Shown in pieces: positions 1 to 64,000 of a stretch of 64,000 nucleotides of DNA. The stretch covers positions 434,001-498,000 of the forward strand of contig NZ_JASVDS010000004.1 in the NCBI RefSeq assembly GCF_030285365.1, given 5' to 3'. The notes beneath the pieces were generated by a model that was not told where the DNA came from, searched no databases, and saw only the letters and a program-made list of their open reading frames with translations. Both the position numbers and the translations under genes were made by a program. The DNA comes from Roseateles subflavus. GTDB lineage: Bacteria > Pseudomonadota > Gammaproteobacteria > Burkholderiales > Burkholderiaceae_C. How positions within the stretch are numbered: the stretch's first letter is position 1; every line of letters begins with the position of its first letter.

Positions 1-860
1 CGGCCAGCGCGATGATGCTGACCATCGACCGCACGCTCAATGCCATCTGGCGCGTGAAGAAGCCGCGGCCCATCGCCCAGCGGGTGCTGGTGTACTGGGC
101 GGCCATGACGCTGTGCCCGCTGCTGCTGGGCGGCAGCCTCACGCTCACCAGCTACGCCATCTCGTCCGGCCAGGGCCTGGTGGACAAGCTGCCCCAGGGC
201 CTGTCCGTGGTGCTCAACAGCATGGATGTGGTGGTGCTGGCCGCGGCCATGGCCGCGCTTTTCCACTACGTGCCGAACACGCATGTGCGCTGGCGGCACG
301 CCATCCTCGGCGGCGTCTTCGTGGCCATCGCCTTCACGCTGGCCAAGGGCGTGCTGGCCTGGTATGTGAAGCAGGTGCCGACCTTCTCCACGCTCTACGG
401 CGCCTTTGCCACGGTGCCCATCTTCCTGATCTGGATCTACGTGGCCTGGGCCATCGTGCTGCTGGGCGCGATCCTGGCCGCGAACGCGCCGGCCCTCACG
501 CACAAGATGCTGCGCCGCCACGACGCGCCGGGCCTGGCGTTCGAGCTGGCCTTGGAAATCATCCGCGAGCTGCGCCGCGCGCGCGACGCGGGGGAGGGCG
601 GGGCCAGCAGCCTGGGCCTCGCCACGGCCCTGCGCGTGGACGCCCTGCAGCTCGAACCCGTGGTGGACACGCTGATCGCCATGAGTCTGGTCGGCCGCCT
701 GGAGGAAGCGGGCGCCCAGCGCCTGACCTTGTTGTGCGAGCCGACCCACACGCCCGCCGGGCCGCTGATCAAGGAGCTGCTGGCCGAGCACTCCGAGTCG
801 CTGGCCCTGCTGTGGGCGCGCAGCGACTGGACGCGGGTGCGCCTGTCCGAGCTGCTTTGA
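1..860 (+). CDS. YihY/BrkB family inner-membrane protein (5' end outside window)
   Basis: The reading frame is already open at the window's left edge (codons in frame with position 3), so the gene begins upstream and about 286 residues are visible. The first visible residues (MMLTIDRTLNAIWRV) match the interior of YihY proteins, which have six membrane helices. Hydrophobic segments follow at roughly residues 25-50, 65-85, 100-120 and 130-155 of the visible part. The last 120 residues are soluble and look like a winged-helix extension, seen in the longer betaproteobacterial versions. The family was once called RNase BN, but that activity was later assigned elsewhere; the real function is unknown. 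Family call is firm, function is open. Confidence 0.85.
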   Translation, partial: ASAMMLTIDRTLNAIWRVKKPRPIAQRVLVYWAAMTLCPLLLGGSLTLTSYAISSGQGLVDKLPQGLSVVLNSMDVVVLAAAMAALFHYVPNTHVRWRHAILGGVFVAIAFTLAKGVLAWYVKQVPTFSTLYGAFATVPIFLIWIYVAWAIVLLGAILAANAPALTHKMLRRHDAPGLAFELALEIIRELRRARDAGEGGASSLGLATALRVDALQLEPVVDTLIAMSLVGRLEEAGAQRLTLLCEPTHTPAGPLIKELLAEHSESLALLWARSDWTRVRLSELL

Positions 861-881
861 GCGGGTCTGGGGCGGCGTCCG

Positions 882-1460
882 TCAGGGGTGGATGACCACC
901 AGCAGCGCCGTCGCGGCCTGCTTGCCCGTGTTGCGGATGGCGTGCGGGCCATCGACGGCGTAGCGCGCCGTCTCGCCCGTCTTGAGCTTCTGGGTGGTGT
1001 TGCCGGCCGAGATCTCCAGCTGACCCGCCAGCACGCTCAGGTGCTCGCGCGAGCCGGGCTCATGCGCGCCTGATTCCAGCGCGCCGCCGGGCTGCACGGT
1101 CAGCTCGTACCACTCGAACTGGCCGGCCATGTCGATGGGGCCGAGGATGCGCAGCAGGCACTTGCCGTCCGGGCTGCTCATGCCGGGAATGCCATGCGCC
1201 GGCACCACCTCGATGGCCGGCGCGGCCGGCTTCTCGCCGCCCAGCAGCTCCGAGAGCTCCACCCGGAGCGCATTCGCCAGACGCCAGACCACCGCGACGG
1301 TGGGATTGGCCTGGTTTCTCTCGATCTGCGAGAGCATGCTCTTGCTCACGCCCGCCCGGCGCGAGAGCTCGTCCAGCGACAGGCCCTGGGCCTGGCGCAG
1401 CGCCTGCAGGGTGGCGCCGACGCGCGGCGGTTCGAGGCTGTCAGGATGCGGGACGGACAT
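882..1460 (-). CDS. XRE-family transcriptional regulator with C-terminal cupin domain
   Basis: This 192-residue protein has an N-terminal helix-turn-helix (about residues 15-70; core LSRRAGVSKSMLSQIERN) and a C-terminal cupin barrel (about 110-190; G-x-REHLSVL ... G-x-L). The start MSVPHPD was chosen because the minus strand has AAGGTCGC just before it and the frame upstream is not protein-like. Regulators of this build usually sense a small metabolite through the cupin. The gene is divergent from kbl, separated by 133 bp holding two inverted repeats, so it most likely controls kbl-tdh and itself. The ligand is not evident; threonine or a breakdown product would fit the context. Confidence 0.9.
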   Translation of the reverse strand: MSVPHPDSLEPPRVGATLQALRQAQGLSLDELSRRAGVSKSMLSQIERNQANPTVAVVWRLANALRVELSELLGGEKPAAPAIEVVPAHGIPGMSSPDGKCLLRILGPIDMAGQFEWYELTVQPGGALESGAHEPGSREHLSVLAGQLEISAGNTTQKLKTGETARYAVDGPHAIRNTGKQAATALLVVIHP

Positions 1461-1501
1461 GGAGCGACCTTCAGAGATGCCGGTTGTGCGAGTTCGTTCA
1501 C

Positions 1502-1530
1502 TTGACCCTGGGATGCATTTCCCAGATACT
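1502..1530 (+). promoter_or_regulatory. sigma70-type promoter for kbl-tdh
   Basis: TTGACC at 1502-1507 and GATACT at 1525-1530 are separated by exactly 17 bp and point toward kbl. The match to the consensus is good at -35 and moderate at -10. Start site not known; predicted transcript begins near 1537. Confidence 0.5.
1508..1525. promoter_or_regulatory. Inverted repeat in promoter spacer, probable operator
   Basis: CTGGGA (1508-1513) and TCCCAG (1520-1525) form a perfect 6-bp inverted repeat with a 6-bp spacer. It fills the spacer of the predicted kbl promoter, the classic position for a repressor. The divergent XRE regulator is the obvious candidate to bind it. Confidence 0.45.
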
Positions 1531-1537
1531 GCACGAA

Positions 1538-1555
1538 AGTTCGATATAGTGAACT
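1538..1555. promoter_or_regulatory. Second inverted repeat, probable operator
   Basis: AGTTC (1538-1542) and GAACT (1551-1555) form a 5-bp inverted repeat around an A+T-rich 8-bp centre, in an A+T-rich patch unlike the surrounding DNA. It lies at the predicted kbl transcription start. A partial copy (TTCGATTTAA) follows at about 1559-1568. Confidence 0.4.
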
Positions 1556-1593
1556 GAATTCGATTTAACGGATTGTGCCCCAGGAGACCGAAC

Positions 1594-2799
1594 ATGGCCA
1601 ATGCTGAAGACTTCTACGCCCACCTGCGCCACGAGCTGCAGTCCATCCGCGAAGCCGGCCTGTTCAAGAGCGAGCGCGTCATCACGAGCCACCAGGGCGC
1701 CGTGGTGCAGACGAACGATGGCCGCGAGGTCATCAACCTCTGCGCCAACAACTACCTGGGCCTGTCCTCCCACCCGCAGGTGATCGAGGCGGCCCACGAA
1801 GCGCTGCGCAGCCATGGCTACGGCCTCTCCAGCGTTCGATTCATCTGCGGCACGCAGGACATCCACAAGACGCTGGAACAGCGCATCGCGCGCTTCCTGG
1901 GCACCGAGGACACCATCCTCTACGCCGCGGCCTTTGACGCCAACGGCGGCCTCTTCGAGCCCCTGCTGGGCGAGCAGGACGCCATCATCAGCGACGAGCT
2001 CAACCACGCCTCCATCATCGACGGCATCCGCCTGTGCAAGGCCAAGCGCTTCCGCTACAAGCACAACGACCTCGCCGACCTCGAGGCCCAGCTGCAGGCC
2101 GCCGAAGCCGCCGGCGCCCGTTTCAAGCTGGTCTTCACCGACGGTGTCTTCTCCATGGACGGCACCATCGCCCAGCTGGACAAGATCCGCGAGCTCTGCG
2201 ACCGCTACGGCGCGCTGCTGGGCATCGATGAATGCCATGCCAGCGGCTTCCTGGGCAAGACCGGCCGCGGCACGCACGAGCATCGCGGCGTCTTCGGCAA
2301 GATCGACATCATCACCGGCACCCTGGGCAAGGCCCTGGGGGGCGCGTCGGGCGGCTTCACCACCGGTCGCAAGGAAGTGATCGAGCTGCTGCGCCAGCGC
2401 TCGCGCCCCTACCTGTTCTCCAACACCGTGGCGCCCAGCATCGTGGGCGGCTCCATCGCCGTGCTGGACATCCTGGAAGGCTCGACCGCGCTGCGCGACA
2501 AGCTCGAGGCCAACACGGCCTACTTCCGCGAGGCCATCCAGGCCGCCGGCTTCGAGATCAAGCCGGGCACGCACCCCATCACGCCCATCATGGTCTACGA
2601 CGCCGTCAAGGCGCAGCAGCTGAGCGCCCGCCTGCTGGAGCTGGGCGTCTACGCCGTCGGCTTCTTCTTCCCCGTGGTGCCCAAGGGCCAGGCGCGCATC
2701 CGCGTGCAGATCTCGGCCGTGCATGAGCGCCACCACCTGGAGCAGGCCGTTGCCGCGTTCACGCAGGCCGGCCGCGAGCTGGGCCTCATTCCGGCCTGA
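1594..2799 (+). CDS. kbl: 2-amino-3-ketobutyrate CoA ligase (glycine C-acetyltransferase)
   Basis: This 401-residue PLP enzyme of the alpha-oxoamine synthase group matches E. coli Kbl (398 residues) along its whole length. The cofactor lysine lies in GTLGKALGGASGGF, and DECHASGFLG and SSVRFICGTQ are typical. It cleaves 2-amino-3-oxobutyrate with CoA to glycine and acetyl-CoA, the second step of threonine catabolism. The start MANAEDF was preferred over one 21 bp upstream because CAGGAGACC precedes it and it matches family N-termini. The first-step dehydrogenase follows 44 bp downstream, so the two form an operon. Confidence 0.97.
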   Translation: MANAEDFYAHLRHELQSIREAGLFKSERVITSHQGAVVQTNDGREVINLCANNYLGLSSHPQVIEAAHEALRSHGYGLSSVRFICGTQDIHKTLEQRIARFLGTEDTILYAAAFDANGGLFEPLLGEQDAIISDELNHASIIDGIRLCKAKRFRYKHNDLADLEAQLQAAEAAGARFKLVFTDGVFSMDGTIAQLDKIRELCDRYGALLGIDECHASGFLGKTGRGTHEHRGVFGKIDIITGTLGKALGGASGGFTTGRKEVIELLRQRSRPYLFSNTVAPSIVGGSIAVLDILEGSTALRDKLEANTAYFREAIQAAGFEIKPGTHPITPIMVYDAVKAQQLSARLLELGVYAVGFFFPVVPKGQARIRVQISAVHERHHLEQAVAAFTQAGRELGLIPA

Positions 2800-2843
2800 C
2801 GCCCGCCCCATCTCCGTTCCCGCCCCACAGAAAGAGCTGCCCC

Positions 2844-3797
2844 ATGAGCCGCCAAACCAAGATCCTCATCATCGGCGCCAATGGCCAGATCGGCACCGAG
2901 CTGGCCCAGGAGCTGGCCCTGCGCCACGGCAACGCCAACGTCATCACCAGCGACCTCGCGCCCGAGGGCCGCGTGAAGTCGCTGACGCACGAGATGCTGG
3001 ATGCGACTGACGGCGCGGCCGTCGCCGCGGCGGTCAAACGCCACGATATCACGCAGATCTACCTGCTGGCGGCGGCGCTCTCGGCCACCGGCGAGAAGCA
3101 CCCGATGTGGGCCTGGGATCTCAACATGAAGGGCCTGCTCAATGTGCTGGAGCTGGCCCGCACGCAGAAGCTCGATCGCATCTTCTGGCCGAGCTCCATC
3201 GCGGCCTTCGGCCCCAGCACGCCGGCCGTGATGACGCCGCAGAGCACGGTCATGGACCCGACCACGGTCTACGGCATCTCCAAGCAGGCCGGCGAGCGCT
3301 GGTGTGCCTGGTACCACGCCAAGCACGGCGTGGACGTGCGAAGCCTGCGCTACCCGGGCCTGATCAGCTACAAGACCCCGCCCGGCGGCGGCACCACCGA
3401 CTACGCCGTGGACATCTTCCACAGCGCGCTCAAGACCGGCACCTACAGCTGCTTCCTGGAGGAGGGTCAGGCCTTGCCCATGATGTACATGCCCGACGCC
3501 CTGCGCGCCACCATCGAGCTGATGGAGGCCCCGGCCGAGGCCATCACGGAGCGCGGTTCCTACAACCTGGCCGGCTGCAGCTTCACCCCGGCCGAGATCG
3601 CCGCGGAGATCCGCCGCCGCATTCCCGGCTTCGAGATCAGCTACGCGCCCGACTTCCGCCAGCAGATCGCCGCCAGCTGGCCGCAGTCCATCGATGACAG
3701 CGTGGCCCGCCGCGACTGGGGCTGGAAGCCGCAGTTCGACCTCTCGGCCATGGTCGATGACATGCTCGTCAACCTGAAGCCGCTGCTGCAGGCCTGA
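2844..3797 (+). CDS. tdh: L-threonine 3-dehydrogenase, short-chain (NAD-epimerase-like) type
   Basis: This 317-residue extended short-chain dehydrogenase has the NAD-binding motif GANGQIG near the N-terminus and the catalytic YGISK motif near residue 143. RYPGLISY and PGGGTTDYAVDIFH are characteristic of the threonine dehydrogenase branch of the UDP-galactose-epimerase-like family, known from Cupriavidus, Flavobacterium and animals. It would oxidise threonine to 2-amino-3-oxobutyrate with NAD+ and pass it to the upstream ligase. It is unrelated to the zinc-dependent E. coli Tdh. The substrate is inferred from subfamily motifs plus the kbl neighbour. Confidence 0.9.
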   Translation: MSRQTKILIIGANGQIGTELAQELALRHGNANVITSDLAPEGRVKSLTHEMLDATDGAAVAAAVKRHDITQIYLLAAALSATGEKHPMWAWDLNMKGLLNVLELARTQKLDRIFWPSSIAAFGPSTPAVMTPQSTVMDPTTVYGISKQAGERWCAWYHAKHGVDVRSLRYPGLISYKTPPGGGTTDYAVDIFHSALKTGTYSCFLEEGQALPMMYMPDALRATIELMEAPAEAITERGSYNLAGCSFTPAEIAAEIRRRIPGFEISYAPDFRQQIAASWPQSIDDSVARRDWGWKPQFDLSAMVDDMLVNLKPLLQA

Positions 3798-3879
3798 ACC
3801 GGTCGCCGTGGCACACGGCGATCCCGGCGGCGTGCAGGGCTGCTCGCCGCCGGGGCGGCGCTGCTGCTAAGCTGGCCCC

Positions 3880-4764
3880 ATGGGCCAACGTCTGTGGATC
3901 TGCGGTACCGACGATCGACTGCCCCGTCGCGCCTCGCGCGGCACGGTGCCGTGCCTGCTGTGGGCCGCGCTGCTGGCCCTGCCAGCGCTGGCCGAAGAGC
4001 CCGCGACGAAGCCGCCGGAGAAGCCCGAGGAACTGCGCTACCTGCTGGGCCTGCGCATCTCCAGCGGGCCGGAATATCCCGGCGCCCGCCGCCAGGCGCA
4101 AGGCCTGACCCCCTTGTGGGCCCTCTACTGGGGCCGCTGGCGCTTCACCACGGCCGGCACCGGCGCCATGATGGGCTTCGGCTCCGAAGCCGCCAGCCCC
4201 GGACCCGGCGCCTCGCGCGACTGGCTGCGCGGCGAGCACTGGAAGCTGGGGGTCGGCCTGCGCATCGACAGCGGCCGCGACAGCGACAAGTCCGAGATCA
4301 CCCAAGGCCTGCCCGATGTGCCGCGCACCCTGCGAGGACGCGTGAACCTGCAGGTCGAGCTCGACCCGAAGTGGACCCTCAGCGCGGCCTGGTCACCCGA
4401 CCTGCTGAACCGACGGGGCGGCGCCGAGCTGAGCGTGGACCTCGGGCGCAGCCTCTACCGCAGCCGCCATGCCTCGCTCACGCTGGGGCTGGGCCTCTCG
4501 GCCTCGGACCGCCGTCATCTGCAGAGCTATTTCGGCGTGCCCGAGGGCAGCGAGGCCGCGCAGCGGCTGGGCCGCTCCTACGAGCCGGGTACGGGGCTGA
4601 CCGGCGCCTCCGTCAACCTCAGCTACCTGCAGGCGCTGACCCCGCGCTGGGTGCTGGTGGCCAGCTGGACCGAAGGACGGCTGCTGGATGCGGCGGCCGC
4701 CAGTCCCATCGTGGAGACGACGCGCCAGCGCAGCGCTTCGATCGGGCTGGCCTACCGGAACTGA
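3880..4764 (+). CDS. MipA/OmpV family outer-membrane protein
   Basis: The 294-residue product has a signal peptide (hydrophobic run CLLWAALLALPALA, cleavage near residue 38). It then shows alternating amphipathic strands typical of a small beta-barrel. LGLRISSGPEYPGARRQ is the usual MipA start, and the chain ends in a strand closing with an aromatic-rich GLAYRN. MipA was described as a scaffold for murein synthesis enzymes, but most family members are uncharacterised. It stands alone between tdh and a convergent gene. Confidence 0.85.
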   Translation: MGQRLWICGTDDRLPRRASRGTVPCLLWAALLALPALAEEPATKPPEKPEELRYLLGLRISSGPEYPGARRQAQGLTPLWALYWGRWRFTTAGTGAMMGFGSEAASPGPGASRDWLRGEHWKLGVGLRIDSGRDSDKSEITQGLPDVPRTLRGRVNLQVELDPKWTLSAAWSPDLLNRRGGAELSVDLGRSLYRSRHASLTLGLGLSASDRRHLQSYFGVPEGSEAAQRLGRSYEPGTGLTGASVNLSYLQALTPRWVLVASWTEGRLLDAAAASPIVETTRQRSASIGLAYRN

Positions 4765-4784
4765 GTCCGGGGCCGGCGGGCCTC

Positions 4785-5102
4785 TCAGAAGGGAAGGCGG
4801 CCCGTCCAGATCTCGAAGTACATGCGCCAGTCGCCCATGAAGCTCCACAGGGGGCGGCGGAAGCTCGCGGGGCGGTTCTTCTCGAAGACGAAGTGACCGA
4901 TCCAGGCGAAGCCGTAGCCGCACAGCAGCCCGGCCACGAGCCATGCCCATTGCCCGGTGACGAGCAGCGCACCCAGGCACAGCAGCGCGAGGCTGGAGCC
5001 GAGGAAGTGCAGGCGCCGGCACGTCCGGTTGGCGTGCTCGCCGAGGTAGAAGGGATAGAACTCGGCGAAGCTGCGGATCGAGGCGAGGGCGTCGGTGGCC
5101 AT
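4785..5102 (-). CDS. Mpo1-like (DUF962) small membrane protein
   Basis: The 105-residue protein has the family pattern SFAEFYPFYLGEHANRTCRRLHFLGSS, then two hydrophobic helices and a conserved end (GHFVFEKNRPASFRRPLWSFMGDWRMY). The conserved histidines resemble those of yeast Mpo1, an Fe2+-dependent dioxygenase that alpha-oxidises 2-hydroxy fatty acids. The bacterial role is unproven. The start MATDAL was chosen for the CAGGAGTCGCC just upstream. It converges on the MipA-like gene with a 20-bp gap. Confidence 0.88.
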   Translation of the reverse strand: MATDALASIRSFAEFYPFYLGEHANRTCRRLHFLGSSLALLCLGALLVTGQWAWLVAGLLCGYGFAWIGHFVFEKNRPASFRRPLWSFMGDWRMYFEIWTGRLPF

Positions 5103-5217
5103 GGCGACTCCTGCGGTCACAAAGGGTGGCCCATTGAACGCCGGCCGGCGGCGCCGCGCCATCGGGGGCAGCCATGAGGGGCTGTCACGCCGGTGACGCC
5201 CCCCCGGGCTCGCCTCC

Positions 5218-6036
5218 TCAGCCCAGCCGGGCGGGCTGCAATGCGGCTTGCAGCGCTGCCAGCACGGTGTCCGGCGCCTCGGCCATCATCGAATGCCCCG
5301 CCTCGGGAATGCGGTGGACCGTGGCCTTCAGGGCCTGCACCAGCGCCTGCGCCTGCTTCGGCGAGGTCATGACGTCGCGATCCGCGGCGAGCACATGGCT
5401 GGGGCAACGGACGCGCGCCGCGGCCTCGAGCCCGCCGGCGTAGCGGTCGCAGACCTGGAAGTCGTGGAGGAAGAGATTGGCCTCGCTCGACGTCGACTGG
5501 ATGCGGCGCATCAGCGCGAGATTGCCGCCATGCAGCCAGCTGCCCGGGCCGGGATAGCCGGGCTTGGCGGACTGGGTGCTGTGCGAGAAGACATTGACCA
5601 TCGCCATGGCCTTCTCGGGCGCCGTGGCGGCCGTGGTGAGCAGGGCCTCCGACACCTTCATCGGGAAGGCCGTGCCCAGCAGCAGCAGGTGCGTGGCGCG
5701 CTCGGGCGCCTGCGCGGCGGCCTCCAGCGCGATCAGCGAGCCCATGCTGTGGCCGGCCAGTGCCGCCTGGGTCACGCCGGCCGTGGTCAGCAGGTCCAGC
5801 AGCCAGGCGCCGGCGGCCTCGACGCTGGGCAGGGCGGGGCCGGCGCTGCGGCCGTGCCCGGGCAGGTCCACGGCCAGCACGCCGTAGCCGTGATGGGCGA
5901 ACCAGCGCGCCAGCAGCGTGAAGACGCTGTGGTCATGCAGGGCGCCATGGACGAAGACGAGGCAGGGCAGGGCGGGGTCGAAGGCGCGCCCGCCGGTGTA
6001 GGCATAGGCCTCGCGGCCTTGAACGTTCAGTTGCAT
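5218..6036 (-). CDS. Alpha/beta-fold hydrolase
   Basis: This 272-residue protein has a classic alpha/beta-hydrolase core: oxyanion region VFVHGALHDH (about 28-37), nucleophile elbow GHSMG with Ser97, an acid in LAADRDVM and the histidine in PEAGHSMM. No signal peptide is seen, so it should be cytoplasmic. It lies 10 bp after the sulfhydrylase gene and is probably co-transcribed with it. The substrate cannot be told from sequence; it is too short and lacks the hallmarks of homoserine O-acetyltransferase. Confidence 0.88.
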   Translation of the reverse strand: MQLNVQGREAYAYTGGRAFDPALPCLVFVHGALHDHSVFTLLARWFAHHGYGVLAVDLPGHGRSAGPALPSVEAAGAWLLDLLTTAGVTQAALAGHSMGSLIALEAAAQAPERATHLLLLGTAFPMKVSEALLTTAATAPEKAMAMVNVFSHSTQSAKPGYPGPGSWLHGGNLALMRRIQSTSSEANLFLHDFQVCDRYAGGLEAAARVRCPSHVLAADRDVMTSPKQAQALVQALKATVHRIPEAGHSMMAEAPDTVLAALQAALQPARLG

Positions 6037-6046
6037 GGCGTGGCGC

Positions 6047-7366
6047 TCACTTCGAGGCGATCTTCAGGGCGGTCTTGAGGTCGGCGATCAGATCGTCCGC
6101 GTCCTCCAGGCCGATGGACAGGCGGATGGTGCCCGGCGTGATGCCGGCCTGCGCCAAGGCGGCGTCGTCCATGCGGAAGTGCGTGGTGCTGGCCGGGTGG
6201 ATCACCAGCGAGCGGCAGTCGCCCACATTGGCCAGGTGGGAGAAGATCTTGAGGCTCTCGATGAAGCGGCGGCCTTGCTCGCGCGTGCCCGCGAGGTCGA
6301 AGCTGAAGACCGCACCGGCGCCCTTGGGCATCAGCTGCCGGGCGAGCGCATGGCCCGGATGCGAGGCCAGGCCCGGATAGGCCACGCGCGTCACCTGCGG
6401 CTGCGCCGCGAGGAACTCGGCGACCTTCTGCGCATTGGCCACATGCCGTTCCATGCGCAGGGACAGCGTCTCCAGCCCTTGCAGCATCAGCCAGGCGGTG
6501 TGGGGGCTCATGCAGGCGCCGAAGTCTCGCAGGCCCTCGCGCCGGGCGCGCAGCAGGAAGGCACCGGTCGTGCTCTCCTCGGTGAAGACCATGCCGTGGA
6601 AGCCATCGTAGGGTTCGCACAGCTCGGCGAAGCGGGCCTGGCCCGCGGCCTTGCTGCGCTCGTACGCGGCCTGCCAGTCGAAGTGGCCACTGTCCACCAG
6701 CACGCCGCCGACGACGGTGCCGTGCCCGCACAGGAACTTGGTGGCGGAATGGAAGACCAGGTCCGCGCCGTGCTGCAGCGGCCTCAGCAGGGCCGGTGGC
6801 GTCAGCGTCGCATCCACCAGCAGCGGCAGCCCTGCCTCGTGGGCGATGGCGGCCACGCCGGGGATGTCCAGCACGTCCATGCCGGGGTTGCCGAGCGTCT
6901 CGCCGAAGAGCAGGCGTGTGTCGGGGCGGATGGCCGCGCGCCAGGCGTCGAGGTCATCGGGGCGCACGAAGGTGGTGCGGATGCCGAAGCGCTGGAGCGT
7001 GTAGTGCAGCAGGTTGTGGGAGCCGCCGTACAGCGCGCTCGACGCGACCACATGGCTGCCCGCCGGCGCAAGGGTGCTGATCGCCAGGAACAGCGCCGCC
7101 TGCCCGCTGGCCGTGGCGATGGCACCCGCGCCGCCCTCGAGCGCGGCCATGCGCTCCTCGAAGACCGCCGTGGTCGGGTTGGAGATGCGCGAGTAGACAT
7201 GCCCCGCGCGCTCCATGTTGAAGAGCGAGGCCGCGTGCGCCGCGCTCTCGAAGACGAAGGACGTGCTGAGGTGCAGCGGGACGGCCCGGGCGCCGGTGCT
7301 GGGGTCGGGTGCCGCCCCGGCGTGCAGGGCCAGGGTGTCGAAGCCGGGATCGCCGTAGCCAGACAT
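6047..7366 (-). CDS. metY: O-acetylhomoserine (thiol)-lyase / MetY-type PLP enzyme
   Basis: The 439-residue protein belongs to the Cys/Met-metabolism PLP family, with the length and N-terminus (GFDTLALHAGAAPDP) of O-acetylhomoserine sulfhydrylases. The cofactor lysine is in HSATKFLCGHG, and SRISNPT and SGQAALFLAI are conserved. It would use sulfide with activated homoserine to make homocysteine. The segment before the PLP lysine reads DATLTPPAL where most MetY proteins have DNTFATP; this may shift substrate preference. The gene is divergent from the CBS-domain gene. Confidence 0.88.
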   Translation of the reverse strand: MSGYGDPGFDTLALHAGAAPDPSTGARAVPLHLSTSFVFESAAHAASLFNMERAGHVYSRISNPTTAVFEERMAALEGGAGAIATASGQAALFLAISTLAPAGSHVVASSALYGGSHNLLHYTLQRFGIRTTFVRPDDLDAWRAAIRPDTRLLFGETLGNPGMDVLDIPGVAAIAHEAGLPLLVDATLTPPALLRPLQHGADLVFHSATKFLCGHGTVVGGVLVDSGHFDWQAAYERSKAAGQARFAELCEPYDGFHGMVFTEESTTGAFLLRARREGLRDFGACMSPHTAWLMLQGLETLSLRMERHVANAQKVAEFLAAQPQVTRVAYPGLASHPGHALARQLMPKGAGAVFSFDLAGTREQGRRFIESLKIFSHLANVGDCRSLVIHPASTTHFRMDDAALAQAGITPGTIRLSIGLEDADDLIADLKTALKIASK

Positions 7367-7385
7367 CGGTTCTGCCTTTCGTGGT

Positions 7386-7414
7386 TTCAGGATGCCGGCA
7401 TTGTGTGCTATGTT
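7386..7414 (+). promoter_or_regulatory. Possible promoter for the CBS-domain gene
   Basis: TTCAGG (7386-7391) and TATGTT (7409-7414) with 17-bp spacing point rightward. GTTGG (7412-7416) and CCAAC (7428-7432) form a small inverted repeat just after. The -35 match is poor, so this is a suggestion only. Confidence 0.3.
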
Positions 7415-7464
7415 GGACGCAATTTCGCCAACCCAGATTCGCCCGCCTGTCGAGGAGAAAACAC

Positions 7465-7932
7465 ATGAAAGTCGCCGACATCCTGCGCGTCAAGGGCAAT
7501 GCCCTCTTCACCGTGCCGCCGGACCAACCCCTGGCAGAGGCCCTTGCCACGATGGCCGAGCGCGACATGGGTTCGCTGGTCGTCATGGAGTTCGGCGAAC
7601 TGGTGGGCATGCTGACCTTCCGCGAGGTGATCGCCGCCGTGGTGCGCAATGGCGGCACCGTGGGCACCAGCCTCGTCCGCTCCGTGATGGACGACCACCC
7701 GCTGACCTGCACCCCCGAGACGGAGATCGATGAAGTCCGCCGCATGATGCTCGGCCGCCATGCCCGTTACATGCCGGTGCTCAATGGCCGCCAGCTGATG
7801 GGCGTGATCTCCTTCTACGACGTCGCCAAGGCCGTGGTGGACAGCCAGGACTTCGAGAACCGCATGCTCAAGGCCTACATCCGCGACTGGCCGGTCGAGG
7901 AGGAAGGCACTTCGCACGAGCCGAAGCTTTGA
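7465..7932 (+). CDS. Two-CBS-domain protein
   Basis: The 155-residue protein consists of two CBS motifs (about 8-62 and 72-130), with PPDQPLAEALATMAERDMGSLVVME in the first and HARYMPVLNGRQLMGVISFYDVAKAV in the second. Such stand-alone pairs usually bind adenine nucleotides and regulate a partner. No partner is visible here: neighbours are metY on the other strand and aroC. The start MKVADIL was chosen for the CGAGGAGAAA upstream; a longer frame to the left is not protein-like. Confidence 0.92.
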   Translation: MKVADILRVKGNALFTVPPDQPLAEALATMAERDMGSLVVMEFGELVGMLTFREVIAAVVRNGGTVGTSLVRSVMDDHPLTCTPETEIDEVRRMMLGRHARYMPVLNGRQLMGVISFYDVAKAVVDSQDFENRMLKAYIRDWPVEEEGTSHEPKL

Positions 7933-7986
7933 GCCGTTGATCGCCAAGCCCCCGGGGCCGCGCGGCCGGGGAGCGCACCATAGAAT

Positions 7987-8032
7987 CCAGGGCACGCCCG
8001 GGCACTCCTGCCGGGGACTGACCCTGGATTTT
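7987..8032 (+). terminator. Hairpin plus T-run directly before the aroC start codon
   Basis: CCAGGG (7987-7992) pairs with CCCTGG (8022-8027), and inside it CCCGG (7997-8001) with CCGGG (8011-8015). The sequence ATTTTTC follows, ending just 2 bases before the aroC ATG. It can end transcription from the CBS gene, but its position also makes it a possible attenuator or translation block for aroC. A TAGAAT -10-like box (7981-7986) lies immediately before it. Confidence 0.5.
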
Positions 8033-8034
8033 TC

Positions 8035-9135
8035 ATGGCTGGCAGCACATTCGGCGAACTCTTCCGCGTCACCAACTTCGGCGAGAGCCACGGCCCGGCC
8101 ATCGGCTGCGTGATCGACGGCTGCCCGCCGGGGCTTGCGCTCAGCGAGGCCGACATCCAGCCCGAGCTGGACCGCCGTCGCCCCGGCACCTCGCGCCATG
8201 TGACCCAGCGCAATGAGCCCGATGCCGTGCAGATCCTGTCCGGCGTCTATGAAGGCCTCACCACCGGCGCCCCGATCTGCCTGCTGATCCAGAACACGGA
8301 CCAGCGCAGCAAGGACTACGGCAACATCCTCGACACCTTCCGCCCCGGCCACGCGGACTACACCTACTGGCGCAAGTACGGCCTGCGCGACCCGCGCGGC
8401 GGCGGCCGTTCCTCGGCCCGCATGACGGCGCCCATGGTCGGTGCCGGGGCCGTGGCCCGCAAGTGGCTCAAGGCCCAGTACGGCACCGAATTCCGCGGCC
8501 ACATGACCCAGCTCGGCGAACTGCCCATCGCCTTCGAGGGCTGGGAGCACGTGCCGGACAACCCCTTCTTCGCCGCCAACGTGAGCCAGATCGCCGCGCT
8601 GGAAGCCTATATGGACGCCCTGCGCAAGTCCGGTGACTCCGTGGGTGCGCGCATCGAGGTGCAGGCCACCGGCGTGCCCGTGGGCCTGGGCGAGCCGCTC
8701 TTCGACAAGCTCGACGCCGACATCGCCTTCGCGATGATGGGCATCAACGCGGTCAAGGGCGTGGAGATCGGCGACGGCTTCGGCGTCGTGCCCCAGCGCG
8801 GCAGCGAGCACGGTGACGAGCTCACGCCCGAGGGCTTCGCCAGCAACCATGCGGGCGGCGTGCTCGGCGGCATCTCCACCGGTCAGGACCTGCGGGTGTC
8901 CATCGCCATCAAGCCGACGAGCTCGATCCGCCTGCCCAAGGCCTCGATCGACCGCGCCGGCCAGGTCACGGAGGTCGTGACGCATGGTCGCCATGACCCG
9001 TGCGTGGGCATTCGCGCCACGCCCATCGCCGAAGCCATGCTGGCCCTGGTGCTGATGGACCATGCGCTGCGCCACCGCGCCCAGTGCGGTGACGTTCGTC
9101 ATGCCCTGCCGCCCATCGGCGCGCAGCGCAGCTGA
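8035..9135 (+). CDS. aroC: Chorismate synthase
   Basis: This 366-residue enzyme converts 5-enolpyruvylshikimate-3-phosphate to chorismate using reduced FMN, the last common step of aromatic biosynthesis. Signatures are [56 protein letters not shown] and the C-terminal [17 protein letters not shown]. The N-terminus aligns with E. coli AroC, so the start is sound, yet no Shine-Dalgarno sequence is present; the ATG directly follows a T-run of the upstream hairpin. Confidence 0.98.
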
Positions 9136-9159
9136 GCGGCGCCGCGCACGGATGAGTCC

Positions 9160-9190
9160 CGGGCCGCGCTGACGGCCCGTCTTGTCCTTC
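9160..9190 (+). terminator. Probable terminator after aroC
   Basis: CGGGCC (9160-9165) and GGCCCG (9174-9179) form a 6-bp G+C stem with an 8-base loop, followed by TCTTGTCCTT. The tail is only moderately T-rich. Confidence 0.5.
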
Positions 9191-9348
9191 TGCAGTTCGT
9201 CCCCACCTGCTGCAGCAAATCCCGCCGGGCAACGCCCTGACCCCTCTTTTGCGCGCTTCGTCGCAGGCGCGCTGCACACCTCGTGCGCTCTTCCTAGACT
9301 GCGCCGCAGTTAGACACTCGCGGTAACCCTGCAGCAATGGAGAGACAC

Positions 9349-10551
9349 ATGGACAAGTACAAGCGCAATCGCTGGCTGATGTGGGGAGGGGCGGCCGTGG
9401 TCGTCCTGGGGGCGGGGGCGGGCGTCGCCGTCTATGCCGGCAAGGCCGACGCCAAGAGCGGTGACAGCAAGCAGGCCGCCAAGGATGGCAAGGGCGACAA
9501 GAAGAAGGAGGCCACCCTCGAGTTCGCCTCCCGCGAGGTGACGCAGCCCGCGCTGGCCCGCATGCCCGGCACCATCGAGTTCTCCGGCCCGCTCGTCGCG
9601 CCCAACACCGTCGTGGTGCGGAGCAAGGCCAGCGGTGTGCTGCTGAATCTGCACGTCGCCGAGGGCAGCCGCGTGCGCGCCGGCCAGAGTCTGGGCGAGC
9701 TCGACCTCGAGGAGCTGCGCTTCCGCGTGGCCGAGCGCCGGGCCAGCCTGGAGGCCGCGCAGGCGCAGTTCCAGCAGGCCGAGCGCAGCTACAAGGCCAA
9801 CGAGGACCTGGCCGCCAAGTCCTTCATCTCCAGCACGGCGCTCGACAACTTCCGTGCCAGCATGGAATCCACCCGCGGCCAGTGGCTGGCCGCCAAGGCG
9901 CAGCTGGAGACGGCGCAGAGCAGCCTGCGCCTGGCCTCGCTCGTGGCACCCATCAGCGGTGTCGTCGCCAAGCGCCTCGCCGTGCCCGGCGAGAAGCTCA
10001 GCAGCGAACAGCAGGTGCTGAGCATCGTGGACCTCGGCAAGCTGGAGCTCGCGGGCCTCGTGGGCACGCATGAGGTGGCACGCCTGAGGCCCGGCATGAC
10101 CGTGGCAGTGAAGGTGGAGGGCGATGACCAGCCCGTCGAGGCCCGCATCGCGCGGATCGCCCCGGCGGCCGAGCCCGGCACGCGCAGCATCGGCGTCACG
10201 CTGGAGATCGCCAACAGCGGCGAGCGCTTCCGTGCCGGCCAGTACGGCGTCGCCCGGGTCGAGCTGCCCGACGATGCCCAGCGCCTCACGCTGCCGGCCA
10301 CCGCGGTGATCAATGCCTCCGGCCAGGACCATGTCTGGGTGCTGGAGAAGGGCGCGCTCGTGCGCCGCGTCGTCACCACCGGGCGCCGTGATGCCCGCGA
10401 AGGCCGCATCGAGATCCTGCAAGGCCTCAAGGCCGAGGACCGCGTGCTCGCCGCCCGCTTCGACAACCTGCGCGACGGCGCCGCGGCCAAGGTCGTGGAC
10501 GCGCCGGCGCCGCGCGTGGCCAGCGCCGCCAGCGCTCCGGCCGTGCAATAA
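9349..10551 (+). CDS. RND efflux periplasmic adaptor (membrane fusion) protein
   Basis: The 400-residue protein has an N-terminal anchor (about 12-33), a lysine- and aspartate-rich linker, and the lipoyl/barrel-sandwich half-motif GVLLNLHVAEGSRVRAGQSLGELD. An alpha-helical hairpin follows (about 120-200, alanine/glutamine/glutamate rich), then the second half-motif LVAPISGVVAKRLAVPGEKLSS and a beta-barrel. It should link the pump encoded 11 bp downstream to an outer-membrane channel, which is not encoded in the window. Start chosen for GGAGAG 5 bp upstream. Confidence 0.93.
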   Translation: MDKYKRNRWLMWGGAAVVVLGAGAGVAVYAGKADAKSGDSKQAAKDGKGDKKKEATLEFASREVTQPALARMPGTIEFSGPLVAPNTVVVRSKASGVLLNLHVAEGSRVRAGQSLGELDLEELRFRVAERRASLEAAQAQFQQAERSYKANEDLAAKSFISSTALDNFRASMESTRGQWLAAKAQLETAQSSLRLASLVAPISGVVAKRLAVPGEKLSSEQQVLSIVDLGKLELAGLVGTHEVARLRPGMTVAVKVEGDDQPVEARIARIAPAAEPGTRSIGVTLEIANSGERFRAGQYGVARVELPDDAQRLTLPATAVINASGQDHVWVLEKGALVRRVVTTGRRDAREGRIEILQGLKAEDRVLAARFDNLRDGAAAKVVDAPAPRVASAASAPAVQ

Positions 10552-10562
10552 GGAGAGCGCTC

Positions 10563-13500
10563 ATGTGGATGACCCGCGTCTCCATCCAGAACCCGGTCTT
10601 CGCGACCATGGTGATGGTGGCCCTCTGCGTGATGGGCCTGTTTGCCTATTCCAAGCTGGGCGTCGAGCCCATGCCTGACATCAGCTTCCCCGGGGCACAG
10701 GTCGATGTGGCCTACCCCGGCGCCTCGCCCGAGGCCATCGAGCGCGAGATCCTGCGCCCGCTGGAGGAGTCCCTGAACACCATCGCCGGCGTGGACACCA
10801 TCCGCTCCCGCGCCTACGAGGGCCGCAGCCAGGTCTGGGTGATGTTCAACCTGAATGCCGACATGAACCGCGGCATGCAGGAGATCCGCGACCGCGTGGG
10901 CATGGTGCAGGCCAGCTTCCCGCGCGACGTCAAGCCGCCCACGATCACCCGCTTCCAGGGCGACAACCAGCAGCCCGTCGTCGTGATGTCGCTGCTGAGC
11001 GAGACCCGCTCGGCGCGTGAGCTCTCGATGATGGCCGAGCTGACCATCTCCAAGCGCCTGACGCGCGTGGAGGGCGTCGCGCTGGTGGACATCGGCGGCA
11101 TGGTCTCCCGCGAGGTCCGCGTGGACCTGGACCCGCAGCGCCTGCGGGCCTATGGCGTCACGCCGGCCGAGGTCGCCACGGCGCTGCGCGAGGCCAATGC
11201 CGACCAGCCCGTGGGCCTGCTCTCCGACAAGCTCAGCGACGCCATCCTGCGCGTCGAGGGCCGCGTCAAGGACCCCAAGGAGTTCGCGCAGGTCGTCGTG
11301 GCCCGCCGCGGCAATCTGGTCCTGACCCTCGGGGACCTGGGCACGCTCGTCGAGCGTGAGCGGGAAGCCTCCACCATCGCCCGCATCAACGGCAAGCCCG
11401 CCGTCACCTTCAGCGTCTTCAAGCAGCAGGACGCCAATGTGGTGGCCACCGGCGAAGCCATCAAGGAGGCCATGGAGGAGCTGCGCAAAACGCTGCCCAA
11501 GGACGTGGAGCTGCGCCTCATCAACGCCAACAGCGACTGGGTCAAGGGTTCGCTCGACGGCCTGCGCCACACGCTGATCGAGGGCGCGCTGCTGACCGTG
11601 GCCATCGTCTTCCTGTTCCTGCACAGCTGGCGCTCGACCATCATCACCGGCCTGACGCTGCCCATCGCCGTCATCTCGAGCTTCCTGGCGGTGCATGCCT
11701 TCGGCTTCACGCTGAACTTCATGACGATGATGGCGCTGTCGCTGTGCATCGGCCTGCTGATCGACGATGCCATCGTGGTGCGCGAGAACATCGTCCGCCA
11801 CGTGGGCATGGGCAAGGACCACCACCAGGCGGCCTTCGACGGCACCAACGAGATCGGCCTGGCCGTGATGGCCACGACCTTTGCCATCTGCGCCGTGTTC
11901 GTGCCCGTGGCCTTCATGGGCGGCATCATCGGCAAGTTCTTCCACCCCTTCGGCATCACCGTGGCCGTGGCTGTGCTGGTGTCGCTGTTCGTGAGCTTCA
12001 CGCTGGATCCGATGATGTCCAGCATCTGGAAGGACCCGCCCAGCGCCTGGCTGCGCAAGGTGCCGGTGGTGCGCCACCTGATCAACGGCACGGACCGCGT
12101 CATGGACGTGCTGCACGGCGCCTACGAGCGCGTGATCCGCTGGGTCTTCAGCGGCCGCCGCTACCGCGTCTTCGTGCCGCCCGTGCCGGCCTACGGCCGC
12201 CCCTTCGACGAGGCCGGCCGCCGCGACCGCAGTCTGCCGCGACGCCTGCGCTTCGCCACGCTGACCCCGCGCGGTCTCGTGATGTGGGGCGGCTTCATGA
12301 GCTTCGTGGTGGCCCTGGTGCTGGCTGGCTTCGTGGGCAGCGAGTTCGTGCCCCAGACGGACCAGAGCTTCACACAGCTCAGCCTGCGCATGCCCGTGGC
12401 GACGAGCCTCGAGCGCGGCGATGCCAAGGTGGCGCAGGTCGAGGCCATCCTGAAGGGCTATCCCGAGATCAAGACGGTGTCCGCCGTGGTCGGGGCCGCC
12501 GGCGACGGCATGGCCACGGGCCGCAACCAGGCGGTGCTCAACATCGCCCTGACGGACCGCAAGGAGCGCAAGCGCACGCAGAAGCAGATCGAGGACGCAC
12601 TGCGCGAGGACCTCTCGCGCATCCCCGGCATCGAGCTGTCCGTGGGCTTCGACCGCCCGGTGTGGATCACGCTGCTGGGCAACGATGCCGAGCAGCTGAC
12701 CAAGGCCGCCAACGACCTCGCGGACCGCATCCGCAAGGTGCCCGGCGCCGTGGACGTCGACACCACCGTCAAGCCCGGCCTGCCGGCCTTCGCGGTCAAG
12801 ATCAAGGACTCCGCCGTGCGCGAGCTGGGCCTGACCCCGCCGCAGCTGGCCTCGTCCCTGCGCGCCTACGTCAACGGCGAGGTCGCGACCTACTGGACCA
12901 CGCCGGACGGCAACCAGGTCGAGGTGCTGCTGCGCCTGCCGCAAGGCCAGCGCGAGCGCGTGGACCAGATGCAGAAGCTGCCCGTGGCCTTTGCCAAGGA
13001 CGGCAGCCCGATCAGCCTGGACCAGGTCGCGACCATCGAGCCGGTGTTCAACCCCGAGGTGATCCGCCGTGAGTCCCTGCAGCGCCGCGAGGCCGTGTAC
13101 GCCTCGGTGAAGGACCGCAGCGTGGGCGAGGTGAATGCCGACGTGCAGAAGATCATCAAGACGATGCAGCTGCCGCCCGGCGTGAGCTTCAAGGTCGACG
13201 GCGCCGGCAAGCAGCAGGCCGAGGCCTTCAGCGGGCTGCTCTCGGCCATGGGCCTCGCCGTGATCTTCATCTACATCGTGCTGGCCAGCCAGTTCGGCAG
13301 CTTCATCCAGCCCATCGCCATCATGGCCTCGCTGCCCCTGGCGCTGATCGGCGTGATGCTGGCCCTGCTGCTGTGGGGGTCCACGCTGAACATCTTCTCG
13401 ATGATCGGCCTGGTCATGCTCATGGGCCTGGTCACCAAGAACGCCATCCTGCTGGTGGACTTCGCCAACCATGCCCGCAAGGCCGGCGCGACGGTCAGCG

Positions 13501-13811
13501 AGGCGCTGCTGCAGGCTGGCCTGATCCGCATGCGTCCGATCATCATGACGACGGCCGCGATGATCTTCGGCATGCTGCCGATGGCCCTGGCGCTGAACGA
13601 GGGCAGTGAGCTGCAGGCGCCCATGGGCCGCGCGATCATCGGCGGGGTGCTGACCTCCACGCTGCTGACGCTTGTCGTGGTGCCCGTGCTGTACTCCTAC
13701 CTCGTGCGGGACCGCAAGCGCGAGGCCCGGGTCAGTACGCCGGCCACGCCTCACGAGGCCCCCGCGCCGACGATCCTCACGGGCAACGCCGGCGTGGTGC
13801 CGGCCAAGTGA
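10563..13811 (+). CDS. RND-family efflux pump, inner-membrane permease (AcrB/MdtB-like)
   Basis: This 1,082-residue protein has the two-fold repeated RND plan: a first helix at about 10-30, a large periplasmic loop, helices from about 335-480, then a second helix/loop/helices set. Diagnostic stretches include PMPDISFPGAQVDVAYPGASPEAIE, SLCIGLLIDDAIVVREN (proton-relay aspartates) and GLVTKNAILLVDFANHAR. It is some 40 residues longer than AcrB; extra arginine-rich sequence lies in the cytoplasmic region between the halves (about 500-565). Substrate unknown; the class exports drugs, metabolites or lipophilic acids. Operon with the adaptor. Confidence 0.95.
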   Translation: MWMTRVSIQNPVFATMVMVALCVMGLFAYSKLGVEPMPDISFPGAQVDVAYPGASPEAIEREILRPLEESLNTIAGVDTIRSRAYEGRSQVWVMFNLNADMNRGMQEIRDRVGMVQASFPRDVKPPTITRFQGDNQQPVVVMSLLSETRSARELSMMAELTISKRLTRVEGVALVDIGGMVSREVRVDLDPQRLRAYGVTPAEVATALREANADQPVGLLSDKLSDAILRVEGRVKDPKEFAQVVVARRGNLVLTLGDLGTLVEREREASTIARINGKPAVTFSVFKQQDANVVATGEAIKEAMEELRKTLPKDVELRLINANSDWVKGSLDGLRHTLIEGALLTVAIVFLFLHSWRSTIITGLTLPIAVISSFLAVHAFGFTLNFMTMMALSLCIGLLIDDAIVVRENIVRHVGMGKDHHQAAFDGTNEIGLAVMATTFAICAVFVPVAFMGGIIGKFFHPFGITVAVAVLVSLFVSFTLDPMMSSIWKDPPSAWLRKVPVVRHLINGTDRVMDVLHGAYERVIRWVFSGRRYRVFVPPVPAYGRPFDEAGRRDRSLPRRLRFATLTPRGLVMWGGFMSFVVALVLAGFVGSEFVPQTDQSFTQLSLRMPVATSLERGDAKVAQVEAILKGYPEIKTVSAVVGAAGDGMATGRNQAVLNIALTDRKERKRTQKQIEDALREDLSRIPGIELSVGFDRPVWITLLGNDAEQLTKAANDLADRIRKVPGAVDVDTTVKPGLPAFAVKIKDSAVRELGLTPPQLASSLRAYVNGEVATYWTTPDGNQVEVLLRLPQGQRERVDQMQKLPVAFAKDGSPISLDQVATIEPVFNPEVIRRESLQRREAVYASVKDRSVGEVNADVQKIIKTMQLPPGVSFKVDGAGKQQAEAFSGLLSAMGLAVIFIYIVLASQFGSFIQPIAIMASLPLALIGVMLALLLWGSTLNIFSMIGLVMLMGLVTKNAILLVDFANHARKAGATVSEALLQAGLIRMRPIIMTTAAMIFGMLPMALALNEGSELQAPMGRAIIGGVLTSTLLTLVVVPVLYSYLVRDRKREARVSTPATPHEAPAPTILTGNAGVVPAK

Positions 13812-13858
13812 GTCGCCACCGGGTGAACCGGCCTGCGTGATCCGCGGGCCCTCCTGAC

Positions 13859-13892
13859 GAAGCCGCGGGCCCAGCTCGCGGCTTCTTTCCTT
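13859..13892 (+). terminator. Intrinsic terminator after the RND pump gene
   Basis: GAAGCCGCG (13859-13867) and CGCGGCTTC (13877-13885) form a perfect 9-bp stem with a 9-base loop, followed by TTTCCTTCC. Confidence 0.75.
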
Positions 13893-13955
13893 CCAGGGCC
13901 CAACCGTGCAGTGTTGCCGGCCGTGGCGGATATTTGCCGGCCCGTCTGCGTAAGT

Positions 13956-13986
13956 TTCACGCAAGCCAGGGCAGACTGCCTATGAT
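13956..13986 (+). promoter_or_regulatory. Possible promoter for the binding-protein gene
   Basis: TATGAT (13981-13986) is a strong -10 match. TTCACG (13956-13961) is the best -35 but with a long 19-bp spacer. A small inverted repeat GCGT/ACGC (about 13948-13962) overlaps the -35. Confidence 0.35.
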
Positions 13987-14067
13987 GCCGCGCGCCTGCC
14001 TGAAGTTTGCAGGCGTCATTCATCGCCGAGCTCTCACAGGCTCCTGCACGCTTTCTCACGCTGCCCC

Positions 14068-14841
14068 ATGCTCGCCCGCCTCTTCGCCGTCCTCCTGTGC
14101 TGCCTCGGTGCCGCGCATGGCGTGAGGGCGGATGCGCCGCCCGGCGCACTGCCGTCCGGCGGCCTGAGGCTGCTGACGGAAGACTTCCCGCCGGTCAATT
14201 TCCAGCAGGACGGGGTGGTGAAGGGCTTGTCCGTCGAGGTCGTGCAGGAGATCCAGCGCCGCCTGGGGCAGCAGGACGAGATCATCCTCATGCCCTGGTC
14301 CCGCGCCTTCCGCGAAGTGCAGGGCCCCGGCCAGACCGCGCTGTTCGCGATGGCTCGCACGCCGGCCCGCGAGAAGCAGTTCAAGTGGGTGGGCCCCATC
14401 GTCACCTTCTACAGCTCGATCTACGCGCCCGCGCGGGGCGGCCTGCGGCTGCATTCCATGGAGGATGCAAAACGGGCGGAATCGGTGCTCGTGGTGCGGG
14501 ACTGGTACACGGCCGAGCAGCTCGCCACGCTCGGCTTCAAGAACCTGGTGCCGGTGGCGGACCCGGTCACGGCGATCCGCATGACGCTGGCCGGGCGTGC
14601 AACGCTCTTCGCCACCGAGCGGCTCTCCATGCCGCAGACGATGGCGCAGGCCGGCATCCCCGAGGCGAGCCTGGAGATCGTCTACAGCTACGCCAGCTCC
14701 GAAGGCTACATCGCCTTCTCGCGCGACACGCCCGACAGCGTCATACGCGCCTGGAACGCCCGGCTGCGCGAGATGAAGCGCGATGGCAGCTTCCGCGCCA
14801 TCTACAAGCGCTGGCTGCCCAACGACGCCCCGCCGCCCTGA
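14068..14841 (+). CDS. Periplasmic solute-binding protein, family 3 (amino-acid type), orphan
   Basis: The 257-residue protein has a signal peptide (LFAVLLCCLGAAHGVRA) and the family-3 plan: LLTEDFPPVNFQQDGVVKGLSVEVVQEI, then IILMPWSRAF and ALFAMARTPAREKQFKWVGPI. These motifs are typical of the short amino-acid/ectoine-like binding proteins common in betaproteobacteria. No permease or ATPase is adjacent, so it either serves a transporter elsewhere or has another sensing role. It converges on glk with a 21-bp gap. Confidence 0.85.
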   Translation: MLARLFAVLLCCLGAAHGVRADAPPGALPSGGLRLLTEDFPPVNFQQDGVVKGLSVEVVQEIQRRLGQQDEIILMPWSRAFREVQGPGQTALFAMARTPAREKQFKWVGPIVTFYSSIYAPARGGLRLHSMEDAKRAESVLVVRDWYTAEQLATLGFKNLVPVADPVTAIRMTLAGRATLFATERLSMPQTMAQAGIPEASLEIVYSYASSEGYIAFSRDTPDSVIRAWNARLREMKRDGSFRAIYKRWLPNDAPPP

Positions 14842-14862
14842 GCGGGGGCCGCGACGGCCGTC

Positions 14863-15834
14863 TCAGGCCAGCGCCTGCGCCATGCCCCGCAGCGCCGGGG
14901 ACTCCTCGGCCGTGATCAGGTAGACCGGCATCGTCTCCAGCAGAGGCCTCATGCGGCCCTTGGCCAGGAAGCGTTCCATGAAGGTGGATTGCTGCAGTGC
15001 CTGCGACAGGCGTGGCAGCACGCCGCCGCCCAGATAGACGCCGCCGCGCGCGCCGAGCGTCAGGGCCAGATTGCCCGCCATCGCGCCCAGGAAGCCGAAG
15101 AACAGCGCCAGCGCCTCCTTGGCATGGGCATCGTGCCCGAGCAGCGCGGCGTCGGTCAGGGCCGGCGGCTCGGTGAAGCGCACCGGGGCATCGTCCAGGG
15201 CACAGAGGGCCTCGTAGGTCCACACCAGCCCGGGGCCGGACACGACCCGCTCGGCCGAGGCATGCCCGAAGCGGTGCTGCAGCTGCGCCAGCACCCGCCA
15301 TTCGCGCTCCGTGCTGGCGCACAGCGTGGCATGGCCGCCTTCGCTCGCCAGCGCCTGCCAGCCGCCGCCCGCCTGCGGCAGCAGGCCCGACACCCCCAGG
15401 CCGGTGCCCGGGCCGATGAGCGCGCGCGCCGCCTCCGGCAGGGCCGGGCCGCCGCCCAGGTGCAGCAGCTCGTCCGCGCGCAGGCTGGGCAGGGCCAGGG
15501 CCAGGGCGGAGAAGTCGTTGTAGATGGCCAGCGTGCGCAGGTGCAGCGCCTGCCGCAGTTGCTCCGTGGAGAAGGACCAGTGGTTGTTCGTCATCTGGAT
15601 CCAGTCCCCCGTGACCGGATTGGCCAGCCCCAGCGCCGCCTGCTCGGGATGCGGGCGGGCGATGCGCGCCAGGTAAGCCTCCACGGCCTGCTGGAGCTGC
15701 GGGTAGTCCTGGCAGGGCAGCGTCTCCACACACTCCAGCGGCGCCCGCGCATGGGCCTGCCACGCGAAGCGCGCGTTGGTGCCCCCGATGTCGCCCACGA
15801 GCCGGGGCCGGTCCTGCAGTGACTGCTGCGTCAT
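14863..15834 (-). CDS. glk: Glucokinase
   Basis: The 323-residue protein matches the bacterial ROK-unrelated glucokinase family (E. coli Glk, 321). The phosphate loop is GDIGGTNARFAWQ, the sugar region includes TNNHWSFST and IYNDFSALALALP, and GPGTGLGVSGLLP is the second nucleotide motif. It phosphorylates imported glucose with ATP. The ATG overlaps the TGA of the transporter ATPase gene (ATGA), so translation is coupled and the kinase belongs to the uptake operon. This coupling is the strongest hint that the transporter carries glucose or a glucose-yielding sugar. Confidence 0.95.
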   Translation of the reverse strand: MTQQSLQDRPRLVGDIGGTNARFAWQAHARAPLECVETLPCQDYPQLQQAVEAYLARIARPHPEQAALGLANPVTGDWIQMTNNHWSFSTEQLRQALHLRTLAIYNDFSALALALPSLRADELLHLGGGPALPEAARALIGPGTGLGVSGLLPQAGGGWQALASEGGHATLCASTEREWRVLAQLQHRFGHASAERVVSGPGLVWTYEALCALDDAPVRFTEPPALTDAALLGHDAHAKEALALFFGFLGAMAGNLALTLGARGGVYLGGGVLPRLSQALQQSTFMERFLAKGRMRPLLETMPVYLITAEESPALRGMAQALA

Positions 15835-16895
15835 GCGATGCGCCTTTCGTCCTGGCCCTGGAACAGGTGCACCGCCTGCGGCGCCCATTGCAGATGGACC
15901 GTGTCCCCCACCTGGGCATGCAGCGCGCCCGGCACGCGGCTGGTCAGCCGGCCGGCGGGCGTCTCGACGGTCGCGTAGGTGTCCGGACCGGTCGGCTCGA
16001 TCATGTGCAGGCGGCCCGGCAGGCCGTCGCCCGCCAGGCGGACGTCCTCCGGCCTCAGGCCGTAGAGCAGCGCCGGGCTGCCCAGCGGCTGCAGCACGAG
16101 GCGCTGCGCCTCGGACAGCGGCAGGGCCTGACCGGCCGCCTGCGCCTGCAGGCCGTCGAAACGGGCGCTGACGAAGTTCATCGTGGGCGAGCCGATGAAC
16201 TCGGCCACGAAACGGTTCGCGGGGCGGCTGTAGATGTCCTCCGGCGTGCCGAACTGCTGGACCTGCCCGTCCTTCATCACGGCGATGCGGTCGCCCAGCG
16301 TCATGGCCTCGACCTGGTCATGGGTGACGTAGACCGTGGTGGTGCGGGTGCGCTGGTGCAGCAGCTTGATCTCGGCGCGCATCTCCACGCGCAGCTTGGC
16401 GTCGAGGTTGGAGAGCGGTTCGTCGAAGAGGAAGAGCTTGGGGTCGCGCGCCAGCGCCCGCCCCATGGCCACGCGCTGGCGCTGACCGCCGGAGAGCTGC
16501 CCGGGCTTGCGCTGCAGCAGGTGCTCGATCTGCAGCATCTTCGCGACGCGCGCCACGGCGGCCTCGCGGTCGCTGCGCTTCATGCCCCGCATCTCGAGCG
16601 CGAAGGCAATGTTCTGGGCCACGTTCATGTTCGGGTAGAGCGCATAGCTCTGGAACACCATCGCGATGTCGCGGTCCTTGGAGGGCAGGTCGGTGACGTC
16701 CCGCTCGCCGATGTGGATGCGGCCGCTGCTGGGCTGTTCCAGGCCGGCGATCATGGCCAGCAGCGTGGACTTGCCGCAGCCCGACGGGCCCACGAGGATC
16801 AGGAACTCGCCGGCCTCGATCTCCAGGTCGATGCCCTTGAGGATCTCGACGCTGCCGTAGCCCTTGCGGATCTGCTTGAGGTTCAGTGCACCCAT
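15831..16895 (-). CDS. ugpC: Sugar ABC transporter ATP-binding protein (UgpC/MalK/GtsD type)
   Basis: The 354-residue protein has Walker A GPSGCGKST, signature LSGGQRQRVAMGRAL, Walker B LFLFDEPLSNLD and the switch histidine in VYVTHDQ. It also has the C-terminal regulatory OB-fold domain (about 235-354) of carbohydrate importers. It powers uptake through the two permeases encoded directly upstream. It starts 4 bp after the preceding permease gene and ends in an ATGA overlap with glk. Confidence 0.95.
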   Translation of the reverse strand: MGALNLKQIRKGYGSVEILKGIDLEIEAGEFLILVGPSGCGKSTLLAMIAGLEQPSSGRIHIGERDVTDLPSKDRDIAMVFQSYALYPNMNVAQNIAFALEMRGMKRSDREAAVARVAKMLQIEHLLQRKPGQLSGGQRQRVAMGRALARDPKLFLFDEPLSNLDAKLRVEMRAEIKLLHQRTRTTTVYVTHDQVEAMTLGDRIAVMKDGQVQQFGTPEDIYSRPANRFVAEFIGSPTMNFVSARFDGLQAQAAGQALPLSEAQRLVLQPLGSPALLYGLRPEDVRLAGDGLPGRLHMIEPTGPDTYATVETPAGRLTSRVPGALHAQVGDTVHLQWAPQAVHLFQGQDERRIA

Positions 16896-16899
16896 GGTG

Positions 16900-17775
16900 T
16901 CATCCTTTCACGGCGCCGGCGGTGAGGCCGCGCACGAAGTACTTGCCCGCCAGCACATAGACCAGCAGGGTGGGCGCGGCGGCAATGAGCGCCGCGGCCA
17001 TGTCCACGTTGTATTCCTTGACCGAACTCGAGGTGTTGGCCAGGTTGTTCAGCCCCACGGTGATGGGCTTGGCGTCGGCACCCGAGAACACCACGCCGTA
17101 GAGGAAGTCGTTCCAGATGGCGGTGAACTGCCAGATCAGCGTCACCACGAGGATCGGGCCCGACAGCGGCAGCACGATGCGCCGGAAGATCTGCCAGAAG
17201 CCGGCGCCATCGAGCATCGCGGCCTTCACCAGCTCGTCCGGCAGGCCGGCGTAGTAGTTGCGGAAGAACAGCGTCGTCGAGGGCAGGCCCGCCAGCACAT
17301 GCACCAGCACCAGGCCGGCCAGCGAGTTCGCCAGGCCGAGCTGCCCCAGCACCTGGCTCATCGGCAGCAGCACCACCTGCATGGGCATGAAGACGCCGAA
17401 GAGCATCAGCGCGAACACCAGCTCGCTGCCGCGGAAGCGCCACTTCGTCAGCACGTAGCCGTTGATGGCGCCCAGGGCCGTCGAGATGAGCACCGCCGGC
17501 ACCACCATGGCGACCGAGTTCAGGAAGAAGGGCTTGAGCCCGTTGCAGTCCGTGCCGGTGCAGGCGCTGGACCAGGCCTTGGCCCAGGCGTTCAGCTCGG
17601 GCGCCGAAGGGATCGAGAGCAGGCTGCCCTGGCGCAGCTCGTCCATGCTCTTGAGCGAGGTGCTGACCATCACGTACAACGGCGTGAGATAGAACAGCGC
17701 GAGCAAGCCGAGCGCCGCGAAGAGGGCCAGGCGGCCGAGGCTCAGGGCGGGACGGGACGTCGTGGCGTGGGTCAT
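16900..17775 (-). CDS. gtsC: Sugar ABC transporter permease 2 (GtsC/MalG type)
   Basis: The 291-residue protein has six predicted helices and the permease EAA loop (PDELVKAAMLDGAGFWQIFRRIVLP). It ends in the family-typical AGKYFVRGLTAGAVKG. The SACTGTDCNGLKPFFLNS stretch in the first periplasmic loop is typical of the Pseudomonas-type glucose/mannose transporter. The start ATG overlaps the TGA of the preceding permease gene. Role assignment to glucose follows from binding protein and glk context. Confidence 0.9.
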   Translation of the reverse strand: MTHATTSRPALSLGRLALFAALGLLALFYLTPLYVMVSTSLKSMDELRQGSLLSIPSAPELNAWAKAWSSACTGTDCNGLKPFFLNSVAMVVPAVLISTALGAINGYVLTKWRFRGSELVFALMLFGVFMPMQVVLLPMSQVLGQLGLANSLAGLVLVHVLAGLPSTTLFFRNYYAGLPDELVKAAMLDGAGFWQIFRRIVLPLSGPILVVTLIWQFTAIWNDFLYGVVFSGADAKPITVGLNNLANTSSSVKEYNVDMAAALIAAAPTLLVYVLAGKYFVRGLTAGAVKG

Positions 17776-18653
17776 GCGTGCCTCCCGCGTTGACGCAGTT
17801 CGGAGTAGAGATAGGGCACGACGATGGCCGCGATGGTGGCCAGCATCACGGTGGCGCTGGCGGCGCCGAGGCCGATCTGGCCGCGGCTGAAGGCCATCGT
17901 GTACATGAACGTCGCGGGCAGGTCGGTCGCGTAGCCGGGGCCGCCGGCCGTCAGCGCCATGACCAGGTCGAAGCTCTTGATCGCGAGGTGGCTCACCACC
18001 ATCAGCGTCGAGAAGAAGACCGGGCGCAGGCTCGGAATGAGGATGCGCCAGTAGATGCGCGGCAGGCTGGCGCCGTCCACCTGGGCGGCCTTGATGATGC
18101 TGTCGTCGATGCCGCGCAGGCCCGCTAGGAACAGCGCCATCACGAAGCCCGAACTCTGCCAGATGGCGGCGATGACGACGCAGTAGAGCGCCATGTCGGC
18201 GTCCACGAGCCAGTCGAAGCGGGCGTTCTCGAAACCCCATTGCCGCAGCAGGTGTTCGAGGCCGAGGCCGGGGTTCAGGATCCACTTCCACGCCGTGCCC
18301 GTCACGATGAAGGACAGGGCCATGGGATAGAGGTAGATCGTGCGCAGCACGCCTTCGGCACGGATGCGCTGGTCCAGCAGAATGGCCAGCAGGAGGCCCA
18401 TGACGGTGGCGCCGCCCACGAAGAGCGTGCCGAAGACTGCGAGGTTGCGCAGGGCCAGCGTCCAGCGCTCGGACTCGAAGAGCTGTGTGTACTGGGCGAG
18501 GCCCACGAACTCGTAGTTGGGCAGCAGCCGGGAGGCGGTGAGCGAGAGCACTCCGTTCCAGGCCATCAGGCCGTAGATGAAGAACAGCGCCAGCAGGAAG
18601 GAGGGCGCCAGGACCAGCTTGGGCAGCCAGGGGCTGCGGGGAGGGGCATTCAT
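17772..18653 (-). CDS. gtsB: Sugar ABC transporter permease 1 (GtsB/MalF type)
   Basis: The 293-residue protein has six helices, opening with PKLVLAPSFLLALFFIYGLMAWNGVLSL, and the EAA loop DDSIIKAAQVDGASLPRIYWRILIP. NWL-like and GTAWKWILNPGLGLEHLLRQWGFE segments match glucose/mannose permeases. It pairs with the second permease through a translationally coupled ATGA overlap. Confidence 0.9.
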   Translation of the reverse strand: MNAPPRSPWLPKLVLAPSFLLALFFIYGLMAWNGVLSLTASRLLPNYEFVGLAQYTQLFESERWTLALRNLAVFGTLFVGGATVMGLLLAILLDQRIRAEGVLRTIYLYPMALSFIVTGTAWKWILNPGLGLEHLLRQWGFENARFDWLVDADMALYCVVIAAIWQSSGFVMALFLAGLRGIDDSIIKAAQVDGASLPRIYWRILIPSLRPVFFSTLMVVSHLAIKSFDLVMALTAGGPGYATDLPATFMYTMAFSRGQIGLGAASATVMLATIAAIVVPYLYSELRQRGRHA

Positions 18654-18807
18654 GGCAGGCCTTTGGAAGGCGTCGGGACAGAGCTCAAAAAGACCTGCAC
18701 GCCCCGTCCGCCTCGTGGCGTTGGAGGGTGCCCGCCGGCGGGCGCAGGCGTGCAGGCAAGGGTCCGCGTGGGTACCCGAGCTACAAGAGATCCTTGAGGA
18801 AGAGGCC

Positions 18808-18839
18808 GGGCAGGGCGCTCCGGCGGAGCGCGCCTGCCC
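18808..18839 (-). terminator. Hairpin between binding-protein and permease genes (attenuator-like)
   Basis: GGGCAGG and CCTGCCC, then CGCTCC and GGAGCG, make a 13-bp stem with one small internal loop, beginning 6 bp after the binding-protein stop. On the minus strand it is followed by GGCCTCTTCCTC, a weak tail. Such hairpins commonly lower expression of membrane components relative to the abundant binding protein. Confidence 0.5.
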
Positions 18840-18845
18840 GCGGGC

Positions 18846-20108
18846 TCAGCGCTGCTTGGCGGCGGCGACGAGGCGGTCCATGGCCTGGGCCGTGCTCATC
18901 TTGTCGCTGTTCCAGAACTGGCTGACCACGTCCTTGATCGCGCCCTCGGCGGCCGAGGGCACGGCCATGCCGTGCGCGATGGACGGCACCAGGGTCGCGC
19001 TCTTGGCGCTGTCGGCGAAGTCCTTGGCCGAGGCGCGCGCGCAGTCGTCGAACTTGTCCATCTTCATGCCCATGCGGACGGGAATGGAGCCCTTGTTCAG
19101 ATTGAACAGCTCCTGGAAGTCCGGCGACATGATGGCCGAGGCCAGGTCGCGCTGGGCCTTCTGGTTGGGTTCGCTCTTGAGCTTGAAGAAGGCGAAGGAA
19201 TCGATGTTGAAGGTGAAGCTCTTCGCGGTGCCGGGCGCGGGCAGGCACAGGAAGTCCTTGCCCGCGGTCTTGCCGGCGGCCACGAACTCGCCCTTGGCCC
19301 AGTCGCCCATGATCTGCATGCCGGCCTCGCCCTTGATGACCATGGCCGTGGCCAGGTTCCAGTCGCGGCCCGGGGCGTTGCGGTCGGTGTAGTCCTTCAG
19401 ACGGCGGAACGTGCTCAGCACCTTCTCCATCGTCGGGCTCTTGAGCGTGGCCGGGTCCAGCTGGACCAGGGCCTTGCGGTAGAAGTCCACGCCGCCCAGA
19501 CCCAGGGCCACGGCCTCGAAGCTGGTGAAGTCCTGCCAGTTCTGGCCGCCGTGGGCCAGGGGCACGATGCCGGCCTTCTTGAGCGCATCAGCCGCCACGA
19601 AGAACTCGTCCCAGGTGGTCGGGGCCTTGGCGCCGGCCTTCTTGAGGGCCTCGGGGTTCACCCACAGCCAGTTCACGCGGTGCACATTGACCGGCGCGGC
19701 GATGTAGTGGCCCTGGTACTTCATGATGTCGCTGACGACCTTGGGCAGGCTCTCGTCCCACTTCTCGGCCTTGGCGAGCTCGTCCATATTGGCCAGCACG
19801 CCCTCCTGCGCCCATTCCTGCAGGGACGGGCCCTTGATCTGCGCGGCGGCCGGGGCATTGCCCGACACCACGCGGGACTTCAGCACCGTCATGGCGGAGT
19901 CGCCGCCACCGCCGGCAACCGCGAAGTCCTTCCAGCTGTGGCCCTTGGCCTGCAGCGTCCCCTTCAGCGCGACCGCGGCCTTGGCTTCGCCGCCGCTGGT
20001 CCACCAGTGCAGGACCTCGACCTCGCCGGCCTGCGCCGCGAAGGCGAGGGCAGCGGCGGCCACCGCGACCGCCAGGGGGCGCAGGGCCTTGATGCTTGCG
20101 TTGTTCAT
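18846..20108 (-). CDS. gtsA: Sugar ABC transporter periplasmic binding protein (GtsA, glucose type)
   Basis: The 420-residue family-1 extracellular binding protein has a signal peptide (AVAVAAAALAFAAQA). The mature part starts GEVEVLHWWTSGGEAKA, followed by KDFAVAGGGGDSAMTVLKSR and PAAAQIKGPSLQEWA. These match the Pseudomonas glucose-binding protein closely; the early WW pair stacks on the sugar there. It delivers sugar to the two permeases. The start MNNAS was chosen over one 51 bp upstream because the signal peptide begins there. It lies 90 bp after the porin gene. Confidence 0.92.
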   Translation of the reverse strand: MNNASIKALRPLAVAVAAAALAFAAQAGEVEVLHWWTSGGEAKAAVALKGTLQAKGHSWKDFAVAGGGGDSAMTVLKSRVVSGNAPAAAQIKGPSLQEWAQEGVLANMDELAKAEKWDESLPKVVSDIMKYQGHYIAAPVNVHRVNWLWVNPEALKKAGAKAPTTWDEFFVAADALKKAGIVPLAHGGQNWQDFTSFEAVALGLGGVDFYRKALVQLDPATLKSPTMEKVLSTFRRLKDYTDRNAPGRDWNLATAMVIKGEAGMQIMGDWAKGEFVAAGKTAGKDFLCLPAPGTAKSFTFNIDSFAFFKLKSEPNQKAQRDLASAIMSPDFQELFNLNKGSIPVRMGMKMDKFDDCARASAKDFADSAKSATLVPSIAHGMAVPSAAEGAIKDVVSQFWNSDKMSTAQAMDRLVAAAKQR

Positions 20109-20165
20109 GTGTGTCTCCAGATTCTTGTGTTCGACGGACGCCAGCGGGGCTGGCGCCATTGTGCG

Positions 20166-20193
20166 TTCATCAGACGTTCATCGGGGATTCATC
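20166..20193 (-). promoter_or_regulatory. Three TTCATC repeats at 11-bp period upstream of gtsA
   Basis: TTCATC occurs at 20166, 20177 and 20188, exactly 11 bp apart, in the gap between porin and binding-protein genes. Tandem half-sites one helical turn apart are the usual target of OmpR/PhoB-family regulators, one of which is encoded 3 kb upstream. Confidence 0.5.
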
Positions 20194-20198
20194 GGCCT

Positions 20199-21383
20199 TC
20201 AGAACCACCACTCGACCTGCGCGCCGGCGCTCGTGCCCGAGGTCTTGTCCGCGAAGGCGGCCTGGCCCGTGACGTTGCCGGCCGCGCTGTTCCAGCGGGC
20301 GTGCGTCAGATACAGGCGGAACTCGGGGCGGCTCCAGAAGTCATTGGCGATCGACAGCGTCGGGGCGATCGTGAACTTGGTCAGGCGGGCCGTGGCGCCA
20401 CCGTCAGGCTTGTACTGCGAGACGCCCAGTTCGCTGACCCACTTGAAGTTGCGGCTCACGCCGTAGGACGCCCGGCCGCCGATGGACATCGACCGGGTGC
20501 TCTTGCCGGCGGCATCGGTCTCCTTGGCCAGCAGGAACATGGCCTGCCCGCCGAAGACGCCGTCCTGCCAGCCGATGGACTCGACGAGGCGGTAGCTCTT
20601 GGCGCCGGATCCGGCGCTCAGGTCGCCGAAGTTGGAATTGAGGCCGGCCGAACCCTGCGCATACTGCAGCCACAGGGTGTTGGACAGGCCGGTCCCGAAC
20701 AGCTTGGCCTGGTCATGACGCAGGGCCACGCCTGCGCCGGTGGTGCCGCCGTCAAAGCTGCCCTTGGTGGCGGTCAGGAAGACATTGAGCTTGCCGTCGT
20801 CGTTGGTGGCGATGTCCAGCCACTCGACATTGGCCCGGTGGCCCGGCTTCGCGGCACTGGCCTCGGTCTTGTAGAAGGCCACGCCCAGCTTGCCGGCACC
20901 GCCGTCCAGCCCCTTGACGCCGGCGCCCACGCCGGCCATCTCGGTGAAGAAGGTGTCGACGATGTGCACGTCACCCCGGCGGCCGCGTTCCTTGCCGATC
21001 CAGAAGGTGGCGTTGGGTGCGATGTCGAAGCCCTTGGCCTCGGCGAACATCTGCTCGATGGCCAGGCCCTTGCCGTCGGTGTCGGTGGCGCCGGTCCAGT
21101 GGTTGGTCATGAGGGTGACGCGGTAGTCCACGCCGTCCTTCTGGAAGCCCTGGGCGAGCTGGAACTCGCCGTAGAAGTCGCACTCGTTGCCCAGGCGGTA
21201 CTTCATGCCCTTGGAGCCGCCATTGAGGCTGTAGCAGGCGCGGGAGGCGTTGTTGGAGGTGAGGCCGGGGCCGGCGCGGAAGTAGCCGGTCCAGTCGAGC
21301 GCCTGGGCGCTGGCGGCGCCGAGGCCGAGCGTGAGCACGAGGGTCAGGCGCGTGAGCGCTTGCGGGGGGAACTTCATCTGCAT
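20199..21383 (-). CDS. Carbohydrate-selective outer-membrane porin (maltoporin/LamB-like)
   Basis: The 394-residue precursor has a signal peptide (LTRLTLVLTLGLGAASAQA), then LDWTGYFRAGPGLTSNNASRACYSLNGG, typical of LamB-family sugar porins. Many amphipathic strands follow, and the chain ends in the aromatic QVEWWF expected for outer-membrane insertion. It would admit the sugar to the periplasm for the binding protein. Two in-frame ATGs exist; GGAGACA suits the second one (position 21377) slightly better. Confidence 0.88.
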   Translation of the reverse strand: MQMKFPPQALTRLTLVLTLGLGAASAQALDWTGYFRAGPGLTSNNASRACYSLNGGSKGMKYRLGNECDFYGEFQLAQGFQKDGVDYRVTLMTNHWTGATDTDGKGLAIEQMFAEAKGFDIAPNATFWIGKERGRRGDVHIVDTFFTEMAGVGAGVKGLDGGAGKLGVAFYKTEASAAKPGHRANVEWLDIATNDDGKLNVFLTATKGSFDGGTTGAGVALRHDQAKLFGTGLSNTLWLQYAQGSAGLNSNFGDLSAGSGAKSYRLVESIGWQDGVFGGQAMFLLAKETDAAGKSTRSMSIGGRASYGVSRNFKWVSELGVSQYKPDGGATARLTKFTIAPTLSIANDFWSRPEFRLYLTHARWNSAAGNVTGQAAFADKTSGTSAGAQVEWWF

Positions 21384-21429
21384 TGTCTCCGTCGTGGGGC
21401 TTCATCGCGCCAGCGTCCGGCCGCCAGCG

Positions 21430-21496
21430 TTCATGAAGCATTTATGTTTTGTGCATGCGGCATTAATGTTAATGTTTCGTTCATGTACGTTTATCG
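21430..21496 (-). promoter_or_regulatory. Array of TTNATG half-sites at 11-bp steps upstream of the porin gene
   Basis: TTCATG (21430), TTTATG (21441), TGCATG (21452) and TTAATG (21463) are spaced exactly 11 bp. A second phase continues with TTAATG (21469), TTCATG (21480) and a weaker TTATCG (21491). CATTAA-TG-TTAATG (21461-21474) is also a near-palindrome. This A+T-rich patch is the only one in the 255-bp gap, and must hold the porin promoter. Confidence 0.55.
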
Positions 21497-21638
21497 GTGA
21501 TTACCACTAGCGGCATCCCACCGGCCCACGCGGTGCGTGCTGGCGCGGGTGGGAGGCCCGCGAGGGCGGGTGGCGGGGTGAGGGGCCGCTGGATCTGTGC
21601 ACGATGACCGCCCCCCTAGCGGGCGGGCGGGTCGCGGC

Positions 21639-23096
21639 TCAGGCCGTGAGGGGCAGGTGCAGCGTGAGCTGCAAGCCGTGCGGCTGCACGGGAGCGGCGC
21701 TGACGCGGCCGCCATGGCGTTCGACGATTTCCTTGACGATGGCCAGGCCCAGGCCGCAGCCATTGCCGCTCAGGGTGGCGCGGTAGAAGCGCTCGAAGAG
21801 TCGGCCTTCCGTACCGGCTGCCACGCCAGGACCGTTGTCGCGGATGCTCAGCACGGCCTGGGCGCCGTCCGTGCCCACCTGCACCGTCACCGTGGCGCCC
21901 CGCCCGGCATAGCGCAGGGCGTTGTCGATCACGTTGACCAGCGCTTCCCTGAGGAGCAGGGGCACGCCCTGGACCCACAGCGGGGTGGCGTCGTCCGCGC
22001 CCTCGAACCCGAGGTCCACGCCTGCCTGCAGCGCCCGCGGCACGAGCTCGGCCGTGACCTCGCGGGCCAGGCGCGCCAGATCGAGCTTCACGCGCGACTG
22101 CGCGCCCTGGGACTCCGGCTCCGTGCGTGCGAGTGTGAGCAGCTGGTTGACGAGGTGGGCGCTGCGGCTGGCGCTTTCGTGCACTCGCTGCAGGCGCTCT
22201 TGCAGCGCCGGCTCGCCCGGCAGTTCGGCGGCCTCCTTCAGCGCCAGCTCCGTCTGGCTCTTGAGCCCGGCCAGCGGCGTGCGCAGCTGGTGCGCGGCAT
22301 CGCTGATGAAGCGGCGCTGGGCCTGCACATTGCTCTGCACGGCCTCCAGCAGCTCGTTGATGGCGCCCGCCAGGGTGCGCAGCTCCTGTGGCGCCACGTG
22401 CAGCTCGATGGGGCGCAGGTCGTTCGGCTTGCGGCCTTCCACCAGGCTTCGCAGGCGGGCGATGGGCGCGAGGCCCGCGCGGATGCCGGCCCCCACGATC
22501 ATCGTCATCAGCACCATGAGGAGGGACAGCGGCAGCACCATGTCCGTCAGCAGGCGGCGTGCGAGCTCCTCGCGGTTCGCGCTGGAGCGGGCCACCTGCA
22601 CGAGCATGGTGCGGCCCACGTCGTCACCGTCGGCCTCGCCGTAGCGGAGGTACAGCGCGGCCACCCGCAGGCGGTCCGTGCCGCCGGACTGCGGGTTGGC
22701 GACCTGGCTGTCGTAGTAGTAGGGCTCGCCCAGGCGCGGGCGCTCCGGCACGGCGCCGGGCAGGGGCAGCTGGCGGTTGCCGAGGATGAACTCGCCGGGC
22801 GGCGAGCTGACGGTGTAGAGCAGCTTGTCGGCGGGATCGGCCTCCAGCACGTCCTGCGCGGCGCGCGGGAAGTCGATCAGCAGGCCGGTGCCCATGGGCT
22901 TGACCTGGCGGGCGAGGGCGCGGCTGGCCTGCGAGAGGCTGGCGTCCACCGCCTGGTTGGCATAGCGCTCGGCGAGCTTGAAGGTGAAGAGCGCGCCACC
23001 GAGCCACAGCACGAGCTGGGGCAGCAGCAGCCACAGCAGCAGCTGGCGCCGCAGCGAGGTGCCAGCGCCGAACCAGCGCAGGAGACGGGCGACCAT
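21639..23096 (-). CDS. Sensor histidine kinase, TctE/GtrS-like
   Basis: The 485-residue kinase has two membrane helices (about 18-38 and 187-207) flanking a periplasmic sensor domain of the TctE type. After these come a HAMP-like segment, the dimerisation/phosphoacceptor helix (SDAAHQLRTPLAGL, His269) and the ATPase domain with NVIDNALRYA, DNGPGVA and GNGCGLGLAIVKEI. It should phosphorylate the regulator encoded 13 bp upstream. Position directly ahead of the sugar uptake genes resembles GtrS-GltR next to the Pseudomonas glucose genes. Start MVARLLRW chosen because the longer frame overlaps the regulator gene. Confidence 0.92.
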   Translation of the reverse strand: MVARLLRWFGAGTSLRRQLLLWLLLPQLVLWLGGALFTFKLAERYANQAVDASLSQASRALARQVKPMGTGLLIDFPRAAQDVLEADPADKLLYTVSSPPGEFILGNRQLPLPGAVPERPRLGEPYYYDSQVANPQSGGTDRLRVAALYLRYGEADGDDVGRTMLVQVARSSANREELARRLLTDMVLPLSLLMVLMTMIVGAGIRAGLAPIARLRSLVEGRKPNDLRPIELHVAPQELRTLAGAINELLEAVQSNVQAQRRFISDAAHQLRTPLAGLKSQTELALKEAAELPGEPALQERLQRVHESASRSAHLVNQLLTLARTEPESQGAQSRVKLDLARLAREVTAELVPRALQAGVDLGFEGADDATPLWVQGVPLLLREALVNVIDNALRYAGRGATVTVQVGTDGAQAVLSIRDNGPGVAAGTEGRLFERFYRATLSGNGCGLGLAIVKEIVERHGGRVSAAPVQPHGLQLTLHLPLTA

Positions 23097-23109
23097 GCCG
23101 TCGGGGCCA

Positions 23110-23817
23110 TCAGGCCGTGGCGCCGGGCGAGGCCTCGGCCTCCAGCAGATAGCCCAGCCCGCGCACCGTGCGGATGGCCACGCCCGCACCCTCGAGCTTG
23201 CGGCGCAGGCGGTGGATGTAGACCTCGACGGCATTCGTGGCGCTGCCCTGCGGGTCATTGCCGCCGCCATCGGCCGAGGCCCAGGTCTGGTTGATCTGCT
23301 CCTTGGTGACGACGCGGTCGCGGTGGGCCATCAGGAGGTCCAGCAGCAGCCATTCGCGCGGGCTGAGGTCGATGGGCTCGCCCTGGATCAGGGCCCGGCG
23401 CGCCTCCTGGTCCAGGCTCAGGCCGGCCACCTCCGCGCGCTGCGCGGGGACGCCCGTGCGGCTGCGGCGCAGCAGGGCGCGCAAGCGGGCCTCCAGCTCG
23501 GGGAAGTCGAAAGGCTTGGTGAGATAGTCGTCCGCGCCGGCGTTGAGGCCGGCCACGCGGTCCTCCAGGCTGTCCAGCGCGGTGAGGATCAGCACCGGCA
23601 GCGCCGGCTTGGCCACGCGCACGTGCTTGAGCACCGTCAGCCCGTCGATCATGGGCAGGCCGAGGTCCAGCACCGCCACATCGAAGGGCTGCTTGACCAG
23701 CAGGTACTCGGCCACCGCGCCGTTCGGCGCGTGCTCGACCTCGAACCCGCTGCGGCGCATCTGGGCGCACAGGGCGTCGGCGAGCAGAGGATCGTCTTCA
23801 GCGAGCAGCAGGTTCAT
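23110..23817 (-). CDS. Response regulator, OmpR/PhoB family (TctD/GltR-like)
   Basis: The 235-residue regulator has a receiver domain (acidic LLLAEDDPL, phosphoacceptor Asp51 in AVLDLGLP, Lys in LTKPFDF) and a C-terminal winged helix (about 130-228; NAVEVYIHRLRRKLEGAG). An unusual glycine/asparagine-rich insert (SADGGGNDPQGS, about 185-196) sits in the winged helix before the recognition helix. Likely target sites are the 11-bp-spaced TTCATG repeats before the porin and gtsA genes, and possibly its own start region. Confidence 0.93.
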   Translation of the reverse strand: MNLLLAEDDPLLADALCAQMRRSGFEVEHAPNGAVAEYLLVKQPFDVAVLDLGLPMIDGLTVLKHVRVAKPALPVLILTALDSLEDRVAGLNAGADDYLTKPFDFPELEARLRALLRRSRTGVPAQRAEVAGLSLDQEARRALIQGEPIDLSPREWLLLDLLMAHRDRVVTKEQINQTWASADGGGNDPQGSATNAVEVYIHRLRRKLEGAGVAIRTVRGLGYLLEAEASPGATA

Positions 23818-23843
23818 GAACGGCAGCTTAACAGCCGTTCATG
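23813..23843 (-). promoter_or_regulatory. Inverted repeat over the response-regulator start codon
   Basis: ATGAACGGC (23816-23824) and GCCGTTCAT (23834-23842) form a perfect 9-bp inverted repeat with a 9-base spacer. It contains two TTCATG copies (23813 and 23838), the same word as in the sugar-gene arrays. It may serve autoregulation, or hide the start codon in mRNA. Confidence 0.4.
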
Positions 23844-24031
23844 GGCGACGGTACGGGAGTTTCCTGACGTTTCAGCGGTCGCCGCGGGCCGGAAGGGGCG
23901 CGGCGGCTGGCGTCAACGGGGGCAAGCTCCCTGCCTGCGCAGTTTCGGGAGGCGGGCCGGCAGGACGAGCATGCCGAAGCCGGGGCCCGCACCAGGGCCC
24001 GCAGGCGCCCCTTCAACCGGAGACACCGATC

Positions 24032-24886
24032 ATGAAACCCACCGCTCTTGCCCTGCTCAGCGCAGCCCTCTTGCTCTTTGCCCCGATGGCCCGGGCAGCC
24101 CCCGTCGCCACGACCGCCGTGCCCATCCCCATCCCGGAGGAGTTCGTCGTGGCCCAGCAGCTGCACGTCGACTCGAGCCTCGACGCCATCGTGATGCAGC
24201 TGCTCGGGGCGGGCCTGTTCAATGGCGGCGCCAAGCTGCACTACGAAGGGAGATACCAGGTCACCGAGAGCGCCCCCGGGGTCTTCTCCGGCGGCTATCT
24301 CGGCATGCTCACGCGCAGCTACCTGGGCGAGGACTGGGCGATCGAATACTCGTCCGGCATGGCCACCGACGCCCTGCTGAACAAGGTCTGGAGCCTGGAC
24401 AGCAAGGGCACCTGGAAGAAGGGCCCCTACAAAGGGAAGACCTTCAAAGACAAGGGCAAGATCGTCGAGAAGACCGACAACACCGCCGATCTGGACATCG
24501 AGATCGAGACCGAGGGCGTCACGCCGAAGATCAAGACGGCGGCCACCGGCCTCAAGAAGGTGAAGGGCGGCGGCAAGCTGACGGTGGAGGGCGACTTCAC
24601 GGTGGTCGGCCCCGCCGGGGAGACGCACGAGGAAACGGTGGGCATCGTGCTGGACCAGGCCACCAAGACCTTCACCTCCGAGGTCTCCAGCAGCGTCTTC
24701 CGCGTCGGGGTGGTCGTCCTGAAGAACGAGGGCACCTTCACCGTGTCGGACTGCGCGATGAGCTGCTTCGAGGGGGGGACGGCCTTCGACATCACGATCG
24801 CGCAGGTGCCGGAGCCTGCCACCCCGCTGCTGCTCACCGCAGGGGTCGGCGGCATGCTGAGCCTGCGCCGGCGCAGGACCGCCTGA
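24032..24886 (+). CDS. PEP-CTERM sorting-domain protein, paralog 1
   Basis: The 284-residue protein has a signal peptide (ALALLSAALLLFAPMARA). It ends in a complete PEP-CTERM signal: VPEPATPLLL, a hydrophobic stretch and RRRR. Such proteins are cleaved and sorted by exosortase, usually with exopolysaccharide production; no exosortase gene is in the window. The body (about 25-255) has no recognised domain. It is rich in charged and beta-prone sequence, with repeated Lys/Gly/Thr stretches such as GTWKKGPYKGKTFKDKGK. Downstream lies a paralog. A Cys pair (SDCAMSCFEG) occurs only in this copy. Confidence 0.85.
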   Translation: MKPTALALLSAALLLFAPMARAAPVATTAVPIPIPEEFVVAQQLHVDSSLDAIVMQLLGAGLFNGGAKLHYEGRYQVTESAPGVFSGGYLGMLTRSYLGEDWAIEYSSGMATDALLNKVWSLDSKGTWKKGPYKGKTFKDKGKIVEKTDNTADLDIEIETEGVTPKIKTAATGLKKVKGGGKLTVEGDFTVVGPAGETHEETVGIVLDQATKTFTSEVSSSVFRVGVVVLKNEGTFTVSDCAMSCFEGGTAFDITIAQVPEPATPLLLTAGVGGMLSLRRRRTA

Positions 24887-24990
24887 TCGACACCCGCCTG
24901 CGGGGCTCGCCGGGCGGGCTACTCGAATCCGCCAGAGGGCGCAAGCTCGATGGGAGCGTAGCTGCGAGCGGCAAGTCCCCGGACGAACAT

Positions 24991-25023
24991 CCCGACACCC
25001 GACCCCCTCGAGCGGGCGTCGGG
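24991..25023 (+). promoter_or_regulatory. Strong hairpin just ahead of the second PEP-CTERM gene
   Basis: CCCGACACCCG (24991-25001) and CGGGCGTCGGG (25013-25023) pair over 11 positions with one mismatch. The hairpin ends about 13 bp before the Shine-Dalgarno sequence. No T-run follows, so it is more likely an mRNA processing or stability element than a terminator. Confidence 0.4.
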
Positions 25024-25043
25024 GCATTCAACCTCCGGAGGAC

Positions 25044-25940
25044 ATGAACATGAGATCAGCAGCTTTGGCACTCCTTGGAACGGCATGGCTCCTGTCGACA
25101 TCCCTGTCGACGGCCGCGCCGCTCCGATCGACCGCAGTCCCGATCCCCATTGAAGAGGAATTCGTCGTGGCGCAGCAGCTGCACGCCGATTCCAGTCTCG
25201 ACGCCCTCGTGATCCAGCTCCTGGGTGACGGCCTGTTCGAATCCGGGGCCAAGCTGCACTACCAGGGCAGCTACCAGGTCGTCGAGACCGCGCCCGGCAT
25301 CTTCTCGGGCAGCTACGCGGGCATGCTCACCGGCAAGTACCTCGGCGAGGACTGGACGTTCGAGTACTCGGCGGCCATGGCGACCGATGCCTTGCTGAAC
25401 AAGGTATGGACGCTCGACAGCAAGGGGACCTGGAAAAGGGGCCCCTACAAGGGAAAGAACTTCAAGGACAAGGGCAAGCTCACCGAGAAGACCGACAACA
25501 CGGCCGATCTGGAGCTCGAGATCGAGACCGACGGGGTCAGCCAGAAGATCCAGACCACGGCCAGCAACCTCAAGAAGGAGAAGGGCGGCGGCAAGTTGAC
25601 GGTGGAGGGCAAGATCGACATCACCGACGACAAGGGCAAGAAGAACCGCGAAACGCTGTCCATCGATCTGGACCAGGCCAGCAAGACCTTCACCTCCAAG
25701 CTGACCAGCCCCTACCTGGGATTCGACGTGGTCGTCCTCGAGAACACGGGCACCTTCACCTCCTCGAAGGTCGGCAACAAGATCACCGGGGATACCTCTT
25801 TCGACATCTCGATCGCCCAGGTGCCGGAGCCGGCCACGCCGCTGCTCTTCGCCACGGGCATGGGTGGCTTCCTGGCCTCCCGCCGGCGCAAGCCCGGCGT
25901 GGGTCTGGCGGCCGCGGAGCGCGGTTCTCCGGCGGGATGA
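25044..25940 (+). CDS. PEP-CTERM sorting-domain protein, paralog 2
   Basis: This 298-residue protein is a tandem paralog of its upstream neighbour, colinear throughout and clearly similar: both share VPIPI-EEFVVAQQLH-DSSLDA, SGAKLHY-type turns, MATDALLNKVW-LDSKGTWK and KTDNTADL. It has a signal peptide and the VPEPATPLLF/hydrophobic/RRRK tail. About 15 residues follow the basic cluster, unusual because the arginine cluster normally ends the protein. GGAGGAC precedes the start; a second ATG at 25050 has better spacing. Function unknown. Confidence 0.85.
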   Translation: MNMRSAALALLGTAWLLSTSLSTAAPLRSTAVPIPIEEEFVVAQQLHADSSLDALVIQLLGDGLFESGAKLHYQGSYQVVETAPGIFSGSYAGMLTGKYLGEDWTFEYSAAMATDALLNKVWTLDSKGTWKRGPYKGKNFKDKGKLTEKTDNTADLELEIETDGVSQKIQTTASNLKKEKGGGKLTVEGKIDITDDKGKKNRETLSIDLDQASKTFTSKLTSPYLGFDVVVLENTGTFTSSKVGNKITGDTSFDISIAQVPEPATPLLFATGMGGFLASRRRKPGVGLAAAERGSPAG

Positions 25941-25944
25941 GGCC

Positions 25945-26016
25945 GGGCCCTCAGGCGAGGGCCCCCCGCTGAGGCCAGCCGCCCAGGCCAGGACCCCGGC
26001 CTGGGCGGGGGCCCTC
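25945..26016. terminator. Bidirectional terminator region with alternative stems
   Basis: Between the converging PEP-CTERM and sdaA genes, CCGCCCAGGCC (25979-25989) and GGCCTGGGCGG (25998-26008) form a perfect 11-bp stem. GAGGGCCCCC (from 25957) can pair either with GGGCCCTC just to its left (25945-25952) or with GGGGGCCCTC to the right (26007-26016). No T-run is present. Confidence 0.5.
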
Positions 26017-26037
26017 AGGACATTCGCGGCGCCGGGA

Positions 26038-27429
26038 TCAGCACTCGACGATGTTCACGGCCAGGCCGCCGCGGGCCGTTTCCTTGTACTTGGTCATCAT
26101 GTCGGCGCCGGTGTCACGCATGGTCTTGATGACCTTGTCGAGGCTCACGAAGTGCGTGCCGTCGCCGCGCAGGGCCATGCGGGCGGCATTGATGGCCTTG
26201 ACCGAGGCGATGGCATTGCGCTCGATGCAGGGGATCTGCACGAGACCGCCGACAGGATCACAGGTGAGGCCAAGGTGGTGCTCCATGCCGATCTCGGCGG
26301 CGTTCTCCACTTGCGCGGGCGTGCCGCCCATCACCTGACACAGCGCGCCGGCCGCCATCGAGCAGGCCACGCCCACCTCGCCCTGGCAGCCGACCTCGGC
26401 GCCGGAAATGGAGGCGTTCTCCTTGTAGAGGATGCCGATGGCGGCGGCGGTGAGCAGGAAGTCCACCACGCCGTCCTCATTGGCACCGTGCACGAAGCGG
26501 CTGTAGTAGTGCAGCACGGCGGGCACGATGCCGGCGGCGCCGTTCGTGGGGGCCGTCACCACCCGGCCGCCGGCGGCGTTCTCCTCGTTCACGGCGAGGG
26601 CGTAGAGGTTCACCCAGTCCATCACCTGCAGCGGGTCGCGCAGCGCGGCCTCGGGATTGGCGGTGAGGTCGCGGTAGAGCTGTGCGGCGCGGCGCTTGAC
26701 CTTGAAGCCGCCCGGCAGAATGCCTTCCGTGCGCAGGCCGCGGCTCACGCAGTCCTGCATCACCTGCCAGATGCGCAGCAGGCCCGCCCGCGTTTCCTCG
26801 TCGCTGCGCCAGTGGCGCTCGTTGCGGCGCATCACCTCGGCGATGCTGATGCCGTGCGTCTGGGTGAGCTGCAGCAGCTCGTCACCCGTCTTGAAGGGGT
26901 AGGGCAGCACCGTGGCGTCCGGCGCGATGACCTTCTGCTTGCTGCCGTCGGCCGCCACCTCCTCGCTGACCACGAAGCCGCCGCCGACCGAGTAGTAGGT
27001 CTTCTCGGAGAGCAGCGCGCCTTCCGCGTCGAAGGCGCTGAAGCGCATGCCGTTGGCGTGGAAGGGCAGGCTCTGGCGGCGGAAGAAGACCAGGTCCTTG
27101 GCCTCGTTGAAGTCCACCCACTGCTCGCCCAGCAGCTGCAGGCGGCTGCCCTGGCGGATCTCGTCCAGGTAATGCGGCACCCGTTCGACATCGACGGTGT
27201 CCGGCTCATGACCGGCCAGGCCCAGCAGCACGGCGGTGTCACTGCCGTGGCCCTTGCCCGTGGCGCCCAGCGAGCCGTAGAGCTGCGACAGCACCCGGGC
27301 GGTGCGGGGCAGCAGGCCCTCGCTGCGCAGGCGCGAGACGAACAGCCGGGCGGCACGCATCGGGCCCACCGTGTGGGAGCTGGAGGGGCCGATGCCAATC
27401 TTGAACAGGTCGAAAACGGAAACGGCCAT
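26038..27429 (-). CDS. sdaA: L-serine ammonia-lyase (serine deaminase), iron-sulfur type
   Basis: The 463-residue one-chain enzyme has the N-terminal beta domain ([23 protein letters not shown]) and a C-terminal alpha domain. The latter has 4Fe-4S ligand regions [17 protein letters not shown] and [19 protein letters not shown]. It converts serine to pyruvate and ammonia. Placed last in the glycine cleavage cluster, it can remove serine formed from glycine. It starts 9 bp after the ASCH gene. Confidence 0.96.
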
Positions 27430-27438
27430 GGGGCTCTC

Positions 27439-27816
27439 TCAGGTGACGGCAGACTCGGCGAGGCTGCGCAGGCAGATGGTGTAGAGGCCGCCGCGCGCAG
27501 GCAGCGGGCTCAGCTTGGGAAAGATCGGGCGGACGTTGGCCAGCTTCCAGGCGAACATCCCCGGCGAGCCGGGCCACGGCTCCACGGACATTACATCGAC
27601 CAGGGCAACCCCGGCGGCGTCGGGGTCGAGCTGGTCGTCGGAGGCCACCTGGCGGCGGCTCTCGACGATCAGCAAGTCCCGCAGCGGCACCACGGGTGGG
27701 CGCCAGGAGCGCAGCTCGAGCGAATGACGCCCCTGGGCAATGAGCTTGCCCGCGGGGCTCAGCACGGCGAGGGCCGTGAAGCTCTGGTCCAACTGCGAAT
27801 CACTCGGGCTGTCCAT
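27439..27816 (-). CDS. ASCH-domain protein
   Basis: The 125-residue protein shows the ASCH pattern: ALAVLSPAGKLIAQGRHSLELRSWRPPVVPLRDLLIVES early on, then AGVALVDVMSVEPW and FAWKLANVRPI. ASCH is a PUA-like beta-barrel thought to bind RNA or modified nucleotides; some members are nucleoside deaminases or nucleases. The positively charged GKxxxELRSW motif is present. It sits between gcvP and sdaA on the same strand with short gaps, so it is probably co-expressed, although no known link to glycine metabolism exists. Confidence 0.75.
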   Translation of the reverse strand: MDSPSDSQLDQSFTALAVLSPAGKLIAQGRHSLELRSWRPPVVPLRDLLIVESRRQVASDDQLDPDAAGVALVDVMSVEPWPGSPGMFAWKLANVRPIFPKLSPLPARGGLYTICLRSLAESAVT

Positions 27817-27859
27817 GCTGCGGGCTCCTGCCGTGGCGGTGGCTGACGACGGACGGGCC

Positions 27860-30760
<2,901 letters not shown>

Positions 30761-30870
30761 GGCAAATCCTTCATCGGGGGCCGCCGGCGGCTCATGGCCT
30801 CGGGCGGCGGACCGGGCAGGGGGCTCGCAGGCGCAGTCCGGATCGAACGGCGGTGGCCCCCGGCAGATAC

Positions 30871-30903
30871 AAAAACGGGCACGGACTGGTCGGTCGGTGC
30901 CCG
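30871..30903 (-). terminator. Intrinsic terminator between gcvH and gcvP
   Basis: On the minus strand CGGGCAC (30882-30876 side) pairs with GTGCCCG over 7 bp, with inner GAC/GTC pairs, and is followed directly by TTTTTG. It lies 18 bp past the gcvH stop, inside what would otherwise be one gcvTHP transcript. Confidence 0.75.
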
Positions 30904-30921
30904 CTCTTCACCTCGCGGTGA

Positions 30922-31296
30922 TCAGCTGTTCTTGACCAGCTCGTCGTAGGCGGTGGCGTCCATCAGGGCGTCCAGCTCGGCCGGGTTCGACAGCTTGACC
31001 TTGAAGAACCAGCCCGAAGCCAGCGGGTCGGTGTTGGCCAGGGCCGGATCGGCGCGCAGGGCCTCGTTCACCTCGGTGATCTCGCCGCTGACGGGCATGT
31101 AGACGTCGGCGGCGGCCTTCACGGACTCGACCACGCCGGCCACTTCCTTCTCGGCGAAGGACTTGCCGACGGCGGGCAGGTCCACGAACACCACGTCGCC
31201 CAGCGCGTCTTGCGCATGGACGGTGATGCCCACGGTGGCGGTCCCGTCAGCGTTGATCTGGATCCACTCGTGGTCGGGGGTGTACTTGATGCTCAT
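30922..31296 (-). CDS. gcvH: Glycine cleavage system H protein
   Basis: The 124-residue lipoyl carrier has the lipoylated lysine in [19 protein letters not shown] and the typical start [23 protein letters not shown]. It shuttles the aminomethyl and reduced lipoyl groups between P, T and L proteins. The gene lies 100 bp after gcvT on the riboswitch-controlled transcript. Confidence 0.97.
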
Positions 31297-31359
31297 GGTG
31301 TGCTCCGAATGTCGGGAGAAAAGACCAGGGAAAGAAACGAAAGAAAAGGGGGCAGGCGC

Positions 31360-31379
31360 CGGGGCCGCGTGCGGCCCCG
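31360..31379 (-). other. Perfect hairpin between gcvT and gcvH
   Basis: CGGGGCCGC and GCGGCCCCG flank a GT centre, giving a 9-bp perfect G+C palindrome 17 bp past the gcvT stop. The T-rich stretch on the minus strand comes about 20 bases later, so this is more likely a stability or partial attenuation element than a full terminator. Confidence 0.4.
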
Positions 31380-31396
31380 CGAGACCAGCCGCGGCA

Positions 31397-32524
31397 TCAG
31401 CCGCGGAAGTAGCGGTGCGGCGCGAACGGGGTGGCGGCGACGGTCATCGGCACGCGCTTGTCGCGCACCAGGGCGAAGACCTCGGTGCCCTGCGCGGCGA
31501 AGGCCGTCTGCACATAGGCGAGGGCCACCGGCTGGTTGACGGTCGGGCCCAGGGAGCCGCTCGTCACGACGCCGATCTCGGTGCCGTCGGCATTGACCAG
31601 CTTCGCGCCTTCGCGAACGGGCATGCGCTCGCCGGACACGAGGCCCACGCGCTTGCGCTGCACGCCGCCGGCCAGCTGGGCGTTGATGGTGTCGGCGCCG
31701 GGATAGCCGCCAGCACGGGCGCCACCGGCGCGCCGCACCTTCTGGATCGCCCAGGTCAGGGCGCCTTCCACGGGCGTCGTGGTGGTGTCGATGTCATGGC
31801 CATAGAGGCACAGGCCGGCTTCCAGGCGCAGGGTGTCGCGCGCGCCGAGGCCGATGGGCATCACTTCGGGCTGGGCCAGCAGCTTGCGGGCCAGCTCGAC
31901 GGCCTGGTCGTTGTGGACCGAGATCTCGAAGCCGTCCTCGCCGGTGTAGCCCGAGCGGGTCAGGAAGGTCTCGATGCCGTCCAGATTGAAGAAGCCGCCG
32001 GTCATGAAGGTCAGCTGGGCCACGTCCGGGTTCAGGCGGGCGAGGGCGGTGACGGCCTGCGGGCCCTGCAGCGCCAGCAGGGCGCGCTCGGGGGTGGGGA
32101 TCACTTCGCAGCGGCTGCCGATCTTGGCCTGCAGATGGGCCGTGTCCTGCTCCTTGCAGGCGGCATTGACCACCACGAAGATGTCGTCGGGACGGCGGCA
32201 GACCATCAGGTCATCAAGGATGCCGCCCTGCTCGTTCGTGAAGAGGGCGTAGCGCTGCTTGAAGACGGGCAGATCGACGATGTCCACCGGCACGATGGAT
32301 TCCAGCGCGGCGCCGGCGTCGGCGCCCACGAGGCGCAGCTGGCCCATGTGGGAGACATCGAACAGGCCGGCGGCGGTGCGGGTGTGCTTGTGCTCGGCGA
32401 GGATGCCGGCCTTGTACTGCACGGGCATGTCGTAGCCGCCGAAGGGCACCATCTTGGCGCCGAGTTCGACGTGCAGGGCGTGCAGGGGGGTCTTCTTGAG
32501 GTCGGCGGGCGCGGTGGCGGACAT
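31397..32524 (-). CDS. gcvT: Aminomethyltransferase, glycine cleavage T protein
   Basis: The 375-residue enzyme transfers the methylene group from GcvH to tetrahydrofolate and releases ammonia. Typical segments are [46 protein letters not shown] and the C-terminal [14 protein letters not shown]. It is the first gene after the glycine riboswitch. GAAGGA stands ahead of the ATG and is followed by AACCGTTCC. Confidence 0.97.
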
Positions 32525-32587
32525 GGAACGGTTTCCTTCGAGGGCACTCTGAAACCCCGCCCGGGTGGTGACCCAGGACTGGGGAGC

Positions 32588-32798
32588 TGCCCTCGCTGTC
32601 CGCTTTACCTGAGAGATTGGCCACCGGCGTATCGCCCGCAGCTTGCCCCTTCGGTGGACGGGTTCAGGACCCGCCTCTCTCCAGTGAGGAACGTTCCGGT
32701 CGGAACGTTTTGTCAGTCCTTTTGCCTGAGCGTTCGAAGCGTGGGATCACCAATGCCTCTGCGCCTTCGGCGGCTCCCGCTAGAGAGCTCTCTCCTGA
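32588..32798 (-). promoter_or_regulatory. Tandem glycine riboswitch upstream of gcvT
   Basis: Read on the minus strand, aptamer 1 runs from about 32798 to 32712 (GGAGAGAGC ... GCCGAAGGCGCAGAGG ... CTCAGGCAAAAGGAC). Aptamer 2 runs from about 32684 to 32590 (GGAGAGAGG ... CACCGAAGGGGCAAGC ... CTCTCAGGTAAAGCGGAC). These are the conserved glycine-aptamer cores. At the 3' end CGAGGGCA (32595-32588) can pair with TGCCCTCG (32546-32539), next to the GAAGGA Shine-Dalgarno of gcvT. That offers a simple switch: glycine binding would hold the first strand and expose the ribosome site. Confidence 0.95.
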
Positions 32799-32840
32799 CC
32801 GGGCGCATTGTAGCCACGGAATCACCCTGGCCGGCAAGAG

Positions 32841-32857
32841 ATTAAGGGGCCGCTAAG
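32841..32857 (+). promoter_or_regulatory. TTAAG-type direct repeat (PmrA/QseB-like box) upstream of response regulator
   Basis: ATTAAG (32841-32846), 5 bp, then GCTAAG (32852-32857): the TAAG cores are exactly 11 bp apart. This matches the PmrA/QseB type of box (TTAAG, five bases, TTAAG). It lies 63 bp before the regulator gene and suggests autoregulation. A similar box precedes the protease gene. Confidence 0.55.
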
Positions 32858-32920
32858 CCCCGGGGGCTTCTTGCGTGGAGAATTCTCCTTTTGATCCGGC
32901 CCCATGCCCCGGGCGAGACC

Positions 32921-33580
32921 ATGAGACTGCTGCTCGTCGAAGACGACCTGATGATCGGTGAACCGCTGCTGGACCTGCTGCGGGCCGAGGGCTATGCCGT
33001 GGACTGGGTGCGCGACGGCGAGATGGCCGACACCGCCCTCGTCAGCCAGAACTACGACCTGCTGATCCTCGACCTCGGTCTGCCCAAGGCCGACGGCATG
33101 ACCGTGCTGAAGCAGCTGCGCGGCCGCAAGCAGACGCTGCCGGTGCTCATCGCCACGGCCCGGGACGCGCTGGAGCAGCGCATCGCCGGCCTGGACGCCG
33201 GGGCGGACGACTACGTGCTCAAGCCCTACGAGTTCCACGAGCTGCTGGCCCGCATCCGCGCGCTGCTGCGCCGGGCGCAGGGCCGCGCCGAGCCGGTCTA
33301 CGAGCACAAGGGCGTCGCCATCAACCCCGCCACCCGCGAGGTCAGCAAGGACGGCCGCGAGGTCGTGCTCTCGGCCCGCGAGTGGGCGGTGCTGGAGCCG
33401 CTGCTGGCGCGGCCGGGCATCGTCCTCTCGCGCCAGCAGCTGGAGGAGAAGCTCTACGGCTGGAAGGACGAGATTTCCAGCAATGCGGTGGAGGTCTACA
33501 TCCACGGTCTGCGCAAGAAGCTCGGCGCCGAGCTGATCCAGAACGTGCGGGGCGTGGGCTACCGCGTGCCCAAGGAATGA
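32921..33580 (+). CDS. Response regulator, OmpR family, QseB/PmrA-like
   Basis: The 220-residue regulator has a receiver domain (LLLVEDDLMIG, Asp51 in LILDLGLPKADG, Lys in VLKPYEF) and a winged helix (about 125-218; NAVEVYIHGLRKKLGAELIQNVRGVGYRV). The start MRLLLVED fits the family; the longer frame begins with TTG and adds nothing protein-like. The kinase gene overlaps its stop by ATGA. Two TTAAG-type boxes in the region fit its subfamily. Confidence 0.93.
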   Translation: MRLLLVEDDLMIGEPLLDLLRAEGYAVDWVRDGEMADTALVSQNYDLLILDLGLPKADGMTVLKQLRGRKQTLPVLIATARDALEQRIAGLDAGADDYVLKPYEFHELLARIRALLRRAQGRAEPVYEHKGVAINPATREVSKDGREVVLSAREWAVLEPLLARPGIVLSRQQLEEKLYGWKDEISSNAVEVYIHGLRKKLGAELIQNVRGVGYRVPKE

Positions 33581-34971
33581 AGGCGGCGGCCCTGCTGGCC
33601 GGGGTGCGTCGCGCCCTGATGCCGCGCTCGCTGCGCCAGCGGCTGCTGCTCTTCCTGCTGGCCGCCGTCTCGCTGGCCGCCTTCCTGCAGGCCTACAGCG
33701 CCTACCGCACGGCGCTGGCCGAGGCCGACCAGCTCTTCGACTACCAGATGCAGCAGATGGCCTTCTCGCTGCGCGGCAGCGTGGCCGGGCCGGGCAGCGG
33801 CACCATCTCGCTGCCGCTGGGCGAGCAGCAGAGCTTCGACTTCCACGTGCAGGTCTGGGGTCTGGACGGCGCCTCCATGTTCCGCTCGCCCGGCCCCTGG
33901 CTGCTGCCGCAGCGCGCGGTGCTGGGCTTCTCCGATGTGAGTGACCGCGGCCGGACCTACCGCGTCTTCTCCGTCCAGACGGCCGACCAGGTCATCCAGG
34001 TGGCGCAGGATCTCTCGGTGCGCCGCCGCATGGCCTCGCAACTGGCCTGGCGCACGGCGATGCCGACCCTGCTGATGCTGCCGCTGCTGGGCCTGGTGGT
34101 GTGGGGCGTGATCAGCCGCTCGCTGGCGCCCGTCGAGCGCGTGCGGGCGCAGCTGGCGGGCCGCGCGCCGGGGGACCTCGCGCCCGTGCCGGCCGGGGAC
34201 CTGCCCGGCGAGTTGCGGCCCATGGTGCAGGAATTCAACGCGCTGCTGGGCCGGGTGCGCCGCGCCTTCGAGGACCAGCAGCACTTCGTCGCCGACGCCG
34301 CCCATGAGCTGCGCACGCCGCTGGCCGCGCTCAAGCTGCAGCTGCAGGCGCTGCGCCAGGGCGGCGAGCGGGCCGAGGGCAGCGAGCCCGGCCTGCAGCG
34401 CCTGGAACAGGGCATCGAACGCGCCTCGCACCTGATCGAGCAGCTGCTGTCCCTGGCCCGCCAGGAAGGCGCCGCCGCCCCGCAGGCGCGCGTGCCCGTC
34501 GCACTGGACGAGCTCTGCCGGCAGGCCGTCGCGGACGCCAGCGAGCTGGGGGCGCTGCGGAGCGTGGACGTCGGGCTCGACGTGTGCGATCCGGCCTGCG
34601 TGATGGGGCAGGGCGACGGCCTCAGAGTGCTGCTGCGCAACCTGCTGGACAACGCCATCAAGTACAGCCCCGCGGGCGGGCAGGTGGACCTGAGCCTGCA
34701 TGCCACGCCGGGGGAGGGTCAGGTCTTGCTGGTCGTGGAGGACAGCGGCCCGGGCATCCCGCCGCAGGAACGCCAGCGGGTCTTCGACCGCTTCTACCGC
34801 AGCTCGAAGGCGGCCACGCAGGCCCCGGGCAGCGGGCTCGGCCTCGCCATCGTGCGGGCCATCGCCGAGCGCCATGGCGCGCAGCTGCGGCTGGACCAGT
34901 CCCGGCGCCTCGGAGGGCTGCAGGTCGAGGTGCGGCTCCCGGCGGCCGAGCCGGGGCCGGCGTCGGTCTGA
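33577..34971 (+). CDS. Sensor histidine kinase, QseC/PmrB-like
   Basis: The 464-residue kinase has helices at about 20-40 and 160-180 around a 115-residue periplasmic domain, a HAMP-like linker and the phosphoacceptor DAAHELRTPLAAL (His243). The ATPase domain has NLLDNAIKYSP, EDSGPGIPP and GSGLGLAIVRAIAERHG. It is translationally coupled to the regulator by an ATGA overlap. The signal is unknown; this group senses cations, cationic peptides or catechols in studied species. Confidence 0.92.
   Translation: MKAAALLAGVRRALMPRSLRQRLLLFLLAAVSLAAFLQAYSAYRTALAEADQLFDYQMQQMAFSLRGSVAGPGSGTISLPLGEQQSFDFHVQVWGLDGASMFRSPGPWLLPQRAVLGFSDVSDRGRTYRVFSVQTADQVIQVAQDLSVRRRMASQLAWRTAMPTLLMLPLLGLVVWGVISRSLAPVERVRAQLAGRAPGDLAPVPAGDLPGELRPMVQEFNALLGRVRRAFEDQQHFVADAAHELRTPLAALKLQLQALRQGGERAEGSEPGLQRLEQGIERASHLIEQLLSLARQEGAAAPQARVPVALDELCRQAVADASELGALRSVDVGLDVCDPACVMGQGDGLRVLLRNLLDNAIKYSPAGGQVDLSLHATPGEGQVLLVVEDSGPGIPPQERQRVFDRFYRSSKAATQAPGSGLGLAIVRAIAERHGAQLRLDQSRRLGGLQVEVRLPAAEPGPASV
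34715..34729 (+). repeat. 15-base word AGGGTCAGGTCTTGC, inside kinase gene
   Basis: One of five exact copies of AGGGYCAGGTCTTGC in the window. Here it encodes EGQVLL with the uncommon codons GGT and TTG. The identity with the copy in nirD extends to 18 bases. Confidence 0.6.
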
Positions 34972-34986
34972 TCGCCGGGGCCGGCG

Positions 34987-35001
34987 GCAAGACCTGGCCC
35001 T
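34987..35001 (-). repeat. 15-base word AGGGCCAGGTCTTGC, intergenic, minus strand
   Basis: Exact copy of the recurring word, 16 bp after the kinase stop and 272 bp from the copy inside the kinase gene, in opposite orientation. Confidence 0.6.
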
Positions 35002-35019
35002 CAGGACGGGCTCAGCTTC

Positions 35020-35036
35020 GTTAAGCGACTTCTAAG
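35020..35036 (+). promoter_or_regulatory. TTAAG-type direct repeat upstream of the protease gene
   Basis: GTTAAG (35020-35025), 5 bp, TCTAAG (35031-35036); counted as TAAGCGAC the repeat is identical over 8 bases with an 11-bp period (35022 and 35033). It has the same layout as the box ahead of the response regulator gene, so the system probably activates the protease. Confidence 0.6.
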
Positions 35037-35097
35037 CGACGCGCTCCACAGTCACTGCCATCGCGACCTCCGGGTCGCAGCAGCCAAGGAGAACGCC

Positions 35098-36660
35098 ATG
35101 AAAGAACCTCGCTCCATCCGCATGATCCCGGCCCGCCGGCTGGTCTGGGCCCTGGTGGCGGCCGGCGTGCTCGGCGCCGCCGGTGGTGCGGGCGCCATGC
35201 ACGCCAGCACCACGATCAAGACCAGCACCTCCGCCACGCCGGCCTCGACCGACGGCGGCGCCGTGAGCAGCCCCGTGCTGGCCAGTGCGGCACCGGTCGC
35301 GGGCACGGCCGCGCCGGCCGCCGCCCTCACGCCGCCGCCCGCCGGTCTTCCGGACTTCGCCACCATCGCGGCCCGCCAGGGCGTGGCGGTGGTGAACATC
35401 AGCGTCACCGGTACCGTGAAGACGCCGGTGCAGCGTCGCGGCCAGATGCCGGACCTCGACCCGGACGACCCCTTCGCCGAGTTCTTCCGGCGCTTCCAGC
35501 CCCAGCTCCCGCGTGGCGGCGAGATGCCCACGCGTGGCCAGGGCTCCGGCTTCATCGTGTCGGAGGACGGCACCATCCTCACCAATGCCCACGTGGTGCG
35601 CGATGCCTCCGAGGTCACCGTCAAGCTGACGGACCGCCGCGAGTTCAAGGCCAAGGTCCTCGGCTCAGATCCCAAGACCGACGTCGCCGTGCTGAAGATC
35701 GAGGCCAAGGGGCTGCCCACGGTGACCCTGGGCAGCACGCAGAACCTGCGCGTGGGGGAATGGGTGCTGGCCATCGGCTCGCCCTTCGGCTTCGAGAACA
35801 GCGTCTCGGCCGGTGTCGTGAGCGCCAAGGGCCGCGCGCTGCCGCAGGAGAGCTTCGTGCCCTTCCTGCAGACCGACGTCGCCATCAACCCCGGCAACTC
35901 CGGCGGCCCGCTGTTCAACGCGCGCGGCGAGGTGGTGGGCATCAATTCGCAGATCTACAGCCAGAGCGGCGGCTACCAGGGCCTGTCCTTCGCGATCCCC
36001 GTCGAGGTGGCTCAGCGCGTGCGCCAGCAGATCGAGAAGGGCGGCAAGGTGCAGCACGCCCGCCTGGGCATCACGGTGCAGGACGTGAACCAGGGCTTCG
36101 CGGACTCCTTCAAGCTGGCGCGGCCGGAAGGCGCGCTGGTGGCCAGCATCGAGGACGGCAGCGCCGGCGCCAAGGCGGGCCTGAAGTCGGGTGACGTGAT
36201 CCTGAAGTTCAACGGCCAGCCCATCGTGGCCAGCGGGGACCTGCCGGCCCTGGTCGGCCAGGCCCTGCCGGGCGAGGCCGCCACGCTGGAGGTCTGGCGC
36301 CACGGCAAGCTCGAGACGCTCAAGGCCAAGCTCGGGGATGACGGCGAGCGCAAGGGCCGCGTGGCCAAGGCCGACGACGAGGCGGGCCCGCAGCAGGGCC
36401 GGCTGGGTCTCGCCCTGCGGCCGCTGGAGCCCCAGGAGCGCCGGGACAGCGGCATGAAGGAGGGCCTGGTGATCGACGACGTCAGCGGCCCCTCCGCGCT
36501 GGCCGGGGTGCGTCCGGGTGACGTGCTGCTGGCCGTGAACGGCACGCCCGTGAGCTCGGTGGAGCAGGTCCGCAGCGTGGTCGCCGGGGCCGAGAAGTCC
36601 GTGGCCCTGCTGGTGCAGCGCGGGCGGGACCGCATCTTCGTGCCTGTGAAGCTCGGCTGA
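35098..36660 (+). CDS. DegP/HtrA (Do family) periplasmic serine protease
   Basis: The 520-residue protein has an N-terminal membrane anchor or signal (about 13-35), an alanine/threonine/proline-rich linker and a trypsin-like domain. The catalytic triad is His165 (LTNAHVV), Asp195 (KTDVAVLKI) and Ser268 (NPGNSGGP). Two PDZ domains follow (about 310-400 and 420-515). It degrades or refolds damaged envelope proteins. AAGGAGAACGCC precedes the start. Its place after the two-component genes and the shared upstream box point to an envelope-stress output. Confidence 0.93.
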   Translation: MKEPRSIRMIPARRLVWALVAAGVLGAAGGAGAMHASTTIKTSTSATPASTDGGAVSSPVLASAAPVAGTAAPAAALTPPPAGLPDFATIAARQGVAVVNISVTGTVKTPVQRRGQMPDLDPDDPFAEFFRRFQPQLPRGGEMPTRGQGSGFIVSEDGTILTNAHVVRDASEVTVKLTDRREFKAKVLGSDPKTDVAVLKIEAKGLPTVTLGSTQNLRVGEWVLAIGSPFGFENSVSAGVVSAKGRALPQESFVPFLQTDVAINPGNSGGPLFNARGEVVGINSQIYSQSGGYQGLSFAIPVEVAQRVRQQIEKGGKVQHARLGITVQDVNQGFADSFKLARPEGALVASIEDGSAGAKAGLKSGDVILKFNGQPIVASGDLPALVGQALPGEAATLEVWRHGKLETLKAKLGDDGERKGRVAKADDEAGPQQGRLGLALRPLEPQERRDSGMKEGLVIDDVSGPSALAGVRPGDVLLAVNGTPVSSVEQVRSVVAGAEKSVALLVQRGRDRIFVPVKLG

Positions 36661-36695
36661 TCGCCACGTCCGTTGGCACAACGGCACGATGAAGA

Positions 36696-36724
36696 AAGGG
36701 CGCCCCGCGGGGCGCCCTTGTCGT
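36696..36724. terminator. Bidirectional intrinsic terminator
   Basis: A perfect 24-bp palindrome (36696-36719; AAGGGCGCCCCG and its complement) with AAG before and TTGTCGTT after. It serves the protease gene and the converging amidohydrolase gene. Confidence 0.75.
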
Positions 36725-36743
36725 TCAGGGGAGCCGGGGCTCC

Positions 36744-40076
<3,333 letters not shown>

Positions 40077-40186
40077 GGCGCGCGAGCATAGCCCGCGCCC
40101 TGACGGCCGCCATCAGGGGCTCCCTGAACGGCGGTTTTCAAGGCGCGAACGGCGGCAGCCGCGCGCACCGGGCGGCCCTGCCGGTG

Positions 40187-41533
40187 TCAGACGGCCTCGT
40201 CCTTCGCCTCGGTCTCCCCCGTCGGCAGGCGCAGCAGCCGGGTGTGGAAGTCGTACTCGAAGACCTCGCCATGCCGCGCCCAGGAGATGGCCGTGTTGAG
40301 CACCGCGTCCGCTTCGACCGGGCCCAGCTGCTCGCTGAGCAGGCGCAGGAACGGGCGGTCGGGCAGCTGCCCGCCGGCGTCCTGCTCCAGGCTGTGGCGG
40401 ATGTGGGCGATCAGGGGCACGCGGTCCAGCACCTGCTGGCCGAAGAGTTCCTGGCGCAGCGCATGCCCGCCATCGACATAGCGCTGGCCGAGGGCGCTCA
40501 CCTGCAGGTCGCCGCTTTCCAGATGCGCCAGACCGAGCTGCGCGAGGGCATGCGCGACGGGCAGCATCTGGGCATCGGTCAGCTCGGAGGCCGCGGCCAG
40601 CTGCGGGAGGTCCGCACGGCCTCGGAAGGGCGGGGCGGCCAGCAGCTCCAGCAGGCCGTCCATGCGCGCGACGTCCGCCTGCGGCAGCCGCTCGGTGACG
40701 CTCGCCGGCCGGGCCGCCTCCCCGCTGACCGCGCCCGCGGCTTCACTGCCGGCCCGCACCGGGCGGCCCGCGCCGGCCGTCATCAGCGCATAGACCTCGT
40801 CGATCAGCGCCCGCACCTCGGCGCTGTCCGGGTGGCGGGGCCGGGGCAGCTGGATGGCGAGCTGGCAGCGGATGCGGCCCGGGTCGCTCGCGAACACGAG
40901 GATGCGGTCCGCCATCAGCACGGCCTCCTCGATGTTGTGCGAGACCACGAGCATGGCCTTCGTGGGCATGGTGCCGCCCTGCCACAGCTCGAGGATGTCC
41001 TCGCGCAGGCGCTCGCCCGTGAGCACGTCGAGGGCCGAGAAGGCCTCGTCCATCAGCAGGACCTCCGGCTCGGTGACCAGCGCCCGCGCGATGCCCACGC
41101 GCTGGCGCATCCCACCCGAGAGCTCGCGTGGCAGCGCGCCCTCGTAGCCGGAGAGGCCGATCAGCTCGATGGCGGCCTCGGCCTTCGCCTCTCGCTCGGT
41201 CTTGCCCATGCCGCGTGCCTCGAGGCCCAGCTCGACGTTCTGCTGCACCGTCAGCCAGGGGAAGAGCGCGAAGGACTGGAAGACCATGCTGATGGCCCGC
41301 GCCGTGCCATGCAGCGGCTGGCCGCGGTACTGCACCCGGCCGCGGTCGGCCGCGATCAGCCCCGCCATGATGCGCAGCAGCGTGCTCTTGCCCGAGCCCG
41401 ACGGGCCCAGCAGGGCGACGATCTCGCCCTCGCGCAGGCTGAAGTCGACGGCGTCAAGCACGGGGCGCACATGGCCGTCGGCCGAGCGGAAGGTCTTGCC
41501 GACGCCTTGGAGTTCGATGATGGCCTGTGCCAT
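40187..41533 (-). CDS. ABC transporter ATPase of nitrate/taurine class with AAA-associated C-terminal domain
   Basis: The 448-residue protein has an N-terminal ATPase (about 5-255; GPSGSGKST, SGGMRQRVGIARALV, LLMDEAFSALD, VVSHNIEEA). About 150 extra residues form the AAA-associated domain found in some nitrate/sulfonate/bicarbonate transporter ATPases (FRGRADLPQLAAASELTDAQMLPVAHALAQLGLAHL onwards). It lies 45 bp after a double-permease gene. No periplasmic binding protein is encoded nearby, and the substrate is unknown. Confidence 0.88.
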   Translation of the reverse strand: MAQAIIELQGVGKTFRSADGHVRPVLDAVDFSLREGEIVALLGPSGSGKSTLLRIMAGLIAADRGRVQYRGQPLHGTARAISMVFQSFALFPWLTVQQNVELGLEARGMGKTEREAKAEAAIELIGLSGYEGALPRELSGGMRQRVGIARALVTEPEVLLMDEAFSALDVLTGERLREDILELWQGGTMPTKAMLVVSHNIEEAVLMADRILVFASDPGRIRCQLAIQLPRPRHPDSAEVRALIDEVYALMTAGAGRPVRAGSEAAGAVSGEAARPASVTERLPQADVARMDGLLELLAAPPFRGRADLPQLAAASELTDAQMLPVAHALAQLGLAHLESGDLQVSALGQRYVDGGHALRQELFGQQVLDRVPLIAHIRHSLEQDAGGQLPDRPFLRLLSEQLGPVEADAVLNTAISWARHGEVFEYDFHTRLLRLPTGETEAKDEAV

Positions 41534-41578
41534 GGGATACCTCCGGATCTGTGAATGCTGTGGGGTGACGGGCGGGGC

Positions 41579-43312
41579 TCAGGCGTGCAGGCGATCGCCC
41601 GCCAGGCGGTAGAGCCGCCGCCACACGAAATGGTTGAGGCCCATCACGAAGACGCACATGGCCCCGATGCCCAGGGCGATGCGGGGGAAGTCGCCGCGGG
41701 CGGTCATCTCGGCGATGTAGCTGCCCAGGCCCTGGGCCCGCAGCGTGGTGTCGCCCCAGCTGACGTACTCCGCGACGATGGAGGCATTCCACGAGCCGCC
41801 GCTCGCGGTGATCGCCCCCGTGACGAAGCTGGGGAAGACGGCCGGCAGCAGGTAGCGCCGCCACTTCAGCCAGCCCCGCACGCCGAGGTTCTGTGCAGCG
41901 AAGCGCAGTTCGCTCGGGATGCTGGACGCGCCGGCGATCACATTGAAGAGGATGTACCACTGCGTGCCGAAGATCATCAGCGGCGACAACCACCAGTCCG
42001 GGTCGAGGTGCCAGTGCACGACGCCCATCACCACGACCGGGAAGAGCAGGTTGGCGGGGAAGGCGGCCAGGAACTGCGCCACGGCCTGCAGGCGCCCGGC
42101 CCAGCGCGGATTCAGGCCGATCCACACGCCGATGGGCACCCACACCAGCGCCGCCAGGGCGATCAGCACCAGCACCCGCGCCAGGGTGTAGCCGCCCAGC
42201 ACGAAGACGTGGCCCACTTCCGCCCAGCCGACCTCCGTGTGCACAAAGTCCACGAGGCGCCAGACGGCGAACAGGACCAGCGCGGCCAGCAGCGCGTCCC
42301 AGGCCCGCCGCAGCAGGGGCGACGGCACGGCGGGGCGCGCCCGGACCGAGGTGCCGTCGTAGCGGCGCCGAAAGAGCAGCAGCGTGCGCTGCAGCTGCTG
42401 CCCCGACCAGCCCGCCAGGCGCTGCATCCCGTGCGTGCGCCGCAGCCAGCTCAGGAGCCAGGAGCGCGGCGCGAGGTCCGTGCCCCCTTCCTCGAAGCGG
42501 AACTTGTCCGCCCAGGCGACCAGCGGGCGGAACAGCAGCTGGTCATAGAGCAGGATGCCGATCAGCATCGCCCCGATCGCCCAGCCGATGGCGGCGAGGT
42601 CGCGCGCCTCGATGGCCAGGGCGATGTAGGAACCGACACCGGGGAGCTTGATGCTCTGGTTCGACACGGTGATGGCCTCCGAGGCCACGACGAAGAACCA
42701 GCCGCCGGACATGGACATCATCATGTTCCACAGCAGCCCGGGCATGGCGTAAGGCAGCTCCAGTCGCCAGAAGCGCTGCCAGCCGGAGAGCTGGAACACC
42801 TGCGCCGCCTCGTGCAGCTCCGAGGGCACGGTGCGCAGGGACTGGTAGAGGCTGAAGGCCATGTTCCAGGCCTGCGAGGTGAAGATCGCGAACACCGCCG
42901 CGCACTCCACGCCCAGCAGGTTGCCCGGGAAGAGGGCGATGAAGCCCGTCACCGTGATCGACAGGAAGCCGAGGATGGGGATGGACTGCAGGATGTCCAG
43001 CAGCGGCACCAGCACCTGCTCGGCCGCCCGGTACTTGGCGGCCAGCACGGCGAACACCGCGCTGAAGACCAGCGCGGCGGCCAGCGCCATGAACATGCGC
43101 AGCGTGGTGCGCAGCAGGTAGTAGGGCAGCTGCCAGGGATCGAGGGACAGCGGCAGCACGTCCCCCAGCTCGAAGGGGCGGGCCATCTGCGCCGCGCCGT
43201 AGCCCAGCAGGACGAGCATGGCCAGGACAAGGGGCAGCAGCGCCCAGTCCCAGCGGTTGATGCCGGCCTCGACGACGGGCCGGGCGAAGAATTCGCGCGT
43301 GTTCTTGCTCAT
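41579..43312 (-). CDS. ABC transporter permease, two fused permease domains
   Basis: The 577-residue protein contains two complete binding-protein-dependent permease domains in one chain: about 80-275 (EAA loop LHEAAQVFQLSGWQRFWRLELP) and about 370-560 (ELRFAAQNLGVRGWLKWRRYLLP). They are joined by a basic linker around 290-330. A natural fusion allows one chain to form the channel. The start MSKNTREFF was chosen as the first ATG; a TTG lies 9 bp upstream. Paired with the ATPase gene downstream. Confidence 0.88.
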   Translation of the reverse strand: MSKNTREFFARPVVEAGINRWDWALLPLVLAMLVLLGYGAAQMARPFELGDVLPLSLDPWQLPYYLLRTTLRMFMALAAALVFSAVFAVLAAKYRAAEQVLVPLLDILQSIPILGFLSITVTGFIALFPGNLLGVECAAVFAIFTSQAWNMAFSLYQSLRTVPSELHEAAQVFQLSGWQRFWRLELPYAMPGLLWNMMMSMSGGWFFVVASEAITVSNQSIKLPGVGSYIALAIEARDLAAIGWAIGAMLIGILLYDQLLFRPLVAWADKFRFEEGGTDLAPRSWLLSWLRRTHGMQRLAGWSGQQLQRTLLLFRRRYDGTSVRARPAVPSPLLRRAWDALLAALVLFAVWRLVDFVHTEVGWAEVGHVFVLGGYTLARVLVLIALAALVWVPIGVWIGLNPRWAGRLQAVAQFLAAFPANLLFPVVVMGVVHWHLDPDWWLSPLMIFGTQWYILFNVIAGASSIPSELRFAAQNLGVRGWLKWRRYLLPAVFPSFVTGAITASGGSWNASIVAEYVSWGDTTLRAQGLGSYIAEMTARGDFPRIALGIGAMCVFVMGLNHFVWRRLYRLAGDRLHA

Positions 43313-43699
43313 GGGCGACAACGCTCAGGCAAAGCGCCGCGGCAGGGAGGGCTTCCGACGGCGTCATGCGCCCGGCAGCAGGCCGGGTGACGCCAAGCGG
43401 CTGCCGAGGATCCGGCACGCGGGCGGGTGGGGAAAGGCGCGAGGCGAGCCGCGGGAGCGCCGGCCAGGGCCGGCGTTCCGGGCGATTCTGGCCCTTCCAT
43501 CAGCGCTGGCAAGACCGGGAGGACCGGCTGCAGGCGGCTGTAGGCGGCTCCAGGGAGCGGTGGGCGGCAGCGGCAGGACGCGCAGCCACCCGTCCAACGG
43601 GTGTCAGTGCATCAGCGCTGCGGCGGCCCGGGCGGCACGCATCGCAGAGAAGCAAGGAGGACTGACACTGTCCACGAGGGGGACTCCGTTGTTGAGACG
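43313..43699 (-). other. Structured, gene-free leader region before the transporter operon
   Basis: No convincing gene lies in 43313-43904. Reading leftward from the predicted promoter, the transcript would carry a leader of about 390 bases. It contains GTGTCAGT/ACTGACAC (43661-43668 with 43601-43608) enclosing CTGCG/CGCAG, and a hairpin CACCCGT/ACGGGTG (43587-43603) that shares three bases with the first stem. A further CGCCGGC/GCCGGCG hairpin lies at about 43459-43476. I recognise no known riboswitch core. Confidence 0.35.
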
Positions 43700-43705
43700 G
43701 GCGCG

Positions 43706-43734
43706 ATTGTTGCATCGCACCAATGGGGCGTCAA
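43706..43734 (-). promoter_or_regulatory. sigma70-type promoter for the transporter operon
   Basis: On the minus strand TTGACG (43734-43729) and AACAAT (43711-43706) stand 17 bp apart and point toward the permease gene, which starts nearly 390 bp downstream. Confidence 0.5.
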
Positions 43735-43904
43735 TCGCTGGCAGCCGCCCTGCCGCCCAGCGCGGGTGACTTTGCATTCCTTGACGAAACCGACACGCGG
43801 CAGGTGGCCTGCCCGGGATGCAATGCGGGCACAGCAGGGCGCCGGACGATCACGGACAATGCCGCCATCGTGCCTCGCAGAGGCGCTACCTGCAGAGATT
43901 CATC

Positions 43905-44354
43905 ATGATCCCCGTCTCCAAGTTCCTGCCCCAGGGCCAAGGTCTGGCTGCCGTGCTGCTCAAGCGCGCGTCCGCCGTCACCCTGGATGCCGTCCAGACC
44001 GCCGCCGGCCAGTTCCAGGCCATCGACAGCCTCGGGCGCCCGCTGCGCGTGGCGCTGCCCACCGGCACCCCCCTGCACGATGGCGACGTGCTGGTGGGCG
44101 AGGACGGCTCGCTCATCCGCGTGGTGGCCCCGCATGCGCCGGCGCCCCATGTGCACGGCCCGGGCTGCGGGCACGACCACGAACATGGCCACGACCACGC
44201 GCCGGCGGCGCGCGGCAAGCCCCTGGGCATCGCGGTGACGGCCGCGCCGCACGTGCATGGCCCGGGTTGCGGCCATGACCACGATCACGGTCATCACGAC
44301 CACGACCACAAGCACGACCACAAGCACGACCACAAGCACGACCACAAGCACTGA
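43905..44354 (+). CDS. UreE N-domain-like protein with histidine-rich metal-binding tail
   Basis: The 149-residue protein starts with about 75 residues resembling the N-terminal (peptide-binding) domain of the nickel chaperone UreE ([10 protein letters not shown] ... [35 protein letters not shown]). The UreE metal-binding core domain is missing. In its place is a histidine/aspartate tail with two copies of [13 protein letters not shown] and four DHKH units. That tail should bind Ni2+, Co2+ or Zn2+. No urease or hydrogenase gene is in the window. The start MIPVSKF follows family N-termini; a long frame upstream looks non-coding. Confidence 0.7.
44301..44348 (+). repeat. Four perfect 12-bp repeats encoding HDHK
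   Basis: CACGACCACAAG is repeated four times without a single change, inside the UreE-like gene, directly before the final CAC and stop. Identity at silent positions suggests recent slippage expansion; copy number is likely to vary among strains. Confidence 0.9.
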
Positions 44355-44393
44355 GCCCGGCGGCGGTCCGGGCCTCGTCATGGAGACCCTCAC

Positions 44394-45455
44394 ATGAACT
44401 GTCGAGTCCCGCGCCGCGCTTCGGCGCTCCTGGCCCTGCTGCTGGCGGCCGTCACGCTCATCAGCCTGCCCCCGCCCGTCGAGGCCCAGCAGGGCACGCT
44501 GCGCGAACGCATCCGCGAGCGCATGGCCGAACGGCGCGAGGGCCGCAAGTCCGACGCGCCCCCAACGGACGTCAGCGACGCCGAGCTGGCGAGCCCGGGC
44601 ACGCACACGGGGCGCCTCGACGTGATGGGACAGACGCGGCGGTTCATGGTCCATGTGCCGCCCGGCTACCGCCCGGGTCAGCCGATGCCGGTGGTGCTGG
44701 CCTTCCACGGCGGTGGCGGGAGCATGGAGCTCCAGGCGGACGACAGCCGCTACGGGCTCATCAGCAAGTCCGACAGCGCCGGCTTCATCGCCGTCTTCCC
44801 CAACGGGTACAGCGGCCTGCCGGGCCATCATCTGGCCACCTGGAATGCCGGCGGCTGCTGCGGCTCCGCCCGGGACAGCGGCAGCGAGGATGTCGCCTTC
44901 GTGCGCGCCCTCATCGGCCACCTGAAGCAGCGGCTGAGCGTCGATGCCGGCCGCGTGTACGCCATCGGCATGTCCAACGGCGGGATGATGAGCCACCGCC
45001 TGGCCTGCGACCTGTCCGAGCAGCTGGCCGGCATCGCCGCCGTGGCCGGGACGGACGCCACCAGCACCTGCCAGCCACGCCGGCCGGTCTCCGTGCTGAT
45101 GATCCATGCGCTCGACGACGACCATGTCCTCTACCAGGGCGGTGCCGGTCCCAAGGCCTTCCGGGACACGAGCAAGGTGATGGACTTCGTGTCCGTCCCC
45201 GAGACCGAGCGCCGCTGGGTGCAGCGCAACCAGTGCAGCGCGGCCACGCAGCCGGTGCTCGAGCGCCCCGGCGCCACCTGCGTGCGACACAGCGGCTGCG
45301 CCGACGGCGTGCAGGTCCAACTCTGCACCACCGAGACCGGCGGTCACAGCTGGCCGGGCTCGGACCGCAGCCGCCCCGGCAAGGAGAAGCCCTCCCAGGC
45401 CCTCGACGCCAACGACACGATCTGGGCCTTCTTCCAGTCGCTGCCGCGCCGCTGA
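44394..45455 (+). CDS. Secreted PHB-depolymerase/feruloyl-esterase-like hydrolase
   Basis: The 353-residue precursor has a signal peptide (ALLALLLAAVTLISLPPPVEA) and an arginine-rich spacer. The alpha/beta-hydrolase of the LpqC/PHB depolymerase group follows: MPVVLAFHGGGGS (oxyanion), YAIGMSNGGMMSHRLAC (nucleophile serine) and TGGHSWPG (histidine). Several cysteines (GGCCGS, STCQ, NQCS, TCVRHSGC) suggest disulfides outside the cell. The exact polymer or ester substrate cannot be told. Gap of 39 bp after the UreE-like gene. Confidence 0.85.
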   Translation: MNCRVPRRASALLALLLAAVTLISLPPPVEAQQGTLRERIRERMAERREGRKSDAPPTDVSDAELASPGTHTGRLDVMGQTRRFMVHVPPGYRPGQPMPVVLAFHGGGGSMELQADDSRYGLISKSDSAGFIAVFPNGYSGLPGHHLATWNAGGCCGSARDSGSEDVAFVRALIGHLKQRLSVDAGRVYAIGMSNGGMMSHRLACDLSEQLAGIAAVAGTDATSTCQPRRPVSVLMIHALDDDHVLYQGGAGPKAFRDTSKVMDFVSVPETERRWVQRNQCSAATQPVLERPGATCVRHSGCADGVQVQLCTTETGGHSWPGSDRSRPGKEKPSQALDANDTIWAFFQSLPRR

Positions 45456-45499
45456 CCCTCAGGACGCCAGCCCCCTGAAATGAGAACGGCGCCCGGCGC

Positions 45500-48277
<2,778 letters not shown>

Positions 48278-48306
48278 AAAAAAAAGCACCGACTCGCGCC
48301 GGTGCT
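48278..48306 (-). terminator. Intrinsic terminator after the HEETH-protein gene
   Basis: On the minus strand AGCACCG and CGGTGCT form a 7-bp stem with an 8-base loop, followed by eight T residues. It begins about 27 bp past the stop codon. Confidence 0.9.
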
Positions 48307-48332
48307 GTCAAAAGGGAGAGCAAGCAATCCGT

Positions 48333-50114
48333 TCAGGGGTAGATCGAGTACTTCAGCGTGTAGGCCCCGCTGCCCGCGTAGGACGTCAGGCGCAGGTAGT
48401 AGCGGCCGGCGTCGCCGACGTAGCTGATGGCCTCGGTGGACGTCGGGCCCTCCGACTTCGCCACCAGGGTCCAGGTGCTGCCGACGAGCTTGTAGAGGTA
48501 GAGGTCGAAGTCGGCACTGGCGGGGCCCGTCAGGTTGAAGCGGAAGTTGTAGCGCGTGGCGACCGTCCAGTAGCCGGGGCTGCCGCCGGGCAGGCGGGTC
48601 GAGGCCCCCGAGGCCAGCGTGCCGGTGACGGTGGTGCCCGAGTCCGTCGGCCCGTTGACCGTGATCGTGGCCTGCGCGCTGCGGCTGCTGTCCGCCTGGC
48701 TGGTGGCCTTCACATGGAAGGTGCCCAGACGGGCCGGCGCGGTGTAGACGCCGGCCGGGGTGATGCTGCCGCCGTCCTGTTCCACGACCGACCACGTCAC
48801 CGCCGTGTTGGGCGTGCCCGTGACCGTCGCCGAGAAGGCCTGGGTGGCGCCCATGTTCAGCGTCGCAATGGACGGGCTGACGCCGATCTGCAGGTTGGCG
48901 GGGTTCACCGTGAGGCTGGCCGCGCTGCTGGCCACCGTGCCCAGGCTGTTGCTGACCACGACGTGGTAGCTGCCCGCGTCGGCGGTCTGGGCGCTGTCGA
49001 TGCGGTAGGTGGCCGCATTGCCGTTGCCGGCGACGTTCACGCCGTTCTTACGCCACTGGTAGCTCAGGGCGCCGCCACTGGCCGACACGCTGAAGCTCGC
49101 GGCCTGGCCGGCCGTCACGACGACGTTCTGCGGCGGCGCGCTGATCACCGGCGCCGTGCTGACGCCGCCACCCATGCAGCTGTCGCTGATGCGCGTGGGG
49201 AAGCGATAGCCGCTGAAGTCCTCGAGGATGGCGAGGTTCTCGGGGGCATAGACCCGGTTGATGAGTGCCGGCACCTTGCTGCTGCCGAGCTTCGCGGCCT
49301 GGGCGTCGGACTGCGTGATGAAGTAGGCCGTGCGCAGGAACTGCACCAGCACGTACTTGCGCCACGTGGCGTCGCTCTTGAGCTTGGCGTAGTAGCCCGC
49401 ATGATTCGCCTTGGCGACGCGCAGGTAGAGCTGCAGGTAGTTGAGGTTGGTGAGCGCGATGTCCCGGGAGTTGCTGGCCCCGATGCCGTCGATGAACTCC
49501 GCCACCGCGAGCGCGGCGGGCAGGCCCATCAGGCCGGCGTTGAGCTCGGCCGTCACGCCCTGGAGGTGGTAGTCGCCCTGGGCGCTGTCCTGGAGGTAGA
49601 GCTTGTCCATGTCGGACGAGGCGTCGTCCTTGATGAGCGCCAGGATCTCCTTGCGGGGAAAGCCGCCGTCCGCGTCGTAGAGCGGGAACTTGAGGAACTG
49701 CGTCGTGTCGTCGATCCACGAGGAGCTGTAGGCGTTCCACTGCGTGCGACTGCCGTCGAGGTCCCACATGTGGGTTTCCTCGTGGAGGGCCACCATGAGG
49801 GACTCGGCCATCTTGTTGAAGCTGCTGGTGTCGACGAAGCCCTTGAAGTACGGGTCGTTCGCCTGCGCCTGGGCGAGCGCCTTGCCGCTGGGCCAGCGCC
49901 GACCGTACACGCCGGTGATCGTGGCGAGCCAGTTGCTGGCCGTGAAGCCGGCCTTGAGGTCGCTGACGTCGGCCTTCAGGTTCAGGGGCTCCCGGTAGCA
50001 GAAGGTGCCCTGGTCGATGTCGCCGAGGGCGATGGAGGCCGGACCGGCGGATCCGGGCTGCGGAAGAAGAAGGGCACCGGCCACGAGGCCGGTGCCAAGG
50101 AGTCGAGCAAGCAT
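48333..50114 (-). CDS. Secreted HEETH-motif putative metalloprotease with Ig-like, Big-like and PPC domains
   Basis: The 593-residue precursor has a signal peptide (LARLLGTGLVAGALLLPQPGSA). The N-terminal region (about 25-315) contains the zinc-type motif HEETH (111-115, LMVALHEETHMWDLDG) in a mostly helical setting. A possible third ligand is Glu190 in VTAELNAG. I do not recognise the catalytic family. Next come an Ig-like domain (322-403; SYQWRKNG), a Big_2-like domain (408-487) and a PPC domain (492-593) very like that of the adjacent M4 protease (FDLYLYK ... [17 protein letters not shown]). Start chosen for GGAG 9 bp before the ATG and the signal peptide. Confidence 0.75.
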   Translation of the reverse strand: MLARLLGTGLVAGALLLPQPGSAGPASIALGDIDQGTFCYREPLNLKADVSDLKAGFTASNWLATITGVYGRRWPSGKALAQAQANDPYFKGFVDTSSFNKMAESLMVALHEETHMWDLDGSRTQWNAYSSSWIDDTTQFLKFPLYDADGGFPRKEILALIKDDASSDMDKLYLQDSAQGDYHLQGVTAELNAGLMGLPAALAVAEFIDGIGASNSRDIALTNLNYLQLYLRVAKANHAGYYAKLKSDATWRKYVLVQFLRTAYFITQSDAQAAKLGSSKVPALINRVYAPENLAILEDFSGYRFPTRISDSCMGGGVSTAPVISAPPQNVVVTAGQAASFSVSASGGALSYQWRKNGVNVAGNGNAATYRIDSAQTADAGSYHVVVSNSLGTVASSAASLTVNPANLQIGVSPSIATLNMGATQAFSATVTGTPNTAVTWSVVEQDGGSITPAGVYTAPARLGTFHVKATSQADSSRSAQATITVNGPTDSGTTVTGTLASGASTRLPGGSPGYWTVATRYNFRFNLTGPASADFDLYLYKLVGSTWTLVAKSEGPTSTEAISYVGDAGRYYLRLTSYAGSGAYTLKYSIYP

Positions 50115-50285
50115 GAAAGCAGTCTCCGTGGACGCGAAAGAGGACATCGCAGCTCTGGATCGCAGAGCTGCACGGGGGATCCCCTCTCTCGGGCGCTTCC
50201 GACCCACGAGGGCCGCCTGGACGGAAGGCCTGCATCGGGCCTTCTCTTCTCCGGGAGGCATGATGCCCAGCCCACGGTCGCCTGG

Positions 50286-50295
50286 CTTGTACGCA
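50286..50295. promoter_or_regulatory. CTTGTACGCA motif upstream of the HEETH-protein gene
   Basis: A third copy of the ten-base word that forms the inverted repeat before the M4 gene, 172 bp ahead of this gene and in the divergent region shared with nasT. Confidence 0.4.
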
Positions 50296-50404
50296 ATTGA
50301 GGCCTGGGGCCGCGGTCCACACAAGTTTCGTCGGGCACGGATCTTGCGCCGCCCCGCGCATGGACCGTATCGACAAACCAGGGAAGGGCGGTGAGCCCGG
50401 CGGG

Positions 50405-50992
50405 ATGCAGGGCATCCGCGTGCTGCTGATCGAGGACGGCGTGGCGAGCCCCCAGCTGCTGCGCGGGGAACTGCAGCAGCTGGGCTGCGAGGTGCTGGGC
50501 ACGGTGGACAACGCCGCGCTGATCCACGACTGCGTGCAGCGCCTGCAGCCGGACGTGGTGATCGTCAACGCCGAGTCGCCCACGCGGGACACGCTCGAGA
50601 ACCTCGCTGCGCTCAACGATGCACTGCCGCGCCCGGTCGTGGTCTTCGCCGAGGACCCCGCGGATGCACCGATGCGGCGGGCGCTGGCGGCGGGCGTCAG
50701 CGCCTATGTGGTCGCCGGGATGCAGCCGCATCGCCTGGCCCCGGTGCTGCAGGTCGCCATCGCCCGCTTCGAGCAAGACCTGGCCCTGCGCCAGGAACTC
50801 GACCGCGCGCAGGCCCAGCTCGCGGCGCGCAAGACCATCGAGCGGGCCAAGGGCATCCTGATGCAGGAGGCCGGGCTCGACGAGGAGGCGGCCTACCAGC
50901 GGCTGCGCCGCCTCGCGATGGACCGCAAGCTGCCCATGGCCGAAGTCGCCGCCCGGATCATCGACGCGCAATCCCTGCTGCGCCCCACATGA
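50405..50992 (+). CDS. nasT: NasT-like ANTAR-domain antitermination regulator
   Basis: The 195-residue protein has a receiver-like domain (about 3-125; RVLLIEDGVASPQLL, VIVNAESPTRDTL, SAYVVAGMQPHRLAPVLQVAIARFE) and a C-terminal ANTAR RNA-binding domain (about 135-195; KTIERAKGILMQEAGLDEEAAYQRLRRLAMDRKL). ANTAR proteins bind paired hexaloop hairpins in leader RNA and prevent termination. The usual phosphoacceptor aspartate is Asn55 here. In known systems NasT is held by the nitrate sensor NasS, which is absent from the window. The start MQGIRVLLIE was chosen by alignment to NasT; an ATG at 50360 is also possible. Confidence 0.88.
   Translation: MQGIRVLLIEDGVASPQLLRGELQQLGCEVLGTVDNAALIHDCVQRLQPDVVIVNAESPTRDTLENLAALNDALPRPVVVFAEDPADAPMRRALAAGVSAYVVAGMQPHRLAPVLQVAIARFEQDLALRQELDRAQAQLAARKTIERAKGILMQEAGLDEEAAYQRLRRLAMDRKLPMAEVAARIIDAQSLLRPT
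50773..50787 (-). repeat. 15-base word AGGGCCAGGTCTTGC inside nasT, minus strand
   Basis: Exact copy of the recurring word. In nasT it forces the codon CAA (EQDLAL), where this genome normally uses CAG. Confidence 0.6.
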
Positions 50993-51078
50993 GGCCGCGC
51001 CCGGCAGGCATGCACCAAGGCGAGGCGCCGGCGGCGTGTTGCGGTGCATCAGGAGCGCCCGCCGCGGGGGAAACCGCC

Positions 51079-51094
51079 TGGCACGCTTCCTGCT
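51079..51094 (+). promoter_or_regulatory. sigma54-type promoter for the nitrate assimilation operon
   Basis: TGGCACG, four bases, CTGCT: the -24 element is a perfect match and the GG-to-GC distance is the required 10 bp (GG 51080-51081, GC 51092-51093). The predicted start near 51104-51106 coincides with the first base of the leader hairpin. Upstream, TGCACC (51011-51016) and GGTGCA (51043-51048) are two NtrC-like half-sites, though 26 bp apart rather than the usual 5. Confidence 0.7.
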
Positions 51095-51105
51095 GAAGAG
51101 CGTTC

Positions 51106-51177
51106 GGGGGCCACAAAGGCGTGGTCCTCGACGACAGGCCGAAGGCATCGGCCCCGACATCCGGACAAAGGCGTCCG
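51106..51177 (+). promoter_or_regulatory. Two-hairpin ANTAR (NasT) target in the nrtA leader
   Basis: Hairpin 1: GGGGGCCAC pairs with GTGGTCCTC (51106-51129, with two G-U pairs) around the hexaloop AAAGGC (51115-51120). Hairpin 2: CGGAC pairs with GTCCG (51162-51177) around an identical loop AAAGGC (51167-51172). Loops of six with A at position 1 and G at position 4 define ANTAR targets. A third small hairpin GGCCGA/TCGGCC (51138-51154) lies in the linker. Confidence 0.8.
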
Positions 51178-51226
51178 ACCCCTGAGCGGTGCAAGCGCGC
51201 CGCCAGCAGGTCGTGACGCCTTTTTT
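51167..51226 (+). terminator. Leader terminator overlapping ANTAR hairpin 2
   Basis: AAAGGCGTC then CGACC (51167-51180) pair with GGTCG, one bulged T, then GACGCCTTT (51209-51223), followed by the rest of a six-T run (51221-51226). Its left arm includes the loop and right arm of ANTAR hairpin 2, so the two structures exclude each other. It ends 27 bp before nrtA. Confidence 0.8.
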
Positions 51227-51252
51227 GCTTTGCAGTCATCAGGAGAACACGC

Positions 51253-52497
51253 ATGTCCAGCAGCCACCAGGAGGGCTTGATGAGCCAGGAGAGACGACAG
51301 ATGCTCGGCGCCGCCGTCGGGACCGCCGCGAGCCTCACGATGCCGCAGGCCTGGGCCGCGGGCTCGGACAAGCCGGAGAAGGAGGAGGTCCGTATCGGCT
51401 TCATCCCGCTCACCGACTGCGCCTCGGTCGTGATGGCCTCGGTCCTGGGATTCGACCGCAAGTACGGCATCCGCATCATCCCGAGCAAGGAGGCCTCCTG
51501 GGCCGGCGTGCGGGACAAGCTCGTCAACGGCGACCTCGACATGGCCCATGTGCTCTATGGTCTCGTCTACGGCCTGCACCTCGGCGTCTCCGGCCCCAAG
51601 AAGGACATGGCCGTGCTGATGACCCTCAACCGCAACGGCCAGGCCATCACGCTGTCCAAGAAGCTGGCCGACAAGGGCGCGGTGGACGGCGCCTCGCTGG
51701 CCAGGCTGATGACCACGGAGAAGCGCGAGTACAGCTTCGCCCACACCTTCCCCACCGGCACGCATGCCATGTGGCTCTACTACTGGCTCGCTGCGCACGG
51801 CGTGCACCCCTGGGGCGGGGCCAAGGTCATCACCGTGCCGCCGCCGCAGATGGTGGCCAATATGCGCGTCGGCAACATGGACGGCTACTGCGTCGGCGAG
51901 CCCTGGAACCACCGCGCCATCATGGACGGCATCGGCATCACGGCGGCCACGAGCCAGGAGATCTGGCCGGACCATCCCGAGAAGGTGCTCGGCGCCACGG
52001 GCGACTTCGTGAAGAAGTATCCCAACACCGCACGCGCCGTCATCATGGCCGTGCTGGAGGCCAGCCGCTGGATCGACGCCGGTCTGCAGAACAAGCTGAA
52101 GATGGCCGACACCATCGCCGACAAGAGCTACGTCAACACCAGCGTGGACGCCATCAACCAGCGCATCCTGGGCCGCTACCAGAACGGCCTGGGCAAGACC
52201 TGGGACGACCCGAAGCACATGAAGTTCTTCGACGACGGCGCCGTGAACTTCCCCTATCTCTCCGACGGCATGTGGTTCCTCACCCAGCACAAGCGCTGGG
52301 GGCTCATCAAGGACCACCCGGACTACCTGGCCGTGGCGAAGCAGATCAACCAGGTCGAGCTCTACCGCGAGGCTGCCTCGCAGTTGAAGGTGAGCGTGCC
52401 CAAGGACCCGATGCGCAGCAGCAAGCTGATCGACGGCACCGTGTGGGAGGGCAAGGACCCCGCCCGCTATGCCGACGGCTTCAAGCTCAAGGCCTGA
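51253..52497 (+). CDS. nrtA: Nitrate ABC transporter periplasmic binding protein
   Basis: The 414-residue protein belongs to the NrtA/CmpA binding-protein family: VRIGFIPLTDCASVVMASVLGFDRKYGIRI, FAHTFPTGTHAMWLYYWLAAHGVHPWGG and VGEPWNHRAIMDGIG. The N-terminus has a twin-arginine-like signal (SQERRQMLGAAVGTAASL), so it should be exported folded. It catches nitrate or nitrite for the permease. NasS is a cytoplasmic homolog; the signal sequence argues against NasS here. First gene after the regulatory leader. Confidence 0.93.
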   Translation: MSSSHQEGLMSQERRQMLGAAVGTAASLTMPQAWAAGSDKPEKEEVRIGFIPLTDCASVVMASVLGFDRKYGIRIIPSKEASWAGVRDKLVNGDLDMAHVLYGLVYGLHLGVSGPKKDMAVLMTLNRNGQAITLSKKLADKGAVDGASLARLMTTEKREYSFAHTFPTGTHAMWLYYWLAAHGVHPWGGAKVITVPPPQMVANMRVGNMDGYCVGEPWNHRAIMDGIGITAATSQEIWPDHPEKVLGATGDFVKKYPNTARAVIMAVLEASRWIDAGLQNKLKMADTIADKSYVNTSVDAINQRILGRYQNGLGKTWDDPKHMKFFDDGAVNFPYLSDGMWFLTQHKRWGLIKDHPDYLAVAKQINQVELYREAASQLKVSVPKDPMRSSKLIDGTVWEGKDPARYADGFKLKA

Positions 52498-52532
52498 GCC
52501 TCCCTCGCACTGAACGATCTCAAGGAGTCTCC

Positions 52533-53414
52533 ATGGTGTCTGCCGTCTTCCATTCCCCTCGCGACACGAGCGTTGCGCCCGCGCCGCCCGTGCCCGCGAG
52601 CCCGCCACTTCCGCGGCCGCCGCGGGCGCCGCGCCAGCCCCTGGACGTGTCGGCGCTGCTCGCCCGGGCGCTGCCGCCGGTGCTGGGCCTGGCCCTGCTG
52701 ATCGGGCTGTGGGCGCTGCTGACGTTCAAGGGCGGCCCCATTCCGACGCCGGCCGCCACCTGGGACTCCGCCGTGCAGCTCTTCAGCGACCCCTTCTACC
52801 GCAAGGGACCGAACGACGTCGGCATCGGCTGGAACGTGCTGAACTCCCTGCAGCGCGTGGCCCTGGGCTTCGGCCTGGCGGCCGCGGTGGGCATCCCGCT
52901 GGGCTTCGTGATCGGGCGCTTCGAGTTCGCGAACCGCATGGTCTCGCCCCTCATCAGCCTGCTCAAGCCCGTCTCGCCGCTGGCCTGGCTGCCCATCGGT
53001 CTGCTGGTCTTCAAGAGCGCCGACCCCGCGGCGATCTGGACCATCTTCATCTGCTCGATCTGGCCCATGGTGGTCAACACGGCGGTGGGCGTGCAGCGCG
53101 TGCCGCAGGACTACCTGAACGTCGCCCGCGTGCTGAACCTCTCGGAGTGGAAGCTGCTCACGCGCATCCTCTTTCCCTCGGTGCTGCCCTACATGCTGAC
53201 CGGCGTGCGCCTGTCGGTGGGCACCGCCTGGCTGGTGATCGTGGCCGCGGAGATGCTGACCGGCGGCGTGGGCATCGGCTTCTGGGTCTGGGACGAGTGG
53301 AACAACCTGAACGTGCAGCACATCATCGTGGCGATCTTCGTGATCGGCATCGTGGGGCTGCTGCTGGAATCGGCGCTGGTCGCACTGGCGCGCCGCTTCA
53401 GCTTTGAGGAATGA
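52533..53414 (+). CDS. nrtB: Nitrate ABC transporter permease
   Basis: The 293-residue protein has a proline-rich cytoplasmic start, then six helices and the EAA loop QDYLNVARVLNLSEWKLLTRILFPSVLPYML. KPVSPLAWLPIGLLVFKSADPAAIW and VWDEWNNLNVQHII are typical of NrtB. CAAGGAG precedes the ATG. It lies 35 bp after nrtA and 10 bp before the ATPase gene. Confidence 0.94.
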   Translation: MVSAVFHSPRDTSVAPAPPVPASPPLPRPPRAPRQPLDVSALLARALPPVLGLALLIGLWALLTFKGGPIPTPAATWDSAVQLFSDPFYRKGPNDVGIGWNVLNSLQRVALGFGLAAAVGIPLGFVIGRFEFANRMVSPLISLLKPVSPLAWLPIGLLVFKSADPAAIWTIFICSIWPMVVNTAVGVQRVPQDYLNVARVLNLSEWKLLTRILFPSVLPYMLTGVRLSVGTAWLVIVAAEMLTGGVGIGFWVWDEWNNLNVQHIIVAIFVIGIVGLLLESALVALARRFSFEE

Positions 53415-53424
53415 GGAGACTGCC

Positions 53425-54258
53425 ATGCACAGCAACAACCCCTTCATCCAGATCCAGGGCGTGGACATGGTCTACAAGACCCGCCAGGGATCGTTCAAGG
53501 CCCTGGAGGGCATCGATCTGGACATCCGCCGAGGCGAGTTCATCAGCCTGATCGGCCATTCCGGCTGCGGCAAGAGCACGCTGCTGAATCTCGTGGCCGG
53601 GCTGCTCAAGCCCAGCCAGGGCGCGTTGCTGTGCGACCAGCGCGAGATCGCCGGCCCCGGGCCCGAGCGTGCGGTGGTCTTCCAGAACCACTCGCTGCTG
53701 CCCTGGCTCAGCTGCCTGGACAACGTGCTGCTCGCCGTCGAGACCGTCTTTGCCGCCAAGGAGGCCCGGCCTCGCCTGGTGGCCCGCGCGCAGGCCGCGC
53801 TGGAGCTCGTCGGCATGGCCCATGCGGCCTACAAGCGTCCGCACGAGATCTCGGGCGGCATGAAGCAGCGGGTGGGCATCGCCCGCGCCCTGGCGATGGA
53901 GCCCAAGGTGCTGCTGATGGACGAGCCCTTCGGTGCACTTGACGCACTGACCCGGGCCCATCTGCAGGACGAGCTGCTGAAGATCGTCGCGACCACGCGC
54001 AGCACGGTGCTCATGGTCACGCACGACGTGGACGAGGCCGTGCTGCTCTCGGACCGCATCGTCATGATGAGCCCGCCCACACCGGACGGTCGCGCGGCCA
54101 CGCTGGCGCAGGTCCTGCCCGTGCCGCTGCTTCGCCCGCGGCACCGCGTGCAGCTGGCCGAGGACGCGGTCTACCTGCACTGCCGCAAGGCGGTGATCGA
54201 CTTCCTGTACGCCGGACACGCCGGGCAGGACCAGGCCGAGCCCGCGCTGCAAGCCTGA
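53425..54258 (+). CDS. nrtD: Nitrate ABC transporter ATP-binding protein
   Basis: The 277-residue ATPase has GHSGCGKSTLLN, SGGMKQRVGIARAL, LLMDEPFGALD and THDVDEAVLLSD. It is the short NrtD type, without the binding-protein-like extension of NrtC. The start MHSNNPF was chosen for TGAGGAGACTGCC; an earlier ATG overlaps nrtB. Confidence 0.94.
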   Translation: MHSNNPFIQIQGVDMVYKTRQGSFKALEGIDLDIRRGEFISLIGHSGCGKSTLLNLVAGLLKPSQGALLCDQREIAGPGPERAVVFQNHSLLPWLSCLDNVLLAVETVFAAKEARPRLVARAQAALELVGMAHAAYKRPHEISGGMKQRVGIARALAMEPKVLLMDEPFGALDALTRAHLQDELLKIVATTRSTVLMVTHDVDEAVLLSDRIVMMSPPTPDGRAATLAQVLPVPLLRPRHRVQLAEDAVYLHCRKAVIDFLYAGHAGQDQAEPALQA

Positions 54259-54281
54259 CCCCCCCCTGGATTTCCGACCGG

Positions 54282-54306
54282 CCTGCCTGCGAGCCTCGCG
54301 GGCAGG
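54282..54306 (+). other. Hairpin between nrtD and nirB
   Basis: CCTGCC (54282-54287) pairs with GGCAGG (54301-54306), continued inward by a T-G pair and GCG/CGC. CCAGG/CCTGG (54308-54322) then overlaps the nirB ribosome site. No T-run follows, so it probably affects mRNA stability or nirB translation. Confidence 0.4.
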
Positions 54307-54318
54307 GCCAGGTCTTGC
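54304..54318 (+). repeat. 15-base word AGGGCCAGGTCTTGC before nirB
   Basis: Exact intergenic copy of the recurring word, located between the hairpin and the nirB Shine-Dalgarno sequence. Confidence 0.6.
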
Positions 54319-54329
54319 CTGGAGCACGC

Positions 54330-56756
54330 ATGGACAAGATGAAACTGGTGATGGTGGGCAACGGCATGGCCGGCGTCCGCACCCTCGAAGAGCTGCTGAA
54401 GATCGCGCCGGACCTCTACGACATCACGGTCTTCGGCGCCGAGCCGCACCCCAACTACAACCGCATCCTGCTCTCGCCCGTCCTGGCCGGCGAGCAGACG
54501 CTGGACGAGATCGTCCTCAACCCGCTGAGCTGGTATGAGGAGCAGGGCATCACCCTGCACCTGGGCCGGACGGTCACCGAGATCGACCGCCGCCGCCGCG
54601 TGGTGCGCGCCGCCGATGGCACGGAGGCCGCCTACGACCGCCTGCTCATCGCCACCGGCTCGACCCCCTTCATCCTGCCGGTGCCCGGCAAGGACCTGGA
54701 CGGCGTCATCGCCTACCGCGACATCGCGGACACCCAGACGATGATCGACGCCGCGACGCGCTACCGCCAGGCGGTGGTCATCGGCGGCGGCCTGCTGGGC
54801 CTGGAAGCCGCCAATGGCCTGATGCTGCGCGGCATGGACGTCACCGTGGTCCACCTGGGCGACTGGCTGCTGGAGCGCCAGCTCGACGAGCAGGCCGGGA
54901 GCCTGCTGCGCGACTCCCTGATGCAGCGCGGCCTCACGTTCCGCCTGGGCACCCAGACGGAGGCCCTGATCGGCGACGAGAACGGTCGCGTCAGCCAGGT
55001 GCGTTTCAAGGACGGCACGGTGATCCCCGCCCAGCTGGTGGTGATGGCCGCGGGCATCCGCCCGAACACGGCGCTGGCCGAATCAGCCGGCCTGCTGTGC
55101 CAGCGCGGCGTGGTGGTCAGCGACACCCTGCAGACGGTCACCGACCCGCGCATCTACGCCGTGGGCGAGTGCGCGGCCCACCGCGGCATCGCCTATGGCC
55201 TTGTCGCGCCGCTGTTCGAGCAGGGCAAGGTCTGCGCCACGCACCTGGCGCAGTTCGGCATCGGCCGCTATCAGGGCAGCCAGACCAGCACCAAGCTCAA
55301 GGTGACGGGCATCGACCTCTTCTCGGCCGGCGACTTCATGGGCGGGGAGGGCAGCGAGGAGATCCTGATGAGCGACCCGCACGCCGGGGTCTACAAGAAG
55401 CTCGTGATCAAGGACGACAAGCTCGTCGGCGCCTGCCTCTATGGCGACACCGTCGATGGCAGCTGGTACTTCAAGCTGCTGCGCGAGGGCCGCAGCGTCG
55501 CGGACATCCGCGAGCGCCTGATGTTCGGCGAATCCAATATCGGCGACGTGGGCCACGAAGGCCACAGCAAGGCCGCCGCCATGGCCGACAGCGATGAAGT
55601 CTGCGGCTGCAACGGCGTCAGCAAAGGCGCGATCTGCAAGGCCATCAAGGACAAGGGCCTCTTCACGCTGGAGGAGGTGCGCAAGCACACCAAGGCCAGC
55701 GCCTCCTGCGGCTCCTGCACCGGCCTCGTGGAGCAGCTGATCATGTTCACCGCCGGCGGCGACTACTCGGCCACGCCGCGCAAGAAGGCGATGTGCGGCT
55801 GCACGGGCTTCAGCCACCAGGAGGTGCGCGAGGCCATCCGCGATCGGCATCTCACGAGCCGCGAGGCCGTGATGCAGACCCTGGAGTGGACCAGCCCCGA
55901 CGGCTGCCCCACCTGCCGCCCGGCCCTGAACTACTACCTCATCAGCACCTGGCCGCACGAGGCGGTGGACGATCCGCAGTCCCGCCTCATCAATGAGCGC
56001 AGCCACGCCAACATCCAGAAGGACGGCAGCTACAGCGTGATCCCGCGCATGTGGGGCGGCGAGACCACGGCCGCGGACCTGCGTCGCATCGCGGACGTGG
56101 TGGACAAGTACGCCATCCCCACGGTCAAGGTGACGGGCGGCCAGCGCATCGACCTGCTGGGCGTGAAGAAGCAGGACCTGCCGGCCGTCTGGCAGGACCT
56201 CGGCATGCCCTGCGGCCACGCCTATGCCAAGGCCCTGCGCACGGTGAAGACCTGCGTGGGCAGCGAGTGGTGCCGCTTCGGCACCCAGGACTCCACGCAG
56301 ATGGGCAAGGACCTGGAGCGCGCGCTGTGGCGCATGTACGCGCCGCACAAGGTCAAGATCGCCGTCAGCGGCTGCCCGCGCAACTGCGCCGAGGCCGGCA
56401 TCAAGGACGTCGGCGTGATCGGCGTGGACTCGGGCTGGGAGATCTACATCGCCGGCAACGGCGGCATCAAGACCGAGGTGGCCGAGTTCTTGTGCAAGCT
56501 GCGCACGGCAGAGGAAGTGCTGGAGTACAGCGGCGCCTTCCTGCAGCTCTACCGCCTGGAGGGCTGGTACCTGGAGCGGACGGTGCACTACGTCGCCCGC
56601 GTCGGCATGGACCACGTCCGCCGCCGCATCCTGGAGGACGGCCCCGGTCGCCAGGCGCTGTGGGCGGCGCTGCAGGCCGCGCTCGCGAACGAGCCGGACC
56701 CCTGGTTCGAGCACGACAAGGCGCGCGTGGACCTGCGCCAGTTCGAGACCCTCTGA
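54330..56756 (+). CDS. nirB: Assimilatory nitrite reductase [NAD(P)H], large subunit
   Basis: The 808-residue enzyme reduces nitrite to ammonium. An FAD/NAD module comes first (VMVGNGMAGVRTLEELL; second dinucleotide fold VVIGGGLLGLEAANGL). Two BFD-like iron-sulfur stretches follow (CGCNGVSKGAICKAI ... CGSCTGLV; CGCTGFSHQEV ... CPTCRPALNYY). The siroheme/4Fe-4S reductase domain is last (KTCVGSEWCRFGTQDS and SGCPRNCAEAGIKD). TGGAG precedes the ATG. It partners with NirD directly downstream. Confidence 0.97.
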   Translation: MDKMKLVMVGNGMAGVRTLEELLKIAPDLYDITVFGAEPHPNYNRILLSPVLAGEQTLDEIVLNPLSWYEEQGITLHLGRTVTEIDRRRRVVRAADGTEAAYDRLLIATGSTPFILPVPGKDLDGVIAYRDIADTQTMIDAATRYRQAVVIGGGLLGLEAANGLMLRGMDVTVVHLGDWLLERQLDEQAGSLLRDSLMQRGLTFRLGTQTEALIGDENGRVSQVRFKDGTVIPAQLVVMAAGIRPNTALAESAGLLCQRGVVVSDTLQTVTDPRIYAVGECAAHRGIAYGLVAPLFEQGKVCATHLAQFGIGRYQGSQTSTKLKVTGIDLFSAGDFMGGEGSEEILMSDPHAGVYKKLVIKDDKLVGACLYGDTVDGSWYFKLLREGRSVADIRERLMFGESNIGDVGHEGHSKAAAMADSDEVCGCNGVSKGAICKAIKDKGLFTLEEVRKHTKASASCGSCTGLVEQLIMFTAGGDYSATPRKKAMCGCTGFSHQEVREAIRDRHLTSREAVMQTLEWTSPDGCPTCRPALNYYLISTWPHEAVDDPQSRLINERSHANIQKDGSYSVIPRMWGGETTAADLRRIADVVDKYAIPTVKVTGGQRIDLLGVKKQDLPAVWQDLGMPCGHAYAKALRTVKTCVGSEWCRFGTQDSTQMGKDLERALWRMYAPHKVKIAVSGCPRNCAEAGIKDVGVIGVDSGWEIYIAGNGGIKTEVAEFLCKLRTAEEVLEYSGAFLQLYRLEGWYLERTVHYVARVGMDHVRRRILEDGPGRQALWAALQAALANEPDPWFEHDKARVDLRQFETL

Positions 56757-56765
56757 GGAGCCGCC

Positions 56766-57161
56766 ATGCACACGATCCCCACCGACGGCTGGATCGCCGT
56801 CTGCCGCCTCGACGACATCCCGCGCCTGGGCTCCCGCCGCATCCAGCGCCCCGCGCTGCCGGAGGCCGCGCCCGTCGCCCTGTTCCGCACCTCCGACGAC
56901 GAGGTGCATGCGCTGCTGGACCGCTGCCCGCACCAGGGCGGCCCGCTGAGCCAGGGCCTGGTCTTCGGCAAGGCCGTGGCCTGCCCCCTGCACCACTGGA
57001 CCATCGAGCTGCGCACCGGCAGCGCCCGCGAGCCCGACGAGGGCCGCACGCCGCGCTTCGAGGTGAGGCTGGTCGAGGGTCAGGTCTTGCTGCTGGCGAG
57101 CGAGCTGGACAGCCTGGGCACCGAAGCGCTGGCGCCCAGCGCCTGCGGCCGTCGCTGCTGA
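56766..57161 (+). CDS. nirD: Nitrite reductase small subunit, Rieske-type
   Basis: The 131-residue protein has a Rieske fold with the ligand pairs DRCPHQGGPLSQG and VACPLHHWTIEL. It associates with NirB. Nine bases separate it from nirB and four from nasA. Confidence 0.94.
   Translation: MHTIPTDGWIAVCRLDDIPRLGSRRIQRPALPEAAPVALFRTSDDEVHALLDRCPHQGGPLSQGLVFGKAVACPLHHWTIELRTGSAREPDEGRTPRFEVRLVEGQVLLLASELDSLGTEALAPSACGRRC
57076..57090 (+). repeat. 15-base word AGGGTCAGGTCTTGC inside nirD
   Basis: Exact copy encoding EGQVLL; 18 bases are identical with the copy in the kinase gene at 34714, including the uncommon codons GGT and TTG. Confidence 0.6.
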
Positions 57162-57165
57162 CGCC

Positions 57166-59937
57166 ATGAGGGAGACGCGGAGCACCTGTGCCTACTGCGG
57201 CGTGGGCTGCGGGGTGATCATCGAGAGCGAGGGCCCGCGCATCACCGGCGTGCGCGGCGACCCCGACCATCCGGCCAACTTCGGCCGGCTGTGCAGCAAG
57301 GGGGCCAGCCTGCACCTGACGGCGCAGCCAGAAGTGCTGGCCAGCCGCCGCCTGCTGCAGCCGCAATGGCGCGAGGACCGGGCACAAGCCTGGCAGGCGA
57401 GCGGCTGGGACGAGGTGCAGGATCGTCTCGTGGCGCGCCTGCTGGCCCTGCGCGCGGCGCACGGCCCGGAAGCGCTCGGCTTCTACGTCTCCGGCCAGCT
57501 GCTGACGGAGGACTACCACGCCTTCAACAAGCTGGCCCGTGGCCTGTGGGGCACACCGCACATCGACAGCAACTCGCGCCTGTGCATGAGCTCGGCCGTC
57601 GTGGGCTACAAGAAGGCCCTGGGCGCGGACGCGCCGCCCTGCAGCTACGAGGACGTGGAGCGGGCCGACTGCCTCTTCATTGCCGGCTCGAACACGGCCT
57701 GGGCCCACCCGGTGCTGTTCCGGCGCATCGAGGCGGCGAAGGCCGCGCGCCCCGGGTTGCGCATCATCGTCGTCGACCCGCGCCGCACCGAGACGGCGGA
57801 GTTCGCCGACCTGCACCTGGCGCTGCGCCCTGGCAGCGACGTGGCGCTGTTCCAGGGCCTGCTGCACGTGATGATCTGGCAGGGCTGGATCCGCGCGGAC
57901 TACATTGCCGCCCACACCGAGGGCTTCGAGGCCGTGCGCGAGGCCGTGCGCGCCATGACGCCGGCCCGCGCGGCGCAGCTGTGCGGCCTGCCGGAGGCTC
58001 AGATCATCGAGGCGGCGCAGCTCTTTGCGCAGAGCCCGGCCACGCTGTCCCTGTACTGCATGGGCTTGAACCAGAGCAGCGCCGGCACCGACAAGAACCA
58101 GGCGCTGATCCAGCTGCACCTGGCCACCGGCCAGATCGGGCGCCCGGGCACCGGGCCGTTCTCGCTCACCGGGCAGCCCAATGCCATGGGCGGCCGCGAG
58201 GCCGGCGGCATGGCCACGCTGCTGCCGGGACACCGGGATCCGGCCTCCGCGGTCGATCGTGCCGAGGTCGCGCGGCTGTGGGGGGTCGAGCAGATCCCGG
58301 ATCGCCCCGGCAAGACGGCCGTCGAGATGTTCGAGGCCGCCGAGGCCGGCGAGATCAAGGCGCTGTGGATCGCCTGCACGGACCCGGCGCAGTCGTTGCC
58401 GCGGCAGTCCCTCGTGCGCGCCGCATTGCAGCGCTGCGAGCTGGTCGTGCTGCAGGACGCCTTCACGGGCAGCGCCACGGCCGAGTTCGCCCACGTGCTG
58501 CTGCCCGCGGCAACCTGGGGCGAGAAGGAGGGCACCGTCACCAACAGCGAGCGGCGCATCAGCCGCGTGCGTGCCGCGGTCCCGCCCCCGGGGGACGCGC
58601 GCACGGACTGGCAGATCGTGCGAGACCTGGCGCGCCGCCTGGAGCCGGCCCTGCGCCCGGGCCAGCCTCGCCTCTTCGACTGGAACCACCCGGCCGAGGC
58701 GTGGCTGGAGCACCGGGCGGCCACACGCGGCCGGGACCTCGACATCACCGGCCTCAGCTACGCCGGGCTCGAGGTCGCGCCGCAGCAGTGGCCCTGCCCG
58801 GCAGGCGCCGCGCAGGGGCGCGCGCGGCTGTATGAGGACGGGCGCTTCGCCACGGACAGCGGCCGTGCCCGCTTCCTGCCCATCGCCTGGCGCGCGCCCG
58901 CGGAGCCGCTGACCGTCGAGCGGCCGCTGCAGCTCTCGACCGGCCGCCTGCGGGACCAGTGGCACAGCCTCAGCCGCAGCGGCACGGTGCCGGCGGCCTT
59001 CGCGAGCGCGCCCGCGCCCCGGCTGGGGCTGCATCCGGAGGAACTCGCCCGCCACGGGCTGCGGCAGGACGAGCTCGTGGCCGTGGAGAGCGCCCGCGGC
59101 ACGCTGCACGTCCGGGTGGCGGCGGACCCGCAGCTCGGCCTGCGCCAGGCCTGGCTGCCGATGCACTGGGGCAGCGAATACCTGCTCGGACGAGACGAAG
59201 AGGGCGCCGCGATGCACGGCGTGAATTCCTTGAGCCAGGATGCGCGCTGCCCGGACTCGGCCCAGCCCGAGCTCAAGTTCGCCGCCATCCGCCTGCGCCG
59301 GGTCGAGCTGCCCTGGCGGGTGATGGGGGCCGCCCATGTCGATGCTGCCCACGCCGAGCGCCTGCACCAGCAGCTGCTGGCGCTCGGTCGCGATGCCGCC
59401 TACGCCAGCTGCGTGCCCGCCGAGGGGGCCACGCCGGGCCAGGTTGGCTGGCAGCTGGAGGCCGCCTTCGCGCAGACGCCCGATCCCGCGTGGGTGACGC
59501 AGCTGCTCGCGGCGCTGGACCTGCAGCGGCCGGGCACGATGCGCTATGCCGACGGCCGCCGCGGCCACCTGCGCCTGCTGCGTCTGCAGGGCGAGGGCGG
59601 CGATGCCCGCCTGCAGGCCTGGCTGCGCGTGGCGCAGGGCGAGGACGGCGCCTGGCTCGACGCCTGGTGGCGCGAGGCCCGCCCCGTGGCGCCGCTCGGA
59701 CGTCAGCTGCTGGCCCCGCAGGCCCGGCTTGCCGAGCCGCCCGCCAGCCCGGTCGTCTGCCAGTGCCTGGGCGTGCGCGAGGCGCAGATCCAGGGCCAGC
59801 TTCAGCGCTGTCAAGACCTGGCCCCCGCCGACCGGCTGCAGGCGGTGCAGGCGGCCCTGCGCTGCGGCACCCAGTGCGGCTCCTGCCTGCCGCAGCTGCG
59901 CCGACTCAGTCAAACGACCCTGGAGACCCTCTCATGA
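57166..59937 (+). CDS. nasA: Assimilatory nitrate reductase, catalytic subunit
   Basis: The 923-residue molybdopterin enzyme begins with a 4Fe-4S cluster site (CAYCGVGCGVIIES ... LCSKG) and the molybdenum cofactor region (SNSRLCMSSAVVGYKKALGADAPP). The dinucleotide-binding domain follows (TGRLRDQWHSLSRSGTV onwards). About 65 C-terminal residues form a BFD-like 2Fe-2S domain (VCQCLGVREAQIQ ... CGTQCGSCLPQLRRL), as in Klebsiella NasA. No signal peptide is present, so it acts in the cytoplasm. It reduces nitrate to nitrite for NirBD. Confidence 0.96.
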   Translation: MRETRSTCAYCGVGCGVIIESEGPRITGVRGDPDHPANFGRLCSKGASLHLTAQPEVLASRRLLQPQWREDRAQAWQASGWDEVQDRLVARLLALRAAHGPEALGFYVSGQLLTEDYHAFNKLARGLWGTPHIDSNSRLCMSSAVVGYKKALGADAPPCSYEDVERADCLFIAGSNTAWAHPVLFRRIEAAKAARPGLRIIVVDPRRTETAEFADLHLALRPGSDVALFQGLLHVMIWQGWIRADYIAAHTEGFEAVREAVRAMTPARAAQLCGLPEAQIIEAAQLFAQSPATLSLYCMGLNQSSAGTDKNQALIQLHLATGQIGRPGTGPFSLTGQPNAMGGREAGGMATLLPGHRDPASAVDRAEVARLWGVEQIPDRPGKTAVEMFEAAEAGEIKALWIACTDPAQSLPRQSLVRAALQRCELVVLQDAFTGSATAEFAHVLLPAATWGEKEGTVTNSERRISRVRAAVPPPGDARTDWQIVRDLARRLEPALRPGQPRLFDWNHPAEAWLEHRAATRGRDLDITGLSYAGLEVAPQQWPCPAGAAQGRARLYEDGRFATDSGRARFLPIAWRAPAEPLTVERPLQLSTGRLRDQWHSLSRSGTVPAAFASAPAPRLGLHPEELARHGLRQDELVAVESARGTLHVRVAADPQLGLRQAWLPMHWGSEYLLGRDEEGAAMHGVNSLSQDARCPDSAQPELKFAAIRLRRVELPWRVMGAAHVDAAHAERLHQQLLALGRDAAYASCVPAEGATPGQVGWQLEAAFAQTPDPAWVTQLLAALDLQRPGTMRYADGRRGHLRLLRLQGEGGDARLQAWLRVAQGEDGAWLDAWWREARPVAPLGRQLLAPQARLAEPPASPVVCQCLGVREAQIQGQLQRCQDLAPADRLQAVQAALRCGTQCGSCLPQLRRLSQTTLETLS

Positions 59938-60734
59938 GCACCCCGAACACCGACGCCTGCGGTATCGCCGGCCGCGTCAGCCTGGTCGGCGCCGGTCCCG
60001 GCGATCCCGAGCTGATGACTCGCAAGGCCTGGTCGCGCCTGATGCAGGCCGACCTCGTGCTGGTGGACGACCTCGTCGACCCCCGTCTGCTCGCCGAGCT
60101 GCCCAGTCCCACCCGCGTGCTGCGCGTGGGCAAGCGCGGCGGCTGCGTGTCGACCGAGCAGCACTTCATCCATGGACTGATGATCCGCTCGGCGCGCCAG
60201 GGCCTGCACGTGGTGCGACTCAAGGGAGGCGATCCCTTCATCTTCGGCCGCGGCGGGGAGGAGGTCGACGCCCTGCGCACGGAGGGCATCGAGGTCGAGG
60301 TGCTGAACGGCCTGAGCGCCGGCCTCGCGGGCCCCAGCAGCGTGGGCATTGCGGTGACGGACCGGCGGTGCGCGCCCGGCGTGGCCCTGGTGACGGGCCA
60401 CAACGGCGAGGGCGGCCGGGCACCGGACTGGGCGGCGCTGGCCCGGTCGGGCCTCACGCTGGTCATCTACATGGGCGTGAGCCGCTGCCACGAGATCGTC
60501 GCGGCACTGCTGGCGGGCGGGCTCGCCGCCACCACCCCCGTCGCGGTGATCAGCGCGGCCCACACCGAGCGCCAGCGCGAGGCCTTCGGCGTGCTGGCCC
60601 TGCTGCCGGCGCTGGTGGCCGGCGAAGGGCTCGGCTCACCGGCGGTGCTGGTGATCGGCGAGGCAGTGGCACTGGGGCAGGCGCGGCAGTGCCTGCCTGA
60701 CGCCGCACCGTCCCTGGGGCGGGCCGCGCGCTGA
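59934..60734 (+). CDS. cobA: Uroporphyrinogen-III C-methyltransferase
   Basis: The 266-residue SAM-dependent enzyme has the family motifs VSLVGAGPGDPELMTRKAW, DLVLVDDLVDPRLL, VVRLKGGDPFIFGRGGEEV and VTGHNGEGG. It makes precorrin-2, the precursor of siroheme, which NirB needs. The ATG overlaps the nasA TGA (ATGA), so it is translationally coupled to the operon it supplies. The oxidase/chelatase half of CysG is not fused. Confidence 0.95.
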   Translation: MSTPNTDACGIAGRVSLVGAGPGDPELMTRKAWSRLMQADLVLVDDLVDPRLLAELPSPTRVLRVGKRGGCVSTEQHFIHGLMIRSARQGLHVVRLKGGDPFIFGRGGEEVDALRTEGIEVEVLNGLSAGLAGPSSVGIAVTDRRCAPGVALVTGHNGEGGRAPDWAALARSGLTLVIYMGVSRCHEIVAALLAGGLAATTPVAVISAAHTERQREAFGVLALLPALVAGEGLGSPAVLVIGEAVALGQARQCLPDAAPSLGRAAR

Positions 60735-60777
60735 CCCTGCGGCGCAGGTCGCGGGGGACGGGCAAGGCGGGCGCCGC

Positions 60778-63700
60778 TCAGGGCTCCGGCGCCCGGTAGT
60801 CCTTCAACCAGGCCGGGAACTGCTCCACCGGCATGGGCCGGGCGATGAAGTAGCCCTGGCCGACATCGCAGCCCATGCCCAGCAGGCGGCGCCAGTGCTC
60901 GCGGGACTCGATGCCCTCGGCCACTGCCTTGCGGCCCAGGTCGTGCACGAGGTCGATGGTCGAGCGCACGATGGTGGCCGAGTTCTGGCTCTCGGTCATG
61001 TCCAACACGAAGGACTGGTCGATCTTGATGTAGTCCACCGGCAGGCGCTGCAGATAGGCCAGCGAGGAATAGCCGGTGCCGAAGTCATCGACGTACAGCG
61101 GGATGCCGGCATCGCGCAGGCCGTGCAGGATGCGCATCGCGAAGCTGGCGTCCTCCATGACCGTGCTCTCGGTGATCTCCAGCTCCAGCGTGCCCGGCTC
61201 GACGCCCCACTCGCGGTGCAGGCGCAGCACGGTGGGCAGCAGGTCCTCGTCGCGCAGATTGCGGGCCGAGAGGTTGACGGCCAGGGGCAGATGCGGCCCC
61301 TGCGGACGCCAGGCCTTCAGCTGGGCCAGCGTGCGGCCCAGCACCCATTCGGTCAACGGCTTGATGAGACCGGTCTGCTCGGCGAGGTCGATGAACTCGC
61401 CGGGCCCCAGCAGGCCCAGCTCCGGATGCTGCCAGCGCACCAGCACCTCGGCGCCCGAGACGCGCCCCTCGCGCATGTCCACCTTGGGTTGCAGGTACAG
61501 CCGCAGCTCGTCCCGCTCCAGCGCGCGCTTGAGCTCGCCGGCCCGCTTGAGCTTGCCGGGATCGATGCGGTCCATGCTGCGCTCGAAGGACGCGCAGGGC
61601 AGGCCCTTGCGGCGCGCGTGCTGCATGGCGATGTCCACGCGCCGGAACAGGTCGTGCGGGTTGGTGCCGTCCTGCGGGCTCTGCACCAGGCCCATGCAGA
61701 CGTTGACGTGCAGCGGGATGTCCGCCACCAGCACCGGCCGGGCGAGGGCGCGCTGCAGCCGCTCGACCAGGGCCAGCGCCTGCGCGTGGTCGGCGTGGCG
61801 CATCAGCACGGCGAACTCGTCGCCGCGCAGGCGCGCCACGAGCGCCGAGTCCGGCGCCTCGGCCCGCAGGCGTTCGCCGATCTCCTGCAGCAGGGCATCG
61901 CCCTGCTTGAAACCGAGCGTGTCGTTGATGTCCTTGAGGCGCTCCACATTGCACTGCAGGAGCGCAAAGCCGGCCGGTGCCGTTCCGGTGGCTGGCGGCT
62001 CCAGCGCCGCCGCCAGCGCCTCGCCGAACTCGGTGCCATTGGGCAGCCCCGTGAGGGCGTCGGTGCGCTCCAGGCGGTGCATCGCGGCGAGCACCTGCTG
62101 GCGCTCGGCGCGGGTGCGCAGGGTGTCCAGGCCGAAGGCCAGGTCCTCCGCAGCCTCGGTCAGCAGGCGCGCCTCTTCCTGGTCGAAGGTCGAGGGGCGG
62201 CGGTCGTAGATCGCCAGCACCCCGAAGCATCGCCCGGCGGTGATCAGCGGGCAGGCCATCGCGCAGGTGACGCCATCCAGGCTGCGGTGCCACAGGGCCT
62301 CGGCCGGCTCCTCGGCGATGTTGCCGACAAAGGTGGCCAGGCCCAGGCGCATGGCGCGAGCCGGGGCGCCCTGGCCCGCCGGCGTGTCCGCCAGGATCCA
62401 GTCCTGCCGGCGCAGGCAGTCGAGGCCGGCCTGCAGGCCGCTCTGCGCCACGGCCTGCAGCCGGTCCGGGTCCAGCGGATGGGGCTGCCACACGATGGCC
62501 AGCTGGTAGCCGCCGGCGCTGACCACGGCTTCGCACATGCCGTCCAGCAAGGTCTGCTCGTCCTGGGCGCGCAGCAGGATCTTGTTGCCTGCGCTAAGGG
62601 TGCGCAGCGCACGGCTCACGCGCTGCAGCTCGTCGACATGCTCCTCCAGATGCTGGTTCAGCACCTGGATGCGCTGCTCGGCCTCCTTGCGATGGGTGAT
62701 GTCCCTGCCCAGCACGTAATAGCCTTCCACGGCGCCATCCGCCTTGCGCCGCGGCGCGTAGCTGATCGCTTGCCAGACGCCGGGGAAGGGCTCCCAGTCG
62801 TAGTCCTGCGGCTCGCCGGCCAGCACCTTGTCGATCATCGGGCTGGCGATGGCGAACCGGTCCTTGCCCAGGACCTCCTCCACGGTCAGGCCGGTGAGGT
62901 CCGCCAGCGGAGGCGCGAAGCAGTCCAGGTACTGCCGGTTGACGTAGACGTAGCGCAGGGTCCTGTCCACATAGGCAATCATGGCCGGCACGTTGCTGAG
63001 GACGTTGCGCAGATGGTCCTTGCTCTCCAGGAGCTGGTCGCTGCGTTCCTGGGCCGCTCGGTCGGCCTGTTGCTTCTGCTGGCGCAGCAGGGCCTGCAGG
63101 GCCAGCTCGTCGGTGGTGTCCCGCACCACGTACACCATGCCCAGGAACTGTCGCTTGCGGCTCCACAGCGGCGCCGCCATCACGTTGACGGCACACAGGC
63201 TGCCGTCGGGCCGTTGCAGCCGGGCCTGCAGGCCGCTGGCGCGGACCGCCTCGGCCAGGCGCGTCAGCGGCAGGGGCGACAGGGTTTCGGAATCGGCATC
63301 CACGAGGCTCAGCAGCTCGCCCATGTCACGGCCCTGCGACTGCTCCAGCGGGCTGTCCAGCAGGTGCTCGGCCGCGGGGTTCATGCGGCGGACGCGGCCC
63401 TCGGTGTCGGTGACCAGCACGGCATCGCCGATGGAGCGCAGGGTGACGTCCAGGTGCTCCTCGCGCTCGGCGAGGTCCTGCTGGTGCTCCTGGGCCGCCG
63501 CCAGCTGCCGCCGGATCAGGACATGGCTGGCGGCGAGCACCGCCAGCAGCGCGGCCGACACCACGGCCCCGGCCCAGCGCAGCTGCTCGCGGGTGCGGGT
63601 CTGGCGGTCGATGTACAGCTGCTGCTGCCGCACGGCCTCGCCTTCCAGGGCATCCAGCAGCACGTGCATGCGGGCCCGCGTGGCCTGCAGCGGGGCCGCC

Positions 63701-64000
63701 ATGGCATAGGCGGTGGCCGCCTCCAGACCCTGTTCCTCCCGCAGCCGGACGATCTCGTTGGCGATGGCCATCCGCTGGTCGATCACCTGGCGCAGCTGCT
63801 CCCATCGCCCCAGCTGGGCGGCGTCGTCCTCCACCAGGCGCTGGATGCCGGCGAGGGCCGACTCGCGGCGCACCAGCTGCAGGTCACGCGAGCGGCGGTG
63901 GACCTGCTGGCCGGTGAGACGGAAGTTCTGGGTGTCGAGCTCCGACTGCAGGGTGGCATTGCGCACCAGGGAGACCTTGGCCAGCAGCTGGTGCGTCTGC
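60778..64000 (-). CDS. Membrane CHASE3-PAS-PAS-GAF-GGDEF-EAL protein (5' end outside window)
   Basis: The frame stays open to the right edge, so the true start is beyond 64000; at least 1,073 residues are visible. In order: a CHASE3-like sensor (up to about 125), a membrane helix (about 130-151), two PAS domains (about 168-290 and 305-428), a GAF domain (about 450-600), GGDEF (about 625-785) and EAL (about 805-1055). The GGDEF motif reads RGDEF, probably not a working cyclase. The EAL domain keeps EVLVRW, NLSARNL, LEITES, VDDFGTGYSS and YIKID, so it likely hydrolyses cyclic di-GMP. Confidence 0.92.
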   Translation of the reverse strand, partial: QTHQLLAKVSLVRNATLQSELDTQNFRLTGQQVHRRSRDLQLVRRESALAGIQRLVEDDAAQLGRWEQLRQVIDQRMAIANEIVRLREEQGLEAATAYAMAAPLQATRARMHVLLDALEGEAVRQQQLYIDRQTRTREQLRWAGAVVSAALLAVLAASHVLIRRQLAAAQEHQQDLAEREEHLDVTLRSIGDAVLVTDTEGRVRRMNPAAEHLLDSPLEQSQGRDMGELLSLVDADSETLSPLPLTRLAEAVRASGLQARLQRPDGSLCAVNVMAAPLWSRKRQFLGMVYVVRDTTDELALQALLRQQKQQADRAAQERSDQLLESKDHLRNVLSNVPAMIAYVDRTLRYVYVNRQYLDCFAPPLADLTGLTVEEVLGKDRFAIASPMIDKVLAGEPQDYDWEPFPGVWQAISYAPRRKADGAVEGYYVLGRDITHRKEAEQRIQVLNQHLEEHVDELQRVSRALRTLSAGNKILLRAQDEQTLLDGMCEAVVSAGGYQLAIVWQPHPLDPDRLQAVAQSGLQAGLDCLRRQDWILADTPAGQGAPARAMRLGLATFVGNIAEEPAEALWHRSLDGVTCAMACPLITAGRCFGVLAIYDRRPSTFDQEEARLLTEAAEDLAFGLDTLRTRAERQQVLAAMHRLERTDALTGLPNGTEFGEALAAALEPPATGTAPAGFALLQCNVERLKDINDTLGFKQGDALLQEIGERLRAEAPDSALVARLRGDEFAVLMRHADHAQALALVERLQRALARPVLVADIPLHVNVCMGLVQSPQDGTNPHDLFRRVDIAMQHARRKGLPCASFERSMDRIDPGKLKRAGELKRALERDELRLYLQPKVDMREGRVSGAEVLVRWQHPELGLLGPGEFIDLAEQTGLIKPLTEWVLGRTLAQLKAWRPQGPHLPLAVNLSARNLRDEDLLPTVLRLHREWGVEPGTLELEITESTVMEDASFAMRILHGLRDAGIPLYVDDFGTGYSSLAYLQRLPVDYIKIDQSFVLDMTESQNSATIVRSTIDLVHDLGRKAVAEGIESREHWRRLLGMGCDVGQGYFIARPMPVEQFPAWLKDYRAPEP

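Follow-up and report, generated by a model that had tools for sequence, protein, structure and literature searches.

In Roseateles subflavus, a member of the Burkholderiales, the nitrate assimilation operon nrtABC-nirBD-nasA is very probably controlled by a sigma54-type promoter followed by a leader that NasT would read as an antiterminator. The operon lies in a stretch of 64,000 nucleotides (hereafter the window), taken from a genome of 5.05 Mb on 23 contigs with a completeness rating of 100%, whose closest nasT matches, at 95–96%, are Pelomonas and Mitsuaria records. This reading is based on the sequence, the predicted RNA structure, the covariation of two mutually exclusive folds, the adjacency of nasT and the finding of no NasS; the start site, the role of NtrC, the binding of NasT and the nitrate signal we infer. 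The best candidate for the nitrate sensor would be NrtA itself, the binding protein encoded by the first gene behind the leader.

Under nitrogen shortage, NtrC together with sigma54 would start transcription at about 51105. If no active NasT is present, hairpin 1 (H1) and then the terminator would fold, and RNA polymerase would stop before nrtA. Active NasT, on the other hand, would bind both AAAGGC hexaloops and hold hairpin 2 (H2), which would block the terminator, since the loop and right arm of H2 also serve as the terminator's left arm. With the terminator blocked, nrtABC-nirBD-nasA would be transcribed.

Promoter, leader and operon

The gene order is nasT, leader, nrtA, nrtB, nrtC/D, nirB, nirD and nitrate reductase (Table 1). 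For NrtA, none of the NCBIfam models searched scored above its own cut-off. The top models for the nitrate reductase frame were formate dehydrogenase alpha and NasA/NasC, all under their own cut-offs. Elsewhere in the window, a tandem glycine riboswitch occupies 32586-32807 on the minus strand, with two aptamers of 59.7 and 51.0 bits; the frame that follows it is gcvT-like by eye, and the arrangement is ordinary.

Table 1. Positions of the promoter, leader elements and genes in the window.
Feature	Position	Strand	Description
Possible NtrC site	51011..51027	+	10/14 to consensus; right half weak
nasT	50405..50992	+	degenerate receiver domain + ANTAR domain; start codon uncertain
Sigma54-type (-24/-12) promoter	51079..51094	+	TGGCACGCTTCCTGCT; GG 51080-81, GC 51092-93
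Hairpin 1 (H1)	51105..51130	+	10 bp; arms 51105-51114 / 51121-51130; hexaloop AAAGGC 51115-51120
Linker hairpin	51137..51153	+	6 bp, 5-nt loop; seen in the window's genus
Hairpin 2 (H2), putative antiterminator	51162..51177	+	5 bp; arms 51162-51166 / 51173-51177; hexaloop AAAGGC 51167-51172
Predicted intrinsic terminator	51167..51226	+	arms 51167-51180 / 51209-51223; bulge 51214; U-tract 51221-51226 (U6)
nrtA, nitrate-binding protein	51253..52497	+	Tat-type signal ERRQML (by eye); best solved relative 2g29 NrtA, E 5.6e-77
nrtB, nitrate ABC permease	52533..53414	+	TIGR01183 over cut-off
nrtC/D, ATP-binding subunit	53404..54258	+	TIGR01184 over cut-off
nirB, nitrite reductase large subunit	54327..56756	+	TIGR02374 over cut-off
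nirD	56766..57161	+	TIGR02378 over cut-off
Assimilatory nitrate reductase, nasA type	57166..59937	+	name from similarity and operon context

An earlier note on this DNA had proposed a sigma54 GG-N10-GC promoter before nrtA, and comparison with relatives bears this out: TGGCAC and the GC are invariant in all 27 aligned relatives, and the distance from the promoter's first base to loop 1 is 34–41 nt in the 25 leaders among them that were readable by the parser. The call is made on this conservation in place and not on pattern counts, since the pattern with one mismatch occurs three times in the window against 5.7 expected, which is not above chance, and the exact pattern has 19 matches in the whole genome against 12 for a reversed control. 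The promoter begins 86 nt after the end of nasT, and a scan for sigma-70 promoters returned nothing. The GC, which we take by convention to stand at -13/-12, would place +1 at 51105, the first base of H1, where the same note had predicted the start. For NtrC we scored sites against the consensus TGCACCA-N3-TGGTGCA; the best sites before 75 promoters average 10.3 of 14 positions, compared with 8.4 in letter shuffles, and the window's own is weak. In Acidovorax citrulli, an ntrC mutant is described as unable to use nitrate, and deletion of ntrC as lowering expression of a gene called nasS and raising that of nasT (PMC10052978).

Both hairpins with the identical hexaloop AAAGGC that the note had recognised are present in the sequence and in the predicted fold, and the terminator does reuse H2 bases, 51167-51180 pairing with 51209-51223; its left arm consists of loop 2, the right arm of H2 and three further nucleotides. 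In the predicted fold of the RNA from 51105 to 51182, the two hexaloop hairpins flank the linker hairpin (z -2.4; an energy this low was seen in 6 of 200 shuffles), while the longer RNA to 51230 forms H1 and the terminator (z -6.2; 0 of 200). The terminator by itself has a z of -6.8, again with none of 200 shuffles as low. The combined element, namely two A1/G4 hexaloop hairpins of which the second is shared with a terminator, occurs once in the 64 kb, with both strands scanned, and in none of 30 dinucleotide shuffles. A simple terminator scan gave no match in the leader because it accepts short loops only, and Rfam gave no family match on the leader at gathering score. The linker hairpin folds as the note claimed, one base to the left of the 51138-51154 given there, and its loop is not of the A1/G4 hexaloop type. 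The linker measures 31 nt in the window versus about 16 in several sister genera, and the linker hairpin may offset this length; for EutV, a linker lengthened by 20 nt is described as abolishing antitermination (PMC8934654).

Conservation of the leader in relatives

The family survey covered 200 genomes, 96 of them with nasT at E 1e-25 and 146 with an NrtA match at E 1e-15, and stretches adjoining nasT were taken from all 96. Twenty-seven leaders with nasT identity of at least 55%, two of them from metagenome records, were aligned from the promoter to the U-tract. A1, A2, G4 and G5 are invariant in both hexaloops of all 27. In H1 and H2 together, 92.2% of cells are paired and 10 of 15 pairs show two-sided changes (8 of 10 in H1, 2 of 5 in H2), with a covariation of 0.428, compared with 0.197 in shuffles and no more than 0.095 after sliding. 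The terminator is paired in 98.4% of cells, with two-sided changes at 6 of 14 pairs; its covariation is 0.254, as against 0.139 in shuffles and 0.072 or less after sliding. Among 500 shuffles of the terminator, 2 have at least as many two-sided pairs and 17 at least as many pair types. Sliding moves the partner by one to three columns, which destroys the signal, and the shuffle controls ignore relatedness. Compensatory stem changes among relatives, whose absence the earlier note would have held against its reading, are present in H1, H2 and the terminator alike.

In L059, at alignment columns 103/114/182, the strand shared by the two folds and both of its partners have changed; the same three-way compensation is seen at columns 101/116/179 in L061 and L062, which belong to one genus. 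L061, L062 and L010 also show covariation between the third loop position and the terminator arm. The three-way compensation and the covariation together are comparative evidence that both of two mutually exclusive RNA folds have been selected in a NasT target. The leader could instead be nothing more than a terminator, H2 being incidental and without an antiterminator role, as might be argued from the predicted stability of the terminator, which is far above that of H2, and from the small number of H2 pairs with two-sided change; but the joint changes of H2 pairs with the shared strand and its terminator partner, and the invariant A1 and G4 of both loops, make this highly improbable. By its sequence, the leader is a member of the known ANTAR dual-hexaloop antiterminators, placed behind a sigma54-type promoter.

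A covariance model built from the 27 aligned relatives, which could miss divergent leaders, found the window's leader as the sole strong match in the whole genome (E 2.9e-18; its own antisense 0.04; the next place 0.5), so that this search gave no convincing second NasT-type leader or other NasT target. The antitermination leader proposed from the sequence is thus upheld by covariation, by the adjacency of nasT and by this single strong match.

A strict parser read 75 of 97 leaders, the window's included, and left 22 unparsed. In 25 of the 75 parsed leaders, and in none of 1,500 shuffled regions, the terminator-sharing hairpin is preceded by two further hairpins with A1/G4 hexaloops; three hexaloops are therefore real in relatives, but as a family rule they were rejected, not being general and the window having two. 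The three-hexaloop group, with nasT 42–48% identical, includes L102, L111, L128, L133, L138, L151, L154, L163 and others; counted from the first base of the promoter, the loops lie at about 33, 60 and 90 nt. A looser count of 30 leaders with three loops permits G at position 1 and includes overlapping matches in L055 and L056. Some leaders have a 5' hairpin with a different loop (L065, L147, L155; by eye). In L120, L130, L134, L135, L140, L141, L142 and L150 the terminator-sharing hexaloop starts with G (GANGGC), against the A1 rule, and several such leaders have an additional middle hairpin with A1/G4.

NasT and its nitrate sensor

The ANTAR domain of the window's NasT is over the Pfam cut-off (E 2.2e-19), and its Response_reg match (E 1.2e-6) falls just below, with 29.1 bits against 30.2. 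The phospho-acceptor column of the receiver holds Asp in 98 of 111 aligned NasT rows and Asn in four, including the window's. This NasT is 34–47% identical to NasT proteins that adjoin an NrtA-like partner gene in three alphaproteobacteria, one match covering 145 residues only. The earlier note had a nitrate signal arriving via NasT, which is not supported as written: the sensor of Paracoccus is NasS, and none was found here. NasS of Paracoccus is described as sensing nitrate and holding NasT, which is itself no nitrate sensor, and as having no signal sequence; the authors also caution that nasS may be mis-annotated (PMC3795266).

Three queries were used in the search for NasS in the genome. 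NrtA found itself only, PF13379 found NrtA and one distant protein (L098, 54.7 bits), and Paracoccus NasS found NrtA only, at 31%; the sole close NasS/NrtA-family protein by these queries is the operon's own Tat-exported NrtA, and no signal-less nitrate-binding NasS was found. L098 was set aside as NasS, as it is distant and has a lipobox by eye. The best match in a genome search for a NIT-domain sensor had 16 bits, below the cut-off. Within the family, a NasS/NrtA-family match at E 1e-15 was present in 96 of 96 nasT genomes and in 50 of 104 genomes without nasT. A single such match was obtained with the NrtA query at this threshold in 65 of the 96 nasT genomes, and in 61 when matches to a Methylocella NasS query at E 1e-10 were counted by hand; in the other nasT genomes a separate NasS elsewhere is possible. 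The NasS-NasT scheme may therefore not cover much of the family. A literature search by title and abstract start, with most subscription journals outside its scope, returned no NasT without NasS and no NrtA acting as a sensor.

One explanation is that NasT is blind to nitrate, either always active or acting by its amount, so that the leader merely damps the operon and nitrogen limitation alone regulates it. The finding of neither NasS nor a NIT domain over the cut-off is in line with this, as are the loss of the phospho-acceptor and the conservation of the window's protein towards 71 farther NasT rows, which is 0.36 in the receiver and 0.52 in ANTAR. Pairwise conservation within groups, however, is at least as high in the receiver as in ANTAR (0.77 and 0.71 among 20 close rows, 0.69 and 0.65 among 40 farther rows), as expected if the receiver still meets a partner, and a family protein accompanies nasT in all 96 genomes. 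We therefore regard a nitrate-blind NasT as rather unlikely. In the four NasT rows that adjoin a signal-less partner, the values are 0.46 for the receiver and 0.56 for ANTAR.

It is somewhat unlikely, though less so, that NasT stands under an unrelated, unrecognised sensor or itself senses nitrate or nitrite. The genome does hold L098, a second ANTAR protein and other response-regulator-like matches, from which such a sensor might come, but the distance and lipobox of L098 speak against it. The receiver of the second ANTAR protein (L002) is ordinary (86 bits) and its ANTAR match is weaker; this protein was also considered as the leader's regulator and set aside because nasT adjoins the leader.

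We tentatively favour a double role for NrtA, as the binding protein for transport and as the NasS that was not found, a possibility that we put somewhat short of probable. Apo-NrtA would hold NasT, and nitrate would release it. The protein keeps all five nitrate contacts (W102, Q155, H196, G240 and K269 in 2G29 numbering). Tat exports folded proteins, so newly made NrtA could bind both nitrate and NasT while still in the cytosol, and since nrtA is itself preceded by the NasT leader the loop would limit itself. In genomes that have lost or exchanged the native permease, this protein may remain, without signal, as a dedicated NasS. The contacts of 2G29 are those listed in PMC13204499.

The relatives were examined for such cases at 106 nasT loci, a set in which one genome is counted twice and a few loci come from beyond the 96 nasT genomes. 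For the protein encoded behind the leader, the N-terminus was readable at 97 of them (92, and five more by eye), and the twin-arginine signal is absent from three (G002, G040 and G082). Downstream of these three (L195-L197) lies a foreign nrtABCD set, with a second binding protein of 33–34% identity and an NrtB of 38–40%, and the original protein, 64–73% identical to the window's NrtA, still follows the NasT leader but lacks its signal. The second binding protein carries a Tat signal in all of L195-L198; in G199 (L198) the original protein also retains its own.

For a wider comparison, 78 loci were tabulated whose binding protein is at least 45% identical to the window's NrtA or to a Caballeronia relative, a native permease being an NrtB of at least 60% within 2.5 kb. 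This sample is not random: 30 loci are the family's best NrtA matches, and 18 stretches were picked mostly for NasS-like proteins or short frames. Fifty loci have both Tat signal and native permease, 26 have neither, two have the signal without the permease (L198, L217) and none has the permease without the signal, these loci not being phylogenetically independent. nasT lies upstream at 46 of 52 Tat loci and 24 of 26 signal-less loci, and the five nitrate contacts are intact in 52 of 52 Tat proteins and 24 of 26 signal-less ones. Three genomes from a different family (L220, L221, L223) have the signal-less version between leader and nirB, which starts 78 bp downstream, with no adjacent nrtB. 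In most Caballeronia-type loci it follows nasT by 15–92 bp, and in L235, L236, L239, L240 and others of this type the model-placed leader comes after it, which is the classical NasS order; L207 and L241 likewise have the leader after the signal-less protein.

Other arrangements were also met. L217 (G350), where the leader match is weak (E 0.015), has nasT and a Tat NrtA with nitrate reductase directly behind it and no adjacent permease, and is thus an exception to the pattern of signal and permease. G309 has both forms (L230 / L231), a signal-less protein beside nasT and, elsewhere, a Tat-exported NrtA with permease; the latter locus has no nasT in the stretch read and a leader-like match upstream (E 3e-5). 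A Caballeronia plasmid (L176) has two divergent leader-like matches, 3379-3526 (-) and 3805-3928 (+), between nirB and nasT.

In a quick tree of 75 rows, the root of which is uncertain so that the direction between NasS and the exported form is not set by it, the pair G002 and G040 (support 100) and G082 fall inside the window-family clade, which is otherwise Tat. Its supported branches require at least three changes of signal label. A single clade of signal-less proteins is rejected (p-AU 0.0126), a result that is not final as long branches are present. An independent-pairs test of signal peptide against native permease had three pairs on supported branches (four in total) and gave p 0.5, too few pairs to judge.

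A transport-only protein would be expected to vanish with its transporter; several lineages keep it near nasT, which is sensor-like behaviour. The retained signal-less protein is by its sequence cytosolic, with a mostly intact pocket, and suggests that the exported NrtA of the window is already a sensor. Against this stand the export of NrtA, the divergence of the window's receiver relative to ANTAR towards the farther NasT rows, the Tat signal that L217 keeps with no permease adjacent, and those signal-less proteins that lie towards the tree's base, which may be ordinary NasS. With these weighed, our assessment of NrtA as the sensor stays cautious. If true, one gene would link nitrate uptake with nitrate sensing, a periplasm-bound transporter subunit would serve as a cytosolic sensor before its export, and nrtA and nasS annotations would have to be reconsidered.

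Comparison with known systems

The Klebsiella nasF operon has a sigma54/NtrC promoter, a likeness to the arrangement before nrtA. The nasF leader read by NasR is described as having dual A1/G4 hexaloops, the second of which overlaps the terminator (PMC3369931). NasR has its own nitrate-sensing NIT domain, unlike the NasT of the window. NasS-NasT of Paracoccus denitrificans is likewise described as having an ANTAR regulator, NasT, with a hairpin leader before the structural genes (PMC3795266, PMC5424462) and as under joint NtrBC control (PMC5424462, PMC3795266), which we propose for the window too. The order in Paracoccus denitrificans is nasT-nasS-leader-nasA, with a signal-less cytosolic NasS, whereas that of the window is nasT-leader-nrtA with no NasS gene found. 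The eut leaders of Enterococcus, read by EutV, are the best understood case of dual-hexaloop antitermination, the kind proposed for the window; the mechanism is reported as shown for EutV, and the dual motif as common to the nasF and amiE leaders (PMC3369931, PMC8934654). The receiver Asp through which a kinase activates EutV is replaced by Asn in the window's NasT.

AmiC, unlike NrtA, is not known to be an exported transporter subunit. In AmiC-AmiR a small-molecule-binding protein is described as holding an ANTAR protein (PMC3795266), the arrangement proposed here for NrtA. Joint control by NtrBC and NasT has already been described (PMC5424462), and dual control of the operon is therefore not new. 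The type of switch is known; the unusual part is a NasT for which its usual nitrate-sensing partner was not found.
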